Both the position numbers and the translations under genes were made by a program. The notes below the pieces were generated by a model, which did no database searches, had not been told where the DNA came from, and saw only the letters and a list, made by a program, of their open reading frames with translations. Below are positions 1 through 64,000 of a DNA stretch of 64,000 nt, one piece after another (positions within the stretch are counted from its first letter, which is position 1; each line of letters begins with the position of its first letter). This stretch comes from Candidatus Rokuibacteriota bacterium (GTDB lineage: Bacteria > Methylomirabilota > Methylomirabilia > Rokubacteriales > CSP1-6), in the NCBI GenBank assembly GCA_003220225.1, contig QHRU01000037.1:1-64000 (forward strand), written 5' to 3'.

Positions 1-643
1 CGCGGTCGATGGCGTAGAGCCGGTCGGCGATGCGGCCGGCGTTCTGCACGTGGGATTCGGCGATGAGCACGGAGACGCCGAGGGCCTTGATGGCGCGCAC
101 CGCCTCGATGAAGCGCGTGACGATGACCGGCGCCAGCCCCTCGAACGGCTCGTCGAGCAGGAGCACGGAGGGCTTCAGGGTCAGCGCGCGCGTGATCGCG
201 AGCATCTTCTTCTGGCCGCCGGAGAGGTGCAGGCCTCGCCGGGTGAGGAACTCCTTGATCTCGGGGAAGATGGCGAAGATCGTCCCGTCGGGCGCGGCGG
301 TCGGGGTCTCCTTGCCGAGCCAGGCGGTGATCTGGAAGTTCTCCTCGACGGTGAGATCGGGAAAGATGCCGCAATCCTCGGGCGCGTAGCCGATGCCCAT
401 GCGCGCCCGCTCGTGCGCCGGCCACCGCGTGACCTCCTGGCCCTTGAAGCGAACGACGCCGCTGCGCGATGGCAGGAGCCCCATGATCGTATCGATGGTG
501 GTCGTCTTGCCGGCGCCGTTGCGACCCACGAGACAGACCGCCTCGCCGGCGCCGACGGTCAGCGAGATCGAGCGGAGGATCTGCGCGGGGCCGCGATAGG
601 TCTCGATCCGCTCCAGCTCGAGCATCGGTGCGGGCGCTCTCAT
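1..643 (-). CDS. livF: Branched-chain amino acid-type ABC transporter ATP-binding protein LivF (partial, runs off left edge)
   Basis: Reverse-strand translation MRAPAPMLELERIETYRGPAQILRSISLTVGAGEAVCLVGRNGAGKTTTIDTIMGLLP...LSGGQKKMLAITRALTLKPSVLLLDEPFEGLAP; Walker A, signature and Walker B present. Confidence 0.9.
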   Translation of the reverse strand, partial: MRAPAPMLELERIETYRGPAQILRSISLTVGAGEAVCLVGRNGAGKTTTIDTIMGLLPSRSGVVRFKGQEVTRWPAHERARMGIGYAPEDCGIFPDLTVEENFQITAWLGKETPTAAPDGTIFAIFPEIKEFLTRRGLHLSGGQKKMLAITRALTLKPSVLLLDEPFEGLAPVIVTRFIEAVRAIKALGVSVLIAESHVQNAGRIADRLYAIDR

Positions 644-1422
644 TATCCTCCCCCCTGGGAGGGCCGGGGCGGCTCCGGAGTGCCGATCAGCGTGGTCAGC
701 ACCTTCTCGTCGCGGCGGATCTGGTCGGGCGTGCCGTCGGCCAGAATCGTGCCCTGGTGCATGGCCACGATCCGATCCGAATACGAGAACACGACGTCCA
801 TGTCGTGCTCGATGATGGCGGCCGAGATGCCCTCCGATCTCACCACGGACACGATCGTGTCCATGATGGGCGCTTTCTCGCGCGTGCCGACGCCGCTCGT
901 CGGCTCGTCGAGGAAGAGCAGCTTGGGCTTCAGCGCGTAGGCGATGGCGACGTCGAGCAGCTTGCGCTCGCCCTGCGAGAGGCCGCCCGCCAGGGTGCGC
1001 GCGTGGGCGTCGAGCCGGAAGAGCGCGAGCACGTCCGTCGCCTCCTGCCACACGGGCCGATCCGCATCGGCCAGCGACAGCAGCCGCCGCGTCTTGCCCT
1101 GGCGCGAGAAGATGGCGAGCGCCACGTTGTCGAGCGCGCTGAGCTGGTCGAAGAGGTTGACGAGCTGGAACGATCGCGCGATCCCCGCGCGGATCCGCTC
1201 CTTGACCGGCTGCTTCGTGACGTCGTGGCCGCGGAAGAGGATGTGGCCCTCGTCGGCCGTCAGCAGCCCGCTGATCAGGTTGACGAGCGTCGTCTTGCCC
1301 GCGCCGTTGGAGCCGATGAGGGCGAGCACCTCGCCCTCCTGCACGCGGAAGTCGACGCGGTCCACCGCGCGAAACTCGCCGAACTGCTTCACCACGGCCT
1401 TCGTCTCGAGCAGCACGCTCAT
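643..1422 (-). CDS. livG: ABC transporter ATP-binding protein LivG
   Basis: MSVLLETKAVVKQFGEFRAVDRVDFRVQEGEVLALIGSNGAGKTTLVNLISGLL...; LivG-type features. Confidence 0.92.
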   Translation of the reverse strand: MSVLLETKAVVKQFGEFRAVDRVDFRVQEGEVLALIGSNGAGKTTLVNLISGLLTADEGHILFRGHDVTKQPVKERIRAGIARSFQLVNLFDQLSALDNVALAIFSRQGKTRRLLSLADADRPVWQEATDVLALFRLDAHARTLAGGLSQGERKLLDVAIAYALKPKLLFLDEPTSGVGTREKAPIMDTIVSVVRSEGISAAIIEHDMDVVFSYSDRIVAMHQGTILADGTPDQIRRDEKVLTTLIGTPEPPRPSQGGG

Positions 1423-1665
1423 CGATCGTCGTGGGGGGCCCCGATATGGCCCCCCACACCCCCCATCGCTCGGACGCGCCCCGGCGCAGCCGTGGCGCGC
1501 CTCGGGCTTGACACAGGATGTGTCATCGATCGTCGTGGGGGGCCCCGATATGGCCCCCCAGCCTCTTCAAGCGAAGGGGGCTACGCCCCCCTCGGACTCC
1601 CCCGGCCAGCGCTCGGACGCGCCCCGGCGCAGCCGTGGCGCGCCTCGGGCTCGACACAGGATGTC
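1419..1665. repeat. Two tandem copies of a bipartite GC-hairpin intergenic repeat (units about 1419-1522 and 1523-1665)
   Basis: TCATCGATCGTCGTGGGGGGCCCCGATATGGCCCCCCA and GCTCGGACGCGCCCCGGCGCAGCCGTGGCGCGCCTCGGGCT(T/C)GACACAGGATGT each occur twice. Confidence 0.9.
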
Positions 1666-2664
1666 TCATCGGGGCCCCCTCCGCCGCGCCATCAGCCGCT
1701 CGGCCGTGCCGACGATGCCGGTGGGCAGCGAGAGCACGAGCACCACGAGAATGACGCCGAGGAAAAGCTGCCAGTACACCGTGTAGCCGACGGCGTAGCT
1801 CTCGAGATAGTTGTAGACGACGGCGCCGACGATCGGGCCGACGAAGGTGCGGAACCCACCCAGCACGGCCATGAAGACGATCTTGCCGGAGAAGGTCCAG
1901 TGCAGGATGTCGGGCGTGGTGAGGCCGTTGAGCGGCACCCACAGCGCGCCGGCGACGCCGGTGAACACGCCGGAGAGCATGAAGGCCACCCAGCGATAGC
2001 GCCAGATCGGGATGCCGACGAACTGCGCGCGCGTCTCGTTGTCGCGGATGGCCTGCAGCGCGCGGCCGAACGGCGAGTTCACGATCACCCACATGATGGC
2101 TACGCAGACGAGGAAGACGCCGAGCACATAGTAGTAGTACTGGTGGACCAGGAACGCGGTCTTGTCGCCCTTGCCCGTCACCACGCCGAGCAGGGTCGGC
2201 GTCGGCACGCGCAGGCCGTCGGTGCCGCCGGTCACCCAGAAGAACTTGAAGGCCAGGCTCCACAGCACCTGCGACAGCGCCATGGTGAGGATGCTGAAGA
2301 AGATGCGCGTGTAGCGCACGCAGGCGATCCCGAAGATCGCGGTGACGAGCACGGAGGCCGCGATGGCGCCGAGCAGGTGCAGCTCCATGGAGACGACGCC
2401 GAGGTACTTCACCATCAGCGCGACCGCGTAGGCGCCGACGCCGAAGTACGCGGAGTGTCCGAACGAGAGCAGCCCGGTGTAGCCCAGCAGCAGGTTGAAC
2501 CCGATGGCCGCGATCGCCATCACCAGGCCGTAGGCGAGCAGGATCGTCTGGTACTGCTCGGCCACCCACGGCAGGACCAGCAGTACCGCCAGAACCGGCG
2601 CCGCGTACCACAGCCGCCGTATCGGCGAGCGGGCCGGGATGACGACCGTGGTCACAGTGCTCAT
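1666..2664 (-). CDS. livM: Branched-chain amino acid-type ABC transporter permease LivM
   Basis: MSTVTTVVIPARSPIRRLWYAAPVLAVLLVLPWVAEQYQTILLAYGLVMAIAAIGFNLLLGYTGLLSFGHSAYFGVGAY... Confidence 0.9.
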   Translation of the reverse strand: MSTVTTVVIPARSPIRRLWYAAPVLAVLLVLPWVAEQYQTILLAYGLVMAIAAIGFNLLLGYTGLLSFGHSAYFGVGAYAVALMVKYLGVVSMELHLLGAIAASVLVTAIFGIACVRYTRIFFSILTMALSQVLWSLAFKFFWVTGGTDGLRVPTPTLLGVVTGKGDKTAFLVHQYYYYVLGVFLVCVAIMWVIVNSPFGRALQAIRDNETRAQFVGIPIWRYRWVAFMLSGVFTGVAGALWVPLNGLTTPDILHWTFSGKIVFMAVLGGFRTFVGPIVGAVVYNYLESYAVGYTVYWQLFLGVILVVLVLSLPTGIVGTAERLMARRRGPR

Positions 2665-3563
2665 GCGCGCCCGAACAGTCCGGCCGGCCGCACGAGCAGG
2701 ACGGCCGCCGCCATCAGATAGAGCACCGCCAGCTCCACCTCGGGAAACCAGGTGATGCCCGCCTCGCGCACGACGCCGACGATCAGCGCGCCGAGCAGCG
2801 CGCCCTCGAGGCTGCCGAGACCGCCGATGACGACGACGATGAAGGACAGGATCAGCGCGTCCACGCCCATCCCGAGCACGGCCGACTGGCTCGGCACGAT
2901 GATGGCGCCGCCCAGGCCGGCCATGAAGCAGCCGAGGGTGAAGGCCTGCACGTAGACGCGGTTGACGTTGACGCCGAGCGCCGCCGACATGCGCATGTCC
3001 TGCGAGGTCGCCCGCAGCACGACGCCGAACCGCGTGCGGTAGATGAAGGCCCAGAGGAAGACCGCGGCCAGCGCGCCCACGCCGATGACGAGGAAGTTGT
3101 AGGTCGGATAGAGCGTGTCGCCGACGGTGACCGAGCCGAAGTTCTCGAAGACGACGCTGGCCGAGAGCGGGTACGGCCCCCACAGGAAGCGGATCACGTC
3201 GTCGATGATCATCAGCAGGCCGAAGGTCACGAGCAGCTGGTATTCCTCCGCGCGCTTGTAGAAGGGCCGCAGCAGCGTGGGCTCGAGCAGCGCGCCCGCG
3301 GCGGCCGCGGCCAGCGCGCCGGCGGGCAGGAGGGCCAGCAGCACCCAGGTCGGCGCGCCGCTCCCGGCCTCGCCGACGGCCACGGAGGTGCTGAGATAGC
3401 CGATGATCCACGCGCTGACGTACGCTCCGAAGGCGTAGAGGTTGCCGTGCGCGAGGTTCACGATGCGCATGACGCCGTAAATGAGGCTGAGCCCGCCCGC
3501 GATCAGGAAGAGCACCGAGGCGTAGAGGAGCGCGTTGAAGACGTGGATGAGGGCGATGTCCAC
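2661..3563 (-). CDS. livH: Branched-chain amino acid-type ABC transporter permease LivH
   Basis: MDIALIHVFNALLYASVLFLIAGGLSLIYGVMRIVNLAHGNLYAFGAY...; LivH family. Confidence 0.92.
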   Translation of the reverse strand: MDIALIHVFNALLYASVLFLIAGGLSLIYGVMRIVNLAHGNLYAFGAYVSAWIIGYLSTSVAVGEAGSGAPTWVLLALLPAGALAAAAAGALLEPTLLRPFYKRAEEYQLLVTFGLLMIIDDVIRFLWGPYPLSASVVFENFGSVTVGDTLYPTYNFLVIGVGALAAVFLWAFIYRTRFGVVLRATSQDMRMSAALGVNVNRVYVQAFTLGCFMAGLGGAIIVPSQSAVLGMGVDALILSFIVVVIGGLGSLEGALLGALIVGVVREAGITWFPEVELAVLYLMAAAVLLVRPAGLFGRA

Positions 3564-5794
3564 TAGTACGGCACCACCTTCACCTCCGGGTTCACGAGGT
3601 TGCCGTTGAGCGCCAGCGCCAGCAGCACGCGGTACGCGCCGGGCTTGAGCCGGCCCGTCAGGTCCACCACCAGCCGCCCGTTCTGCACGTCACGCGAGGC
3701 GCCCGCCACCGCGACCTCGTCGTTGGGCCCCAGCACGGTGAAGTGCACGGTGAGCGGCTCGCGGAACTTCTCGCTGGCCGGCTGCGGCCGGAACGGCTCG
3801 CGCACGATCTTATACGAGCGCTCGAATTTCTCGATGTTTTCCACGTCGGCCTGGATCTCGAGCCGAGCGCCCCGGCGCTCGACTTTCACGACGTAGGCGC
3901 GCAGCGGGATCGGATACTGGTCGAAGGAACCGACGCCCAGCGGATAGGTGAAGTCGCGGAACACGGGCAGCGTGATCTGCTCCGGGGTCACCTTGCCGAG
4001 CACGTACGGCCCCGCCGTCGGCATGTAGTGGCCCCGCACGCGGGCGAACTCGCGCAGCGCCACCCACCGCTGCCGGGCCTGCTCGGGCGTGACGAAGCCG
4101 CGCAGCGGTTCGGGTACGAAGGGGAGGCCCTCGAGCTCGGCGGCCAGCCTGCGGAGCGGGCCGCGACCGCTCACGACGTCCAGCCAGGGCACGCCGCGGC
4201 GGCTGGCCTCCCGGGAAGAGAAGGCGCCCAGACCGCGCGCGACCGCCTCCTCCATCAGCGCGACGACCTGCCACGGCACGGGACTCCACGGCGGCGCGAT
4301 CGCCGCGGCGGCGCGCGCGTCGACGCCCGGCTTGAGATACACCTCGATCTCCGGCACGTCGTACATCAGCTGCATGTCGCCGAGCTCCTTGACCTCCTTG
4401 CGGACGCCGAGCACGCGGACGGCGACGACGGAGCGCCGGGCCAGCGCCGTCGCGCGCTCGATGGCGGCCTCGTACTTCCGCCCGCCGCCGCTCTCCACGC
4501 TCCACCGCGCGGCGAATGCATACGGGTAGATGGCGTCGGCGACGGTCATGCGCTGGCCATCGTGCGTGTTGGAGAGCAGCACGCGGTAGAGGACCTTGCT
4601 CCCCGCCGGCGCCGGGACGCCGAGTGGGCGCAGCGTGCCGGGCGCCAGCGCGTCGGGGGGCGCTTCCGTGACGGGCGTCAGCGCGCTCGGCCGCGCGCGG
4701 TTGGGCACGAACCGCCCGCTGTCGGGGTCGAGGAGCAGCGCGGGATCGCCGACGGCAGCCCACACGAGTCGCCCCGCCGGTCCCGTGAAGCCGGCGACGG
4801 GGTTCCACGCCCCGTCCCCCGCGTGCACGCCGCCGGCAACGGCGAGGTGCAACCAGCCGTTCCAGGGAAAGTCCTTCAGCTTCGCCGTGCGGATGAAGAT
4901 CTCGGACGCAAGGCCCGCGTGCGAATCCGCCGCGACATTCTGCACACCCTCGGCGTAGTCGTCGTTGATCGGCTCGCGCCGCACCGTGTAGCCGAGCACG
5001 ATCCGCTCGCAGCCGGCGCCCGCTTCGGCGACGAGCTGCCGCTCCAGGTTGGCGCGCTCGGCCGGTGTCTGCCAGGCGCCCTCGGTGCGTCGGCGGAAGG
5101 CGTCCGCGGCCTGCCCGGTCGGCGCGGGCTGCAGCGGCCACGAGGACGACCGCAGCAGCCACGCGTGGAACCAGCCTTCCTTGAGCCACGGGGGCCCCGT
5201 CCAGCCGAGCAGCCGCGTCTCCACCTCCGCAAGCAACGCCGCCAGGGGCACCCACTGCAGAGTCGCGTCGGCGTCCGCCCCGCCGGCGAGGCCGGCCGCC
5301 GCCACCGCCTGCCCCAAGGCACCCCCTGCGCGCACGCGTGGCGCCCGCCCGGGCGCACGATCCCGCGCGCGCTGGACCAGGTCGTAGTGCAGCACGTAGT
5401 CCTCGTGGTAGGGCGTCACGGGATACGGGTGAACGACGAACGGCGCCCGCGCGCCGAGGGCGCGCAGGAACGCGGCGCCGGCCGCGCAGCGCGCCTCGGC
5501 CTCGGCGAACGCGCCCGCCGGGCGGGGGAAGCTCAGCACGACGAAGCCGTCCAGCGACTCCGCCCAGCGCACGTGCGCAGGCGCGGCCCCGCCGGCGAAC
5601 GGGTCGCCGTCGGCGTACGCGTGGATCTTCTTCTGCCGCAGCAGGGCGGCCGCCCGCCCCGGCTCCGTGAAGCGCACGGTGATCTCGTGCGGGTAGTACG
5701 ACGGATAGAACGTGATCTCGTGGCCGGCCTCCGCCGCGACGACGCACAGGAGGGCGACGACGGCGAGGATGATCGGGGCGCGCAGGACCTTCAC
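3563..5794 (-). CDS. Uncharacterised 743-aa secreted protein embedded in the Liv operon
   Basis: Long ORF with N-terminal signal peptide (MKVLRAPIILAVVALLCVVAAEAGHE), end overlaps livH start; no family recognised. Confidence 0.8.
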   Translation of the reverse strand: MKVLRAPIILAVVALLCVVAAEAGHEITFYPSYYPHEITVRFTEPGRAAALLRQKKIHAYADGDPFAGGAAPAHVRWAESLDGFVVLSFPRPAGAFAEAEARCAAGAAFLRALGARAPFVVHPYPVTPYHEDYVLHYDLVQRARDRAPGRAPRVRAGGALGQAVAAAGLAGGADADATLQWVPLAALLAEVETRLLGWTGPPWLKEGWFHAWLLRSSSWPLQPAPTGQAADAFRRRTEGAWQTPAERANLERQLVAEAGAGCERIVLGYTVRREPINDDYAEGVQNVAADSHAGLASEIFIRTAKLKDFPWNGWLHLAVAGGVHAGDGAWNPVAGFTGPAGRLVWAAVGDPALLLDPDSGRFVPNRARPSALTPVTEAPPDALAPGTLRPLGVPAPAGSKVLYRVLLSNTHDGQRMTVADAIYPYAFAARWSVESGGGRKYEAAIERATALARRSVVAVRVLGVRKEVKELGDMQLMYDVPEIEVYLKPGVDARAAAAIAPPWSPVPWQVVALMEEAVARGLGAFSSREASRRGVPWLDVVSGRGPLRRLAAELEGLPFVPEPLRGFVTPEQARQRWVALREFARVRGHYMPTAGPYVLGKVTPEQITLPVFRDFTYPLGVGSFDQYPIPLRAYVVKVERRGARLEIQADVENIEKFERSYKIVREPFRPQPASEKFREPLTVHFTVLGPNDEVAVAGASRDVQNGRLVVDLTGRLKPGAYRVLLALALNGNLVNPEVKVVPY

Positions 5795-5855
5795 GATGCG
5801 GGGCGAGCGGCGACGGGCGGGCGGCCGCGGGGCCGCCCGCCGCGAGTCGTGCCGC

Positions 5856-7286
5856 CTACTGCTTCTTGGCCGGAGCCGGCGTGGCCGGCCTGGCGGCGCC
5901 CGGCGCCTTCGCCGGCTCGGCCGCCATGGCCACCTGCGGCCAGGTCTTGTCGATCCAGGTGTACGTCGACGTCGGCTCGCCCTTCGGCCAGCCGGGCGGC
6001 GCCGTGATGTTGCGGATCGGGATCGTGATGATGCGGTTCGGATCCAGGATCGGGAACGGATACTCGGCCACGTTCTTGCTGAAGCCGGTGATCGCGTCCT
6101 TGTAGCCCTGGTGGTTGTCAGGACGGATGTACACGTAGCCGGCGGGCGCGGCCATCATCAGCCCCTCGAGGACCGAGATGATCGCATCGTCCTCGGGCCA
6201 GCCACCCGCCAGATGGTTGGCCTTGTCGATGGCGGTCTTGAGCATGTACGTCGCCGTGTAGCCGCCCTCGGCCTGGAAGTTCGGATACTCGTTGAAGCGC
6301 TTGTGGTACTTCTCGACGAACGTCTTGTTGTAGGGCCACTTGTCGCCGCCGGGGTACGTGAAGTGGTAGTTGCTGTGCACGCCGGCGATGATGCCCTCGG
6401 GGTGGTCCTTGCCGATCGCGTGCGGCGCCACGCCGAAGGCGATCATGCTGGCCACGTGCATCTTGTCGAACATGCCGTAGCGCAGCGCCTGCTTGTAGAA
6501 GGCGACGTAATCGCCGCCCCACACCGAGATCGCCAGGAGATCCGGCTTCGCCGCAATCGTCTTGGTGATGTGCGACGAGAAGTCCGTGGTCCCGAGCTTC
6601 GGCCACGCCTCCGACACGGTCTCGGCGCCGGGCACCATCTTCTTCATGACGATGCGGAAGTGGTCGAACGCGTTGCGGCCATACGAGTAGTCGGGATGGA
6701 TATGGGCGATGCGCTTGGTCCTTGGCCACGTCATGGCCGCGGCCACCGCGCCCGTCACGCCGTCCGCCGACTGCATGTTGGTGATGCGGAAGATGTAGTG
6801 CGGGTTCGGCACCGCCTTGTCGAAGAGGAAGTCGGTACAGCCGTCGACGAAGATCGTGAGGACCTTCAGCTCCTCGGCCACCGGGCCGAGCGCCGGCGTG
6901 TTGCCCGACGACGTGATGCCGCAGAAGAAGTCGATCTTCTCCGAGAGCTTCAGCCGGCGGAGCTCCTTGACGTTCGCGTCGGTTCCGGCATTCTCGTCGG
7001 CCTTGAGGATCTCGATCTTTCGCTTGCCGAGCAGGCCGCCCTGCGCGTTGATCTCCTCCGCGGCGAGCAGCTGGCCCTTGTACATCGGCTCGCCCAGCAC
7101 CGCGGCCGCCCCCGTGAAGAACGTCATGTGGCCGATCTTGAAGGGGGTGTCCGGAATGTTGCCCTTCGGCTTGTCCTGCGCGTGCGCGACGCCGACCGAC
7201 GGCAGCACACCGGGCAGCGCGGTGAGCGCCGTCCCGACGGTCACGCCGAGGCCGGACAGAAAGTCACGCCGATTCACTTCCGCCAT
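5856..7286 (-). CDS. ABC transporter substrate-binding protein (LivK/periplasmic type I family), Tat-like signal, Ala/Pro-rich C-terminal tail
   Basis: MAEVNRRDFLSGLGVTVGTALTALPG...FKIGHMTFFTGAAAVLGEPMYKGQLLAAEEINAQGGLLGKRKIEILKADENAG... Confidence 0.9.
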   Translation of the reverse strand: MAEVNRRDFLSGLGVTVGTALTALPGVLPSVGVAHAQDKPKGNIPDTPFKIGHMTFFTGAAAVLGEPMYKGQLLAAEEINAQGGLLGKRKIEILKADENAGTDANVKELRRLKLSEKIDFFCGITSSGNTPALGPVAEELKVLTIFVDGCTDFLFDKAVPNPHYIFRITNMQSADGVTGAVAAAMTWPRTKRIAHIHPDYSYGRNAFDHFRIVMKKMVPGAETVSEAWPKLGTTDFSSHITKTIAAKPDLLAISVWGGDYVAFYKQALRYGMFDKMHVASMIAFGVAPHAIGKDHPEGIIAGVHSNYHFTYPGGDKWPYNKTFVEKYHKRFNEYPNFQAEGGYTATYMLKTAIDKANHLAGGWPEDDAIISVLEGLMMAAPAGYVYIRPDNHQGYKDAITGFSKNVAEYPFPILDPNRIITIPIRNITAPPGWPKGEPTSTYTWIDKTWPQVAMAAEPAKAPGAARPATPAPAKKQ

Positions 7287-7359
7287 GTGTGTCCTCCGTT
7301 GGTGAGAGCCCGCTCCGGTTCGCCGCGACCACTTACAACGTGCACTCGCTGTAACACGC

Positions 7360-7370
7360 TGGTCTGACCA
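7360..7370. promoter_or_regulatory. GntR/FadR-type operator-like palindrome TGGTCTGACCA in a divergent promoter
   Basis: Perfect 11-bp palindrome fitting the FadR-subfamily pattern TNGTNNNACNA between the divergent genes at 7286(-) and 7400(+). Confidence 0.5.
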
Positions 7371-7392
7371 CTGTCAAGTCGCCCACTATAAT
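7364..7392 (+). promoter_or_regulatory. Sigma70-like promoter CTGACC-17 bp-TATAAT
   Basis: -10 TATAAT at 7387-7392; -35-like CTGACC at 7364-7369. Confidence 0.6.
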
Positions 7393-7399
7393 GAAGGGC

Positions 7400-8134
7400 G
7401 TGATCGGAGGGTTCCCGTCGGCCGTCGGCGCCGCCCTGCGCGGCGTTGGGCGCACGATTCGCATCCGGTGGCGCGCGGTGGCGCTGGTCGCCGCCGGCGT
7501 CGTGGCGCTCGACGTGCTCCTGCCGCCGCTCGTGCTCTCCGTCGCGCGCGCGCCGTGGACGTTCTTCACGTTCAATCCGTGGCTCAAGAGCTTGCCCGCC
7601 TACCTCGCGTCGGGCAAGCCGTGGTCGGAGAAGCTCGATTTCCTCTCACGTGTCGCGCTCTTCTGGTTCTCGGCCGATGGCCCCTACGGCGCGCCCGAGT
7701 GGGGCTTCGCCGTGGACACCATGGACGTCGCACGGTTCGTGCTCACCGCGCTGCTGATCGGCGTCTATGTCGCCCTCTGGCTCGAGCGCCGTGGCGCGGT
7801 GGCGAGCGGCTGGCAGACCGGCGCGGGGCGCGCGGGCGGCGCGGTCGGCGCCTGCGTCAGCGTGCTCGGGTTGTCGACGGGGCCGTGCAGCGTCGTCGGC
7901 TGTGGCGCGCCCGTGCTGCCGGTGGTCGGGCTGGTCTTCGCGGGACTCTCGAGCACGACGCTCGCGGTGCTGTCGCAGCTCTCGCGCATCTCGGCGATCG
8001 CGGTGATCGTGGCGCTGGTGCTGGCGATCGCGTGGCTCGGCTGGCAGGTGGGCAATCGAGGAGCGCCCCGGGTGTCCCGGGGCGCTCCGAACATTGGGGG
8101 GTTGGGGGGGCCATTTCGGGACCCCCCAGGTTAA
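7400..8134 (+). CDS. Putative membrane protein, function unknown (GTG start preferred over ATG 7391)
   Basis: Hydrophobic segments; annotated ATG at 7391 lies inside the TATAAT; C-terminal tail is encoded by repeat copy at 8056-8133. Confidence 0.7.
   Translation: MIGGFPSAVGAALRGVGRTIRIRWRAVALVAAGVVALDVLLPPLVLSVARAPWTFFTFNPWLKSLPAYLASGKPWSEKLDFLSRVALFWFSADGPYGAPEWGFAVDTMDVARFVLTALLIGVYVALWLERRGAVASGWQTGAGRAGGAVGACVSVLGLSTGPCSVVGCGAPVLPVVGLVFAGLSSTTLAVLSQLSRISAIAVIVALVLAIAWLGWQVGNRGAPRVSRGAPNIGGLGGPFRDPPG
8056..8133 (-). repeat. Copy of the bipartite GC-hairpin repeat (inverted)
   Basis: GGAGCGCCCCGGGtgtCCCGGGGCGCTCC plus GGGGGGCCatttcgggaCCCCCC; reverse complement matches the 13204-13290 copy. 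Confidence 0.85.
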
Positions 8135-8655
8135 ACCTTGCTGAGCGAGCGAACGATCTCGCGGCAGAAGGCCGGCAGATCGTTCGGGTTCCGCGAGGTG
8201 ATGAGATTGCCGTCCACCACGACCTCCGCGTCCTTCCAGTCGCAGCCGGCCGCGACGAGGTCGTCCTTGATCGAGAAGAACGACGTCGCCTTGCGGCCCT
8301 TGAGGATGCCGGCCGAGACGAGCATCCAGCCCGCGTGGCAGATGGCGGCCACGACCTTGCCCTGCTGCGTGGCCTCGCGCACGAGGCTCACCATCGCGTC
8401 GTGCCGGCGCATCATGTCCGGCGCGTAGCCGCCCGGCACGATGACCGCGTCGAACTCGACGGCCCTCACCTGCTCGGCCTGCGCGTCGACGTTCACGGGA
8501 TAGCCGTGCTTGGACGTGTAGGACTTGACGTTGCCGGCGCCGATGATCTTCACGTCCGCGCCCTCCTCGCGCAGACGGTAGTACGGCACCCAGAGCTCCA
8601 TCTCCTGATACATGTTCTCGGCGAGAATCGCGATCCGCTTGCCTTCGAGCTTCAT
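8131..8655 (-). CDS. DJ-1/PfpI family protein
   Basis: MKLEGKRIAILAENMYQEMELWVPYYRLREEGADVKIIGAG...AICHAGWMLVSAGILKGRKATSF. Confidence 0.9.
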   Translation of the reverse strand: MKLEGKRIAILAENMYQEMELWVPYYRLREEGADVKIIGAGNVKSYTSKHGYPVNVDAQAEQVRAVEFDAVIVPGGYAPDMMRRHDAMVSLVREATQQGKVVAAICHAGWMLVSAGILKGRKATSFFSIKDDLVAAGCDWKDAEVVVDGNLITSRNPNDLPAFCREIVRSLSKV

Positions 8656-8666
8656 GAACCCTCCCC

Positions 8667-8831
8667 TCAGGATTTGCGCGATGTCTGGGAGAAGAACGTG
8701 CCCACGAGGGGCCGGAGCGACCGGCCACCGCACTCGGGGCACGTCGCGTTTCCCTTGTCGTGCTCGCTGATCGACATCGTGCGCGTCACTTCCTTCTTAC
8801 ACCCCTCGCAGAAGTACTCGTAGATGGGCAT
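8667..8831 (-). CDS. FmdB-type small zinc ribbon protein
   Basis: MPIYEYFCEGCKKEVTRTMSISEHDKGNATCPECGGRSLRPLVGTFFSQTSRKS; CxxC...CxxC. Confidence 0.8.
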   Translation of the reverse strand: MPIYEYFCEGCKKEVTRTMSISEHDKGNATCPECGGRSLRPLVGTFFSQTSRKS

Positions 8832-8885
8832 GGCCATCCTCCTTCCCGGCAGGACGGGTTATGGGAAGACTCCGACGGGGAGAGT

Positions 8886-10226
8886 CTACGCCCGGCGGAG
8901 CGTGTCGACCAGCCAGCGTGCCGTGCGCAAGAGCCGGCCGTCGCCGTGGCGCGGACCGACCAGCTGCACCCCCAGCGGCAGGCCGTTGGCGCCGCTCATG
9001 AGCGGCACGCTCAGGGCGGGCACGCCGCACAGCGTCCACAGCGAGCAGAAGACCGGATCGCCGGTGGACGCGAGCCCCGCGGGCGCCACGCCGGTGGCGG
9101 CGGGCGTGAGCAGCGCGTCGTAGCGCTGCTCGAACAGCTCGGCGAATCCCTCGTTCAGACGCGGGATCTGGGCGAGCGCCTCGAGGTACGCGGGGGCGGC
9201 GTGGCCGCGGCCACGCTCGATGCGCCCGCGCAGCCGCTCCGAGAGGCGCGCGCGGCCCTTGTCCCACTCGCGGGCCAGGTTGACCGCCACCTCGGCCTCC
9301 ATGATGAGGCCGTGCCAGTCCCACGCCTGCTCGATGGCGCCGGCCAGCTCGACCTCCTCCACGCGGTCGCCGAGGCGCTCGACCAGCTCGGCGAAGGCCT
9401 CCTGCGCGTCGGCGTCCACGCGATTCCAGTGCGGCGTTTTCACGAATCCGAGGGTCGGCGGGATCGGCGGCTCCTCGGCGGTCGTCGCGCCGTACGGCGT
9501 GTGCGCCCGGGGGCTCGACTCGAACTCGCCCTCATCGTAGGCGACGCACGACTCCAGCAGCAGCGCCACGTCCTCGATGGAGCGCGCGAAGAGACCGACG
9601 GTGTCCAGCGTCTGCGAGACGCGCGACATGCCGCGGCGCGGGACGAGCCCGCGCGTCGGCTTCAGCCCGTAGATGCCGCAGTAGGACGCGGGCCGGACCG
9701 TGGAGCCGCCCGTCTGGCTGCCGAGGGCCAGCGGCACCATCCCGGCGGCGACGGCGGCGGCCGAGCCGCTCGAGGATCCGCCGGGCGAGTACGCGGGATC
9801 GTGAGGATTGCGCGTCTTGCCCGAGGCGCCGCACGCGAACTCGGTGGTGACCGTCTTGCCCATGATGACGGCGCCGGCGGCGCGGAGCTGTGTGACGACG
9901 GCCGCATCGCGCGACGGTGTGCGGCCCGCGTGGAGCGGCGAGCCGTTCTCGGTCGGCATGTCGGCCGTGTCGATGATGTCCTTGACGGCGATCGGCACCC
10001 CATGGAGCGGACCGATCGGCTGTCCGGACAGCCGCCACTGGTCGGCGGCGCGCGCCTGGCCCAGCGCGTGGTCGGGATCGAGGAACGCCCACGCCTCGAT
10101 GCGCGCGTCCGTCTCGCGCACGCGCGCCAGGCAGGCGGCGACGTACTGCTCGGAGGCGATGGCGCCCTCGCGGATGAGCCGCGCAGCATCCGTGGCCGAC
10201 AGCGCACGCAGGTTCGTCGGATCCAT
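8886..10226 (-). CDS. Amidase (amidase signature family)
   Basis: GGSSSGSAAAVAAGMVPLALGSQTGGSTVRPASYCGIYGLKPT signature. Confidence 0.93.
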   Translation of the reverse strand: MDPTNLRALSATDAARLIREGAIASEQYVAACLARVRETDARIEAWAFLDPDHALGQARAADQWRLSGQPIGPLHGVPIAVKDIIDTADMPTENGSPLHAGRTPSRDAAVVTQLRAAGAVIMGKTVTTEFACGASGKTRNPHDPAYSPGGSSSGSAAAVAAGMVPLALGSQTGGSTVRPASYCGIYGLKPTRGLVPRRGMSRVSQTLDTVGLFARSIEDVALLLESCVAYDEGEFESSPRAHTPYGATTAEEPPIPPTLGFVKTPHWNRVDADAQEAFAELVERLGDRVEEVELAGAIEQAWDWHGLIMEAEVAVNLAREWDKGRARLSERLRGRIERGRGHAAPAYLEALAQIPRLNEGFAELFEQRYDALLTPAATGVAPAGLASTGDPVFCSLWTLCGVPALSVPLMSGANGLPLGVQLVGPRHGDGRLLRTARWLVDTLRRA

Positions 10227-10423
10227 CGCCGGTAAGGTCGCCGGAATCACCCCCCCTTTGCAAGTCCGCGCGGTCATGGCCGGCGAGCGCACACGGTCAG
10301 CGATCAGCGCTGGTTCGAGCGCGGGCTTTGCCCGCGCAATCCTCTGATCTGGGGGAGGCAGGAAGGAGCACGCCCCAGGCGTGCGACGACCGTCGGAAGG
10401 GGGGCGAACCCCCCTCCGAGTGT

Positions 10424-12499
10424 CTACTTGCCGTACAGGAACTCCGGCAGCCAGAGGGTCATACCGGGCCAGATGTACATGAAGACCAGGCAGATGAGCA
10501 CGATGATCATGTACGGCATCATGCCCGCGAAGATCTGGTTGAGCGTGACGTGCTTGGGGGCCACGCCTTTCAGGTAGAACGCCGACATCGCCACCGGCGG
10601 CGACAGGAACGCCGCCTGGAGGTTCACCGCCACCATCGTCCCGAACAGGATCGGGTCGATCTGGAAGTGGGTGAGCAGCGGGATGAAGATCGGGCAGAAG
10701 ATGACGATGATCTCCGTCCACTCGAGCGGCCAGCCGAGCAGGAAGATGATCAGCTGCGCCAGGATCTGGAAGCCGAGCGGTGAGAGGTTCATCGACAGCA
10801 CCCAGCGCTCGATGAGCGACTGGCCGCCGTGCAGCGCGAACACCGCGGAGAAGAGCGCCGAGCCGACGAAGAGCCAGCACACCATCGCCGTCGTCTTCGC
10901 GGTGAGGAACGTCGACTCCTTGAGGTTCTGCCGCAGCTCGGGCGACGTGCGGAGGTACCAGAGCCCCGGCACGACGGTGCCCACCAGGGTCATGCCGATC
11001 GAGCCGGCCACGAGCAGCGACGCCCAGTCCTCACCCTCGTACCAGCCCAGCCCGAAGCCGATGACGAATCCGACGAGGCTCCACCACCAGACCTGTCTCT
11101 GGAAGCGCGCCATCACCGCCAGGTACATGGCGCCGAGGGCGCCGACGGCGGCCGACTCCGTCGCGGTGCAGATGCCGAAGAGGATCACCGCCAGCACGAT
11201 GACGGTGAGCACGCCGAGCGGCACCACGGAGGCGATCAGCTCCTTGAGGATCTCCAGCTGCTCGCCGTCCATGCGCCAGAAGTAGGCGAGCAGCAGCAGC
11301 GCGGAGAACGCCGCCAATCCCCAGAACCACGGGTAGAAGTGCTCCGGGATCTTCCCCGCCCCGGTGTCCTTGCTCGGATCGCGGAGCGAGGTCATCTCCT
11401 CCGGCGCGCCCTCGGGTTTCACGGGCGCGGTCGCCTTCTCTGACTCCCCCGCCGCGCCCAGCTCCTGCGGCGGCTCGTCGCTCGCGGACCCGAGCTCCTG
11501 GGGTCTCTCCTCCGCCGCCGGGGCGGCCGCGGCCGTCGGCGCCGCCGGCGCCGAGACGACCGGGACGCTCGTGACCGCCGTGGCCTTCGTCCCGGGCGAG
11601 ACGGCCGCCGTCGTCACCTCCGGGGCGTTGTAGATCACGACGTACCACCACGTAGCGCCGAAGGTGGCGACAGTGAGGAGCACCGGCACCGAGACCGCGG
11701 CCAGGTCGCGCCCGATGACGCGGTAGCCGGCGACACGCGCGAGAGCCGGCCGGAAGGCGGCGGCAATCAGCCCGGGGACCACGGTCCGCGAGCGGCCGCG
11801 CTCGAGCGCCCGCAAATAGTCGGGCACGGCGATGCGATACTGATCGGGGGCCAGCTTGGGCGCGATCTTCGGATTGATGATCGCCCAGCCGAGAATGTAG
11901 ACGAGGTAGAGGAACGTGAGGAAGAAGCCGGGCAGCATGGCCGCGGCGTACAGCTTGACGATCGACTGCCCCGCCACGGCCGCGTACACGATCAGCATGA
12001 CCGACGGTGGGATGAGGATGCCGAGCGTGCCGCCCGCGGTGATCGCGCCCGACGCCAGCTTGATGTCGTAGCCGGCGTTGAGCATCGGCCGCAGGGCGAT
12101 GACGCCCATGAGCACGACCACGGCGCCCACGATGCCGGACGCGATGCCCCAGAACGCGCACACGAGCAGGGTCGTCACGGCCAGCGAGGCCGGCACGCGT
12201 CGGAACGCGAGCTGGACGCTGTGGAACATGCGGTCCACGAGCGCCGCGCGCTCCATGATGTAGCCCATGAAGACGAACAGCGGCACCGACAGCAGCGTGT
12301 CGTTGGTCATGACGCCATAGGTGCGCTGGGCGACCAGGTCGAAGATGCGGTTCTGGTACCAGTGCGCGCCGGGCGCCCAGAACGCGATGAAGCCGAAGAC
12401 GAGCCCGAGACCCATCAGCGTGAAGGCGGTCGGATAGCCCATCATGATCGCGACGACGATGAGCCCGAGCATCGTCAATCCGAGTGACGGATCGCTCAC
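10424..12499 (-). CDS. TRAP transporter large permease (DctM-like), 691 aa with central insertions
   Basis: DctM motifs (GGTLGILIPPSVMLIVYA, TATESAAVGALGA) interrupted by a Pro/Ala/Glu-rich linker and additional hydrophobic segments. Confidence 0.88.
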   Translation of the reverse strand: MSDPSLGLTMLGLIVVAIMMGYPTAFTLMGLGLVFGFIAFWAPGAHWYQNRIFDLVAQRTYGVMTNDTLLSVPLFVFMGYIMERAALVDRMFHSVQLAFRRVPASLAVTTLLVCAFWGIASGIVGAVVVLMGVIALRPMLNAGYDIKLASGAITAGGTLGILIPPSVMLIVYAAVAGQSIVKLYAAAMLPGFFLTFLYLVYILGWAIINPKIAPKLAPDQYRIAVPDYLRALERGRSRTVVPGLIAAAFRPALARVAGYRVIGRDLAAVSVPVLLTVATFGATWWYVVIYNAPEVTTAAVSPGTKATAVTSVPVVSAPAAPTAAAAPAAEERPQELGSASDEPPQELGAAGESEKATAPVKPEGAPEEMTSLRDPSKDTGAGKIPEHFYPWFWGLAAFSALLLLAYFWRMDGEQLEILKELIASVVPLGVLTVIVLAVILFGICTATESAAVGALGAMYLAVMARFQRQVWWWSLVGFVIGFGLGWYEGEDWASLLVAGSIGMTLVGTVVPGLWYLRTSPELRQNLKESTFLTAKTTAMVCWLFVGSALFSAVFALHGGQSLIERWVLSMNLSPLGFQILAQLIIFLLGWPLEWTEIIVIFCPIFIPLLTHFQIDPILFGTMVAVNLQAAFLSPPVAMSAFYLKGVAPKHVTLNQIFAGMMPYMIIVLICLVFMYIWPGMTLWLPEFLYGK

Positions 12500-13203
12500 C
12501 TCGTGCGCTCGTCGTCGTCTTTGATGGCCTTCTCGTGCACGACACCCTCTTCCATGACGCTCCGGTGACGCGCGGCCTCATCGATCGCCTTGGCGCCCTC
12601 GATGGCCGCCCGGCGCGACTCTTCGTCCACGTACTCGCTGTGGCCGAGCTGCGTCTCGATGACGTCGATCTCCTCGACGTCCTCCAGCCGCGCCGGCCAC
12701 TGCCCGGTGCGGATGGTGAGGATGCACCGGACGATCTCCGCCAGCCCCTGCAGCATGACCAGCGCGCCGGCGACGGGGATGACCGTCTTGAAGTGGTACA
12801 CGGGCGGGCCCTCGGCCGTCACCGTGGAATGCTCGTGGATGCGCCACGAGTCGGCCGCGTAGCCGCTGCCCGCGTAGATCAGCCCGATCATGCACGGGAT
12901 GAAGAACAGGAAGTAGAGGATCAGGTCGAGCGAGGCCTGCGCGCGCGGCTTCATGTAGATGTAGACGAAGTCGGCGCGCACGTGGCCGGCCAGGGCCAGC
13001 GTGTAGGCCCCGCACAACATGAACAGCGAGCCATAGAGCATGTTGTTGAGGTCGAAGATCCAGGCAGTCGGCGCGTTCAGGATGTAACGCTTGAAGACCT
13101 CGATGGCCACCACGAACGTCAGCGCCACGATCAGCCACGAGGCCGCCTTGCCCGACCAGTAGCTGACCTGATCGATGGCGCGGATGAACCGCAGGAACGT
13201 CAT
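12496..13203 (-). CDS. TRAP transporter small permease (DctQ-like)
   Basis: MTFLRFIRAIDQVSYWSGKAASWLIVALTFVVAIEVFKRYILNAPTAWIFDLNNMLYG... Confidence 0.85.
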   Translation of the reverse strand: MTFLRFIRAIDQVSYWSGKAASWLIVALTFVVAIEVFKRYILNAPTAWIFDLNNMLYGSLFMLCGAYTLALAGHVRADFVYIYMKPRAQASLDLILYFLFFIPCMIGLIYAGSGYAADSWRIHEHSTVTAEGPPVYHFKTVIPVAGALVMLQGLAEIVRCILTIRTGQWPARLEDVEEIDVIETQLGHSEYVDEESRRAAIEGAKAIDEAARHRSVMEEGVVHEKAIKDDDERTR

Positions 13204-13290
13204 CCGAAGTGGGGGGCCACGAGATGGCCCCCCATACCCCCCCGACGCTCGGGAGCGCCCCGGGAAACCCGGGGCGCTCCTCGAAGGGCC
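13204..13290 (+). repeat. Copy of the bipartite GC-hairpin repeat between dctP and dctQ
   Basis: TGGGGGGCCacgagatGGCCCCCCA and GAGCGCCCCGGGaaaCCCGGGGCGCTC. Confidence 0.85.
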
Positions 13291-13298
13291 GACACTCC

Positions 13299-14441
13299 CT
13301 AACTCTTCTTCTGCGCCGGCGCCGCGGGCCGGCCGAAGTAGTGCTCGTAGGCCATGCGCCGGCTGACGTTGGTGTCGAGGTCCCACTTCACCGTGCGCTG
13401 GGCGAACGCCTTCTGCGACTCGGCGATCTCCTTGAACAGCGGGTTGTCCGACGACTTCTTGTCGGCGACCTGGTCATAGATCTCGAGCTGCTTCTTGAGC
13501 ACGGAGTCCGGTGTCTTGTAGAACCGGACCTTGTCCTTGGTCTGCAGCTCGATGTAGTCCTTCGAGTAGCGGTCGATCGACTTCCACGCCATGTCCGCCG
13601 ACGCTGCCTCGACCGCGTTCTCGATGATGGCCTTCATCTTGTCGGGCAGCGCGTCGAACTTCGTCTTGTTGAAGGTGATCTCGAGCTGCTCGGCGTTTTG
13701 GTGGTAGCTCTGCAGCATGCAGACCTTGGAGACGTCGGCGAAGCCGAGGATCCGGTCCGACGTCGCGTTGTTGAACTCCGCGGCATCGAGCAGGCCGCGG
13801 TCCATCGCCGGCACGATCTCGGCGCCGGGCAGCGCGTTGACCGCCGCCCCCAGGCCCTGGAACACGTCGATCGAGATACCGACCGTGCGGAACTTGAGGC
13901 CCTTGAAATCGTCTACCTTCGTGATCGGCTTCTTGTACCAGCCGAGCGGCTGCGTGAACATCGGCCCGTACGGGAACGACACGACGTTGGCGCCGATCGA
14001 CGCGTAGAGCTTGGTGAGCAGTTGCTTGCCGCCGCCGTACTTGTGCCAGGAGAGCAGCATGTTGGCGTCCATGCCGTAGCCCGGCCCGGAACCCCAGAGC
14101 GCGAGCGCCGTCTGCTTGCCGTAGTGATACACGAGCACGCCGTGGCCGCCGTCGAGCGTGCCCTTCGACACGGCGTCGAGCAGGCCGAAGGCCGGCACCA
14201 CCGCGCCCGCGGGCAGCACGTCGATCTTGAGATCGCCGCCCGTCATGTCGTTCACCTTCTTGGCGAAGTCGAGCGCGTACTCGTGGAAGATGTCCTTCTG
14301 CGGCCACGTCGACTGCCAGCGCATCGTGATGGGACCCTGGGCTCGGACGACCGAGGGGAAGCCCAGGGCGACCGCGCCCACGGCCGCGCCCGTGAGGAAG
14401 GTGCGGCGGGATGTTTCGGGAGTCGCCTGCGAGTCGGTCAT
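13299..14441 (-). CDS. TRAP transporter substrate-binding protein (DctP-like), Tat-like signal
   Basis: MTDSQATPETSRRTFLTGAAVGAVALGFPSVVRAQGPITMRWQSTWPQKDIFHEYALDFAKKVNDMTGG... Confidence 0.9.
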   Translation of the reverse strand: MTDSQATPETSRRTFLTGAAVGAVALGFPSVVRAQGPITMRWQSTWPQKDIFHEYALDFAKKVNDMTGGDLKIDVLPAGAVVPAFGLLDAVSKGTLDGGHGVLVYHYGKQTALALWGSGPGYGMDANMLLSWHKYGGGKQLLTKLYASIGANVVSFPYGPMFTQPLGWYKKPITKVDDFKGLKFRTVGISIDVFQGLGAAVNALPGAEIVPAMDRGLLDAAEFNNATSDRILGFADVSKVCMLQSYHQNAEQLEITFNKTKFDALPDKMKAIIENAVEAASADMAWKSIDRYSKDYIELQTKDKVRFYKTPDSVLKKQLEIYDQVADKKSSDNPLFKEIAESQKAFAQRTVKWDLDTNVSRRMAYEHYFGRPAAPAQKKS

Positions 14442-14549
14442 GGAGCACCTCCGTCGTCGTTGGCTCGAAGTGCACCCGATGGTCCGGTGTTGAGCGGCGG
14501 TTATTGTAACCGACCTTCCCGCCGCGGGGTTCCGAGTTTGAGCGCAGAT

Positions 14550-15239
14550 TCAGCGGGCGGGAGCGATCTCGAGGGCGAGCCGGCGGTCGTCCCGCCGGAC
14601 GGTGAGGCGCAGCGACTTCTCGGGCGCGAGGTCGGCGAGCGCCTCCCGCGCCGCGTCGCGCGTGACGACGGCCGTCTCCTCGACCTGGAGGATGACGTCG
14701 CCCACCTCCAGCCCCGCCCGCGCCGCCGCGCTGTCCTTCATCACCAGGCTGACCACGGGCGCGCCGGCGCCGCCCGGGCGGCCGCCGCCCAGCTCGGGCT
14801 GCGGCCCGTCCGGCTCGCGCAGGAGAAAGCCGTACTCGGCGGCCACGCGCTCGCCCGCGACGGCACGCGGCATCTGCACCAGGCGCACGGGCAGCGCGCG
14901 GCGGCCCTCCGCGCGCAGCACGGTCAGCCGCGCGTCGCGCTCCACGGGCCCGGTCGCGATCATGCGCTGGAGCGCGCGCGTCTCGGTGACGGGCCGATCG
15001 TCGAAGGCGACGACGATATCGCCGCTCTTGAGACCGGCGCGCGCGGCGGGTGTCCCCTCCATGACGTCGACGATCACCACACCGAACCCCTCGCGAATTC
15101 CGTGCTTCGTGGCCAGCTCGTCCATCTCCTGCTCCGAGAGGTCGCGGATGCGCACGCCGAGCCACGACCACGGCCGCGCCTCCGCGACGCCGCCCGCGAG
15201 GAGCAGCGCGAGCGCGAGGGCGGCCGCCACGCGCCTCAC
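14550..15239 (-). CDS. PDZ-domain protein (two PDZ-like repeats, secreted)
   Basis: GTPAARAGLKSGDIVVAFDDRPV and DSAAARAGLEVGDVILQVEETAV; N-terminal hydrophobic signal; GTG start inferred. Confidence 0.78.
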   Translation of the reverse strand: MRRVAAALALALLLAGGVAEARPWSWLGVRIRDLSEQEMDELATKHGIREGFGVVIVDVMEGTPAARAGLKSGDIVVAFDDRPVTETRALQRMIATGPVERDARLTVLRAEGRRALPVRLVQMPRAVAGERVAAEYGFLLREPDGPQPELGGGRPGGAGAPVVSLVMKDSAAARAGLEVGDVILQVEETAVVTRDAAREALADLAPEKSLRLTVRRDDRRLALEIAPAR

Positions 15240-15874
15240 GAACGGCCGCCCTTCAGCTCGCGCACGAGCATCTCCAGCGCGTCGGCCACGCGGGTGACCC
15301 GCGCCTCCACGTCGAGCATCTCGAGCAGCTCCTGGCGCAGCGCCGCGTCGGGCAGCACGGCGGCGGCGACGCGGTCGGCGACGGCGCCCGAGGGCTGGCC
15401 CTCGGCCAGCGCCGTGTCGAGCAGGTCCCGCGGCCGGCCGAGCGTCTCGAGCAGCGCGTGCGCCGCCGCGCGGATGCGCGCGAGGGCGGGCGTCACGTCG
15501 CCGGCGGGCCCGACGTCCTCCAGCCGCTTCACGCTCACCAGACGGTAGAGGGTGTCGCCGGGCAGCTCGTGCTCGATGCGCACGCGCGCGTCGCCGCGCA
15601 CGAGGATGTTGTAGCGACCGTTGGCGAGCCGCTCCCAGGAGACGATCTCGCCGAGCCCGCTCACGGCGTGCACGGCCGGCTTGCCGGCGTAGCTCGCCTC
15701 GTAGCCCGGCTGGAGCTTCACCACGCACAGCCGGCGGTCGCGCGCGAGCGCGTCCATCACCATCGCGCGGTAGCGCGCCTCGAAGACGTGCAGCGGCAGC
15801 AGCGTGCGGGGAAAGAAGGTGACGTCGGGCAGCGGGAAGATCGGCACGATGGCGGAGCCTGGCACCGACGCCAT
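15236..15874 (-). CDS. LON peptidase substrate-binding domain protein
   Basis: IVPIFPLPDVTFFPRTLLPLHVFEARYRAMVMDAL...GLGEIVSWERLANGRYNILVRGDARVRI. Confidence 0.88.
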   Translation of the reverse strand: MASVPGSAIVPIFPLPDVTFFPRTLLPLHVFEARYRAMVMDALARDRRLCVVKLQPGYEASYAGKPAVHAVSGLGEIVSWERLANGRYNILVRGDARVRIEHELPGDTLYRLVSVKRLEDVGPAGDVTPALARIRAAAHALLETLGRPRDLLDTALAEGQPSGAVADRVAAAVLPDAALRQELLEMLDVEARVTRVADALEMLVRELKGGRS

Positions 15875-15882
15875 GCCCGCGC

Positions 15883-17001
15883 TCAGGAGATCGTGGGCAG
15901 CGGGCGGAGCGTCGCCGTCGCGTCGAGCCTCTCGACCACCCGCCTGGCCACGTCGCGGAAGGCCCCGGCCTGGGCCGACTGGGGGCGGCGCACGATGATG
16001 GGCGCGCCCTCGTCGCCGCCCTTGCGGGTGTCGGGGTCGAGGGGGAGCTGGCCGAGCAGCGGCACGCCGTACTCGTCGGCCACCTTCTTGCCGCCGCCCT
16101 CGCCGAAGATCGCGTACCGCGTGCCGGTGTCGGGCGCGACGAAGTACGACATGTTCTCGACGACGCCGAGCATCGGCACGTTGAGCCGCTGGAACATCGC
16201 GATCGCCTTGCGCACGTCCAGCAGCGCCACGTCTTGAGGGGTCGTCACCATCACCACGCCGGAGAGCGGGATGACCTGCGAGAGCGACAGCTGCGCGTCG
16301 CCGGTGCCGGGCGGCATGTCGAACACGAGGTAGTCGAGCGGTCCCCACATGACGTCGCGCAGCATCTGCTGGATGAACGAGTGGATCATCGGCCCCCGCC
16401 ACACGAGCGGCTCCTTGTCACCGACGAGCAGGCCGATCGACATCACCTTGAGGCCGTGGGCCTCGACCGGGATGATGCGGTTGTCGAACATCCCGGGCCG
16501 GCCCCTGGTGCCGAGCATGAGCGGCAGGTCGGGCCCGTAGACGTCGGCGTCGATGATTCCGACGTGCGCGCCGGCCTCGGCGAGCGCCAAGGCGAGATTC
16601 ACGGCGACGGTGGACTTGCCGACGCCGCCCTTGCCCGACGACACGGCGATCGTGTGCTTGACCTCGGGAATCATGTCCGCGGGGCGCTGGGGCGCGGCCG
16701 GCGCGGCGGCCTGCGGGTGGCCCTGCGCGCCGTGCTGATGCGGGTGAGCCGCGGCTGCGGCGCCGCCGCCCATCTTCGCGCTGACCTTCGACACGCCGGG
16801 CAGCCGCCCGACGAGCTTGGACGCCATGCTGTGGATCATCACCTTCGTCTGCGGCGGCTGGGCCGCGAACGCGAGCGTGAAGCTGACCGCGCCGCCCTGG
16901 ACGGCGACGTCGCGCACGAGCCCCAGCGCGACGATGTCTTTCTGGCTCTCGGGATCCTTGATACCGCGGAGCGCATTGATGACGTCCTGCTCGCTCGCCA
17001 T
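15883..17001 (-). CDS. Mrp/NBP35-family iron-sulfur carrier ATPase
   Basis: DUF59-like N terminus plus IAVSSGKGGVGKSTVAVNLALALAEAGAHVGIIDADVYGPDLPLMLG. Confidence 0.94.
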   Translation of the reverse strand: MASEQDVINALRGIKDPESQKDIVALGLVRDVAVQGGAVSFTLAFAAQPPQTKVMIHSMASKLVGRLPGVSKVSAKMGGGAAAAAHPHQHGAQGHPQAAAPAAPQRPADMIPEVKHTIAVSSGKGGVGKSTVAVNLALALAEAGAHVGIIDADVYGPDLPLMLGTRGRPGMFDNRIIPVEAHGLKVMSIGLLVGDKEPLVWRGPMIHSFIQQMLRDVMWGPLDYLVFDMPPGTGDAQLSLSQVIPLSGVVMVTTPQDVALLDVRKAIAMFQRLNVPMLGVVENMSYFVAPDTGTRYAIFGEGGGKKVADEYGVPLLGQLPLDPDTRKGGDEGAPIIVRRPQSAQAGAFRDVARRVVERLDATATLRPLPTIS

Positions 17002-17212
17002 ACGGACGAATGATATACCCGACGGGTCGGGGCGGGGCGTATGGGAACGCGGTTTCCCAATCTAGGGCGCCTTCGCTCTCCCGCCTCGCCCGGCCGCGCG
17101 CGCAAGCCGTTGAAAAGACGCCGCGCCCGGCGTGGAACGCCGATTGCTGCCAGAGGGGGCGGCCGTCTCGATGAGAGTCGAGCCAAGCAGTATGTTCGAT
17201 GCCCTCCCCCCG

Positions 17213-17253
17213 GCGAGGGCGGGCCTGCCAGGGCCCGCCCTCGCTTGATTTTT
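17213..17253 (+). terminator. Intrinsic-terminator-like hairpin
   Basis: GCGAGGGCGGGC-ctgccagg-GCCCGCCCTCGC (12 bp perfect stem) followed by TTGATTTTT. Confidence 0.6.
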
Positions 17254-17280
17254 GCCCACCCTTCCTGATACATAAGTCGA

Positions 17281-17775
17281 GTGGTCCCCCCCGAAGAGTT
17301 TCGTCGTGTTCTCGGTCACTTCGCCACGGGAGTCACGATCGTCACCACGCGTGACGCCGACGGCCGTCCGACCGGGCTCACCGTGAGCGCGTTCTGCTCG
17401 GTCTCGCTCGATCCGCCGCAGATCCTGGTCTGCGTGGATCACAAGTCGCAGAGTTATCCGGCGCTGCGCGACGGCGGACACTTCGCCGTCAACTTCCTCG
17501 GCGACGGGCACGAAGACATCTCGCGCCGCTTCGCGACGACGCGCCTCGACAAGTTCGACGGCGTGGCGCACCGCCTGAGCGGTCACGGCGTGCCGCTGCT
17601 CGACGGCGCGCTGGCGCAGCTCGAGTGCCGCGTGGTCTCCCGGCACGTCGAGGGCGATCACACGATTCTCGTCGGGCTCGTCGAGGACGCTCGCAACGGC
17701 GCGGGCGAACCGCTGCTCTATTACCGCGGCAAGTACCGCCGCCTGGCCGAAACCCCTTCAGGAGCAAAATCGTGA
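17281..17775 (+). CDS. Flavin reductase family protein
   Basis: EEFRRVLGHFATGVTIVTTRDADGRPTGLTVSAFCSVSLDPPQILVCVDHKSQSYPAL; GTG start. Confidence 0.9.
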   Translation: MVPPEEFRRVLGHFATGVTIVTTRDADGRPTGLTVSAFCSVSLDPPQILVCVDHKSQSYPALRDGGHFAVNFLGDGHEDISRRFATTRLDKFDGVAHRLSGHGVPLLDGALAQLECRVVSRHVEGDHTILVGLVEDARNGAGEPLLYYRGKYRRLAETPSGAKS

Positions 17776-18851
17776 CGATTCCGCTGTCCCGTCCCCCGGT
17801 CGACGACGAGATCAAGCAGGCCGTGCTGGCAGCGATGGATTCGCGCCAGTGGATCCTCGGGCCCCAGTGCAAGGAGTTCGAGAAGGAGCTGGCGCGCTAC
17901 ATCGGCGTGCGCCACTGCGTGCTGAGCAACTCCGCGACGGCCGGGTTGTGGCTGACGCTCCGGGCGCTCGGTGTCAAGACGGGCGACGAGGTGCTCGTGC
18001 CCTCGCACACGGCGTTCCCGACGATCGAGGCGATCTGCTTCGCCGACGCGACGCCGGTGTTCGTGGACGCCGACGCCTTCTACACGATGGATGCCGCCGA
18101 CGCCGCCGCCAAGGTGACGCCGCGCACGGTGGGCGTGATCCCCGTGCACCTCTACGGCCAGCCGGTGGACTTGCCGGCCGCCCGCGAGCTCGCCAGCAAG
18201 TTCGGCCTGTGGATGCTCGAGGACTGCGCGCAGGCTCACGGGGCGGCGTGGCAGGGCCAGAAGGTCGGCGCCTTCGGCCGCGCCGCCGTGTTTTCGTTCT
18301 ATCCCAGCAAGAACCTCACCGTGATGGGCGACGGCGGCGCGATCGTCACCGACGACGAGGAGATCGCCGCGCGCTGCCGCCGGCTGCGCGACCACGGGCG
18401 GCTCAACAAGGACGTGCACTCGGAGGTCGGCTTCAACCTGCGCTTCAACGACATCCAGGCCGCCATCGGCCGCGTGCTCCTGCGCCGGCTCGACGCGATG
18501 AACGACCGCCGGCGCGAGCTGGCCGCGCGGTACGGCACGGGCCTGGCCGGCCTGCCGCTCGAGCTCCCGCGCGAGCGGCCGGGCGCGCGCCACGTCTATC
18601 ACCTCTACGTCGTGCGCACGCCGCGCCGCGCCGAGCTGGCTGCGTTCCTCAAGGAGCGCGGGATCCAGACGGGCGTGCACTACCCGGTGCCGACCCATCG
18701 CCAGCCCGCCGTCGAGCACTTCGCGCCGTCGCCGCTGCCCGCGACGGAGCGGCTCGTCGACGAGATCCTCACGCTGCCGATCTCCGCCGGCCATACCGAC
18801 GCCGAGATCGACGCGGTGGCGACGGCGGTCAGGGCGTTCTTCGGAGCCTGA
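17772..18851 (+). CDS. DegT/DnrJ/EryC1/StrS family aminotransferase
   Basis: VTIPLSRPPVDDEIKQAVLAAMDSRQWILGPQCKEFEKELARYIGVRHCVLSNSATAGLWLTLRALGVK...FSFYPSKNLTVMGDGGAIVTDD. Confidence 0.92.
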   Translation: MTIPLSRPPVDDEIKQAVLAAMDSRQWILGPQCKEFEKELARYIGVRHCVLSNSATAGLWLTLRALGVKTGDEVLVPSHTAFPTIEAICFADATPVFVDADAFYTMDAADAAAKVTPRTVGVIPVHLYGQPVDLPAARELASKFGLWMLEDCAQAHGAAWQGQKVGAFGRAAVFSFYPSKNLTVMGDGGAIVTDDEEIAARCRRLRDHGRLNKDVHSEVGFNLRFNDIQAAIGRVLLRRLDAMNDRRRELAARYGTGLAGLPLELPRERPGARHVYHLYVVRTPRRAELAAFLKERGIQTGVHYPVPTHRQPAVEHFAPSPLPATERLVDEILTLPISAGHTDAEIDAVATAVRAFFGA

Positions 18852-19972
18852 TGCCCGGGAGCCCCCTGCGGATCTTGCAGCTCTACCCGAAGGGGGACTT
18901 CTTCACCGGCGCGGCCATCCAGCTGCGCGACCTCGCGGCCGGCCTCGCCGCGCGCGGCCATCACGTGACCGTGGCCACGCCGCCCGGTGACGGGTGGCCC
19001 GAGCGCTGCCGCGCCGTCGGCGTCGAGCACGTCACCGTGCCGATGGCGCGGGCGTGGGACCCGCGCGCGGCGTGGCGGCTGGCGCGCGTCATCCGGAGCC
19101 ATCGCATCCAGGTCGCTCACGCCCATAAAGGTCGTGCGCGAACGCTGGCCCTCCTCGCCGGCCTCATGGGCGGCCGCACGCTGCTCGTCCTCAACCGCGG
19201 CGTGAGCTTTCCGGTGGCCGGGGTCCGGCGTGTCGGCTATACCACGGGACGCGTGCAGGCGATCGTGGCCGTCTGCGAGTCGATCAAGCGCGGCCTCGTC
19301 GCCGGCGGCGTCCCCGCCGGCAAGATCGAGGTCATTTACTCCGGCACCGACCTCGAGCGCTTCCATCCCGGCGTGGACGGCGGGCCCATCCGGCGCGAGC
19401 TCGGCCTCGGCCGGGACGATCGACTCGTCACGCAGGTCGGCGTCCGCTCCTGGCGCGGCTGGCGGGAGCTGATGGCGGCCATGCGCAAGGTCGCCGCGCG
19501 CCAGCCGCGCGCGCGCCTGCTCTTCGTCGGCGCGCCGCCGCCGCGCGTGGCCGAGATCGCCGACCGCGCGCGCGCCGCCGGGCTCGGCGACCGCGTGACC
19601 GCGCTCGGCCATCGCGACGACGTGCCGGCGATCCTCTGCGCCTCCGACGTCGTCGCCGACGCGTCGTGGGCGGGGCTCGGCATCACGGGCAGCATCCGCG
19701 AGGCGCTCGCGTGCGAGCGACCGGTCGTGGCCACTGCGGTCGAGGGCATGCCCGAGCTGGTGCGCCCGGGCGAGACGGGGCTGCTCGTGCCGCCGCGCGA
19801 CCCGGGCGCGCTGGCCGAGGCGATCCTCGCGCTGCTGGGCGATCCGACCTCGGCCGAGGCGATGGCGCGCGCGGGGCGCAAGCGCGTGGAGGCGCACTTC
19901 TCGCTGCGCGCCAAGCTCGACGCCACGGAGGCGCTGTACCGCCGCCTCGTGGACCTGCGCGGCGCCGCATGA
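18851..19972 (+). CDS. Glycosyltransferase family 4-like
   Basis: MPGSPLRILQLYPKGDFFTGAAIQLRDLAAGLAARGHHV...EALACERPVVATAVEGMPELVRPGETGLLVPPRDP. Confidence 0.9.
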   Translation: MPGSPLRILQLYPKGDFFTGAAIQLRDLAAGLAARGHHVTVATPPGDGWPERCRAVGVEHVTVPMARAWDPRAAWRLARVIRSHRIQVAHAHKGRARTLALLAGLMGGRTLLVLNRGVSFPVAGVRRVGYTTGRVQAIVAVCESIKRGLVAGGVPAGKIEVIYSGTDLERFHPGVDGGPIRRELGLGRDDRLVTQVGVRSWRGWRELMAAMRKVAARQPRARLLFVGAPPPRVAEIADRARAAGLGDRVTALGHRDDVPAILCASDVVADASWAGLGITGSIREALACERPVVATAVEGMPELVRPGETGLLVPPRDPGALAEAILALLGDPTSAEAMARAGRKRVEAHFSLRAKLDATEALYRRLVDLRGAA

Positions 19973-21717
19973 TCGCGGGCGCCATCGGAATCTATCGACG
20001 GCTCTTTGTCTACCTGAAGCCCTACCTCCCCCTCCTGATCGTGGGCGGCCTGCTCGCGCTGGTGGTGGCGGCGATGGAGGGCGCCATCGCGTGGCTGGTG
20101 AAGCCGGCCATGGACGACATCTTCATCAAGCGCGACCTCACGATGCTGCGCGTGCTCCCGCTGCTTCTCTTCGGCGCCTACCTCCTCAAGGGCGTCGCGC
20201 GCTACGGCCAGTCGTACCTCATGGCCGCCGTCGGCGAGCGCGTCATCGCCACCCTGCGGCGCGCGTTGTACCTGCACATCCAGGCGATGCCGCTGTCGTT
20301 CTTCTCGGATCGCCACTCGGCCGACCTCATGTCGCGCGTGGTCACCGACGTCAACCGTCTGGCCCGCGTGTCCTCCACGGTGCTGGTGATGTCGGTGCGC
20401 CAGGTGGCGATGGTGGCGGCGCTCGTCGGCGTGATGTTCGTGCGCGAGTGGCGGCTGGCGCTCATCGCGCTCCTCGTGTTTCCGTTCGTCGGGGTGGCCG
20501 TCCGCTCGATCGGCCGGCGCCTCTACCGCATCAACAAGCGCTCGCAGGAGAAGATCGCCGAGCTCAACGTGCTGCTGCACGAGGCGCTGGCGGGCACGAA
20601 GATCGTCAAGGCCTTCGGCCGCGAGGCGCACGAGGCCGAGCGCTTCGACCGCGTGAACCGGCGGCTGCTCGCGCTGGCCCTCAAGGACCACCGGACCGAC
20701 GAGGTCACCGATCCGTTGATGGAGGTGCTCGCCGCGCTCGGCATCATGGGCGCGCTCTGGTACGGCGGTCATCAGGTGATCGCGGGCGCCATGACGCCCG
20801 GCGACTTCTTCTCCTTCACGGCCGCCGTGGCCCTGCTCTACGGGCCGGTGCGACAGCTCTCGCGGATCATGAACACCGTGCAGCAGTCGACGGGCGCCGT
20901 CGAGCGCGTGTTCGAGGTGCTCGACACGCCGCCGGCCATCGCCGACCGGCCCGGCGCGCGCGCGTTCGGGACGTTCTCCCGCGCCCTCGTCTTCGAGGGC
21001 GTGTCGTTCCGCTACGCCGGCGCCCCCGAGCCCGCCCTGCGCGACATCGACCTGGAAGTGCGCCGCGGCGAGGTCGTTGCCTTCGTCGGCATGAGCGGCG
21101 CCGGCAAGTCGACGCTGATGGATCTGCTGCCGCGCTTCCACGACGTCAGCACCGGACGCATCACGCTGGACGGCCACGACCTGCGCGACCTCACCCAGGC
21201 CTCGCTGCGCGCGCAGATCGGCCTGGTGACGCAGGACACATTCCTGTTCAGCGACTCGGTGTACTACAACATCGCCTACGGCCGGCCGGACGCGCCGTTC
21301 GCCGACGTCGCGCGCGCCGCGCGCCAGGCGCACGCGGAGGAGTTCATCCTCGCCTGCCCCGACAGCTACGACACGCTCGTCGGCGAGCGCGGCGTGCGGC
21401 TCTCGGGCGGGCAGCGCCAGCGGCTCGCCATCGCGCGCGCCTTCCTGAAAGATCCGCCGATCCTGATCCTGGACGAGGCGACCTCGGACCTCGACGCCGA
21501 GAGCGAGTTCATGGTGCAGCAGGCGCTGGCCGACCTCATGCGCGGCCGCACGGTGCTCGTCATCGCGCACCGCCTCGCCACCGTGCGCAACGCCGACCGC
21601 ATCGTCGTCGTCCACGAGGGGCGCATCGCCGAGGTGGGCCGCCACGACGAGCTGATCGCCCAGGACGGCGTCTACCGCCGCCTCTACGCGCTGCAGATGG
21701 AGGGCATCGCGGGCTGA
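19969..21717 (+). CDS. MsbA-like ABC transporter (fused permease/ATPase)
   Basis: Type 1 exporter TM domain plus GMSGAGKSTLMDLLPRFHDVSTG...VRLSGGQRQRLAIARAFLKDPPILILDEATSDLDAESE. Confidence 0.92.
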   Translation: MIAGAIGIYRRLFVYLKPYLPLLIVGGLLALVVAAMEGAIAWLVKPAMDDIFIKRDLTMLRVLPLLLFGAYLLKGVARYGQSYLMAAVGERVIATLRRALYLHIQAMPLSFFSDRHSADLMSRVVTDVNRLARVSSTVLVMSVRQVAMVAALVGVMFVREWRLALIALLVFPFVGVAVRSIGRRLYRINKRSQEKIAELNVLLHEALAGTKIVKAFGREAHEAERFDRVNRRLLALALKDHRTDEVTDPLMEVLAALGIMGALWYGGHQVIAGAMTPGDFFSFTAAVALLYGPVRQLSRIMNTVQQSTGAVERVFEVLDTPPAIADRPGARAFGTFSRALVFEGVSFRYAGAPEPALRDIDLEVRRGEVVAFVGMSGAGKSTLMDLLPRFHDVSTGRITLDGHDLRDLTQASLRAQIGLVTQDTFLFSDSVYYNIAYGRPDAPFADVARAARQAHAEEFILACPDSYDTLVGERGVRLSGGQRQRLAIARAFLKDPPILILDEATSDLDAESEFMVQQALADLMRGRTVLVIAHRLATVRNADRIVVVHEGRIAEVGRHDELIAQDGVYRRLYALQMEGIAG

Positions 21718-21857
21718 TCGCCGGCTGACACGGCGTCAGCCGCTCCCCGGAGGTTCTCCGACGCGGCGGCCCGTTGCAGAACTTCCAAGTCTGCCGCGGC
21801 GCCGGGTTGCGCGGCATCCGGATCTGGCCGGCAGGTTGCTCCCTCCCTCGGCGAGCC

Positions 21858-22928
21858 ATGCGCCGCCGCCGTCGCTTCCGCCGCCGGACCGCCCACGCCA
21901 TCGCCGCCGGGCTCGTGACCCTCGGCGCCCTCGTGCTCTCCGACCTCGTGTCCGTCACCGTCTCGGCGCCGGCGAGCGACCGGCCCGCGCACCACGGCCG
22001 GCGCGGCTTCCGCAACCTCGACCCCGAGTACACGTACTCGGTCGCGAGCCGCATCGTGCACGTGGTCGGCCGGCCGCCCGCCCGGTCACGCGGCCGGCCA
22101 CTCGCGCTCGTCGCCAACGACGGCTGGGCGCTGCGCGGCCCGCTGGCGGCGCCCGTGATCACGTGGATCGGCCACTCCACCTTCCTCCTCCAGGTCGACG
22201 GCGTGAATCTGCTGACCGATCCCATCTGGTCGCGGCGGACCAGCCCCGTGTCGTTCGCGGGCCCGCGCCGCCTCGTGCCGCCCGGCCTGCGCTTCGAGGA
22301 CCTGCCGCCGATCCACGTGGTGCTGATCTCGCACGACCACTACGACCATCTGGACCTCGCCACCGTCACGCGGCTCGCGCGCGTCCACCGGCCGACCTTC
22401 TTCGTGCCGCTCGGGCTCGGGCCGTGGTTCCAGTCGCTCGGCATCCGCAAGGTCGTCGAGCTGGACTGGTGGCAGTCGGCGCCGATCGGCGCGCTCGCGG
22501 TGACAGCGGTGCCCGCCCAGCACTCGTCGGGGCGCTCGCTCCTGCTCGCCGATCAGAACGAGCGGCTGTGGGCGTCGTGGGTGGTCGCCGCGCCCGATCG
22601 CCGCTTCTTCTTCGCGGGCGACACGGGTTATCACGCGGGCTTCGCCGAGATCGGCCGACGGCTCGGCCCCTTCGACCTCGCCGCGCTCCCGATCGGCGGC
22701 TACAGCGATTTCCGGGACCACCATCCGAACCACCTGAGCCCCGAGGAGGCCGTGCAGGCGTTCGAGGATCTGCGCGCCGCGCTGCTGGTGCCGATGCACT
22801 GGGGCACCTTCGAGCTGAACCGTGAGCCGTTCCGCGAGCCACCCGATCGGCTGATGGCCGAGGCGCTCCGTCACGGCGTCGAGGAGCGCGTCGCGCCGCT
22901 GAGCCCAGGACAGACGATCCGCTGGTAG
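21858..22928 (+). CDS. MBL-fold metallohydrolase (NAPE-PLD-like/UlaG-type)
   Basis: ITWIGHSTFLLQVDGVNLLTDPIWSRRTSP...VVLISHDHYDHLDLATV...FFAGDTGYHAGFAEIG...; exact start uncertain. Confidence 0.88.
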   Translation: MRRRRRFRRRTAHAIAAGLVTLGALVLSDLVSVTVSAPASDRPAHHGRRGFRNLDPEYTYSVASRIVHVVGRPPARSRGRPLALVANDGWALRGPLAAPVITWIGHSTFLLQVDGVNLLTDPIWSRRTSPVSFAGPRRLVPPGLRFEDLPPIHVVLISHDHYDHLDLATVTRLARVHRPTFFVPLGLGPWFQSLGIRKVVELDWWQSAPIGALAVTAVPAQHSSGRSLLLADQNERLWASWVVAAPDRRFFFAGDTGYHAGFAEIGRRLGPFDLAALPIGGYSDFRDHHPNHLSPEEAVQAFEDLRAALLVPMHWGTFELNREPFREPPDRLMAEALRHGVEERVAPLSPGQTIRW

Positions 22929-22952
22929 TCGATCCGCTGGTAATCTGTCCCC

Positions 22953-25205
22953 ATGTTCGCCTCCTGGGGACGCGCGGTCGATCGACTGCGCTGGTGGCTC
23001 GTGGCCCTGTCCCTCCTGCCTCTCACGCTCTGGCTCGGCGTCCCGTCCGGCGAGCGTCTCGACGAATCCGTGGTCCCGCCCGACATGGAGGCGGTGCGCG
23101 CGGTGAAGCTGCTCGACGAGGAGCTGGCCCCGCGGCCGCCGTCCTTCGGCCTGGTCTTCAGCAGCCCGACGCTGAGCGCGACCGATCCGCGCTTCGTGGC
23201 AGAGGTCCGGCGCGCGCTCGCCCCGCTGCGCAACGACCGCCGCGTGGCCCGGATCCGCACGCCGTGGGACGGGCCGGCGCCGGATGCGCGTGCCATCTCC
23301 GCGGGCGGCCGGCGGGCGGTGGTGATGGTCGAGCTGGAGGGCCGCGCGCCGGCGTTCGCGTCGATGGTGGTGCCGTCGGCGCCGCCGGAGCTCTATCCGG
23401 CCCTGCGAACAAAGGTGCGCTCGGACGCGCTGGAAATCCTGCCGTTCGGTCCGATGGCGCTGAACCACGACTTCACCGAGATGGTGAGGGACGACCTTCG
23501 CCGCGCCGAGCTGGTCGTGCTCCCGCTCGTGCTCGTGTTCCTGGTCGTCGTCTTCGGCTCGGTGGTCGCCGCCGCGCTGCCGCTGGCCGTGGGCCTCCTC
23601 GGCGTCGCCGCCGGCATGGCGGTCACCGGCATCCTGGCGCGCGTGATGCCGGTGTCGGCGTACGCGGCCAACGTCGTCTCGATGATCGGTCTCGGCGTGG
23701 CCATCGACTACTCGCTCTTCGTGGTGAGCCGGCATCGCGAGGAGCTCGTCGCGCACCCGCCGGCGCAGGCGCTGGCGCGCACGCTGGCCACCGCCGGCCG
23801 CACCGTCGTGTTCTCCGGCATGACGGTGGGCATCGGGTTGCTCGGCATGATCCTGCTGCGCATGGGGAGCGTCAGCACCATCGGGATCGCGAGCACCGTC
23901 GTGGTGGGCTTCGCGGTGCTGTACAGCCTCACGCTGCTGCCCGCGCTGCTCGTGATCCTCGGCCCCCGCGTGAACGCGCTGTCGCTGTGGCGCCGGCCCG
24001 CGCGGCCCGGCGCGCGCTCCGACCTGTGGCATCGGCTGGCCACGGCCGCCATGGCCCGGCCCTGGCACGTGCTGGTGCCCGTGGTGCTCGTGCTCGTCGT
24101 GCTCGGGCTGCCCTTCCGCCACATCCACCTCGGCACCCCCGACGTCTCCACGCTGCCCGAGAAGGCCGAGTCGCGCCGCGGCCAGGGGCTGCTCGCCCGC
24201 GAGTTCCCGCAGCTGGAGCCGAACAGCATCGTGGTCGTCCTGCGCTATCCCGACCGGTCGGGCCTCACGCCCGCGCGCGTGGACGAGCTGTACGCGCTGA
24301 GCCGCTGGCTCGCGCGTCTGCCGGACGTCGCCCGCGTGGACAGCGTGGTGGACCTCGATCCGCGGATCACGCCGGAGCAGTACCGCCAGATGGCCGCCGC
24401 GCCGCGCGAGATGCTGCCGCCGCCGCTGCGCGAGGCCTTCGAGCGCATGGTCGGGCCACGCGTGACGATGCTCGTCGCGCAGACGCCGCTCGCGGTGGAC
24501 AGCCAGGAGGCGCGCGCGCTCGTGAAGACGATCCGTCGCGAGCACCCGCCCGTCGCGGCCGAGGTGCTCGTCACCGGGCGCACCGCCTACGACGTCGACT
24601 TCGTGGCGCTCGTGTCGCGCGTGGCGCCGGGGGCGGTGGCCTTCGTCCTCGCCGCGACGTTCGTCGCTCTGTTCCTGCTGCTGGGCTCCGTCCTGCTGCC
24701 GCTCAAGGCCGTCGTGATGAATTGCCTGTCGGTCACCGCGTCCTACGGCGCGCTCGTGTGGATCTTCCAGGACGGCCACTTCAAGGACTGGCTCGGCTTC
24801 ACGCCGGGCCCGATCGAGCCGGTGATCCCGCTCATCATGTTCTGCGTGCTGTTCGGGCTGTCGATGGACTACGAGGTGCTGCTGCTGAGCCGCACCCACG
24901 AGGAGTTCGAGCGCACGCGCGACAACGACCGCGCGGTGGTGGCCTCGCTCGCCGCCACCGGCCGGCTCATCACCGGCGCCGCGCTGATCATGGCCACCGT
25001 CTTCTTCGGCTTCGGCGCCGCGCGCGCGGTGATGATCAAGGAGATGGGCATCGGCATGGGCATCGCGATCGTCATGGATGCCACGGTGATCCGCGCACTG
25101 CTGGTGCCGGCGACGATGCGGCTGCTCGGCGACTGGAACTGGTGGGCGCCGCGTCCGCTCAAGCGCTTGTGGGAGCGGCTGCGGCTGCCGGCGCGCGCGC
25201 TGTGA
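22953..25205 (+). CDS. MMPL/RND-family transporter
   Basis: Two MMPL domains; GLGVAIDYSLFVVSRHREEL and GLSMDYEVLLLSRTHEEFERTRDN. Confidence 0.92.
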   Translation: MFASWGRAVDRLRWWLVALSLLPLTLWLGVPSGERLDESVVPPDMEAVRAVKLLDEELAPRPPSFGLVFSSPTLSATDPRFVAEVRRALAPLRNDRRVARIRTPWDGPAPDARAISAGGRRAVVMVELEGRAPAFASMVVPSAPPELYPALRTKVRSDALEILPFGPMALNHDFTEMVRDDLRRAELVVLPLVLVFLVVVFGSVVAAALPLAVGLLGVAAGMAVTGILARVMPVSAYAANVVSMIGLGVAIDYSLFVVSRHREELVAHPPAQALARTLATAGRTVVFSGMTVGIGLLGMILLRMGSVSTIGIASTVVVGFAVLYSLTLLPALLVILGPRVNALSLWRRPARPGARSDLWHRLATAAMARPWHVLVPVVLVLVVLGLPFRHIHLGTPDVSTLPEKAESRRGQGLLAREFPQLEPNSIVVVLRYPDRSGLTPARVDELYALSRWLARLPDVARVDSVVDLDPRITPEQYRQMAAAPREMLPPPLREAFERMVGPRVTMLVAQTPLAVDSQEARALVKTIRREHPPVAAEVLVTGRTAYDVDFVALVSRVAPGAVAFVLAATFVALFLLLGSVLLPLKAVVMNCLSVTASYGALVWIFQDGHFKDWLGFTPGPIEPVIPLIMFCVLFGLSMDYEVLLLSRTHEEFERTRDNDRAVVASLAATGRLITGAALIMATVFFGFGAARAVMIKEMGIGMGIAIVMDATVIRALLVPATMRLLGDWNWWAPRPLKRLWERLRLPARAL

Positions 25206-25263
25206 GCAGCTCGGTGATTTGTATCAGTAGTCGCAGCAGCGAATCACCGCGCATCCACGGCGG

Positions 25264-25917
25264 CTACTTCCGATTGTTCCCCGAGAATGCCGTCGCCAGC
25301 CCCAGGCCGATGTACATCGTGCCGGGAATCCAGCGCCGCGCGAGCGCGACCCCGCGGCGCGCGCGCAGCCACCGGGCGGCGGTGCCGGCCGTCAGCGCGT
25401 AGAGCCCGTCGGTCAACAACCCCAGCGCGACGAACACGACCCCCAGGCCGATGATCTGCGCGGGCACGGCGCCGCGCGAGACGGTCACGAACTGCGGCAG
25501 GAAGGCGAGGAAGAACAGCGCCGTCTTCGGGTTCAGCACGTTGACGACGAAGCCGTCGACGAAGGCGCGCCGCAGGTGCGGCGGGGTCGCGAGCGTCGCC
25601 TCAACGGGATCGGCGACACGCGAGAGCAGCTGCCGCACGCCGAGATAGACGAGGTAGGCCGCGCCCAGGTACTTCACCACCCTGAACGCCGTCGCGGAGG
25701 CGACGAGCACGGCGGACAGGCCGGCGGCGGCCGCTGCCACGTGCACCAGGGTGCCGGCGTGCACGCCGAGCACCGAGACGAACCCCGCGCGGCGGCCCTG
25801 GTCCAGCGAGCGCGTCACGATATAAAGGACGGCCGGCCCGGGCGTCAGCAGCAGCACGAGCGCCGCGGCGACGAACAGGCCGAGGCGCGACGGATCGGGG
25901 AGGACCACGACGTCCAT
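25264..25917 (-). CDS. LysE family translocator
   Basis: [46 protein letters not shown]. Confidence 0.9.
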   Translation of the reverse strand: MDVVVLPDPSRLGLFVAAALVLLLTPGPAVLYIVTRSLDQGRRAGFVSVLGVHAGTLVHVAAAAAGLSAVLVASATAFRVVKYLGAAYLVYLGVRQLLSRVADPVEATLATPPHLRRAFVDGFVVNVLNPKTALFFLAFLPQFVTVSRGAVPAQIIGLGVVFVALGLLTDGLYALTAGTAARWLRARRGVALARRWIPGTMYIGLGLATAFSGNNRK

Positions 25918-25967
25918 CGGCGGCCGCCTATTTCGCGGAAGCGGTGAGCGGCGAGACAGCCGGCCGG

Positions 25968-27695
25968 CTACTTCTCGCGGAAGCGGTTGACGATGGGCAA
26001 GCGCCAGTCGCGGCCGAAGGCGCGCGGCGTGATCTTGACCCCGATCGGCCCCTGCCGACGCTTGTACTCGGCGGCGTCGATCATGCGCACGACCTTGCGG
26101 ACGATCGCCGGATCGAAGCCCTGGGCGATCAGATCGGCCACGCCGCGGCTCTCCTCCACGTAGGCCTCGAGGATGGCGTCGAGCACGTCGTAGGGCGGCA
26201 GCGTGTCCTGGTCCTTCTGCTCGTGGCGCAGCTCGGCCGACGGCGCGCGCTCGATGATGGACTCGGGAATCACGGGCTTGCCCGCGCGCGCGTTGACGTG
26301 GCGCGAGAGCTCGTAGACGAGGGTCTTCGGCACGTCCTTGATCACGGCGAACCCGCCCGCCATGTCACCGTAGAGGGTGGAGTAGCCGACGGCGATCTCG
26401 CTCTTGTTGCCCGTGGTCAGCACGAGCCAGCCGAACTTGTTCGACAGCGCCATGAGCAGCGTGCCGCGAATGCGCGCCTGGATGTTTTCCTCGGTCACGT
26501 CCTCCTTGAGGCCCTTGAAGGGCTGCGCGAGCGACTTCAGGAAGCCCTTGAAGACCGGCGTGATCGGCAGCCGCAGGAACTCGATGCCGAGGTTCTTCGC
26601 CAGCCGCCGCGCGTCGTCGCGCGTGCCGCGCGAGGAGAACGGCGAGGGCATGGTGACGCCGGTCACGTTCTCGCGGCCGAGACCCTCGGCCGCCACCGCC
26701 GCCACCAGCGCGGAGTCGATGCCGCCCGAGAGCCCGATGACCACGCGCTTGAAGCCGTTCTTGCGGACGTAGTCGCGGGTGCCGAGCACGAGCGCCTGGA
26801 AGACCTCGTCGACGCGCGGCAGCGGCTCGGCCATCTGCGCCGGCACCGGCGGCGGCGGCGCCGAGCGCGCGGGCAGCGGCGGCAGGCTGATGCGCGGCGC
26901 GCCGGCGACGTCGAGCGTCTCCTTCCGGCGCCGCGAGTCTTGCAGGCGCGCGCGGAAGACCGCGTCGAGATCGAGATCGGCGGTCACCATCTCCTCGACG
27001 AACTGGCGCCCGCGCGCCACCGTCTCGCCGTGCGGGTCGACGATCACGCTGGCGCCGTCGAAGACCAGCTCGTCCTGGCCGCCCACCATGTTGACGAAGG
27101 CCAGCCAGACGACGTCGTCGGCCGCGCGCGTGGCGACCATGCGCTCGCGGAAGCGCGCCTTGCCGGCGTGGTACGGTGAGCCGTTGATGGTGACGATCAG
27201 CTCGGCGCCGGCGAGCGCCTGCGGCGTCGTCGGCCCCGTCGGATACCAGAGGTCCTCGCAGACGTTCACGGCGACGCACGTCTGGCCGAACGAGAAGACC
27301 GACGCCTCGCGTCCCGCCTGGAAGTAGCGGTTCTCGTCGAAGACGCCGTAGTTCGGCAGATACTGCTTGTGATAGACGCCGGCCAGCGCGCCGTCGTGGA
27401 TGACAGCGGCGGCGTTGAAGAGGTCCTGGCGCTTGTCCACGAAGCCGACGACGGCGGTGAGGCCCCGCGCCGCCTTCGTCACCTCCGCCAGCGCGGCGAG
27501 GTTGGCCTCGATGAACGCGGACTTGAACAGCAGGTCCTCGGGCGGATAGCCGGTGATGGCCAGCTCGGGGAACGCGACGAGGTCGGCGCCGAGCGCGCGC
27601 GCCTGCGCGATGCCGTCCACGATGCGGCGGGTGTTGCCCTCGACGTCTCCGACGGTCGGGTTGATCTGGGCGAGGCTCACGCGGAAGCGCCGCAT
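25968..27695 (-). CDS. nadE: NAD+ synthase (glutamine-hydrolysing)
   Basis: N-terminal carbon-nitrogen hydrolase domain (FPELAITGYPPEDLL, NVCEDLWYP) fused to NAD synthase (VVIGLSGGIDSALVAAVAAEGLG). Confidence 0.95.
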   Translation of the reverse strand: MRRFRVSLAQINPTVGDVEGNTRRIVDGIAQARALGADLVAFPELAITGYPPEDLLFKSAFIEANLAALAEVTKAARGLTAVVGFVDKRQDLFNAAAVIHDGALAGVYHKQYLPNYGVFDENRYFQAGREASVFSFGQTCVAVNVCEDLWYPTGPTTPQALAGAELIVTINGSPYHAGKARFRERMVATRAADDVVWLAFVNMVGGQDELVFDGASVIVDPHGETVARGRQFVEEMVTADLDLDAVFRARLQDSRRRKETLDVAGAPRISLPPLPARSAPPPPVPAQMAEPLPRVDEVFQALVLGTRDYVRKNGFKRVVIGLSGGIDSALVAAVAAEGLGRENVTGVTMPSPFSSRGTRDDARRLAKNLGIEFLRLPITPVFKGFLKSLAQPFKGLKEDVTEENIQARIRGTLLMALSNKFGWLVLTTGNKSEIAVGYSTLYGDMAGGFAVIKDVPKTLVYELSRHVNARAGKPVIPESIIERAPSAELRHEQKDQDTLPPYDVLDAILEAYVEESRGVADLIAQGFDPAIVRKVVRMIDAAEYKRRQGPIGVKITPRAFGRDWRLPIVNRFREK

Positions 27696-27960
27696 GCCGC
27701 TATTGTAACCGCGCGGTCGTAGAGCGAGCACGAAGTTCCGCGTATTTCGCTCGTCCCTCCAGGCAGGAAGCGACCGAGGCTTACGGGCCGGCGATGGTGC
27801 TACAGACGACGCACAACGTGATGCAGCCGAGGAACGACGAGCAAAAGTGCGGCCTCGGGGGCCGGGGTTGCGCGGCCTCGGCGGGGGGCCCCCGTTCACG
27901 GAAATGGAGACCGACCGCCAAGTGCCGCGCTGACATCCGCGGATGGTGTATGACTGGGGC

Positions 27961-28509
27961 ATGGTCGACAGCCCAGATGTCCGCGTCGTACTCGACGAAC
28001 TCACCGCCGTCAGGCAGCGATTCGATCGACTTGCCGGTGACGCCTACTCTCTCGGGCAATCGCTCGGCAACCTCGAGCGCCGGTTGTGGGGCGACCCACA
28101 CGAGCAGGCGGTGCTCGCGGAGTTGCTGCATGAGATCCGCCGTCGCTTCGGTTCGCCGGGACGCATGCTGGACGAGCGGGAGATGCGAGAGCTCAGTGCG
28201 TTCTTATTCGAGTACCTCGCGGGGGTTCCGCGAAAGGACTGGGATCTCGCCTCGCGGCTCGCGAAGGCTCAGGAGCAGACGCAGACATGGCTGGTCACCT
28301 CGGGGGTGGTCGAAGAGCTCCATCGCCGCGCGCGAGAGCAGCGGGCGGGGGCGCTGCGGACGGTCGGCGCGCTACCAGACGATCAACAGGCGGTGCTTCG
28401 CCCTGCCGTTACGGCCATGGAGGCGGCATTCAGCCTCATGGAGAGGAACATCGAGGCCGTCCATACGGTGTGGAACCGGCTCTTTCCCGGTTCGGCCGCA
28501 GCGTCCTGA
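27961..28509 (+). CDS. Hypothetical protein
   Basis: MVDSPDVRVVLDELTAVRQRFDRLAGDAYSLGQSLGNLERRLWGD...; ATG 27961 has TATGAC 6 nt upstream. Confidence 0.55.
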   Translation: MVDSPDVRVVLDELTAVRQRFDRLAGDAYSLGQSLGNLERRLWGDPHEQAVLAELLHEIRRRFGSPGRMLDEREMRELSAFLFEYLAGVPRKDWDLASRLAKAQEQTQTWLVTSGVVEELHRRAREQRAGALRTVGALPDDQQAVLRPAVTAMEAAFSLMERNIEAVHTVWNRLFPGSAAAS

Positions 28510-28700
28510 TTTAGCCGCGGCGAACGTCACAAACGGCTGGAACGTCACGGGGCTGTCACATGTGACGGAAGGCGGGTTCTTCGCGAAGTATGGCGTACGT
28601 GAGTTCGACGAAGTCGACGGCATGCTCGCCACGATAAGCAACAAGCGAGGCGCCTCGCTGATCGTCGCGGGGGAGCTTCTGTTGACGCGTCCCTGTCGGC

Positions 28701-29771
28701 TCAGCTCAGCGCCGCCCCAACCGCATTCACGTACAGCGCATAGATTGACGTGCTGCCGGTCATGAACAACCGGTTGCGCTTGGTTCCGCCGAAGCAGAGG
28801 TTCGCGATAACTTCCGGCGTATGCAGGAACGCTAGCAAATCGCCGCTGGGCGCGTGAACACGCACGCCGTTCGTGTCGACCCCACCCCAGCCCCAACCGC
28901 ACCACACATTGCCGTCGGTGTCACAGCGGATACCGTCGGTGAACCCCGGCTTGAAGTCGGCGAAGACCTTGCCGCCGCGCAAGGCATTGTTGACGACGTC
29001 GAACACGATGATGTTTGCCGGATACTGCGGGCCGTCGGTTGCTCCGGTGTCGACGACATAGCAGCGTTTGAAGTCGGGCGAGAAGCAGATGCCGTTAGGA
29101 CGCCGCATCGGGCCTTCGGCTGCCACCGTCGTCTTGCCACTCGGATCGATGCGATAGACGCGTGTGGGCAGCTCGAACGCCGCTTTGTGCCCTTCGTACG
29201 GGCCCAGGATCCCGTAACCCGGGTCGGTGAACCAGATCGAACCATCGGAGTGGACCGCGGCATCGTTCGGCGCGTTGAGCTTCTTGCCTTCGAAGTTATC
29301 GACCAACACGGTCCAGGTGCCGTCGTACTCGCGGCGGCGCACGCGGCGCGTGTCGTGCTCCAGGGCGATCAACCGGCCCTGGTTGTCGCGCGTGTGTCCG
29401 TTCGAATAGCCCGAGTCGGTCTGGAACACACTCACGTGGCCGTCATCCTCGATCCAGCGCAGCGTGCGGTGGTTCGGGATGTCGCTCCATATGAGACTGC
29501 CCCAGTCGCCCATCCAAACGGGGCCTTCGCACCAGAGCGCGCGGTCGTTGCCCATGCCGTGCCAGATTCGCTGCAGCGTCGCGTTGCCCTGCACTCCCGT
29601 GAAGCGCTTGTCCCGCACCTCCCACGCCGGCTCCGGATAGGTGACGGTGGTGTCGCCCGTCCAGTCGCGGTCGCGGCCGAACTTGTCCGCCGCCAAGGCG
29701 AGCGGCGTGGTCGCGGCCGTCCCGACCGTCGCCGCCGCCGCGGCGAGAAAGTTGCGTCGACTCGTCTCCAT
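28701..29771 (-). CDS. SMP-30/gluconolactonase/LRE family protein, Tat-like signal
   Basis: METSRRNFLAAAAATVGTAATTPLALA...ALWCEGPVWMGDWGSLIWSDIPNHRTLRW...LNAPNDAAVHSDGSIWFTDPGYG; AGGAGG 6 nt before ATG. Confidence 0.9.
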   Translation of the reverse strand: METSRRNFLAAAAATVGTAATTPLALAADKFGRDRDWTGDTTVTYPEPAWEVRDKRFTGVQGNATLQRIWHGMGNDRALWCEGPVWMGDWGSLIWSDIPNHRTLRWIEDDGHVSVFQTDSGYSNGHTRDNQGRLIALEHDTRRVRRREYDGTWTVLVDNFEGKKLNAPNDAAVHSDGSIWFTDPGYGILGPYEGHKAAFELPTRVYRIDPSGKTTVAAEGPMRRPNGICFSPDFKRCYVVDTGATDGPQYPANIIVFDVVNNALRGGKVFADFKPGFTDGIRCDTDGNVWCGWGWGGVDTNGVRVHAPSGDLLAFLHTPEVIANLCFGGTKRNRLFMTGSTSIYALYVNAVGAALS

Positions 29772-29908
29772 GGCCATCCTCCTCTGAGGGTCCGCCTGCG
29801 CGCGATAGACGGTGGCACGAAACGGGTCAATTTATTAACGCATCGACTGCGAACGCGCAAGACGCATCGCGGCAGCGCCATGGATCTCGGGCACGGTCGT
29901 CATCGGAA

Positions 29909-30083
29909 TTGCGTTACTCCTATCGCGAATGGGTCGCGGCAGGGGGTCTGATCTCCTACGGGCCGAATCTCACAACGATCGTGCGCGACCCCGTTCCCGT
30001 CATGATCGACAAGATCCTAAGGGGCCCTCGGCCTCACGCTCCCGGCGTCGCTGCTGACGCGGGCGGATCAGGTCATAGAGTGA
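29909..30083 (+). pseudogene. 3' remnant of an ABC transporter substrate-binding protein (PF04392-like), internally deleted and frameshifted
   Basis: YSYREWVAAGGLISYGPNLTTIVRDPVPVMIDKILRG in one frame, then GLTLPASLLTRADQVIE* in another frame; family C-terminal motifs with the middle missing. Confidence 0.75.
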
Positions 30084-30224
30084 TCGACCGGCGTGTATTC
30101 ATACTGGGCCTGGAAGCAATCCTTGCCGCTCACCGCCGAGGCGCAGCCGGCACGCAAGGTGCCGTGTGTTGGCGATGTAACGTCAGCAGGCCGGTCTATA
30201 ACCGCGCGGTGCTATGATCGCCGC

Positions 30225-30413
30225 ATGCCGGCCAAGGTCCCGTGGCTCCCGTCCGTCCTCCCGCCGGGCGCCCGTCCGGAGCGCTGCCCCCGCTGCGGGC
30301 GGATGGCGCTCATCCCCTGGACGCTCCGTCGCGACAACGCCACGAAGGCGATCCTGAGGACCTGGGTGTGCACGGAATGCCAGACGCTCGTGGAGCGCCC
30401 CGAGCCGGAGTAG
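30225..30413 (+). CDS. Small zinc-ribbon protein (62 aa)
   Basis: MPAKVPWLPSVLPPGARPERCPRCGRMALIPWTLRRDNATKAILRTWVCTECQTLVERPEPE. Confidence 0.65.
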   Translation: MPAKVPWLPSVLPPGARPERCPRCGRMALIPWTLRRDNATKAILRTWVCTECQTLVERPEPE

Positions 30414-30952
30414 CCGGTATCGTCGCGCGCTGGCAGCCCTGGGCCGGCGACGGCCTCGAGCATCTCGTCGTTCACGAGCGTCCGGACGGCGTGGCCGCCG
30501 AGTCCGTCGTCGTCGCCGACGGGTTCGCCGCACGCTACCGCATCGTCTGCGACGCCGGGTGGCGCACACGCCGGCTCGAGGTCGCGCTCGTCGGCGCCGA
30601 GCGCGGGCTCGTGTTGGCCGGCGACGGCCGCGGACACTGGACCGACGCTGCCGGCGCCGCCCTCGTCGCGCTCGACGGCGCGCTCGACGTCGATCTCACG
30701 GCCACGCCCTTCACCAACACGCTGCCGATCCGGCGCCTCGGGCTGGCCGCGGGCCGCACCGCCGAGATCCTCACGGTGTACGTGCGCGTCCCCGAGCTGA
30801 GCGTCGAGGCGGACCGGCAGCGCTACACGTGCCTGGAGCCCATGCGGCGGTACCGCTTCGAGTCGGTGGACGGTGATTTCACGCGCGACCTCGAGGTGGA
30901 CGCGCACGGCCTGATCGTCGTCTACCCCGGCCTGTTCCGTCGGGTCGGCTAG
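30377..30952 (+). CDS. Putative glycolipid-binding family protein (DUF1089-like)
   Basis: ATPFTNTLPIRRLGLAAGRTAEILTVYVRVPELSVEADRQRYTCL...RYRFESVDGDFTRDLEVDAHGLIVVYPGLFRRVG; start uncertain. Confidence 0.7.
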   Translation: MPDARGAPRAGVAGIVARWQPWAGDGLEHLVVHERPDGVAAESVVVADGFAARYRIVCDAGWRTRRLEVALVGAERGLVLAGDGRGHWTDAAGAALVALDGALDVDLTATPFTNTLPIRRLGLAAGRTAEILTVYVRVPELSVEADRQRYTCLEPMRRYRFESVDGDFTRDLEVDAHGLIVVYPGLFRRVG

Positions 30953-30992
30953 AGCGTATTGACGAAGTCGAATCCGACGCCCGCGGCGGCGA

Positions 30993-31114
30993 GAACGGTC
31001 CAGATGCTAGGCGCCGACGAGCGCACGACTGAGGCGTAGGCCGCCTACGTCGCAGGGAGGGCGCGAGGAGGCGGGCCGCTGCCGCGTCCTCGCGAACGAC
31101 GCAGATGGACCGTT
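30993..31114 (-). repeat. Structured intergenic element, copy 1
   Basis: AACGGTCCA...TGGACCGTT arms around core CAGATGCTAGGCGCCGACGAGCG...AACGACGCAGATGG shared with copy 2. Confidence 0.85.
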
Positions 31115-31127
31115 ATCGGCGCCGCGG

Positions 31128-32156
31128 CTAGAGCGTGTTGACGAAGTCGATCAGCTGCCGGAGCCGCGCGTACGACGAGCGGTTGAACGGCACGAGCAGC
31201 CGCGGCAGATTCGGATACTCGTTGTACTCCTGCGGGAATGGCCCCGGCGCCTGGTCCACCGGCCCCTTGAGCACGTCCTCGAAGCGCTGCTGGATCACCG
31301 CCAGATCCGTGTCGCGCAGCGGGCGGGTCAGCCGGAACACCAGGTTGTCGCCCACGATCCGCGAGGAGTGATAGACGCGGTAGAACGTCGTCAGCTGCTC
31401 CACCGCCTGGTCGACCGTGTCGACGATGCGGTAGAACGACGTGTCGATGGGATCGATGAGATCCTGTGCGGCGAGCGTGTCGCGCACGAAGGCGTCCCAC
31501 TTGCGCCAGTACGGCGTCTGGTCGGTCTCCACGAGCACCATCGGCACGATGGTCGCCTTGCCCGTCTGCATCAGCGTCAACACCTCGAACGCCTCGTCCA
31601 TCGTGCCGAAGCCGCCCGGGAAGAGCGCGATACCGCTCGCCTCCTTCACGAGGAAGAGCTTGCGCGTGAAGAAGTACTTGAACGTGATGAGCTTGGGATC
31701 GGAGGCGATCCACGGATTCGCCTCCTGCTCGAACGGCAGCCGGATGTTGAGGCCGAACGACCGCTCGCCGCCGGCGCCCTCCTGCGCGGCGCCCATGATG
31801 CCGGCGCCGGCGCCGGTCACCACCATCCAGCCCGCTTCGACCATGCGGCGGCCGAACATCAGCGCGGCCATGGCCGCCGACTGTGTGGGCGCCGTGCGCG
31901 CGGAGCCGAACACCGTGACCTTGCGGACGTCGCGGTACGGCGCGAACACCTTGTACGCGTACCGCAGCTCCTTCAGCGCCGTGTTGGTGACCTTGAGGTC
32001 GCCGGTGGATGCGCCGTCCTCGTAGAGCTTCAGGACGGTCGTCAGCATGTGCTGGAAGTAGCCGCGGCGGTCGGAGGGCACGCCGAGGACGTCGAGCAGG
32101 TCTACGGTCAGCCGATTGGCTTCTTCGTTCTGTAACGCGTACCGACGATCGGGCAC
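31128..32156 (-). CDS. LOG/TIGR00730-type Rossmann-fold protein
   Basis: MVVTGAGAGIMGAAQEGAGGERSFGLNIRLPFEQEANPWI...ALFPGGFGTMDEAFEVLTLMQTGK; GTG start. Confidence 0.9.
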   Translation of the reverse strand: MPDRRYALQNEEANRLTVDLLDVLGVPSDRRGYFQHMLTTVLKLYEDGASTGDLKVTNTALKELRYAYKVFAPYRDVRKVTVFGSARTAPTQSAAMAALMFGRRMVEAGWMVVTGAGAGIMGAAQEGAGGERSFGLNIRLPFEQEANPWIASDPKLITFKYFFTRKLFLVKEASGIALFPGGFGTMDEAFEVLTLMQTGKATIVPMVLVETDQTPYWRKWDAFVRDTLAAQDLIDPIDTSFYRIVDTVDQAVEQLTTFYRVYHSSRIVGDNLVFRLTRPLRDTDLAVIQQRFEDVLKGPVDQAPGPFPQEYNEYPNLPRLLVPFNRSSYARLRQLIDFVNTL

Positions 32157-32171
32157 GAATTCAGTATACGC

Positions 32172-33045
32172 TCAGCGCCGGCCGGTGACCGTCATCCAGA
32201 GGCCGAGGACGACGAGGACGCCGCCGAGCGCGGTGAAGCGCGTGACCGCCTCGCCCAGGACGACGGCGCCGAGCAGCGCCCCGACCACCGGCTGCACGGT
32301 GAGGAACGGCGCCGCCCGCGACGCCTCGACCCGCGCCAGCGCCCAGTTCCAGACGAGATAGGCGCCGGCGCTGATCACGAGCGCCAGGTAGAGCGTCCCC
32401 GCCACCGCCGACGGCGTCACCACCGGCCGCGCGCCGGCCGCCCACTCCAGCGCGGCGAGCGGCGCCGTCACCAGCATGCCCCAGACGATCGACCGCGCGG
32501 TGATCGCGGTGGCGTTCGTGTCGGTCAGCACCGTGCGGCCCAGCAGCGAATACGAGGCGTAGGCGATGCCGGACAGGATGAGCAGGGCATCGCCGCGCCA
32601 GCGCGGCAGGATCTCGAGCGTGACGCCCGGCACGCCGTTGAGGACGACGAGGACCGCGCCGGCGACCGCGAGCGCCGCGCCCGCCGCCTCGCGCCGCGTG
32701 AGCCGCTCGCCGAGGAGCAGCGGGCCGAGCACGACCAGCGTGAGCGGCTCGACGACGATGAGCAGGGCGGCATTGGTCGCCGACGAGCGCGCGATGCCCC
32801 AGTGCGAGAGCGCGAAGGCCGCGGCGAAGCCGAGCGCGCCCATCCAGAAGACGCGCGCGCCCTGCCCCGGCGTGAGCCCCCGTGGGATGGGAGCGGTCGC
32901 TCCCCGCCGCGCGAGCGGGACGAGCACGGCGGCGCAGCAGCGCCAGCGTCATGGGCGGCACGTCATCGAGGACGAGGCGCGTGACGACGTAGGAGGTGGC
33001 GTAGACGATGTTGGCGGCGAGCAGCAGGGTGGCGGCGACGCCCAT
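32172..33045 (-). pseudogene. EamA/DMT-family transporter interrupted by an apparent frameshift near 32930
   Basis: N-terminus MGVAATLLLAANIVYATSYVVTRLVLDDVPPMTLALLR in one frame; AVLVPLARRGATAPIPRGLTPGQ... through the end in another. Confidence 0.75.
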
Positions 33046-33060
33046 CCCAGCAGAATACGG

Positions 33061-33498
33061 TCAGCGCCCCGTGGCCGCCTCCCCCCTGAGCGTCATGCAG
33101 GTGCTCGTGGCGTGCGCCACCAGCCGGTCCTTCGCGTCGCGCACGTCGCACTCCACGAGGCCGACGGTGCGGCCGGCGGAGACCACGCGCCCCTCGGCGC
33201 GCAGCTTGCCCGTCCACACGGGCTTCGTGAAATTGATCTTGAGCTCGAGCGTCGTGAACGTCTCGCCCTCGCCGAGAAGGGCCGCGTAGGCCATGCCCAT
33301 GGCGGCGTCGGCGATGTCGGCCAGCACGCCGCCGTGCAGCGTGCCCATCGGGTTGGCGTGGCGCTCGGTGGCCTCGAACTCGACCAGCGCGCGGCCGGGC
33401 TCGATGGCGGCGAGGCTGAAGCCGATGAGCGTCGCGATCGCTGGCGGCGGCGCCTCGCCGCGCGCCAGCTTCTCGATCAGGTCGAGCATCTTCGCCAT
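33061..33498 (-). CDS. PaaI family thioesterase
   Basis: MAKMLDLIEKLARGEAPPPAIATLIGFSLAAIEPGRALVEFEATERHANPMGTLHGGVLADIADAAMGMAYAAL. Confidence 0.9.
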   Translation of the reverse strand: MAKMLDLIEKLARGEAPPPAIATLIGFSLAAIEPGRALVEFEATERHANPMGTLHGGVLADIADAAMGMAYAALLGEGETFTTLELKINFTKPVWTGKLRAEGRVVSAGRTVGLVECDVRDAKDRLVAHATSTCMTLRGEAATGR

Positions 33499-34910
33499 GA
33501 GGCCTCCCGCCAGCCACCGCCCCTGACCGCGGACAGCAGCGTGACGCCGAACAGCACGAACGCGAGCGCGATGACAAATGACAGCGCCCTCGGCCCGCCG
33601 CCGAGCCAGTGGATCGCCAGCGAGCCGCCCACGGCCGCGAGCACCAGCCGCATGAACCCGGCGACGAGCGGCCACACCACGCGCCCCGCTCCCTGCGACG
33701 CGAAGTACAGCGCCAGCCCGAGGCCGAAGAATCCGTAGCTCGGCCCCACCACGCGCAGGTAGGCGCTGCCGGCGGCGACGACGGCGGGGTCGCGCGTGAA
33801 GAGGCTCATCCAGACGCCGGGGAACAGCGCGGCCGCGAGCCCGATCGTCTCCGTCAACGCGAAGGCCATCGCCCCGCCGACGAGCGCGATGCGCCGCGCC
33901 CGCGCCAGTTGACCCGCGCCGACGTTGGTGCCGACCATCGTCACGAGCGCCGAGCCGAGCCCGAACACGAGGGGGATCTGCAGATATTCGAGACGAGCGC
34001 CGGTGCCGTAACCGGCCAGCGCCACCGTGCCGAAGGCGCCGACGAGGCCGGTGAGCACCACGACCGTGAGATTCGTCTGGATCGTGTTGAGCGCGCCCGG
34101 CAACCCCACCCGGAGGATGTCGCGGAACAACGCCACGCGCAGGCGGACCCGGCGCAGCGAGAGCCGCACGAGGTTGCGTCGCGATCGCAGCGCGACGCCG
34201 AGCACCAGGCTGCCGAGACAATAGTAGATGACCACCGCGACGCCGGCGCCCGCGATGCCCAGGCGGGGCAACGGGCCCCAGCCCCAGATCAACGCCGGCG
34301 AGAGCACCACGAGAAGCGGGCCGCCCCCCACGACGACGACCGCGGGCAGTCGCATGTTGCCCGCGCCGCGCAGGACGCTGCCGAGCGTGTTGAAGAGCCA
34401 GAAGGCGCCGGCGCCGGCGAAGACGACGTTGGAGTACGTGAGGGCGGCGGCGAGCGCGCCGTCGGTCCCACCCATCGCGCGATAGAGGCGGGGTCCGCCC
34501 CAGAGCATGCCCACCGTGAAGGCGGCGCCGAGTACCAGCGCGATGGCGAGCGCGTGCACCACGAGCGCGTCGGCGTCGCGCCGCCGGCCGCCGCCGAGGG
34601 CGCGCGCGATCGCGGAGGCGATGCCCACGCCCATGCCGCCCGCCGACATCGTCTGCATCAGCATGACGAGGGGAAACACGAGGGCGATGCCCGCGAGCGC
34701 GTCGCGCCCGAGCCAGCCGACGTACACCGCCTCGAGGACGTTGATGGCCGCCTGGACGGCGATGACGACGACGTTGGGCGCGGCCAGCCGCAGCAGGGTG
34801 CCGGGAATCGGCGCCTCGAGGAGCACGCGGGTGCCCGCGGCGAGGCCCTCGCGGGCGGGGGGCGCCGGGGCGGCCGGGACGACGCCGAGGGTGCCGGCCG
34901 AGATGGCCAT
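33477..34910 (-). CDS. MATE family efflux transporter
   Basis: LRLAAPNVVVIAVQAAINVLEAVYVGWLGRDALAGIALVFPLVMLMQTMSAGGMGVGIASAIARALGGG. Confidence 0.92.
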   Translation of the reverse strand: MAISAGTLGVVPAAPAPPAREGLAAGTRVLLEAPIPGTLLRLAAPNVVVIAVQAAINVLEAVYVGWLGRDALAGIALVFPLVMLMQTMSAGGMGVGIASAIARALGGGRRRDADALVVHALAIALVLGAAFTVGMLWGGPRLYRAMGGTDGALAAALTYSNVVFAGAGAFWLFNTLGSVLRGAGNMRLPAVVVVGGGPLLVVLSPALIWGWGPLPRLGIAGAGVAVVIYYCLGSLVLGVALRSRRNLVRLSLRRVRLRVALFRDILRVGLPGALNTIQTNLTVVVLTGLVGAFGTVALAGYGTGARLEYLQIPLVFGLGSALVTMVGTNVGAGQLARARRIALVGGAMAFALTETIGLAAALFPGVWMSLFTRDPAVVAAGSAYLRVVGPSYGFFGLGLALYFASQGAGRVVWPLVAGFMRLVLAAVGGSLAIHWLGGGPRALSFVIALAFVLFGVTLLSAVRGGGWREASWRRCST

Positions 34911-34917
34911 GACTTGT

Positions 34918-34956
34918 TAAATACTAGTGACTAGCCTTTCTGTCAAGTACTATACT
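34918..34956. promoter_or_regulatory. Overlapping divergent promoters with palindrome CTAGTgACTAG
   Basis: Minus: TTGACA (34946-34941)-17-TATTTA (34923-34918). Plus: GTGACT (34927-34932)-18-TATACT (34951-34956). Palindrome at 34924-34934. Confidence 0.65.
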
Positions 34957-34962
34957 GGGCCC

Positions 34963-35436
34963 ATGCCCAAGCGCTACGGGCAGCCGTGTCCGGTGGCCAA
35001 GTCGCTCGAGTTCCTCGGCGAGCGCTGGACCCTCCTCGTGATCCGGGATCTGCTGGCGGGCCCGCGGCGCTTTCAGGATCTCCTGGCCTCGCTCGACGGC
35101 ATCGCCCCCAACGTCCTGTCGGAGCGGCTCAAGATTCTCGAGGCGCACGGCATCGTCGCCCGCGAGTTCTATTCCGAGCACCCGCCGCGTGCCGCCTACG
35201 CGCTGACGCCCCGCGGCCGTGACCTCGGGATGGTGGTGGGCGCCCTCGCCGTCTGGGGCTCACGCCACGTGCACAAGGACACGGCGCTCGTCCACGACGA
35301 CTGCGACGGCGCGCTGGAGCTGAAGTACTACTGTCCGAAGTGCGACGCGCGGGTGAGCGGACGCACGGTGCACCTGCGCACGAGCCGCAGGACGCCGCGG
35401 CCGGCCCGCCGCGCGCGTCGCGCCGCCGCGCGCTGA
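34963..35436 (+). CDS. HxlR family transcriptional regulator
   Basis: MPKRYGQPCPVAKSLEFLGERWTLLVIRDLLAGPRRFQDLLASLDGIAPNVLSERLKILEAHGIV. Confidence 0.93.
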   Translation: MPKRYGQPCPVAKSLEFLGERWTLLVIRDLLAGPRRFQDLLASLDGIAPNVLSERLKILEAHGIVAREFYSEHPPRAAYALTPRGRDLGMVVGALAVWGSRHVHKDTALVHDDCDGALELKYYCPKCDARVSGRTVHLRTSRRTPRPARRARRAAAR

Positions 35437-35438
35437 GG

Positions 35439-36095
35439 TCAGGCCAGCGTGTGGCGGACGATCTTCGACTCGACCATGTAGATGACCATCTCCGCGATGT
35501 TCGTCGCGTGGTCGGCCACCCGCTCGAGGAAGCGCGAGATCAGGATCAGCCGGATGGCGCGCGGGATCGTGCGCGCGTCCTCCATCATGAAGGTCAGCAG
35601 CTCGCGGAAGATCTGCTCCTTGAGGGCGTCGACCTCGGCGTCTTCGGCGCACACGCGTCGCGCGAGCTCCGTGTCTCGCGTCACGAAGGCATCGAGGGAC
35701 TCCTTGACCATGCGCTGCGATTTCTCGGCCATGCGGGGCAGGTCGATGTAGGGCTTGAGCTGCGGCTCGCGGTTCAGCTCGAGGGCGCGCTGGGCGATGT
35801 TGACGGCCTGGTCGCCGATGCGCTCGAGGTCGGTGACGATCTTCATGGCCGTGGTGATGAACCGGAGATCGCCGGCGGCGGGCTGGTGCAGCGCGAGCAG
35901 CTCGACGCACTTCTCGTCCACCTCGATGTCGTAGGCGTTGACCTGCGCGTCGCGGTCGATGACCTCCTGATCCAGCTCGCTGTCCCGCTCGACGAGCGCG
36001 GTCATGACCCGGCGGATCTGGTCCTCGACGAGGCCGCCCATGGCGAGCAGCGTCTGCTTGAGCGCGTCGAGCTCTTCGTGGAAGTGCCGCTGCAT
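35439..36095 (-). CDS. phoU: Phosphate transport system regulatory protein PhoU
   Basis: MQRHFHEELDALKQTLLAMGGLVEDQIRRVMTALVERD...LERIGDQAVNIAQRALEL...FLERVADHATNIAE. Confidence 0.95.
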   Translation of the reverse strand: MQRHFHEELDALKQTLLAMGGLVEDQIRRVMTALVERDSELDQEVIDRDAQVNAYDIEVDEKCVELLALHQPAAGDLRFITTAMKIVTDLERIGDQAVNIAQRALELNREPQLKPYIDLPRMAEKSQRMVKESLDAFVTRDTELARRVCAEDAEVDALKEQIFRELLTFMMEDARTIPRAIRLILISRFLERVADHATNIAEMVIYMVESKIVRHTLA

Positions 36096-36109
36096 GGCGT
36101 CCTCCGCCT

Positions 36110-36910
<801 letters not shown>

Positions 36911-36920
36911 GTCTGTCTCC

Positions 36921-38519
36921 CTAGACCGCCGACGTCGCGTACTTCCGGCGGAGCCGGTTGCGCGTGGCGATCGCGAACAGGTTCAGCAGCACGACGATCA
37001 CCAGCAGGAGCAGCGTCGTCGCGAAGACCATCGGCCGCGCCGCGTCCACGTTCGGCGACTGGAAGCCGACGTCGTAGATGTGGAAGCCCAGGTGCATGAA
37101 CTTCCGGTCGAGGTGCACGAAGGGCCAGAAGCCGTCCACGGGCAGCGCGGGGGCCAGCTTCACCACCCCCGTGATCATCAGCGGCGCGACTTCGCCCGCC
37201 GCGCGGGCCATGGCGAGGATCAGGCCGGTGAGGATCGACGGCATGACCGCCGGCAGCACCACCTTCAGCGTCGTCTCGAGCTTGGTGGCCCCCAGCGCCA
37301 GGGACGCTTCGCGCGTGCCGCCGGGGATGGCGGCCAGCCCTTCCTCGGTGGCCACGATGACCACGGGGATCGTCAGCAGCGCCAGCGTCAGCGAGGCCCA
37401 CAGGATGCCGCCGGTCCCGAACGTCGGCGTCGGGAGGGCTTCGGCGTAGAACAGGCGGTCGATGGCCCCGCCGACGGCGTAGATGAAGAACCCGACGCCG
37501 AACACGCCGAAGACGATCGAGGGGACGCCCGCGAGGTTGTTCACCGCGATGCGTACCGCGCTCACGAAGGTGCCCTGCCGCGCGTACTCGCGCAGGTAGA
37601 AGGCCGCCAGCACGCCGAGCGGCGTGACCATGATCGACATGATCATCACCATCATGACCGTCCCGAAGATGGCGGGGAACACGCCGCCCTCGGTGTTGGA
37701 CTCGCGCGGATCCTCGGAGACGAAGCCCCACACGTCGGCCACGTAGTGCGCGACCTTCGCCACCGGCCCCATGGTGTTCGGGAACGACACGCCGAGCACC
37801 TGCGCCAGCGGCAGCGCCTTCTCCTTGCCGCCGTCCGCGATCACCACCATCCGCGCCGTCTGCCGGGCGCGCAGCTCGGCCAGCCGCGCCTCCTGGACCC
37901 GGTACTGCTCCTGCAGCGTCGCCAGCCGCGCCCGGAGCGCCCCCGCGTCGGCGGACGCCGTCGCCCCCCGCGCCTCGAGCCCGCGCAGCCGCAGCCGGAT
38001 CTTCTCCTGCTCGAAGTTGATGGCGCCGATGTCGCCCTTCTCGATCGCGCGGATCTGGCGGCGGAGTGCCCCCGCCGCCGGCAGCCAGCGCTCGATCTCC
38101 GGCCACGCGGCCGCGTCGCGCGCGACGACGGCGCCGCCCTCCTCGAGGGCGGCGATGCGGCCGATGAGGAGTCCCCACTCGCTGCGCTCGATCACCGCGA
38201 CGTCGGCCGGGCGCTCGCGCCGCACGACGGCGGCCTCGTCCACCCAGACGAAGTCGGCGCCGTAGAGATCGCGATTGGCGACCTTGAGCTTGATCCGCCA
38301 CGCCTCGCCCCTGCCGGGGATCCGCTCGCGATCGGCGAGGGGACCGGTCAGCACCGTGCCGTCCGTGAGCGTGACGCGCACCACCTCGGCGGGCCAGAAG
38401 AAGCCGGCGGCGTTGCCGACGATGATCGCGATGAGGCCGACGACCATGATGAGGGCGGCGGCGAGCGCGCCGCCGGTCAGCCAGATGAAGGGCTCGCCGC
38501 TGCGCCAGAGGCGTCGCAT
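36921..38519 (-). CDS. pstA: Phosphate ABC transporter permease PstA (long form)
   Basis: C-terminal PstA permease domain; about 250-aa N-terminal extension with coiled-coil-like region. Confidence 0.92.
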
Positions 38520-40792
38520 CAGAGGTACCGGTACTTCCGCCGCAGCCGCAGGCGGACCACCTCGGCCGTGGTGTTGAGCACGAAGGTCAGGCAGAAGAGG
38601 AGGAACGCGGCGAGGAAGAGGACGCGAAAGAGCGTGCCGCCCTCGGGCGCCTCCGGCAGCTCGACGGCGATGTTGGCGGAGAGGGCGCGGAAGCCGCTGA
38701 ACATGTTCCAGTCCATCACCGGCGTATTGCCGGTGGCCATCAGCACGATCATCGTCTCGCCGACGGCGCGGCCGAGGCCGATCATGATCGCCGAGAAGAT
38801 GCCCGGGCTGGCCGTGGGCAGCACGATGCGCACGGCCGTCTGCCAGCGGCTGGCGCCGAGCGCGAGCGACCCCGCGCGCAGGTGCTGGGGCACGTTGGCC
38901 AGCGCGTCCTCGGCGATCGTGAAGATGAGCGGCACCACCGCGAAGCCCATGGCGACGCCGACGACGAGCGAGTTGCGCTGATCGTAGGTGAGGCCGAGCG
39001 CGGCGAGCAGCCAGCCGCGATAGTCGCCGACGAGCAGCCGCTGCTCGACGAGCCCGCCGAGCGTGAGCGCGAACCACGCCCCCAGGAGCACCACGGGCAC
39101 GAGCACGAAGACCTCGGTGCCCGGGCGGAACGGGCCGCGGACGCCGGGCGGCAGCGCGCGCCACGCCAGCAGGGCGGCGAGAATGACCACGGTCTCCACC
39201 GCCGGCAGCAGGAACAGACCGGGCACGATGCGCTCCACCGCCGGCGCCAGCCAGAGCCCCGCGAGAAACCCGAGCACGACGCTCGGCAACGCGGCCATGA
39301 TCTCGACCGCCGGCTTGACGTAGCCCTTCACCGCCGGGTGCATGAACTCGCTCACGTAGATGGCCGCCAGCAGCGCCAGCGGTACCGCGAAGAGCAGCGC
39401 GTAGAACGTGCCCTTGAGCGTGCCGTAGATGAGCGGGGTGAGGCTGAACTTGGCCTCGAAGTCGTCGGTGCCGCCGGTCGACTGCCAGACCCAGGCGGGC
39501 CGGCTGTAGCCCTCGTACCAGACCTTGCCGAACAGCGTCTTGAGCGTGATCTCGGGATGCGGATTGTCGACGCGCCAGTCCACGACCTCCCCTCGCTCGT
39601 CCACCGCGACCACGCCGTCGGCCTTCGGCGCGAAGACCACCGCGCGCAGCGGGCGCCCGTCGCCGAACGTGAGGAACGTCTGGCCCGACGTGCCGTAGTG
39701 CAGCTTGACGCGTCCGGCGGCGTCCGCGGTGACGAAGCCCTTGTCGCGGCGCGACGGGCTGATGGCGACCACGGGCGCGCGGTGCGACTCGAACTCGTTG
39801 ATGCGCGTGAGGGTGGCCGCGCCGCCCGTCGGCGGCGGCACCACCTGCCAGCTGGAGACGGCGCCCATCGCGTCCGCCGCCACCAGCGTGCGCTCACCGA
39901 TCAGGAACGAGAGCGCGGTGACGGGCGCGGCGCCGACCGTCGCCGTCTCCACAACCGTCGGGGTGCCGCGATCGCGCATGTCGTAGCGCACGAGCTGGCC
40001 GCGCGAGGTGCCGATGACGAGATCGTCGCCGCGGCCATCGAGACGCAGCGCGACGATCTCACCGTCGACGGGAACGCCCAGCGCCTGCACCGATTCCTCG
40101 CGGCGCGTCCCGCCGATCAGCGTCTTCTTCTCCACCACCGTCTGCACGATCAGGTCGTGCGGTCCCACCTGCGCCACCGTCACCGGTCCCGAGTCCGGCG
40201 AGGCGACCGTCAGGCGCAGGATCGCGCGCTTGCGCCCGGGATCGAGGACGACTGGGGCGGCGAACGCGGGTTTGACGCTCACGGTCCGCCGGGCACCCTC
40301 GAAGCCGACCTCGATCTTCATCTCGAGAGGGATCACGCGGCCGTCGGAGGTGCCGATGGCGTAGCGGTCGAGTCCGTGCGCGGCCACCGCCGTCACCCGC
40401 GCGCCCTCGAGGCCGGCGATCGGCAGCGGCGCCGCCCGCGTCACTGTCGGCTTGAGCGGAACGAGCTGAATGGTGCCGTCGGCCGTGACCATCGATGCGG
40501 CTTCGCGGTACTCGTCGACGCCCAGGCCGGCCCCCGGCGCGGGCGTGGCCCCCGCCGAGAGGCGCTCCAGCGCGACGACGCGCGGCGGCCGGAACAGCGG
40601 CCACACCTCGGCCGCGATGACGAAGAGGATGGCGAGGATCGCCGAGATGATCACGATGCCGCCGAGCACGACCGTGCGGGCGGCGAAGCGATCGAGGAAG
40701 ATCCGTCGGCTGGTGCGCGCCCGGCTGACGACGAGCGGGCGGGCCGGAGTCCCCGGCCCGCCCGCGGTGAGAGTGTCGGCGTTGATCGCCAC
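38519..40792 (-). CDS. pstC: Phosphate ABC transporter permease PstC with beta-propeller-like extracytoplasmic insertion
   Basis: C-terminal PstC domain after about 350 aa of repetitive beta-rich sequence; GTG start inferred. Confidence 0.9.
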   Translation of the reverse strand: MAINADTLTAGGPGTPARPLVVSRARTSRRIFLDRFAARTVVLGGIVIISAILAILFVIAAEVWPLFRPPRVVALERLSAGATPAPGAGLGVDEYREAASMVTADGTIQLVPLKPTVTRAAPLPIAGLEGARVTAVAAHGLDRYAIGTSDGRVIPLEMKIEVGFEGARRTVSVKPAFAAPVVLDPGRKRAILRLTVASPDSGPVTVAQVGPHDLIVQTVVEKKTLIGGTRREESVQALGVPVDGEIVALRLDGRGDDLVIGTSRGQLVRYDMRDRGTPTVVETATVGAAPVTALSFLIGERTLVAADAMGAVSSWQVVPPPTGGAATLTRINEFESHRAPVVAISPSRRDKGFVTADAAGRVKLHYGTSGQTFLTFGDGRPLRAVVFAPKADGVVAVDERGEVVDWRVDNPHPEITLKTLFGKVWYEGYSRPAWVWQSTGGTDDFEAKFSLTPLIYGTLKGTFYALLFAVPLALLAAIYVSEFMHPAVKGYVKPAVEIMAALPSVVLGFLAGLWLAPAVERIVPGLFLLPAVETVVILAALLAWRALPPGVRGPFRPGTEVFVLVPVVLLGAWFALTLGGLVEQRLLVGDYRGWLLAALGLTYDQRNSLVVGVAMGFAVVPLIFTIAEDALANVPQHLRAGSLALGASRWQTAVRIVLPTASPGIFSAIMIGLGRAVGETMIVLMATGNTPVMDWNMFSGFRALSANIAVELPEAPEGGTLFRVLFLAAFLLFCLTFVLNTTAEVVRLRLRRKYRYL

Positions 40793-40793
40793 G

Positions 40794-41765
40794 CTACTGG
40801 ATCTTGTTCTGCTCTTCCTTCGCGATGGTCGCGGGGATCGGGAAGTAGCCGTCCTTGACGACACCCTCCTGCCCCTCGCGCGAAACGATGAGCTTGACGA
40901 ACTCGCGGGTCAGCGGGTCGAGCGGCTTGCCGGGCGCCTTGTTGACGTACACGTAGAGAAAGCGCGCCAGGGGATAGCTGCCCGAGTAGGCGTTGTCCGC
41001 CGTCGCCTCGACGCACTTGCCGCCGTCCTTCTCGGCCAGCGGCACCGCGCGCACGCCGGCCGTGGCGTAGCCAATGCCGCTGTAGCCGATGCCGTAACGG
41101 TCCACCGTGATGCCCTGGACGACCGACGCCGAGCCCGGCTGCTCCTTGACCTCGTCCTTGTAGTCGCCGTTCTTGAGCGTGTGCTCCTTGAAGAAGCCGT
41201 AGGTGCCCGAGGCCGAGTTGCGGCCGTAGAGGCTCAGCGGCCTGTTGGCCCACTCACCCGTCAGCCCGAGCTGGCCCCACGTCCGGAGGTCGTCCTTTGC
41301 GCCCTGACGACGCGACTTCGAGAAGATGGCGTCGACCTGGGCGATCGAGAGGCACGTGATCGGGTTGTCCTTGTTCACGAACACGGCGAGCGCGTCCACC
41401 GACGTGCGGATCGGCGTGGGCTTGTAGCCGTACTTCTTCTCGAACGCGTCGATTTCCGTGCCCTTCATCTCGCGCGACATCGGCCCGAGCTGCGCGGTGC
41501 CGCTGATGAGCGCGGGCGGCGCCGTCGACGAGCCCTTGCCCTCGATCTGGACCTTGGCGTTCGGATAAAACTTCTGGAAGCTCTCCGCCCAGTGGGTCAT
41601 GAGGTTGCTGAGGGTATCCGAGCCGACGCTCGAGACGTTGCCGCTCACGCCGCTCACCGTCTTGTAGGGCGCGAGGTCCGGATCGAGCTTCGTCTGGCCG
41701 ATGGCCGCGCCAGCCGTCACCGTCAGCGCGGCCACGGCCAGCGCCATCACGGTCTTCATCGTCAT
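40794..41765 (-). CDS. pstS: Phosphate-binding protein PstS
   Basis: [26 protein letters not shown]...[43 protein letters not shown]. Confidence 0.95.
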
Positions 41766-41826
41766 CGTGTCGTCTCCTTTGGTTACCTCGATCATCCGCC
41801 GTGCGTGTTTCGACGGCATAAAGGCG

Positions 41827-41845
41827 GTGTTACGTTCGTGTTACG
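41827..41845 (-). promoter_or_regulatory. Candidate PHO-box-like direct repeat upstream of pstS
   Basis: GTGTTACGttcGTGTTACG, an 8-mer repeated with 11-bp period (minus: CGTAACACgaaCGTAACAC), overlapping the phoB1 stop codon. Confidence 0.4.
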
Positions 41846-42572
41846 AGCGGGCGGGCTCCCGGAACCGGTAGCCCACGCCCCGGACGGTTTCCACCCCCGG
41901 GGCCGGGAGCTTGGCAGCCGTGAACTTGGCGCGCAGGCGGGCGACGTGGACGTCGACGGTCCGAGGCTCCACGAAGCCATCCCGGCCCCACACCGCGTCC
42001 AGCAGCTCCTCGCGGCCGAAGACGCGCCCGGGCGCGCCGGCCAGGATCGCGAGCAGCTCGAACTCCTTGGGGGTGAGGTCCACCGGGTGGCCTTTCATGC
42101 GGACCTCGAAGCGGTAGCGGTCGATCTCGAGCTCGCCGATCTGCACGTGCGGCTTCTTCTCGGCGTCGCCGGGACGGGCGCGGCGGGCGACCGCGCGGAT
42201 GCGGGCGAGCAGCTCGCGCGGCGAGAACGGCTTGGTCACGTAGTCGTCGGCGCCCATCTCGAAGCCGAGGACCTTGTCACCCTCCTCGACGCGGCCGGTG
42301 ACCATGATCACGGGGATGTTCTTGGTGTCCGCGTCCTGCTTGAGGCGGCGGCAGACCTCCCAGCCGTTGAGCTGCGGGACCATGATGTCGAGCAGGACCA
42401 GGTCGGGGTGGACCTCGCGCGCCTGCTTGAGGGCGTCGGAGCCGGTGGGGGCGACGACGACGTCGTAACCCTCCTTGGTGAGATTGTAGCGGATCAGGTC
42501 GGCGACGTCGCGCTCGTCTTCGACGACGAGGACGCGACCCTGCTGCTGGCGGGCCGCGGCGGCGGTCTTCAT
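41841..42572 (-). CDS. phoB: PhoB-like response regulator (paralogue 1)
   Basis: Receiver domain and OmpR/PhoB wHTH (PRTVDVHVARLRAKF...VRGVGYRF); adjacent to pst. Confidence 0.9.
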   Translation of the reverse strand: MKTAAAARQQQGRVLVVEDERDVADLIRYNLTKEGYDVVVAPTGSDALKQAREVHPDLVLLDIMVPQLNGWEVCRRLKQDADTKNIPVIMVTGRVEEGDKVLGFEMGADDYVTKPFSPRELLARIRAVARRARPGDAEKKPHVQIGELEIDRYRFEVRMKGHPVDLTPKEFELLAILAGAPGRVFGREELLDAVWGRDGFVEPRTVDVHVARLRAKFTAAKLPAPGVETVRGVGYRFREPARS

Positions 42573-42648
42573 CCGTCGCCGAGTGTCCGCGGCGCACGTT
42601 ACAGGACGATGACGCCGCCGTAAAACTTGGGTGAAGCGCCGGCGCGCC

Positions 42649-43389
42649 TCAGAGCGTCACGACCAGCCCGTCGTGTGCACACTCTTCGGGCACCGCGTCG
42701 GCGTGCGCGAGCATCTCGCGGCTCATGTGCGTGAGGATCACGCGCTTGGCGCCGAATCGATCGCGCTGCGCGGCCACGGTCGGATAGCTCAGGTGCCACT
42801 TGACCGGCTTGTCGTAGAAGTAGCACTCGGCGATGAAGAGGTCGGCGCCGCGCGCCACGCGCGCGACCTCGTCCGTCCACTCGGTGTCGCCGGTGTACGC
42901 GACGACCTTGCCGCCGACTTCCACGCGCACCGCGGTGGGATTCGTCTCCTCGGTGTGCCGCGCCGGTTGCGGCGTCACGATCAGATCCAGGACGGTGTGC
43001 GGCCGCCCCGGCTCCATCTCGACCCACGTGAGCGGGAACGTCGGGGTCATCACCCGCGAGCCGGGGAAGAGCGCCTCGCGGATCTGATCCATGCGCCGGC
43101 GCAGGTCGCGCGGCCCCGCGATGGTGAGCGGACGGATCCGCTTCGCCCCAAGCATCGCGTCGATCAGGAGGAACGGCACGCCGCCGCAGTGGTCGCCGTG
43201 CAGGTGGGTCAGGATGATCGCGTCCAGCGAGTTGTGCTCGATGCCCTGCTGCGCGAGAGCGATCAGCGACGAGGTGCCGAAGTCGATCGCGAAGCGCGAG
43301 CTCGGTCCGTCGACGAGGATGCACGTCTGGAAGCGGCCGCCGCTGCCGAAGGAATCACCCGAGCCGACGAAGCGCACCGTGACCGCCAT
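42649..43389 (-). CDS. MBL-fold metallohydrolase (RNase Z-like)
   Basis: MAVTVRFVGSGDSFGSGGRFQTCILVDG...AIILTHLHGDHCGGVPFLL. Confidence 0.88.
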   Translation of the reverse strand: MAVTVRFVGSGDSFGSGGRFQTCILVDGPSSRFAIDFGTSSLIALAQQGIEHNSLDAIILTHLHGDHCGGVPFLLIDAMLGAKRIRPLTIAGPRDLRRRMDQIREALFPGSRVMTPTFPLTWVEMEPGRPHTVLDLIVTPQPARHTEETNPTAVRVEVGGKVVAYTGDTEWTDEVARVARGADLFIAECYFYDKPVKWHLSYPTVAAQRDRFGAKRVILTHMSREMLAHADAVPEECAHDGLVVTL

Positions 43390-43397
43390 CGCCGCGC

Positions 43398-44612
43398 CTA
43401 GACGATGCCGGCCGCGCGCAGCGCGCAGCGCTCGCTCTCGCCGAGCCCGAGGAGCTGCTCGAGCACCTCGTCGGTGTGCTGGCCGAGCGTCGGCGGCGGG
43501 CGCCGGTAGCTCACCGGCGTATCCGACAGCTTCAGCGGGCTGCCGATGAGCGGCGCCTCGCCGGCCGGGTGCTCCATCGCGATCTTCATGCCGCGATGAC
43601 AAACTTGTGGATCGTCGAAGACGCGATCGATGGTGTTCACGGGACCGCACGGGAGCCCGGCCGCCTCGAGCCCCTCCACCCAGTGCTGCGTGGCGTGCTT
43701 GCGCGTGAGGTCCGAGACGATCCCGATCAGCTCGGCGCGGTGCTTCAGGCGGAGCGCGTTCGTCGCGAACTTCGGATTCACGGCCAGCTCCGGCACGCCG
43801 GCGAACTCGCAGAGCCGGCGGAACTGCGCGTCGTTGTTCGCGCCCAGGATCACGTGGCCATCGCTCGTCGGGAACACCTGGTACGGGATGGTGTTCGGAT
43901 GCGCCGTGCCCCAGCGCCGCGGCACCTGTCCCGAGAGCAGATAGTTGAGGCCCACGTTGTACAGCCAGCCCACCTGCACGTCGAGCAGCGCGACGTCGAT
44001 GTGCTGGCCGCGCCCGCTGGTGTCGCGGTGGCGGAGCGCTCCCAGGATCGCGACCGCAGCGTAGAGCCCGCTCATCACGTCGTTCACGGCCACGCCGACC
44101 TTGACGGGCGGCCCGTCGGCTTCGCCCGTCACGCTCATGATGCCGCCGGCGCCCTGGGCCATCAGGTCGTAGCCCGGCCGGGCGGCGTACGGCCCGTCCT
44201 GCCCATAGCCGGTGATCGAGCAGTACACGAGGCGCGGGTACTCCGCGCAGAGCTGGTCGTACGCGAGGCCGTACTCGGCGAGGCCGCCGACCTTGAAGTT
44301 TTCGATCAGCACGTCCGCACGCGTGAGCAGGCGCCGCACGAGCGCCGCGCCCTCGGGCTTGGCGAAGTTGATCGTGATCGAGCGCTTGTTGCGATTGGCG
44401 CTCAGGTAGTACCCGCTCTCCGCCGTCTCCACGCCGCGCGCGTCGCGCAGGAACGGCGGGCCCCACGTGCGCGTCTCGTCGCCGACGCCGGGCCGCTCTA
44501 CCTTGATCACGTCCGCGCCGAGGTCGCCCAGCATCTGCGTGCAGGACGGCCCGGCGAGCACGCGACTCAGATCGAGGATCGTGATGCCGTCGAGCGGTCC
44601 CGGCGGCGTCAC
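43398..44612 (-). CDS. CoA transferase (CaiB/BaiF family III)
   Basis: LDGITILDLSRVLAGPSCTQMLGDLGADVIKVERPGVGDETRTWGPPF...ANRNKRSITINFAKPEG; GTG start. Confidence 0.93.
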   Translation of the reverse strand: MTPPGPLDGITILDLSRVLAGPSCTQMLGDLGADVIKVERPGVGDETRTWGPPFLRDARGVETAESGYYLSANRNKRSITINFAKPEGAALVRRLLTRADVLIENFKVGGLAEYGLAYDQLCAEYPRLVYCSITGYGQDGPYAARPGYDLMAQGAGGIMSVTGEADGPPVKVGVAVNDVMSGLYAAVAILGALRHRDTSGRGQHIDVALLDVQVGWLYNVGLNYLLSGQVPRRWGTAHPNTIPYQVFPTSDGHVILGANNDAQFRRLCEFAGVPELAVNPKFATNALRLKHRAELIGIVSDLTRKHATQHWVEGLEAAGLPCGPVNTIDRVFDDPQVCHRGMKIAMEHPAGEAPLIGSPLKLSDTPVSYRRPPPTLGQHTDEVLEQLLGLGESERCALRAAGIV

Positions 44613-44617
44613 TGACG

Positions 44618-45100
44618 TCAGGCGCTCGACCCGCAGCAGCCGCCGCCGGCTTGCACGACGGCCAGTCCCTTCGCGGCCGGGGCGGACGTCACGTCGGTGG
44701 CGCGGAGCGTGCTCTCTTCGAGGTCGTGGTTCAGGACGTAGACTTCCCAGTCGACGCCGTCCGGATCCTCGACCCAGAACTTGTCCTGGTTGGCGTGGCA
44801 GCAGTTCACGCCCATCTCCTCGCGCACCGGCAATCCCGCCGCCTTCACGCGGGCCAGCTCGCGCATCACGATCTCCGCGGACTCGACCTGGATGCCCATG
44901 TGGTCCACGTGACCACGGCTTTCCACGGGCGCGGCCTCGGAGAGCGCGAGGTTCAGCGGCCCGAACGGCGGCAGGAACTTCACGTAGCCGGGCTTCACCT
45001 TCACCGGCGCCGTGCCGAAGAACTTCTCGTAGAAGGCACGGCTCTTCTCCAGATTGGAGACCGTCATGTGGACGTGGACCTTCGGCGCCTCGATGCTCAT
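44618..45100 (-). CDS. arsI: ArsI/CadI family vicinal-oxygen-chelate protein (putative C-As lyase)
   Basis: MSIEAPKVHVHMTVSNLEKSRAFYEKFFGTAPVKVKPGYVKF...NCCHANQDKFWVEDPDGVDWEVYVLNHD; ars cluster context. Confidence 0.85.
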   Translation of the reverse strand: MSIEAPKVHVHMTVSNLEKSRAFYEKFFGTAPVKVKPGYVKFLPPFGPLNLALSEAAPVESRGHVDHMGIQVESAEIVMRELARVKAAGLPVREEMGVNCCHANQDKFWVEDPDGVDWEVYVLNHDLEESTLRATDVTSAPAAKGLAVVQAGGGCCGSSA

Positions 45101-45846
45101 TGGTGACCTCCTCGTCGAGTGGCGGATCGCTCCGCCGCGATACCCTCAGTTGTGTGCACCATCGTCGGCGTTTGCGTATCGGCATCCGGTGCCGGCGCAA
45201 GCCACCGGAACAGGGACGTGGCCGCGCCAGCGCCGACCAGCTGCGCGGCGATGAAGGCCGGCGCGTCGGCCGGGCGGATGCCGGCGAACGTGTCGCTCGC
45301 CGAGCGCGCCAGCGTCACCGCGGGGTTGGCGAACGACGTCGATGCCGTGAACCAGTAGGCGGCCGTGATGTAGGCGGCGACGGCGAACGCCACGTTCGAC
45401 GCGTTCAGCCGTGAGCAGCCCCAGATGACGACGAGCAGGCCGAAGCTGGCCACGAACTCGCTGAACACCTGCGCGCCGCCCGCCCGCGCGTGGCGCGAGG
45501 CGAAGAAGATCGGCTCGCCGAACATCAGGTGGGCGGCGGCCACGCCGGCGAACGCCCCGGCGATCTGAGCGACGACATAGGGGGGAACGTCGCGCCAGCG
45601 CAGCCCGCCCTGAAACGCGTCCGCCAGCGTCACCGCCGGGTTGAAGTGGGCGCCCGAGATCGGCCCGAAGGTCAGGATCAACGCCACCAGGGCGGCGCCG
45701 GTCGCCAGGGTGTTGGCGAGCAGCGCGACGGCGACGTTGCCGCCGGCCAGGCGCGCGCCCATGATGCCCGAGCCGACGACGGCGGTGAGCAGCATGGCCG
45801 TTCCCACCGCTTCCGCGACCACCCGCCGGTCCAGCGTCGGGCTCAC
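45097..45846 (-). CDS. MIP/aquaporin family channel (AqpS-like)
   Basis: Two NPA motifs (HFNPAVTLADAF, FANPAVTLARS); next to arsC; GTG start inferred. Confidence 0.85.
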   Translation of the reverse strand: MSPTLDRRVVAEAVGTAMLLTAVVGSGIMGARLAGGNVAVALLANTLATGAALVALILTFGPISGAHFNPAVTLADAFQGGLRWRDVPPYVVAQIAGAFAGVAAAHLMFGEPIFFASRHARAGGAQVFSEFVASFGLLVVIWGCSRLNASNVAFAVAAYITAAYWFTASTSFANPAVTLARSASDTFAGIRPADAPAFIAAQLVGAGAATSLFRWLAPAPDADTQTPTMVHTTEGIAAERSATRRGGHQ

Positions 45847-45856
45847 ACGCACGCCT

Positions 45857-46300
45857 TCACGCCGAGCGCGCGCCGGATAACGCCGCCCGCTGCGACAGCC
45901 ACGCCGCGATGCGCGCCTCGATCTCGTGGCGCACCCGCCGAAAGACGGCCAGCCGTTGCTCGTCGCTGCCCCGCGCGGCCGACGGATCGTCGAAGCTCCA
46001 GTGCAGCCGCGTGCCCGCGGCCGGGAACGCCGGACAGGACTCGTTGGCGCTGTCACACACGGTGATCACGTAGTCCCACCGCTCGCTGAGAAAGCGATCG
46101 AGCGTTTTCGAGGTGTGCCCGCGCAGGTCGATGCCGATCTCCGCCATCGCGCGCGTCGCGAGCGGGCTGACGCCGCGCGCCTCGGTGCCGGCACTCGCCA
46201 CCTCGAACCGATCGCCCGCCAGGCGGCGGAGCAGCCCCTCCGCCATCTGGCTGCGGGCGGAATTGTGGGTGCAGAGAAAGAGTACGCGCGCCACGCTCAT
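45857..46300 (-). CDS. arsC: Arsenate reductase, low-molecular-weight phosphatase type
   Basis: [27 protein letters not shown]...VITVCDSANESCPAFP. Confidence 0.92.
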   Translation of the reverse strand: MSVARVLFLCTHNSARSQMAEGLLRRLAGDRFEVASAGTEARGVSPLATRAMAEIGIDLRGHTSKTLDRFLSERWDYVITVCDSANESCPAFPAAGTRLHWSFDDPSAARGSDEQRLAVFRRVRHEIEARIAAWLSQRAALSGARSA

Positions 46301-47118
46301 CCGCGGCGCCTCGGCTTCGTCGCGCGGACGAACGCGCTCATGAACTTGCCGTCGACCTGGGGCGCGACGGCATCGGCGTCGACGCCCTTGTCGGCGAGGA
46401 ACTGGCGCGCGTCTTCCGCGCGGTAGACGCGCGTCGGCTCGACACCGATCGACTCGAAACCGGCCGTGGCGAGCTTGTCGCGATACTCCCGCTCCTCGAG
46501 GGCGCCGGCCACGCAGCCGATCCAGTGCTCGACGTTCCGCCGGATCTCCTGCGGCACTTCGCCGCGGACCACCACGTCAGAGACCGCGAACCGGCCGCCC
46601 GGCTTGAGCACGCGGAAGGCCTCCGCCAGCACGCGGTCCTTGTCGCCGGAGAGGTTGATGACGCAATTGGAGATGATGACGTCCACGCTGGCGTCGGGCA
46701 GCGGAATGCTCTCGATCTCGCCCTTGAGGAACTCGACGTTGGCGACGCCGGCTTTTCGCTGGTTCTCACGCGCGAGCGCCAGCATCTCGTCGGTCATGTC
46801 GAGCCCGTACGCCTTGCCGGTCGGCCCCACGCGCCTGGCGGAGAGCAGCACGTCGATGCCGCCACCCGAGCCCAGGTCGAGCACGACCTCACCCGGGTTG
46901 AGCTGGGCGAGCGCGGTCGGGTTGCCGCAACCCAGCGAGGCCGCCACGGCCTCGGCCGGCAGCTCGGCCGTCTCGCCGCAGCCATAGATGTTCGACGTGA
47001 TCGGATCGGCGGCGCGCGCGGTGGCATCGCAGCAGGACGCGCCGGCGCCGCCGGTGACCTTCAGCGCCGCCTTCCCGTACTTGTCTCTCACGACCGCCTT
47101 CAGCTCGTCGTTCGCCAT
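46297..47118 (-). CDS. arsM: Arsenite S-adenosylmethionine methyltransferase
   Basis: [69 protein letters not shown]. Confidence 0.95.
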
Positions 47119-47139
47119 CGCCGTCGCCTCCCGTCTCAC

Positions 47140-47155
47140 ATCAAGTACACTTGAT
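47140..47155. promoter_or_regulatory. ArsR operator-like site ATCAA-N6-TTGAT
   Basis: ATCAAgtacacTTGAT between arsR and arsM. Confidence 0.75.
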
Positions 47156-47175
47156 ACGTCCGCGCAAAAAAGGGG

Positions 47176-47499
47176 TCAGTCGCAGCGTTTGACCACCCGC
47201 AGCCCCGACGCGCTCGGCTTGATGGCTGCGACGGCCGCCTCGATCTCGGCGATCGCGTCGGGATCGAGCGCGTAGTAGATCCAGCGGCCCTGGCGCCGGT
47301 CGCGCAGCAGCCCCGCGTCCTTCAGGGTCTTGAGGTGGAACGACAGGCGCGACTGGCCGGTGTCCAGCATGTCGGTCAGGTCGCACACGCACTGCTCGCC
47401 GCCCCGCAACCGCTCGATGATGCCGAGCCGTGTGGGATCGGCGAGCGCGCGAAACAGCGCCGCCGCTCGCTCGAGGTCCTTGTCCGTCGCCGTCGCCAC
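47176..47499 (-). CDS. arsR: ArsR family metalloregulator (GTG 47499 preferred; ORF track start 47508)
   Basis: LADPTRLGIIERLRGGEQCVCDLTDMLDTGQSRLSFHLKTLKDAGLLRDRRQGRWIYYALDP. Confidence 0.93.
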   Translation of the reverse strand: MATATDKDLERAAALFRALADPTRLGIIERLRGGEQCVCDLTDMLDTGQSRLSFHLKTLKDAGLLRDRRQGRWIYYALDPDAIAEIEAAVAAIKPSASGLRVVKRCD

Positions 47500-47506
47500 G
47501 GCCGTC

Positions 47507-47534
47507 AATATATCAAGATTCCTTGATCAGTCAA
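47507..47534 (-). promoter_or_regulatory. arsR promoter TTGACT-16-TATATT with ArsR site ATCAA-N6-TTGAT in the spacer
   Basis: -10 47512-47507, -35 47534-47529, operator ATCAAgattccTTGAT at 47512-47527. Confidence 0.75.
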
Positions 47535-47569
47535 GCCCCGACTACACAGCCCCGACTACACTGGCGGCC

Positions 47570-48286
47570 ATGCAGGTCCTGATCGCCCGCGACGCCGACG
47601 AGCTGGCCGAGGTCGCCGCGGACCTCTTCAGGGAGCGTGTCCGCGCGCGGCCCGATCTCGCGATGGCCGTCCCGGCCGGCCGCACACCCCGGCGGATGTA
47701 CGCGCGCATGGCCGCGCTGCAGGCGCGTCACCCCGTGAACTATGCAAAGATGCGGATCTTCTCGGTCGACGAGCTGTGCCCGCCCGCGCCGGCCGACGGC
47801 TATTTCTGGCGGCAGGTGCGCGCGGAGTTCCTGGCGTGGGCCGGCGTGGACGCCGCGCGCTGCCGGCCCTTCGCGGTGGACGCGGCCGACCTCGAGGCCA
47901 TGTGCGCGGCGTACGAGACGGCGATCGCGGAGGCCGGTGGGCTCGACGTCGTCATGCTGGGGCTCGGGCCGAACGCGCACCTCGCCTCCAACGAGCCCGG
48001 CTGCGCCTTCGACCTCCGCACCCGTCCCGTGCGGCTGCTCGACGAGACCGTGCGCTACATCCTGAGCGACGACGTCATCCAGGGCCCGGTCTGCGACCGC
48101 GCGGTCACGCTCGGGCTGGCGACGATCATCGCCGCGCGGGAGGTCGTGGTGCTGGTCAGCGGCCAGGCCAAGCGTGAGCCGCTCGCCCGCGCCCTCGACG
48201 GCCCGGTGACGCCGGAGGTTCCCGCCTCGATTCTCCGCACGCACCCGCGCTGCCTCGTGATCGCGGACCGCGCCGCGCGTCCCTGA
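47570..48286 (+). CDS. Glucosamine-6-phosphate deaminase / 6-phosphogluconolactonase family (NagB-like)
   Basis: MRIFSVDELCPP...LDVVMLGLGPNAHLASNEPGCAF. Confidence 0.82.
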   Translation: MQVLIARDADELAEVAADLFRERVRARPDLAMAVPAGRTPRRMYARMAALQARHPVNYAKMRIFSVDELCPPAPADGYFWRQVRAEFLAWAGVDAARCRPFAVDAADLEAMCAAYETAIAEAGGLDVVMLGLGPNAHLASNEPGCAFDLRTRPVRLLDETVRYILSDDVIQGPVCDRAVTLGLATIIAAREVVVLVSGQAKREPLARALDGPVTPEVPASILRTHPRCLVIADRAARP

Positions 48287-48310
48287 CGCGCCGTCGCCCC
48301 TGGCCGGGTT

Positions 48311-48374
48311 ATCCACCGTCATCCACCGTCACCTATGGCTACCCACAGTCGCCTGTGGATGACGGTGGATGACA
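48311..48374. repeat. Inverted-repeat hairpin with internal 10-bp tandem (ATCCACCGTC x2) between convergent genes
   Basis: ATCCACCGTCATCCACCG ... TGTGGATGACGGTGGATGACA; nested CCACAG/CTGTGG. Confidence 0.7.
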
Positions 48375-48422
48375 GGGCGGGAAGTCTGCATTATCGCCGT
48401 TCCACCGTGCGAGGGCGCCGGG

Positions 48423-50300
48423 CTACTCGCCCGGCGGCTCCATCGGCAGCGGCAGCTGATCGGCGCCGGCGCCCGCCGCCGGCAGCGTGAAGCGCACGGT
48501 GGTCCCCTCGCCCTCGACGCTGTCGATCGTCAGCTCCCCGCCGTGCGCGAGCACGAGGTGCCTGACGATGGCGAGGCCGAGCCCGGTGCCGCCCAGGTCG
48601 CGCGGGCGCGCCTTGTCGACACGGTAGAAGCGCTCGGTGATCCGCGGCAGGTCGGCGCGCGGGATGCCGACGCCCGTGTCGCGCACGCGCACCTCCACAC
48701 CCTTGACGTCGGGCGGGCCGTCGAGCGGCCGCGCGCGCACGGTCACCCAGCCGCCCTCGGGTGTGTACTTCACCGCGTTGTCGAGGAGGTTGATGAGGAT
48801 CTGCGCGAGACGGTCGTGGTCGGCGTGCACGCCGAGGTCGGGCGGCTCGACGTCCGCGATGAGCCCGACACGGCCGGCCTCGGCCTTGGGCCGCACGATG
48901 TCGAGCACCGAGCCGAGCACGTCGCTGAGGCGCACCGGCCCTCGCCGCAGCGACACCTTGCCGAGCTCGATGTTGGAGAGGTCGGTGAGGTCGTTGAGCA
49001 GCCGGCCGAGCCGCTCCGTGTGACGGAAGGCGATCTCGAGGAACCGCCGCGCGTTGGCACGCTCCTCGAGCGCGCCGCCCAGCAGCGTCTCGAGATAGCC
49101 CTGGATGGCCGTGAGCGGCGTACGCAGCTCGTGGCTGACGTTGGCCACGAACTCCGTGCGCACGCGCTCGAGGCGGCGCAGCGCGGTGACGTCGTGGAGC
49201 ACCATGACCGCGCCGGCGTCGCCGGCGCCCAGCGGCAGCGGTACCGCGTTGATCTCCAGCATGCGCGCGACCGGGTGGCCCAGCCGCAGCTCGCGCCGTA
49301 ACGGCGCCTCCTGCCCCCCGGCGCGCGTCGCGCGGAACAGCTCGTGCAGCTCCGCGCTGCGGATCACCTCCGGCAGCGGCTTGCCCTCGCCGCGCCCCGG
49401 CCCCACCCCGAACATCGCCCGCGCGCGCTCGTTCATGAGCACGATGCCCTCGTGCCCGTCCACCGCGATCACGCCCTCCACCATGCCGTCCAGGATCGCC
49501 GTGGCCTTGGCGCGCTCCTCCTGCGCGTCGTCGATCTTCTCGCGCAGCCGCGCCATCATGACGTTGAGCGCGCGGCCCAGCGCGCCCAGCTCGTCCACCG
49601 AACGGACGGGGGCCCGCGCGCTGGACTCGCCCTCGCTCATACGCCGGGCGATCTCCTGCATCTCGACGATGGGACGCGTGACCCGGCCGGCGACGAAGAT
49701 GCCGATGCCGGCCGCCACCGCCAGCGCCAGCAGGCCGCCCGCGAGCATCACGCGGTGCAGCTCGGCGTACGAGGACGTCACGACGGACAGCGGCAGCGCC
49801 AGGCGCAGCACGCCGACCGTGCGCGCGCCGTCGCGCACCGGCACCGCGGCGTAGAGGAGCGGCGCGCCGACGGACGCGCTCGTGCGGAGGTCGCGGCCCA
49901 CGCCGCCGGCGAGCGCGGCGCGGACCTCGGGCCGGTCGCGGTGATTCTCCAGGCGCGGAAGCTCCGCGGCGGGCACCTCGGAGTCACCGAGCACGAGTCC
50001 GTCGAGCGCGATGAGGGTCACGCGCGCGCCCGGCGGCTCTGCCGCGCGCACCGTGAACGCCCGGACCGCCGCCGGCGACGCGGTCCGGACGAGGAGGGCA
50101 CGGGCGTCGTCGTGCAGGAGCCGGGCGGCGGTGATCAGCCGGGCCTCGAGCGCGTCCACGGCGAAGGCCTCCAGCGCGTGGTTCAGATAGACGCCGGCCG
50201 CGACCATGCTCAGCGCGACGAAGCCGACGAGCGTGAGGGTCAGCTTGACGGCGATGCGGCTGCGCACGAACGCCAGCGGCCCGGTCATCGGCGGCATCAT
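48423..50300 (-). CDS. phoR: PhoR-like sensor histidine kinase
   Basis: HAMP, PAS, HisKA (FVANVSHELRTPLTAIQGYLETLL), HATPase (NLLDNAVKYTPEGG...GGTGLGLAIVRHLV). Confidence 0.9.
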   Translation of the reverse strand: MMPPMTGPLAFVRSRIAVKLTLTLVGFVALSMVAAGVYLNHALEAFAVDALEARLITAARLLHDDARALLVRTASPAAVRAFTVRAAEPPGARVTLIALDGLVLGDSEVPAAELPRLENHRDRPEVRAALAGGVGRDLRTSASVGAPLLYAAVPVRDGARTVGVLRLALPLSVVTSSYAELHRVMLAGGLLALAVAAGIGIFVAGRVTRPIVEMQEIARRMSEGESSARAPVRSVDELGALGRALNVMMARLREKIDDAQEERAKATAILDGMVEGVIAVDGHEGIVLMNERARAMFGVGPGRGEGKPLPEVIRSAELHELFRATRAGGQEAPLRRELRLGHPVARMLEINAVPLPLGAGDAGAVMVLHDVTALRRLERVRTEFVANVSHELRTPLTAIQGYLETLLGGALEERANARRFLEIAFRHTERLGRLLNDLTDLSNIELGKVSLRRGPVRLSDVLGSVLDIVRPKAEAGRVGLIADVEPPDLGVHADHDRLAQILINLLDNAVKYTPEGGWVTVRARPLDGPPDVKGVEVRVRDTGVGIPRADLPRITERFYRVDKARPRDLGGTGLGLAIVRHLVLAHGGELTIDSVEGEGTTVRFTLPAAGAGADQLPLPMEPPGE

Positions 50301-50340
50301 AGCCCCTCGGGGGCCGCCGCGCGTGAGGCAATTGGTTAGG

Positions 50341-50374
50341 TTGACAATATTTTCGTGATTAGGTATACCTAATC
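50341..50374 (+). promoter_or_regulatory. Promoter TTGACA-17-TATACC overlapping 18-bp perfect palindrome GATTAGGTATACCTAATC (iron-box-like)
   Basis: -35 50341-50346, -10 50364-50369, palindrome 50357-50374, upstream of an iron/heme operon. Confidence 0.7.
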
Positions 50375-50405
50375 CCGCTTCCATTCCGCACCCCAGGAGG
50401 CCGCG

Positions 50406-50750
50406 ATGAGGCGGCTCGTGACGATGTCCCTGCTGCTGGCCGCGTGCTCGACGCTCGCCCTCCTTCCCATGGCCGACGCGCAGAGCAAGCCGGTCGAGAT
50501 TCCGATCACCGTCGAGAACCAGAAGTTCACCCCCGCGGAAGTGAAGGTCAAGGCGGGCCAGCCGTTCGCGCTCGTCGTGACGAACAAGGACGCGAAGGCC
50601 GCGGAGGTCGAGAGCAAGGAGCTCAGGTTCGAGAAGGTGGTGCCGCCCGGCAAGACGGTCAGCATCCGCGTCCGCGCGCTGAAGCCGGGGACGTACGTGT
50701 TCGTGGACGACTTCAACAAGTCGAACCAGGGCAAGATCGTCGCGGAGTAG
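50406..50750 (+). CDS. Cupredoxin-domain protein (EfeO-type N-terminal-like)
   Basis: VEIPITVENQKFTPAEVKVKAGQPFALVVTNKDAKAAEVESKELRFEKVVPPGKTVSIRVRALKPGTYVFVDDF; AGGAGG RBS. Confidence 0.85.
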   Translation: MRRLVTMSLLLAACSTLALLPMADAQSKPVEIPITVENQKFTPAEVKVKAGQPFALVVTNKDAKAAEVESKELRFEKVVPPGKTVSIRVRALKPGTYVFVDDFNKSNQGKIVAE

Positions 50751-50753
50751 CCC

Positions 50754-51614
50754 GTGGGCGCCACCTTCGTCGTCGTCCTGCGCGAAGGCTTCGAAGCCGC
50801 GCTCTTGCTCGGCATCGTCTACGCCTATCTCGCGCAGATCGGCCACCCGGAGAGCCGCCGCTACGTGACGCTGGGCGGCGCGCTGGCGGTGGCCGCGTCC
50901 ATCGTCATGGGCGTTGCCGTCAGCCTGCTGAGCGGCCCGCTCGCGGACGTCGGCCCCGACGTCATCGCCCTCGTGGTGATCTTCGGCGCCGTCGCGCTGC
51001 TCACGTGGCACGGCTGGTGGATGGGATGGCACGCGCGCGAGCTGCGCGGCGCCCTCCAGCGCCGCGTCGACGCGGCCCACGCCTCGCACCAACTCTGGAT
51101 GGTGGGGCTCATCGCCTTCACCGGCGTCTTCCGCGAAGGCGCCGAGACCGTCTTGTTCCTGTGGGGCCTGATGACGCAGATCGAAGACTTGACGGGCTGG
51201 GCCGCGCTCGCCGGCGCGGCCGGCGGACTGCTCGGCGCGGTCGGGCTCGGCTGGCTCGTCTTCCAGGGCGGCCGGCGGCTCAGCGTGCTCCGCTTCTTCG
51301 GCGTCACGTCGTTCCTCATCATGTTCCTCGCCGCCGGGCTCTTCAGCGCGGGGGTCGGGCGGCTGCAGGGCCTCGGGTTCCTGCCGGGGGGCGATCCGCT
51401 GTGGGACACCTCCTGGCTGCTCGATGACCATGGCAATGCGGGCGGATTCCTCGCGGGGCTGATCGGCTACCGCGCGCGGCCGAGCGTGCTGGAAGTGGTC
51501 GCCTACGTCGTGTATCTCGCGGGCGCGGGCATGCTGTTCTTCCCGAGCGTGTTCCGGCCCGGCACGCGGCGCAACGGCGACGTCACCGAGCCCGCGCAGA
51601 CGAGCCGGGTGTGA
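50754..51614 (+). CDS. FTR1 family iron permease
   Basis: ATFVVVLREGFEAALLLGIVYAYL...TGVFREGAETVLFLWGLM; REGxE motifs; GTG start. Confidence 0.93.
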   Translation: MGATFVVVLREGFEAALLLGIVYAYLAQIGHPESRRYVTLGGALAVAASIVMGVAVSLLSGPLADVGPDVIALVVIFGAVALLTWHGWWMGWHARELRGALQRRVDAAHASHQLWMVGLIAFTGVFREGAETVLFLWGLMTQIEDLTGWAALAGAAGGLLGAVGLGWLVFQGGRRLSVLRFFGVTSFLIMFLAAGLFSAGVGRLQGLGFLPGGDPLWDTSWLLDDHGNAGGFLAGLIGYRARPSVLEVVAYVVYLAGAGMLFFPSVFRPGTRRNGDVTEPAQTSRV

Positions 51615-51775
51615 GCGGGTCCGCGGACGCGCGCGGCGCGGCGCCCGCGCCGCGGGCTCCCGTCGTCCGGACGGAAGACCTGTTCGGCACCCGGCGCGAG
51701 ATCATCATCAAGCACGGCGAGGAGGAGTACCGGCTCCGCATCACGCGGACCGACAAGCTCATCCTGACGAAGTAA
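51611..51775 (+). CDS. hemP: HemP/HmuP family small hemin uptake protein
   Basis: VSGSADARGAAPAPRAPVVRTEDLFGTRREIIIKHGEEEYRLRITRTDKLILTK; GTG overlaps FTR1 stop; absent from the supplied ORF track. Confidence 0.85.
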   Translation: MSGSADARGAAPAPRAPVVRTEDLFGTRREIIIKHGEEEYRLRITRTDKLILTK

Positions 51776-51851
51776 CCGAGCCAGCCAGCCGAGGGCGCGG
51801 ATGCGCCCGGCGCCAGCCAGCCACCCAACACACGCAGGCTGGAGAATCCCG

Positions 51852-52634
51852 ATGAAGCGGTTCACCCTGGTGTTGCTCGCCCTGTCCGTCGTCCTCGTCG
51901 TGCGCCCGGCGCGGGCGCAAGACGGCATCCAGAACGTCGCCTTCTTCTACCCGCTGCGCACGCGCCGTCCCGTCATCGAGCGCGAGCTCGAGGTACGCGT
52001 CGAGCACGCCAAGACCGCCGACGGCCGCGTCACCGAGGCGGCGGCGGCCGTCGAGCTGCCGATCCTGCCGCGCTGGCAGGTCGAGGTCGAAGTGCCACTG
52101 ATATTCCGGGAGCCGCGGGAGGGCGCCGCCCAGGGCGGCGTCGGCGACCTCCGCGTCGAAAACAAAGTCATGGTGTGGCAGTCGCTCGACTGGCTGTCGC
52201 AGATCGCGGTCGGGGTCGAGAGCCGCCTGCCGACGGGCTCCGAGCGGCGAGGACTGGGGGGCGAGGCCGCCGTGGAGCCGTTCGTCACCGGCGGCATCGC
52301 GCTGGGGGACTTCGATCTGCTCGCCTCGGTCGCCTACGAGTTCAACGTCAACGCGCACGTGCCGGGTCCGAACGAGCAGGAGCTGAGCGCATCGGCGGCC
52401 GCGGCGTGGCGGATCACCCGCCGCTTCGCGCCGCTGGTGGAGCTGGTCACGGTCACCCGCACGCGTGCGCCGCAGGAGGACGAGCTCCGCGGCAAGACCC
52501 GGGTGAGCATCGTCCCCGGTTTCAATGCCAGGCTCCTGCCCGGCACGACACTGCGGCTCGGGATCGAGTTGCCGCTGACCCGCGCGCGGACCGCGGACTA
52601 CACGCTGCTGGGCGGGTTCGTGAAGGAGTTCTAG
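51852..52634 (+). CDS. Putative outer-membrane beta-barrel protein
   Basis: Signal peptide MKRFTLVLLALSVVLVVRPARAQ; alternating beta-strand pattern, terminal Phe. Confidence 0.6.
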   Translation: MKRFTLVLLALSVVLVVRPARAQDGIQNVAFFYPLRTRRPVIERELEVRVEHAKTADGRVTEAAAAVELPILPRWQVEVEVPLIFREPREGAAQGGVGDLRVENKVMVWQSLDWLSQIAVGVESRLPTGSERRGLGGEAAVEPFVTGGIALGDFDLLASVAYEFNVNAHVPGPNEQELSASAAAAWRITRRFAPLVELVTVTRTRAPQEDELRGKTRVSIVPGFNARLLPGTTLRLGIELPLTRARTADYTLLGGFVKEF

Positions 52635-52936
52635 GGACCCTGCAGCGCGTCGGGCCGCGGCGGCGGCGGGGCGATGCGGCCGCCCTCGGGCGTGTGGATG
52701 ACCCAGTGGCCCGGCTCGAACACGCCCTGGGGCGCGCCGGGCGCCGGAACCCAGCGATCGGGCACCCACACCGTGTCGTTGCGCGGCGCCTCGCGCACCG
52801 GCGGCGACGGCACCCCGCGCATCGAGGAGGAGTTCATCTGGTCCACCGCGCGCTGGGTCGTGGTGGGGCCGAGCGGCACCGCCATCGCGCCGCCCGCGAG
52901 CAGCCCGGCGAGGCATCGAGCCCAGCGACGTCTCAT
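52631..52936 (-). CDS. Small secreted hypothetical protein
   Basis: MRRRWARCLAGLLAGGAMAVPLG...VWVPDRWVPAPGAPQGVFEPGHWVIHTPEGGRIAPPPPRPD; YXWXPGHW-like repeats. Confidence 0.55.
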   Translation of the reverse strand: MRRRWARCLAGLLAGGAMAVPLGPTTTQRAVDQMNSSSMRGVPSPPVREAPRNDTVWVPDRWVPAPGAPQGVFEPGHWVIHTPEGGRIAPPPPRPDALQGP

Positions 52937-52968
52937 ACTTGTTAGAGTATCCCTCCGGCGCCGGGGTT

Positions 52969-53655
52969 TCACTCCGACTCGAAGCGGTACCCGACGCTCT
53001 TCACCGTCGCGATGCGCCGGCCGGCGGCGCCGAGCTTGGCGCGCAATCGGCGCACGTGCACGTCGACGGTGCGCGACTCGATCTCGTCGGCGCGCGCGTA
53101 GCCCCAGACGCGGTTCAACAAGAACTCGCGCGAGAGCACGCGCCCCGCGGACCCCATCAGGGCGTGCAGCAGGTCGAACTCCTTCGGCGTGAGCTCCACG
53201 GTGACGCCGGCGACCGTCACGCGGTGGCGCCCGGGATCGAGGGCGACGTCGCCGCCCGCGAGCGCGCGCCCCGGGTCGGCCGGCCGCGCGCGGCGCAGCA
53301 CGGCGCGCACGCGCGCCAGCAGCTCCTTGGGCGAGAACGGCTTGGCGACGTAGTCGTCGGCGCCCAGCTCGAGGCCGACCACGCGGTCGACCTCGTCGGC
53401 CTTCGCCGTCAGCATGATGATCGGCACGGCGGCCCACGCCGGCTCGGCGCGCACGCGCCGCGTCACCTCGAGGCCGTCGATCCCGGGCAGCATGAGGTCG
53501 AGCACGATGAGATCGGGCGCCGCCGCGCGCAGCCGCGTGAGCGCCTCGGTGCCGTCGGCGGCGGTGCGGCAGCGGAAGCCGTCCTGGGTGAGGTGATGGA
53601 CGATCAGGGCCCGGATGTCGGGCTCGTCTTCGACGACGAGGACTTCCGGCGCCAT
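52969..53655 (-). CDS. PhoB-like response regulator (paralogue 2)
   Basis: MAPEVLVVEDEPDIRALIVHHLTQDGFRCRTAADG...SRTVDVHVRRLRAKLG...SVGYRFESE. Confidence 0.9.
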   Translation of the reverse strand: MAPEVLVVEDEPDIRALIVHHLTQDGFRCRTAADGTEALTRLRAAAPDLIVLDLMLPGIDGLEVTRRVRAEPAWAAVPIIMLTAKADEVDRVVGLELGADDYVAKPFSPKELLARVRAVLRRARPADPGRALAGGDVALDPGRHRVTVAGVTVELTPKEFDLLHALMGSAGRVLSREFLLNRVWGYARADEIESRTVDVHVRRLRAKLGAAGRRIATVKSVGYRFESE

Positions 53656-53668
53656 CGCGCCGCGCCCG

Positions 53669-54661
53669 TCAGCTCTGCAGCAGGCGCAGCACCCACCACG
53701 TGAGGGCCGCGACCGCGGCCGAGGCGGGGATGGTCACGATCCACGCGGTGATGATGCGTCCCGCCACGCCCCAGCGCACGGCCGAGAAGCGCTGGGTGGC
53801 GCCCACGCCCATGATCGAGCCTGTGATGGTGTGTGTCGTGCTCACGGGAATGCCGCCGATCGCGGTGCCGATCAGCGTGATGGCGCCGGCCGTCTCGGCG
53901 CAGAAGCCGCCGACGGGCCGCAGCTTGGTGATGCGCATGCCCATCGTCTTCACGATACGCCAGCCGCCGGCCATGGTGCCGAGCCCCATCGCCGCGTGCG
54001 CGGAGAGCACGACCCAGAACGGCACGTAAAACTCGCGCCCGAGGTGCCCGGTGGTGAACAGGAGCACGGCGATGATGCCCATCGTCTTCTGCGCGTCGTT
54101 GGTGCCGTGGCCGAGGCTGTAGGCGGCCGCCGAGAGGAGCTGCCCGCGGCGGAAGACCTTGTCGACGCGGCCCGGTGTCGCGTTCTTGAAGATGTTGATC
54201 GTGATCACCATCAGCACGAAGCCCCCCGTCATGCCGATGAGCGGCGCCATGACCATGAAGACGCCGATCTTGATGAGCCCGGCCGGCACGAGCGAGCCGA
54301 AGCCGGCCTTGATCACCGCGGCGCCGGCGAAGCCGCCGATGAGCGCGTGCGACGACGACGTCGGCAGACCCCAGTACCAGGTGATCAGGTCCCAGACGAT
54401 GGCGCCGGCGAGGCCCGCGAGGAGCACCCACTGATCGATCACGACCGGCTCCACCACGCCCTTGCCCACCGTCGTCGCGACCTGCACGCCGAAGCCGAAG
54501 GCCGCCACGAAGTTGAAGAAGGCCGCCCACACCACGGCCTGCAGCGGCGTCAGCACGCGCGTGGAGACGACGGTGGCGATCGAGTTGGCGGCGTCGTGGA
54601 AGCCGTTGATGAAGTCGAAGAGCAGGGCGACGATGACGATGAAGACGACGAGGGTGAGCAT
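53669..54661 (-). CDS. Inorganic phosphate transporter, PiT family
   Basis: FDFINGFHDAANSIATVVSTRVLTP...SLGHGTNDAQKTMGIIAVLL. Confidence 0.94.
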   Translation of the reverse strand: MLTLVVFIVIVALLFDFINGFHDAANSIATVVSTRVLTPLQAVVWAAFFNFVAAFGFGVQVATTVGKGVVEPVVIDQWVLLAGLAGAIVWDLITWYWGLPTSSSHALIGGFAGAAVIKAGFGSLVPAGLIKIGVFMVMAPLIGMTGGFVLMVITINIFKNATPGRVDKVFRRGQLLSAAAYSLGHGTNDAQKTMGIIAVLLFTTGHLGREFYVPFWVVLSAHAAMGLGTMAGGWRIVKTMGMRITKLRPVGGFCAETAGAITLIGTAIGGIPVSTTHTITGSIMGVGATQRFSAVRWGVAGRIITAWIVTIPASAAVAALTWWVLRLLQS

Positions 54662-54677
54662 GCGGGCGGGCCGGGGC

Positions 54678-55295
<618 letters not shown>

Positions 55296-55355
55296 GGGAA
55301 CACCCCGGAGTGTAATCGAAACGTCACGATCGCGCCACCGGTCGTCGGCCCCGGC

Positions 55356-56225
55356 TCACGGCTTGCGCAGCGCCAGCGGTGGCCGGCCGAGCACGCGGCG
55401 TCGGGCCGCCGCCCAGACGCCGTCGAGCGTCCGCGCCAGCGCGGGCGCGTCGGCGGCGAGACAGCGCACGAGCGCGCCCCGCCGCGGCAGGAGCCCGGCG
55501 CCGACCTCCGCGTCGTCGCCGCCCAGCGCGGTGACGTCGTCCACGAACGCGGCGAGGCCCGCGTCGGCGATCACCGCCACCGTCGCCACGTAGGGCCGGC
55601 CCTCGGCCGATCCGAGGCCGGGCCCGGGCGCGCCGTCGCGGAGCACGAGCCGGTCGTGCAGCAGCCAGCCGCGCGCGTCGCGGAGGCTGAGGGCGCTGTC
55701 GAGCAGCGCGAAGCGCCACGCCTCACCGCGCGCCACGCGCCCGGCCGCGAACGCGTCCACCAGCACGAGGGCGGCGCCCTCGGGCACCTCCGCCTCGACG
55801 CGCTGGCGGAGCGCGGCGCCAGCGAACGGGATCGTGTGGTCGGGCACCCACTCCAGTCGCGCCCCGGGCGCCAGCGTCAAGCGCACCGCCTGCTCGGCGG
55901 GGCCGACGGCCGTGCGATAGACCTTCGTCGCCGACGGCGTCGTGAGGCAGGCGTGAGCGCCGGCGCCGACGGCGACGTCGACGACGAGGCGGTCGCCGCC
56001 GACGAGCCCGCCCGTCGGGTTGAGGATGGACACGATCGCCGCCGCGTCGTCGAGCGCGAGCGGCGCCAGCACTTGAAGGGGCAGCCGCCAGCGGCAGCCG
56101 GCGAGCACGCTGCGGTCGCCGCGCCGCTCGAAGCGCAGCGCGAGCGCGCCGTCGCGCCCGACCCGAGAGGCGGTCGTCGCCGGCGTCAGGCCGGCACCGC
56201 GAGCAGCAGATCCTTGCGGAGCCAT
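55356..56225 (-). CDS. ureD: Urease accessory protein UreD
   Basis: [38 protein letters not shown]. Confidence 0.93.
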
Positions 56226-56806
56226 GCCACGATCGCGTCGACGCCGTCACCCGTGCGGAGGTTCGTGAACACGAACGGCCGCGCGCCGCGCTGCTGCCTC
56301 GCGTCGCGCTCCATCACGCCGAGGTCGGCGCCCACGTGGGGCGCGAGGTCGATCTTGTTGATGACGAGCAGGTCCGAGCGCGTGATGCCCGGTCCACCCT
56401 TGCGCGGGATCTTCTCGCCCCCGGCGACGTCGATCACGTAGATCGTCGCGTCCACCAGCTCCGGGCTGAACGTCGCGGCCAGATTATCGCCGCCGCTCTC
56501 GATGAGGAGCAGATCCAATCCGGGAAAGCGCTCGAGCAAGCCGTGCACGGCCTCGAGGTTCACGGAGGCGTCTTCGCGGATGGCCGTGTGCGGGCAGCCG
56601 CCCGTCTCCACGCCGACGACGCGCTCGGGCACGAGCGCCCCGCGGCGCACGAGGAACTCGGCATCCTCCTTCGTGTAGATGTCGTTGGTGATCACCGCCA
56701 TGTCGAGCGCGTCGCGCAGGCGAAGGCACAGCGCCTCCGTGAGCGCCGTCTTGCCGGAGCCGACGGGACCGCCGATGCCGATCTTGAGTGGACGGGGGAT
56801 GATCAT
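56186..56806 (-). CDS. ureG: Urease accessory GTPase UreG
   Basis: [25 protein letters not shown]...[19 protein letters not shown]...[20 protein letters not shown]. Confidence 0.97.
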
Positions 56807-57492
56807 GACCGGAACAACCTCAGGTCGAGCCTCGCGTGGCGCAGGCCGGCGAGCTCGAGGGCGGGAGTGAACGTCCACATGTCCTCGGCCGTCGCGCGCG
56901 CGGCCTCCGCGGCGAGCCGCGCGATGCGCGGGCGCGCGCCCGCGAGCACGCGCTGGCCGTCGAGCTGGCCGAGCGTGAGCAGTCGCAACCCGGCGCCGAC
57001 GAGCAGCGCCGCCGTCGAGTAGAGATAGGCAGCGGCCGCCGTCTCGCCGCCGGCGCCGAACCGCCCGGCGGCGGCGCCGAACGCCGCGGCGTGATGGCCG
57101 GGCGCGAGCCTCTCGTCGATCGCGCGCGCGACTCCCGTCAAGAACGCGTCGTCGCCGAGCGCGGCGGCGACACGCGCCGTCTGCCGGCCCATCTGGCGGC
57201 TCGCCGCGCGGAATTCCGGCACTGCCTTCATCGCGTCCACGCGCGCGTCGAGCTCGCACCACGCGGCGAGGTCGCCGGCCGTCGCCAACCGCGTGGCGAT
57301 GGCGACGGCCACGGCGTCGCCCGGGCCCGCCGCGCCCTCCAGGTGCGCGGTCACGAAGGCCTCCAGCCCCGCGCGGTCCCTCACGCGCCCCTCCTGAGCG
57401 TAGGTTTCCAGGCCGAAGGAATGGGCGAAGCCGCCCGCCGGGAAGAGCCCGTCGCCCAGCTGGAGCAGCGCCAGCAGCGCGTCAGTGGTCAT
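56803..57492 (-). CDS. ureF: Urease accessory protein UreF
   Basis: [30 protein letters not shown]. Confidence 0.94.
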
Positions 57493-57946
57493 GGTCGTGA
57501 CGGTGGCCGGCGCCGAGCGGCACGAAGATCGACTGCACGCGCTCGAACGGCACGTCGAGGCGGCCGAGCAATTGCTCCATCGCGGTGTCGTCCGGCAGGA
57601 GCAGGCGCTCGCCGTCCAGCGCGAGGGTGAAGTGACGGTTGCCGACCTCGTAGGCGATGCGCAGCGCCTCGTCGCGCGAGCGCGGTGTCACCGCCAGCAC
57701 CGCCTCCGGCGCCGCCTCGATCACGACGTACCAGTCGATGGCCACGTGCAGGATGTCGCCGGGCGTGAGCATGCTGCCGGTGGGCAGCGCGAGCGCGAGC
57801 GTGCGTCCGGCCTGCGTGGTCACGCGGCGCCGGCCCCAGCGGCGTTCCTCCGCCGTGAGCACGAGCGAGTCCCGCTCGCGCCGTGAGAGATCGGCGTCGT
57901 GCACGTGCACGTGCGGCCGCGTGATCACGACGACCGGCTCGGTCAA
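57482..57946 (-). CDS. ureE: Urease accessory protein UreE
   Basis: LTAEERRWGRRRVTTQAGRTLALALPTGSMLTPGDILHVA...YEVGNRHFTLAL; short His-rich C terminus; TTG start in ORF track uncertain. Confidence 0.9.
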   Translation of the reverse strand: MTEPVVVITRPHVHVHDADLSRRERDSLVLTAEERRWGRRRVTTQAGRTLALALPTGSMLTPGDILHVAIDWYVVIEAAPEAVLAVTPRSRDEALRIAYEVGNRHFTLALDGERLLLPDDTAMEQLLGRLDVPFERVQSIFVPLGAGHRHDHDH

Positions 57947-57983
57947 CGAGCGCCCAACCGTGCGAACAATGTTGAATCGAGAA

Positions 57984-58100
57984 GGGCGATCAAAACCGGC
58001 CAGATGCTAGGCGCCGACGAGCGACGACCGAGGCGTACGCCGCGTACGCCGCAGGGAGAAGCGAGGAGGCAACGACGCAGATGGCCGGTTTTCATCGCCC
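57984..58100 (-). repeat. Structured intergenic element, copy 2 (between ureC and ureE)
   Basis: 19-bp arms GGGCGATcAAAACCGGCCA / TGGCCGGTTTTcATCGCCC around the core shared with copy 1. Confidence 0.88.
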
Positions 58101-58102
58101 GT

Positions 58103-59817
<1,715 letters not shown>

Positions 59818-59821
<4 letters not shown>

Positions 59822-60168
59822 GCGCGGCGCTCCCACTCGGCCAGCTTCCGGAGCGCCGCGTCCTTCGCGGCGCCGGCGGTGAGGCCGTTCAGGCCGTGGA
59901 CCTGGCGCGCGCCGGCCAGCTCGACGAGCGTCACCCGCTTGGCGTCGCCGGGCTCGAAGCGCACCGCGGTGCCCGCGGGGACGTTCAGCCGCATGCCGAA
60001 CGCCTGCGGCCGATCGAACCGCAGCGCGCGATTCACCTCGAAGAAGTGGAAGTGCGAGCCGACCTGGATCGGCCGGTCGCCGGTGTTCTCCACGGTGAGC
60101 TCGAGCGTCCGCCGGCCCGCGTTCGCCTCCACGTCGCCGCTGTCGAGCAGGTACTCGCCTGGAATCAC
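59818..60168 (-). CDS. ureB: Urease beta subunit UreB
   Basis: [53 protein letters not shown]. Confidence 0.97.
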
Positions 60169-60201
60169 TGCGGCCTCCTTGGGCTCGGCATCCGTCCCGA
60201 C

Positions 60202-60828
60202 TCAGCTGCGCCGAACGGCGGCGACGCCGACGCCGGCGGTCACCAGCATCGCGCCGGCGACCCCGTCGGCCAGACGCGCGAAGCGAGGGTTCACGGCGAG
60301 CGCGTGGAGCCGGCCGGCGGCCGCGCCGTAGGCGAGCAGCACGACGAGCTCGATCGCCACGCTGGTCACGGCCAGCACGAGCACCTGGACGGCCACGTGG
60401 CCGGTAGGCTCGATGAACTGCGGCAGCAGGGCCACGAAGAACAGCAGCGCCTTGGGATTCGCGGTCTGCAGCACGAACCCGTTCACGAACGTCCGGCGCC
60501 GGCCCGCGGCGCCCGTCGGTCCGGGCGCGAGCGAGCGCGCGGCCCGGCGCCCCGCGAGCGCGCGCACGCCGAGCCAGATCAGATAGGCGGCGCCCAGCCA
60601 GCGGACGAGCGAGAAGAGCTCGTACGACGCGAGCAGCACGGCGCCGAGGCCCGTGGCCGAGAGCGCGAAATAGAGGGCGTTGCCGGCGAGGATGCCGAGC
60701 GTCGCCCACCCCGACGCGGCGGCGCCGCGCGTCAGCGCCTGCGCGACCACGAAGAGGACGGCCGGCCCCGGCGTCAGGCACAGCAGGCTCTCCGTGAGCA
60801 CGAACAGCGCCCACACCTCGAGACTCAC
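60202..60828 (-). CDS. LysE family translocator between ureA and ureB
   Basis: [48 protein letters not shown]. Confidence 0.9.
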
Positions 60829-60859
60829 TCCGGTCCCTCCGCGGCTCGCACGGCCATGA

Positions 60860-61162
60860 TCAGCGGATCGGGTGGTGGATCGTGACGAGCTTCGTGCCGT
60901 CGGGGAAGGTGCCTTCGACCTGCACCTCGTCGATCATCTCGGGCACGCCCTCCATCACCTCGTCGCGACGGAGAATCGACAACCCCGCCTCCATGAGCTC
61001 GGACACGCTGCGCCCGTCGCGAATGCCCTCGAGGATGTCCGCGGTGATGATGGCGAGCGCCTCGGGATGGTTGAGCTTGAGACCGCGCCCCTTGCGCCGG
61101 CGCGCCAGCTCGGCCGCGGTGAAGATGAGCAGCTTTTCCTGCTCTCTGGGCGTGAGGTGCAT
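60860..61162 (-). CDS. ureA: Urease gamma subunit UreA
   Basis: [57 protein letters not shown]. Confidence 0.97.
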
Positions 61163-61179
61163 CGTTGGACCTCCGAGCC

Positions 61180-61869
61180 TCAGACGGTGAGGTGCTGCTT
61201 CACTTGGTCGGCGTGCAGATCCCGGGTGGCGCCGGCCGCCACCACCGCGCCCTTCGCCATGATCACATACGCGTCGGCCAGCCGCTCGGCGAAGTCGAGG
61301 TATTGCTCGACGAGCAGCACGGCCAGCCCCATCTCCTTCTTGATGCGGCGGATCGCCTCCTCGATCTCGAGGATGAGGGAGGGCTGGATCCCCTCGGTCG
61401 GCTCGTCGAGCATGAGGAGCCTGGGACGCGTGAGCAGCGCGCGCCCTATGGCCAGCATCTGCTGCTCGCCGCCCGACAGCACGCCGCCCTTGCGCCCGAG
61501 GAAGCGCCGCAGCGCGGGAAAGAGGTCGAGCACGTCGTCCATGCGGTCGGTCCGCCCGCAGCCCAGCTGGGCCACCCTCAGATTCTCCTCGACCGTGAGG
61601 TGCGGGAAGATCTCGCGGCCCTGCGGCACGTAGCCGATGCCCGCGCGCGCGCGGCGGTCGGACGACCAACGGGTGATGTCCGCCCCGTCGAAGCTCACGC
61701 GCCCGCCGCGGGCCGGCAGCAGACCCATGACCGTCTTGAGCAGCGTGGTCTTGCCCACGCCGTTGCGGCCCATCAGGCAGAGGACCTCGCCCTGGGCGAC
61801 CGACAGGTCGACGCCCCAGAGCACCTGCGAGCCGCCGTAGGCGACGTCGAGCCGCTCAACCGTGAGCAT
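61180..61869 (-). CDS. urtE: Urea ABC transporter ATP-binding protein UrtE
   Basis: [53 protein letters not shown]. Confidence 0.94.
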
Positions 61870-62632
61870 CGGCCGTCTCGCGGCGGCGCCCGAGGTAGAC
61901 CTCGAGCACGCGCGGATCCGACTGCACCTGCTCCACCGGGCCTTCGCACAGCACCGTGCCCTGGTGCAGCACGGTGACCTTGCGCGCGATCTGTCGCACG
62001 AACTCCATGTCGTGCTCGATGACGAGCACGGAGCGGTCGACGGCGATCGACTCCAGCAGCTCGCCCGTGCGCGCCGTCTCCTCGTCGGTCATGCCCGCCA
62101 CCGGCTCGTCCACGAGCAGGAGCTCGGGATCCTGCGCCATCACCATGCCGATCTCGAGCCACTGCTTCTCGCCGTGCGACAGCACACCGGCCGGCAGCGA
62201 CGCCTTGCCCCCGAGCCCCACCGTGCTCAGGGTGGCCGCGATCCGCTCGCGCTCGCCCGCGGCGTCGCGCTCCAGCAGGGCGGCGAAGACGCCCTTGCTG
62301 GCGCGCTTGAGCGAGAGCTCGACGTTGTCCCACACGCTGAGGTTGACGAAGACCGACGGCGTCTGGAACTTGCGGCCGATGCCGAGCCCGACGACGTCGT
62401 TCTCGGCGAGGGGGATGAGATCGGTGTGGTCGCCGAAGATCACGCGGCCGTGCTCGGGCTTCGCGCGCCCGGAGATCACGTCGAGCAGTGTCGTCTTGCC
62501 CGCGCCGTTCGGGCCGATGACCACGCGCAGCTCGCGGCGGTCCATGTAGAAGTTCAGGCGCGACAGCGCCTTGAAGCCGTCGTAGGAGACGGTGACGTCC
62601 TCGAGATAGATGATGGAGCCGGTGCTGGTCAT
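61856..62632 (-). CDS. urtD: Urea ABC transporter ATP-binding protein UrtD
   Basis: YLEDVTVSYDGFKALSRLNFYMDRRELRVVIGPNGAGKTTLLDVISGRAKPEHG. Confidence 0.94.
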   Translation of the reverse strand: MTSTGSIIYLEDVTVSYDGFKALSRLNFYMDRRELRVVIGPNGAGKTTLLDVISGRAKPEHGRVIFGDHTDLIPLAENDVVGLGIGRKFQTPSVFVNLSVWDNVELSLKRASKGVFAALLERDAAGERERIAATLSTVGLGGKASLPAGVLSHGEKQWLEIGMVMAQDPELLLVDEPVAGMTDEETARTGELLESIAVDRSVLVIEHDMEFVRQIARKVTVLHQGTVLCEGPVEQVQSDPRVLEVYLGRRRETADAHG

Positions 62633-63771
62633 GGGAGCGGCGACCGCGAGGCCGGCTCGGGGCGTGGGTGGCCCGTGCCGGACAGTTCCCGGCTGCGTCG
62701 CAGCAGCGACGACACGCGCGTCGCGGCGCGCGCGATCGCCCCCGCGACGCCGTCCGGGAAGAAGAGCACGACGCCCATGAAGAGCCCGCCGAGGAACAGG
62801 AGCCAGACGTCGGGGTAGCTCGTGGTGAGCCACGACTGCATCCAGTTCACGCCGAAGGCGCCCCCCACCGCGCCCACCAGCGTGCCGCGGCCGCCCGCGG
62901 CCACCCACACCACCATCTCGATCGACGGCAGCACACCGATCTTGGCGGGCGTGACGATGCCCACCTGCGGCGCGTAGAGGGCGCCCGCGATCCCCGCCAG
63001 CACCGCGGAGACGACGAACACGAAGAGCTTGTAGCGCGCCGGCGAGTAGCCGGAGAAGAGCACGCGCGTCTCGCTGTCGCGGATGGCCACGAGCACCTTG
63101 CCCGCCCGGCTGCCGGTGATCCGGCGACAGGCCAGGTACGCCACCACGAGCGTCACCGCCGTGACCACGTAGAGGCCGCGCTGCGTGGACGGCTGGTTCA
63201 GTGGAAAGCCGAAGATCGTCTTGAAGTCCGCGAGGCCGTTGGTGCCGCCCAGCCGCATCTCGTTGCGGTTGAACACCAGCCACGCCGAGAGCGCGAGCGC
63301 CTGCGTGATGATCGAGAAATACACGCCGCGGATGCGGCTGCGGAAGGCGAGGAACCCGAAGGCGAGCGCGAACAGCCCCGGGACCAGCACCACCGCCGCC
63401 AGCGTGAACGCGCCGGAGTAGAACGGCTTCCAGAACAGCGGCAGCTCCTTCACCTGGTTCCAGACCATGAAGTCCGGCAGCGCGCTCTGGTACACGCTCT
63501 TGGAGCCGATCTCCAGCATCAGGTGCATGCCCATCGCATAGGCGCCGAGGCCGAAGAACACGCCGTGGCCGAGGCTGAGCACGCCGGCGTAGCCCCACAG
63601 CAGATCGAGGCCCAGCGCGAGGATGGCGTACGCGAGGAACTTGCCGAAGAGGTTCAGCCGGAAGTCCGAGAGATGCAGCGGCGAGCTCGCGGGCAGCGCG
63701 TTGCAGACCGGCAGCACCACCACGAGCAGCAACGTGGCGACGGCGATGGCGGCCGCCTCACGCCTCGGCAC
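62629..63771 (-). CDS. urtC: Urea ABC transporter permease UrtC
   Basis: LDLLWGYAGVLSLGHGVFFGLGAYAMGMHLML...; context with urtD/urtE. Confidence 0.93.
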   Translation of the reverse strand: MPRREAAAIAVATLLLVVVLPVCNALPASSPLHLSDFRLNLFGKFLAYAILALGLDLLWGYAGVLSLGHGVFFGLGAYAMGMHLMLEIGSKSVYQSALPDFMVWNQVKELPLFWKPFYSGAFTLAAVVLVPGLFALAFGFLAFRSRIRGVYFSIITQALALSAWLVFNRNEMRLGGTNGLADFKTIFGFPLNQPSTQRGLYVVTAVTLVVAYLACRRITGSRAGKVLVAIRDSETRVLFSGYSPARYKLFVFVVSAVLAGIAGALYAPQVGIVTPAKIGVLPSIEMVVWVAAGGRGTLVGAVGGAFGVNWMQSWLTTSYPDVWLLFLGGLFMGVVLFFPDGVAGAIARAATRVSSLLRRSRELSGTGHPRPEPASRSPLP

Positions 63772-64000
63772 TGCGTCCCCGCGTGGCGAAGAGTCCGGCC
63801 GGCCGGCGCTGCAGGAAGATCATGACCGCGACCAGGATGGCCACCTTGGCGAACACGGCGCCGAGCGCGGGCTCGATCCCCTTGTTCAGCCCGCCGATGC
63901 CCGCCGCGGCCAGGATGGTCCCCGCGAGCTTCCCGACGCCGCCCGTCACCACCACCATGAAGGAGTCCACGATGTAGTTCTGGCCGAGCGATGGCCCCAC
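63758..64000 (-). CDS. urtB: Urea ABC transporter permease UrtB (partial at right edge)
   Basis: MGPSLGQNYIVDSFMVVVTGGVGKLAGTILAAAGIGGLNKGIEPALGAVFAKVAILVAVMIFLQRRPAGLFATRGR; the first Met is internal, the gene runs off the window. Confidence 0.92.
   Translation of the reverse strand: MGPSLGQNYIVDSFMVVVTGGVGKLAGTILAAAGIGGLNKGIEPALGAVFAKVAILVAVMIFLQRRPAGLFATRGRSAEA

Follow-up and report, generated by a model that had tools for sequence, protein, structure and literature searches.

REP elements are dispersed, imperfect palindromes with conserved mismatches that lie between co-directional and convergent genes; they adjoin the 3' ends of upstream ORFs, and their termini supply TAG stop codons (PMC3733652). 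The element that we describe here shares all of these traits. It differs from REPs in its size, which is 117–147 nt compared with 20–40 bp, in its CTAG-like ends, where REPs carry a GTAG/CGTC tag, and from REP/RAYT/BIME elements in being built of in-register tandem G·A steps. Moreover, REP/RAYT genomes carry a RAYT flanked by repeats, whereas most hosts here lack RAYT and the RAYT loci examined are unlinked to the element. Given these departures in size, tag and RAYT, we describe the element as working like a REP rather than as being one.

A second family of interest was reported in 2009 for Geobacter metallireducens as a 'multicopy' family of 24 intergenic 'short RNA elements' with the central palindrome GRCGTAGCGCTGCTACGCC, which also occur in other Geobacter species and in Desulfotalea (PMC2700814; alignment in its Additional file 4). 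Like the element here, that family is intergenic and multicopy, and GRCGTAGCGCTGCTACGCC is nearly the same as the hairpins GGCGTAGCGGCAGCTACGTC and GGCGTAGCAGCGCTACGCC of our Desulfuromonadales-type copies. When compared by the central palindrome alone, the two are likely one family, although the body text of that paper does not analyse how its members fold, on which strand, or where they lie. Apart from the papers on Geobacter and on REPs, the literature yielded nothing matching for Rokubacteria/NC10, and a search with a literal sequence string returned no paper. The family has probably been seen before; what appears to be undescribed in the searchable literature is how it folds and on which strand, its stop-codon rule and its range.

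Two copies of the element lie behind stop codons in the analysed window

The window, i.e., the whole stretch of DNA that was analysed, comprises 64,000 nucleotides of a Candidatus Rokuibacteriota genome. An initial annotation of its letters had pointed to two look-alike segments, and both are present where it placed them. Their features are as follows, where R1 denotes a model built from six copies of the window's own genome.

30981–31127, + strand (here the GA strand): copy 1, full extent, from its inverted-repeat arms; R1 match at 30984–31124, 98.4 bits
30981–31007, + strand: left arm of copy 1, an inverted repeat ending in CCAGATGC (tandem G·A half)
31033–31051, + strand: terminal hairpin of copy 1, GGCGTAGG-CCG-CCTACGTC, from sequence and fold
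about 31062–31094, + strand: extra internal hairpin of copy 1, CGCGAGGAGGCGGGCCGCTGCCGCGTCCTCGCG, a sub-variant of about 33 nt
31101–31127, + strand: right arm of copy 1, from GCAGATGG (tandem G·A half) outwards, touching the minus-strand stop codon
30242–30952, + strand: ORF with the convergent gene to the left of copy 1, glycolipid-binding domain (PF06475, E=5e-51 on 30491–30949)
31128–32156, - strand: LOG/Lysine_decarbox family gene, whose stop codon abuts copy 1 (PF03641, E=7e-25)
30946–30971: left copy of a 26-bp direct repeat, a duplicate of the 3' end of the minus-strand gene, 25/26 identical to 31125–31150
31125–31150: right copy of the 26-bp direct repeat, the native 3' end of the minus-strand gene
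57984–58100, + strand (here the GA strand): copy 2, full extent; R1 match of 132.9 bits, 1–118 of 118
58032–58050, + strand: terminal hairpin of copy 2, GGCGTACG-CCG-CGTACGCC, from sequence and fold
58103–59899 (start not fixed), - strand: ureC, urease alpha subunit (PF00449, PF01979)
57482–57946, - strand: ureE, the next urease operon gene (PF02814, PF05194)

The terminal arms that had been read for copy 1 (AACGGTCCA/TGGACCGTT) and copy 2 (AACCGGCCA/TGGCCGGTT) are exact, both compensated pairs within them are real, and the same is true of the two hairpins, which differ by one swap of G-C to C-G and one change of G-U to G-C. Likewise, the distances of 13 nt and 2 nt to the minus-strand stop codon are correct for segments at 30993–31114 and 57984–58100. 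Although the position of copy 1 was thus well placed, its outer limits were not, as the arms reach 30981–31127; they measure 27 nt each, are 85% complementary and hold a conserved C·C mismatch.

Copy 1 lies between two convergent genes, of the glycolipid-binding and the LOG/lysine-decarboxylase families, the former of which probably has its true start downstream of the ORF start at 30242. Sequence resembling the extra hairpin of this copy is also found in a partial copy on contig C31 and in an array in genome G002. Copy 2 is located inside the urease operon, between ureC and ureE as identified by Pfam, with the ureC stop codon TGA 2 nt away and the C-terminus ...YFLF* intact.

The surroundings of both copies have peculiarities of their own. 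Copy 1 is flanked by the 26-bp direct repeat, which duplicates the 3' end of the minus-strand LOG/Lysine_decarbox gene, and the stretch with the glycolipid-binding gene (30413–30984) is missing at this locus in two sister species. Antisense to ureC, at 59374–59666 (+), there is a match of 84 bits to the Rfam entry 5_ureB_sRNA, which probably reflects conserved urease coding sequence and not an sRNA.

The element belongs to a large dispersed family

Contrary to the assumption of two copies only, the window's own genome contains at least 14–17 matches to R1, and further matches were found in 21 of 30 relatives. Both window segments are members of a large dispersed family. Within the window's phylum, it occurs in 45 of 95 draft genomes, with 1 to at least 38 copies in each, while a second model, built from 77 copies, matched 72 of the 118 draft genomes of a Desulfuromonadales-type order, with up to at least 30 copies. 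The terminal motif alone was counted 100 times in one NC10 genome. Among the matches listed in a pattern scan of named genomes were Rokubacteria, NC10/Methylomirabilota, Deltaproteobacteria, Desulfuromonadales, Syntrophales, Gemmatimonadetes and others. Rfam had no entry for the element at gathering or relaxed thresholds, and plasmid and phage collections gave no match, so that a plasmid or phage context was rejected.

In the window's own genome, two loci (L011 on G000:C31 and L012 on G000:C98) consist of tandem arrays with units of 129 and 145–146 bp, whose copies are near-identical and in which every unit carries the adjoining flank.

A rod with tandem G·A pairs is supported by covariation

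The GA-rich strand of the element folds into a rod of about 120 nt with in-register tandem G·A pairs. From the outside inwards, this rod comprises a variable stem with a C·C mismatch, an AAAA-GG/CC stem, a tandem G·A step (CCA-GA-TGC / GCA-GA-TGG), more G·A-interrupted steps and a GGCGTA..TACGCC hairpin. Folded as RNA, the + strand of copy 2 reached -72.7 kcal/mol (z = -8.4) and its - strand -63 kcal/mol (z = -5.0); for the + strand of copy 1, the z-score was -4.8. Folds of this stability lie far outside what chance would give.

Covariation was assessed in a set of 77 diverse, non-redundant copies. Under the proposed structure 93.6% of the cells were paired, compared with 78.9% after shuffling, and 32 of the 39 pairs showed changes on both sides. 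The covariation score was 0.404, versus 0.144 in the shuffled control, which ignores relatedness, and 0.05–0.08 with the partner columns slid, a control that does not ignore it; the margin is large, and the observed values were reached in none of 500 shuffles. Not all conserved positions are canonical pairs, as the CCA-GA-TGC/GCA-GA-TGG step is nearly invariant (G·A in 74 and A·G in 75 of the 77 copies), GA facing GA is the most frequent of the internal loops, with 198 occurrences in 82 copies, and the C·C mismatch of the outer stem is common (44/77). The initial annotation had proposed a selected, structured, multi-copy element, which is borne out by the many copies and by a covariation that is genuine. 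What would have spoken against it, namely few copies, covariation lost with more of them or random placement, was looked into, and each outcome favours the proposal.

NC10/Rokubacteria copies (L240–L269, L118–L197) carry a third repeat, CTAGCAGGNTGCTGAAAAAC, about 30 nt outside the left arm. Since this repeat pairs with the right end without the C·C mismatch, two alternative pairings compete.

The fold is conserved on the GA strand

In 80 of 82 copies, the fold of the GA strand was more stable than that of the CU strand, which is itself strong, with a mean of -61 kcal/mol. Only the GA strand has the tandem G·A steps; at these places its complement has T·C mismatches. Furthermore, G·T plus T·G combinations at paired positions numbered 91 and 170, versus 8 and 12 for A·C plus C·A, with much of this excess contributed by a small number of columns in which T·G or G·T is the standing pair. 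Where such a pair gives way to C·G, T·A, G·C or A·T in other copies, the A·C intermediate is almost absent. The standing T·G pair lies two positions away in Desulfuromonadales-type copies and is again T·G there. When the standing columns are set aside, the excess falls to 49 versus 36, and at least 19 of these 36 come from two poorly aligned columns. Taken together, fold stability, G·A steps and wobble bias indicate that the fold is selected on the GA strand, either as RNA or as single-stranded DNA. As this strand is antisense to the adjacent gene at most co-directional loci, the element is not simply a 3' UTR hairpin of that gene's mRNA.

Copies usually sit directly behind stop codons and in a preferred orientation

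We then took a census of 215 copies from 191 flank clusters, with gene calls from a home-made codon model. In 163 cases the neighbouring gene at the 3' end of the GA strand is directed toward the element, and for 111 of these 163 the right-hand stop codon is 1–6 nt away. At co-directional loci, with each flank cluster counted once, antisense placement of the GA strand outnumbers sense placement by 94 to 30 (p=7e-9), and this orientation is replicated in the Desulfuromonadales-type clade (36 versus 11, p=4e-4), where 40 of 53 stops lie within 6 nt on either side. Divergent sites are few (7, compared with 40 convergent ones in one count and 36 in another). The proposed 3'-end bias in one orientation is therefore strong and reproduced in a second clade. 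In the minority orientation, it is the opposite end that abuts the upstream stop. The stop then lies 21–22 or 28–30 nt from the start of the model, a distance that coincides with the end of the extra terminal repeat in NC10/Rokubacteria copies.

The adjacent stop codons are enriched for TAG (61% versus 32% elsewhere, p=8e-11), preceded by C in 56 of 91 cases at elements versus 60 of 193 elsewhere; TGA and TAA are used as well. Because the protein end is intact in the cases inspected, such as ureC, the stop codons there are native.

A G+C hairpin followed directly by a T-run, as in an intrinsic terminator, was found nowhere in the region around copy 2 (57400–58700), and a promoter pattern was not found near this copy either. 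The T-tract is interrupted in many copies. Copies are located inside the urease operon and, in the S10 operon, between rpsJ and rplC, two names that come from reading translated ends and not from a family search. This location argues against a strong terminator, and a simple terminator in these two operons is unlikely.

Ends of the element and search for a mover

The right end of the element mostly reads TG-CTA(G), with a preference for CTAG. NC10/Rokubacteria copies have complementary CTAGCAGGNTGCTGAAAAA repeats at both ends, and the left terminal repeat is present in 67 of the 191 flank-cluster representatives; it is missing in the window's own genus. In view of its AAC...GTT ends and single-strand folding, the element might be compared with integron attC sites.

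RAYT (PF01797) was absent from G000, G001 and G018 and from 10 of 16 further genomes surveyed, including G002, and three RAYT loci that were examined carry no element. RAYT was consequently rejected as the mover, being absent from most hosts or unlinked to the element. A search of the draft genomes G030 and G011 for a parent IS revealed no +/- pair of the element's ends at 1–3 kb.

Resident copies change in pairs and are frequently lost

The copy between ureC and ureE also occurs in a sister species, where it is 95% identical compared with 73% for the flanking spacer, and orthologous copies within the genus have an identity of 0.91–0.95, versus 0.66–0.80 for adjacent spacer. Between species of the genus, the copy behind a gene ending in ...NVERVRGL* has undergone paired changes (A-T to C-G, A-T to T-A, and GGGG/CCCC to GCTC/GAGC). 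Further paired changes were observed in copies behind ...REPIIF* (two genera) and in the rpsJ-rplC spacer (several genera), and one affects the conserved core, where CCAGATGC/GCAGATGG became CCAGATCC/GGAGATGG. These in-place paired changes at orthologous loci support selection on resident copies.

At the copy-1 locus, one sister species has no element and another has an internally deleted copy. Elsewhere, the corresponding place behind the stop is taken by remnants of deletion, by a remnant in inverted orientation or by palindromic repeats unrelated to the element. A clean insertion with target duplication was not seen among the empty and remnant sites of sister species. The rpsJ-rplC and SDR loci of one genus were considered as clean empty sites and rejected, as they look like deletion remnants or diverged spacers. 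Comparisons within the same genus are compatible both with insertion and with the deletion of a pre-existing copy. Judging from these alignments, the structure is maintained after insertion, yet copies are often lost.

What kind of element is it?

Could the element act as RNA? One version of this idea places it in the upstream gene's mRNA, as a terminator, stabiliser or Rho site at the transcript's 3' end. The tight placement behind stops and the orientation bias would fit, and so would the pyrimidine-rich CU strand that such an mRNA carries, given its strong mean fold of -61 kcal/mol. This strand nevertheless folds less well than its complement, and its wobbles are A·C mismatches. Some copies do have an A-tract/T-tract flanking a G+C hairpin behind stops, as in intrinsic (bidirectional) terminators, but the T-tract is not conserved, copy 2 lacks the terminator pattern, and the element is found within operons, for instance at ureC-ureE and rpsJ-rplC, in which ending the transcript would do harm, all of which makes this version improbable. 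The claim that an RNA acts in the transcript of the preceding gene was not supported, as in most loci the conserved GA strand runs opposite to the transcription around it. In another version, the GA strand itself is transcribed as a structured non-coding RNA, an sRNA or processing element that is antisense to the adjacent gene or part of the 3' UTR of a convergent gene. G·T wobbles and tandem G·A pairs conserved on one strand are typical of RNA folds, the structure is kept at orthologous loci, and the similar Geobacter family has been predicted to be RNA (PMC2700814); however, single-stranded DNA is also stabilised by G·T and G·A pairs, no promoter pattern was found near copy 2, and in most co-directional loci this strand runs antisense to transcription. 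We regard a transcribed GA strand as unlikely. Of the two options in the initial wording, 'RNA or palindromic element', palindromic DNA fits better than a transcript-end RNA, and RNA as such is the less likely form.

On the DNA side, the element resembles a MITE in being short and non-coding, with a target preference and, in part of the family, terminal inverted repeats. A MITE of a DDE transposase would have CAGGNTGCTGAAAAA as terminal repeats, duplicate a CTAG target and carry the rod as a mere passenger; IS481 has a similar CTAG-type target. Complementary CTAG-bounded ends in NC10/Rokubacteria copies and the enrichment of CTAG stops speak for this origin. It is nonetheless doubtful, because the window's own genus lacks the terminal repeat, the ends are not paired at IS-like spacing in G030 or G011, neither a parent IS nor a clean target duplication was found in these genomes and sister-species sites, respectively, and the conserved internal rod with its one-strand constraint would be left unexplained. 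Could the palindromes instead be neutral debris, with template-switch (quasipalindrome) correction, and not selection, preserving their complementarity? In favour of this are the frequent deletion, truncation, inversion or tandem duplication of copies and the many loci at which sister species have none. Such correction would, however, be expected to turn the conserved tandem G·A, C·C and T·G mismatches into perfect pairs, it does not predict the strand bias of the wobbles, and the element is more conserved than its spacer, so that we consider neutral debris very improbable.

We favour, with moderate confidence, a REP-like, non-coding, dispersed palindromic DNA element that probably spread via a folded single strand and was then inherited vertically with its structure under selection. 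Copies would be spread by a putative recombinase, other than RAYT, that recognises the folded single GA strand and prefers CTAG/stop-codon sites. Insertion at or just behind a stop would be tolerated because it spares the coding sequence and, in short spacers, the ribosome-binding site of the next gene. Resident copies may then be selected for a hairpin or cruciform that could serve as a binding site or as a local topology/insulation element at gene 3' ends, roles that have been proposed for REP/BIME elements. The cause of selection may be a binding site, a cruciform at transcribed 3' ends or an antisense RNA. Three points count against the REP-like reading: a purely selfish repeat would not usually persist so long at fixed loci, no clean insertion with target duplication was seen at the sister-species sites, and the candidate recombinase was not found, with RAYT missing from most hosts. 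A bolder proposal, which we consider speculative and unlikely, is that of a cross-phylum, strand-specific element, in which the tandem G·A rod opposite the gene acts in place at 3' ends, as antisense RNA or as a template-strand DNA hairpin, and is served by a dedicated, putative binding/transposition protein unrelated to RAYT.

Among structured repeats that Rfam lacks, this family is one of the better supported, with thousands of copies likely across Methylomirabilota-type and Desulfuromonadales-type genomes, core operons included, and with a fold on which selection clearly acts, on a strand that can be named. Should the strand assignment be correct, it separates a '3' UTR RNA' from 'single-stranded DNA or antisense', which is rarely possible for REP-like elements, and points to a putative recombinase or binding protein.

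Other rearrangements at the same spacers

At locus L291 (G001:C17), a remnant of the element is present in the opposite orientation while two genomes of other genera carry the normal orientation, which suggests flipping or re-insertion. Different palindromic repeat families were found directly behind the stop in the rpsJ-rplC spacer (L301, L316, L304, L305, L306) and in the ureC-ureE spacer (L074, L077, L078) of related genomes, among them hairpins of the AGCTGATAGCTG type and a family with GGGGGGCCCC..GGCCCCCC. Spacers adjacent to stop codons look like general hot spots. Lastly, at the SDR gene locus, L314, L300 and L310 have tandem duplications of short units, which include the last codons of the gene together with a palindrome.
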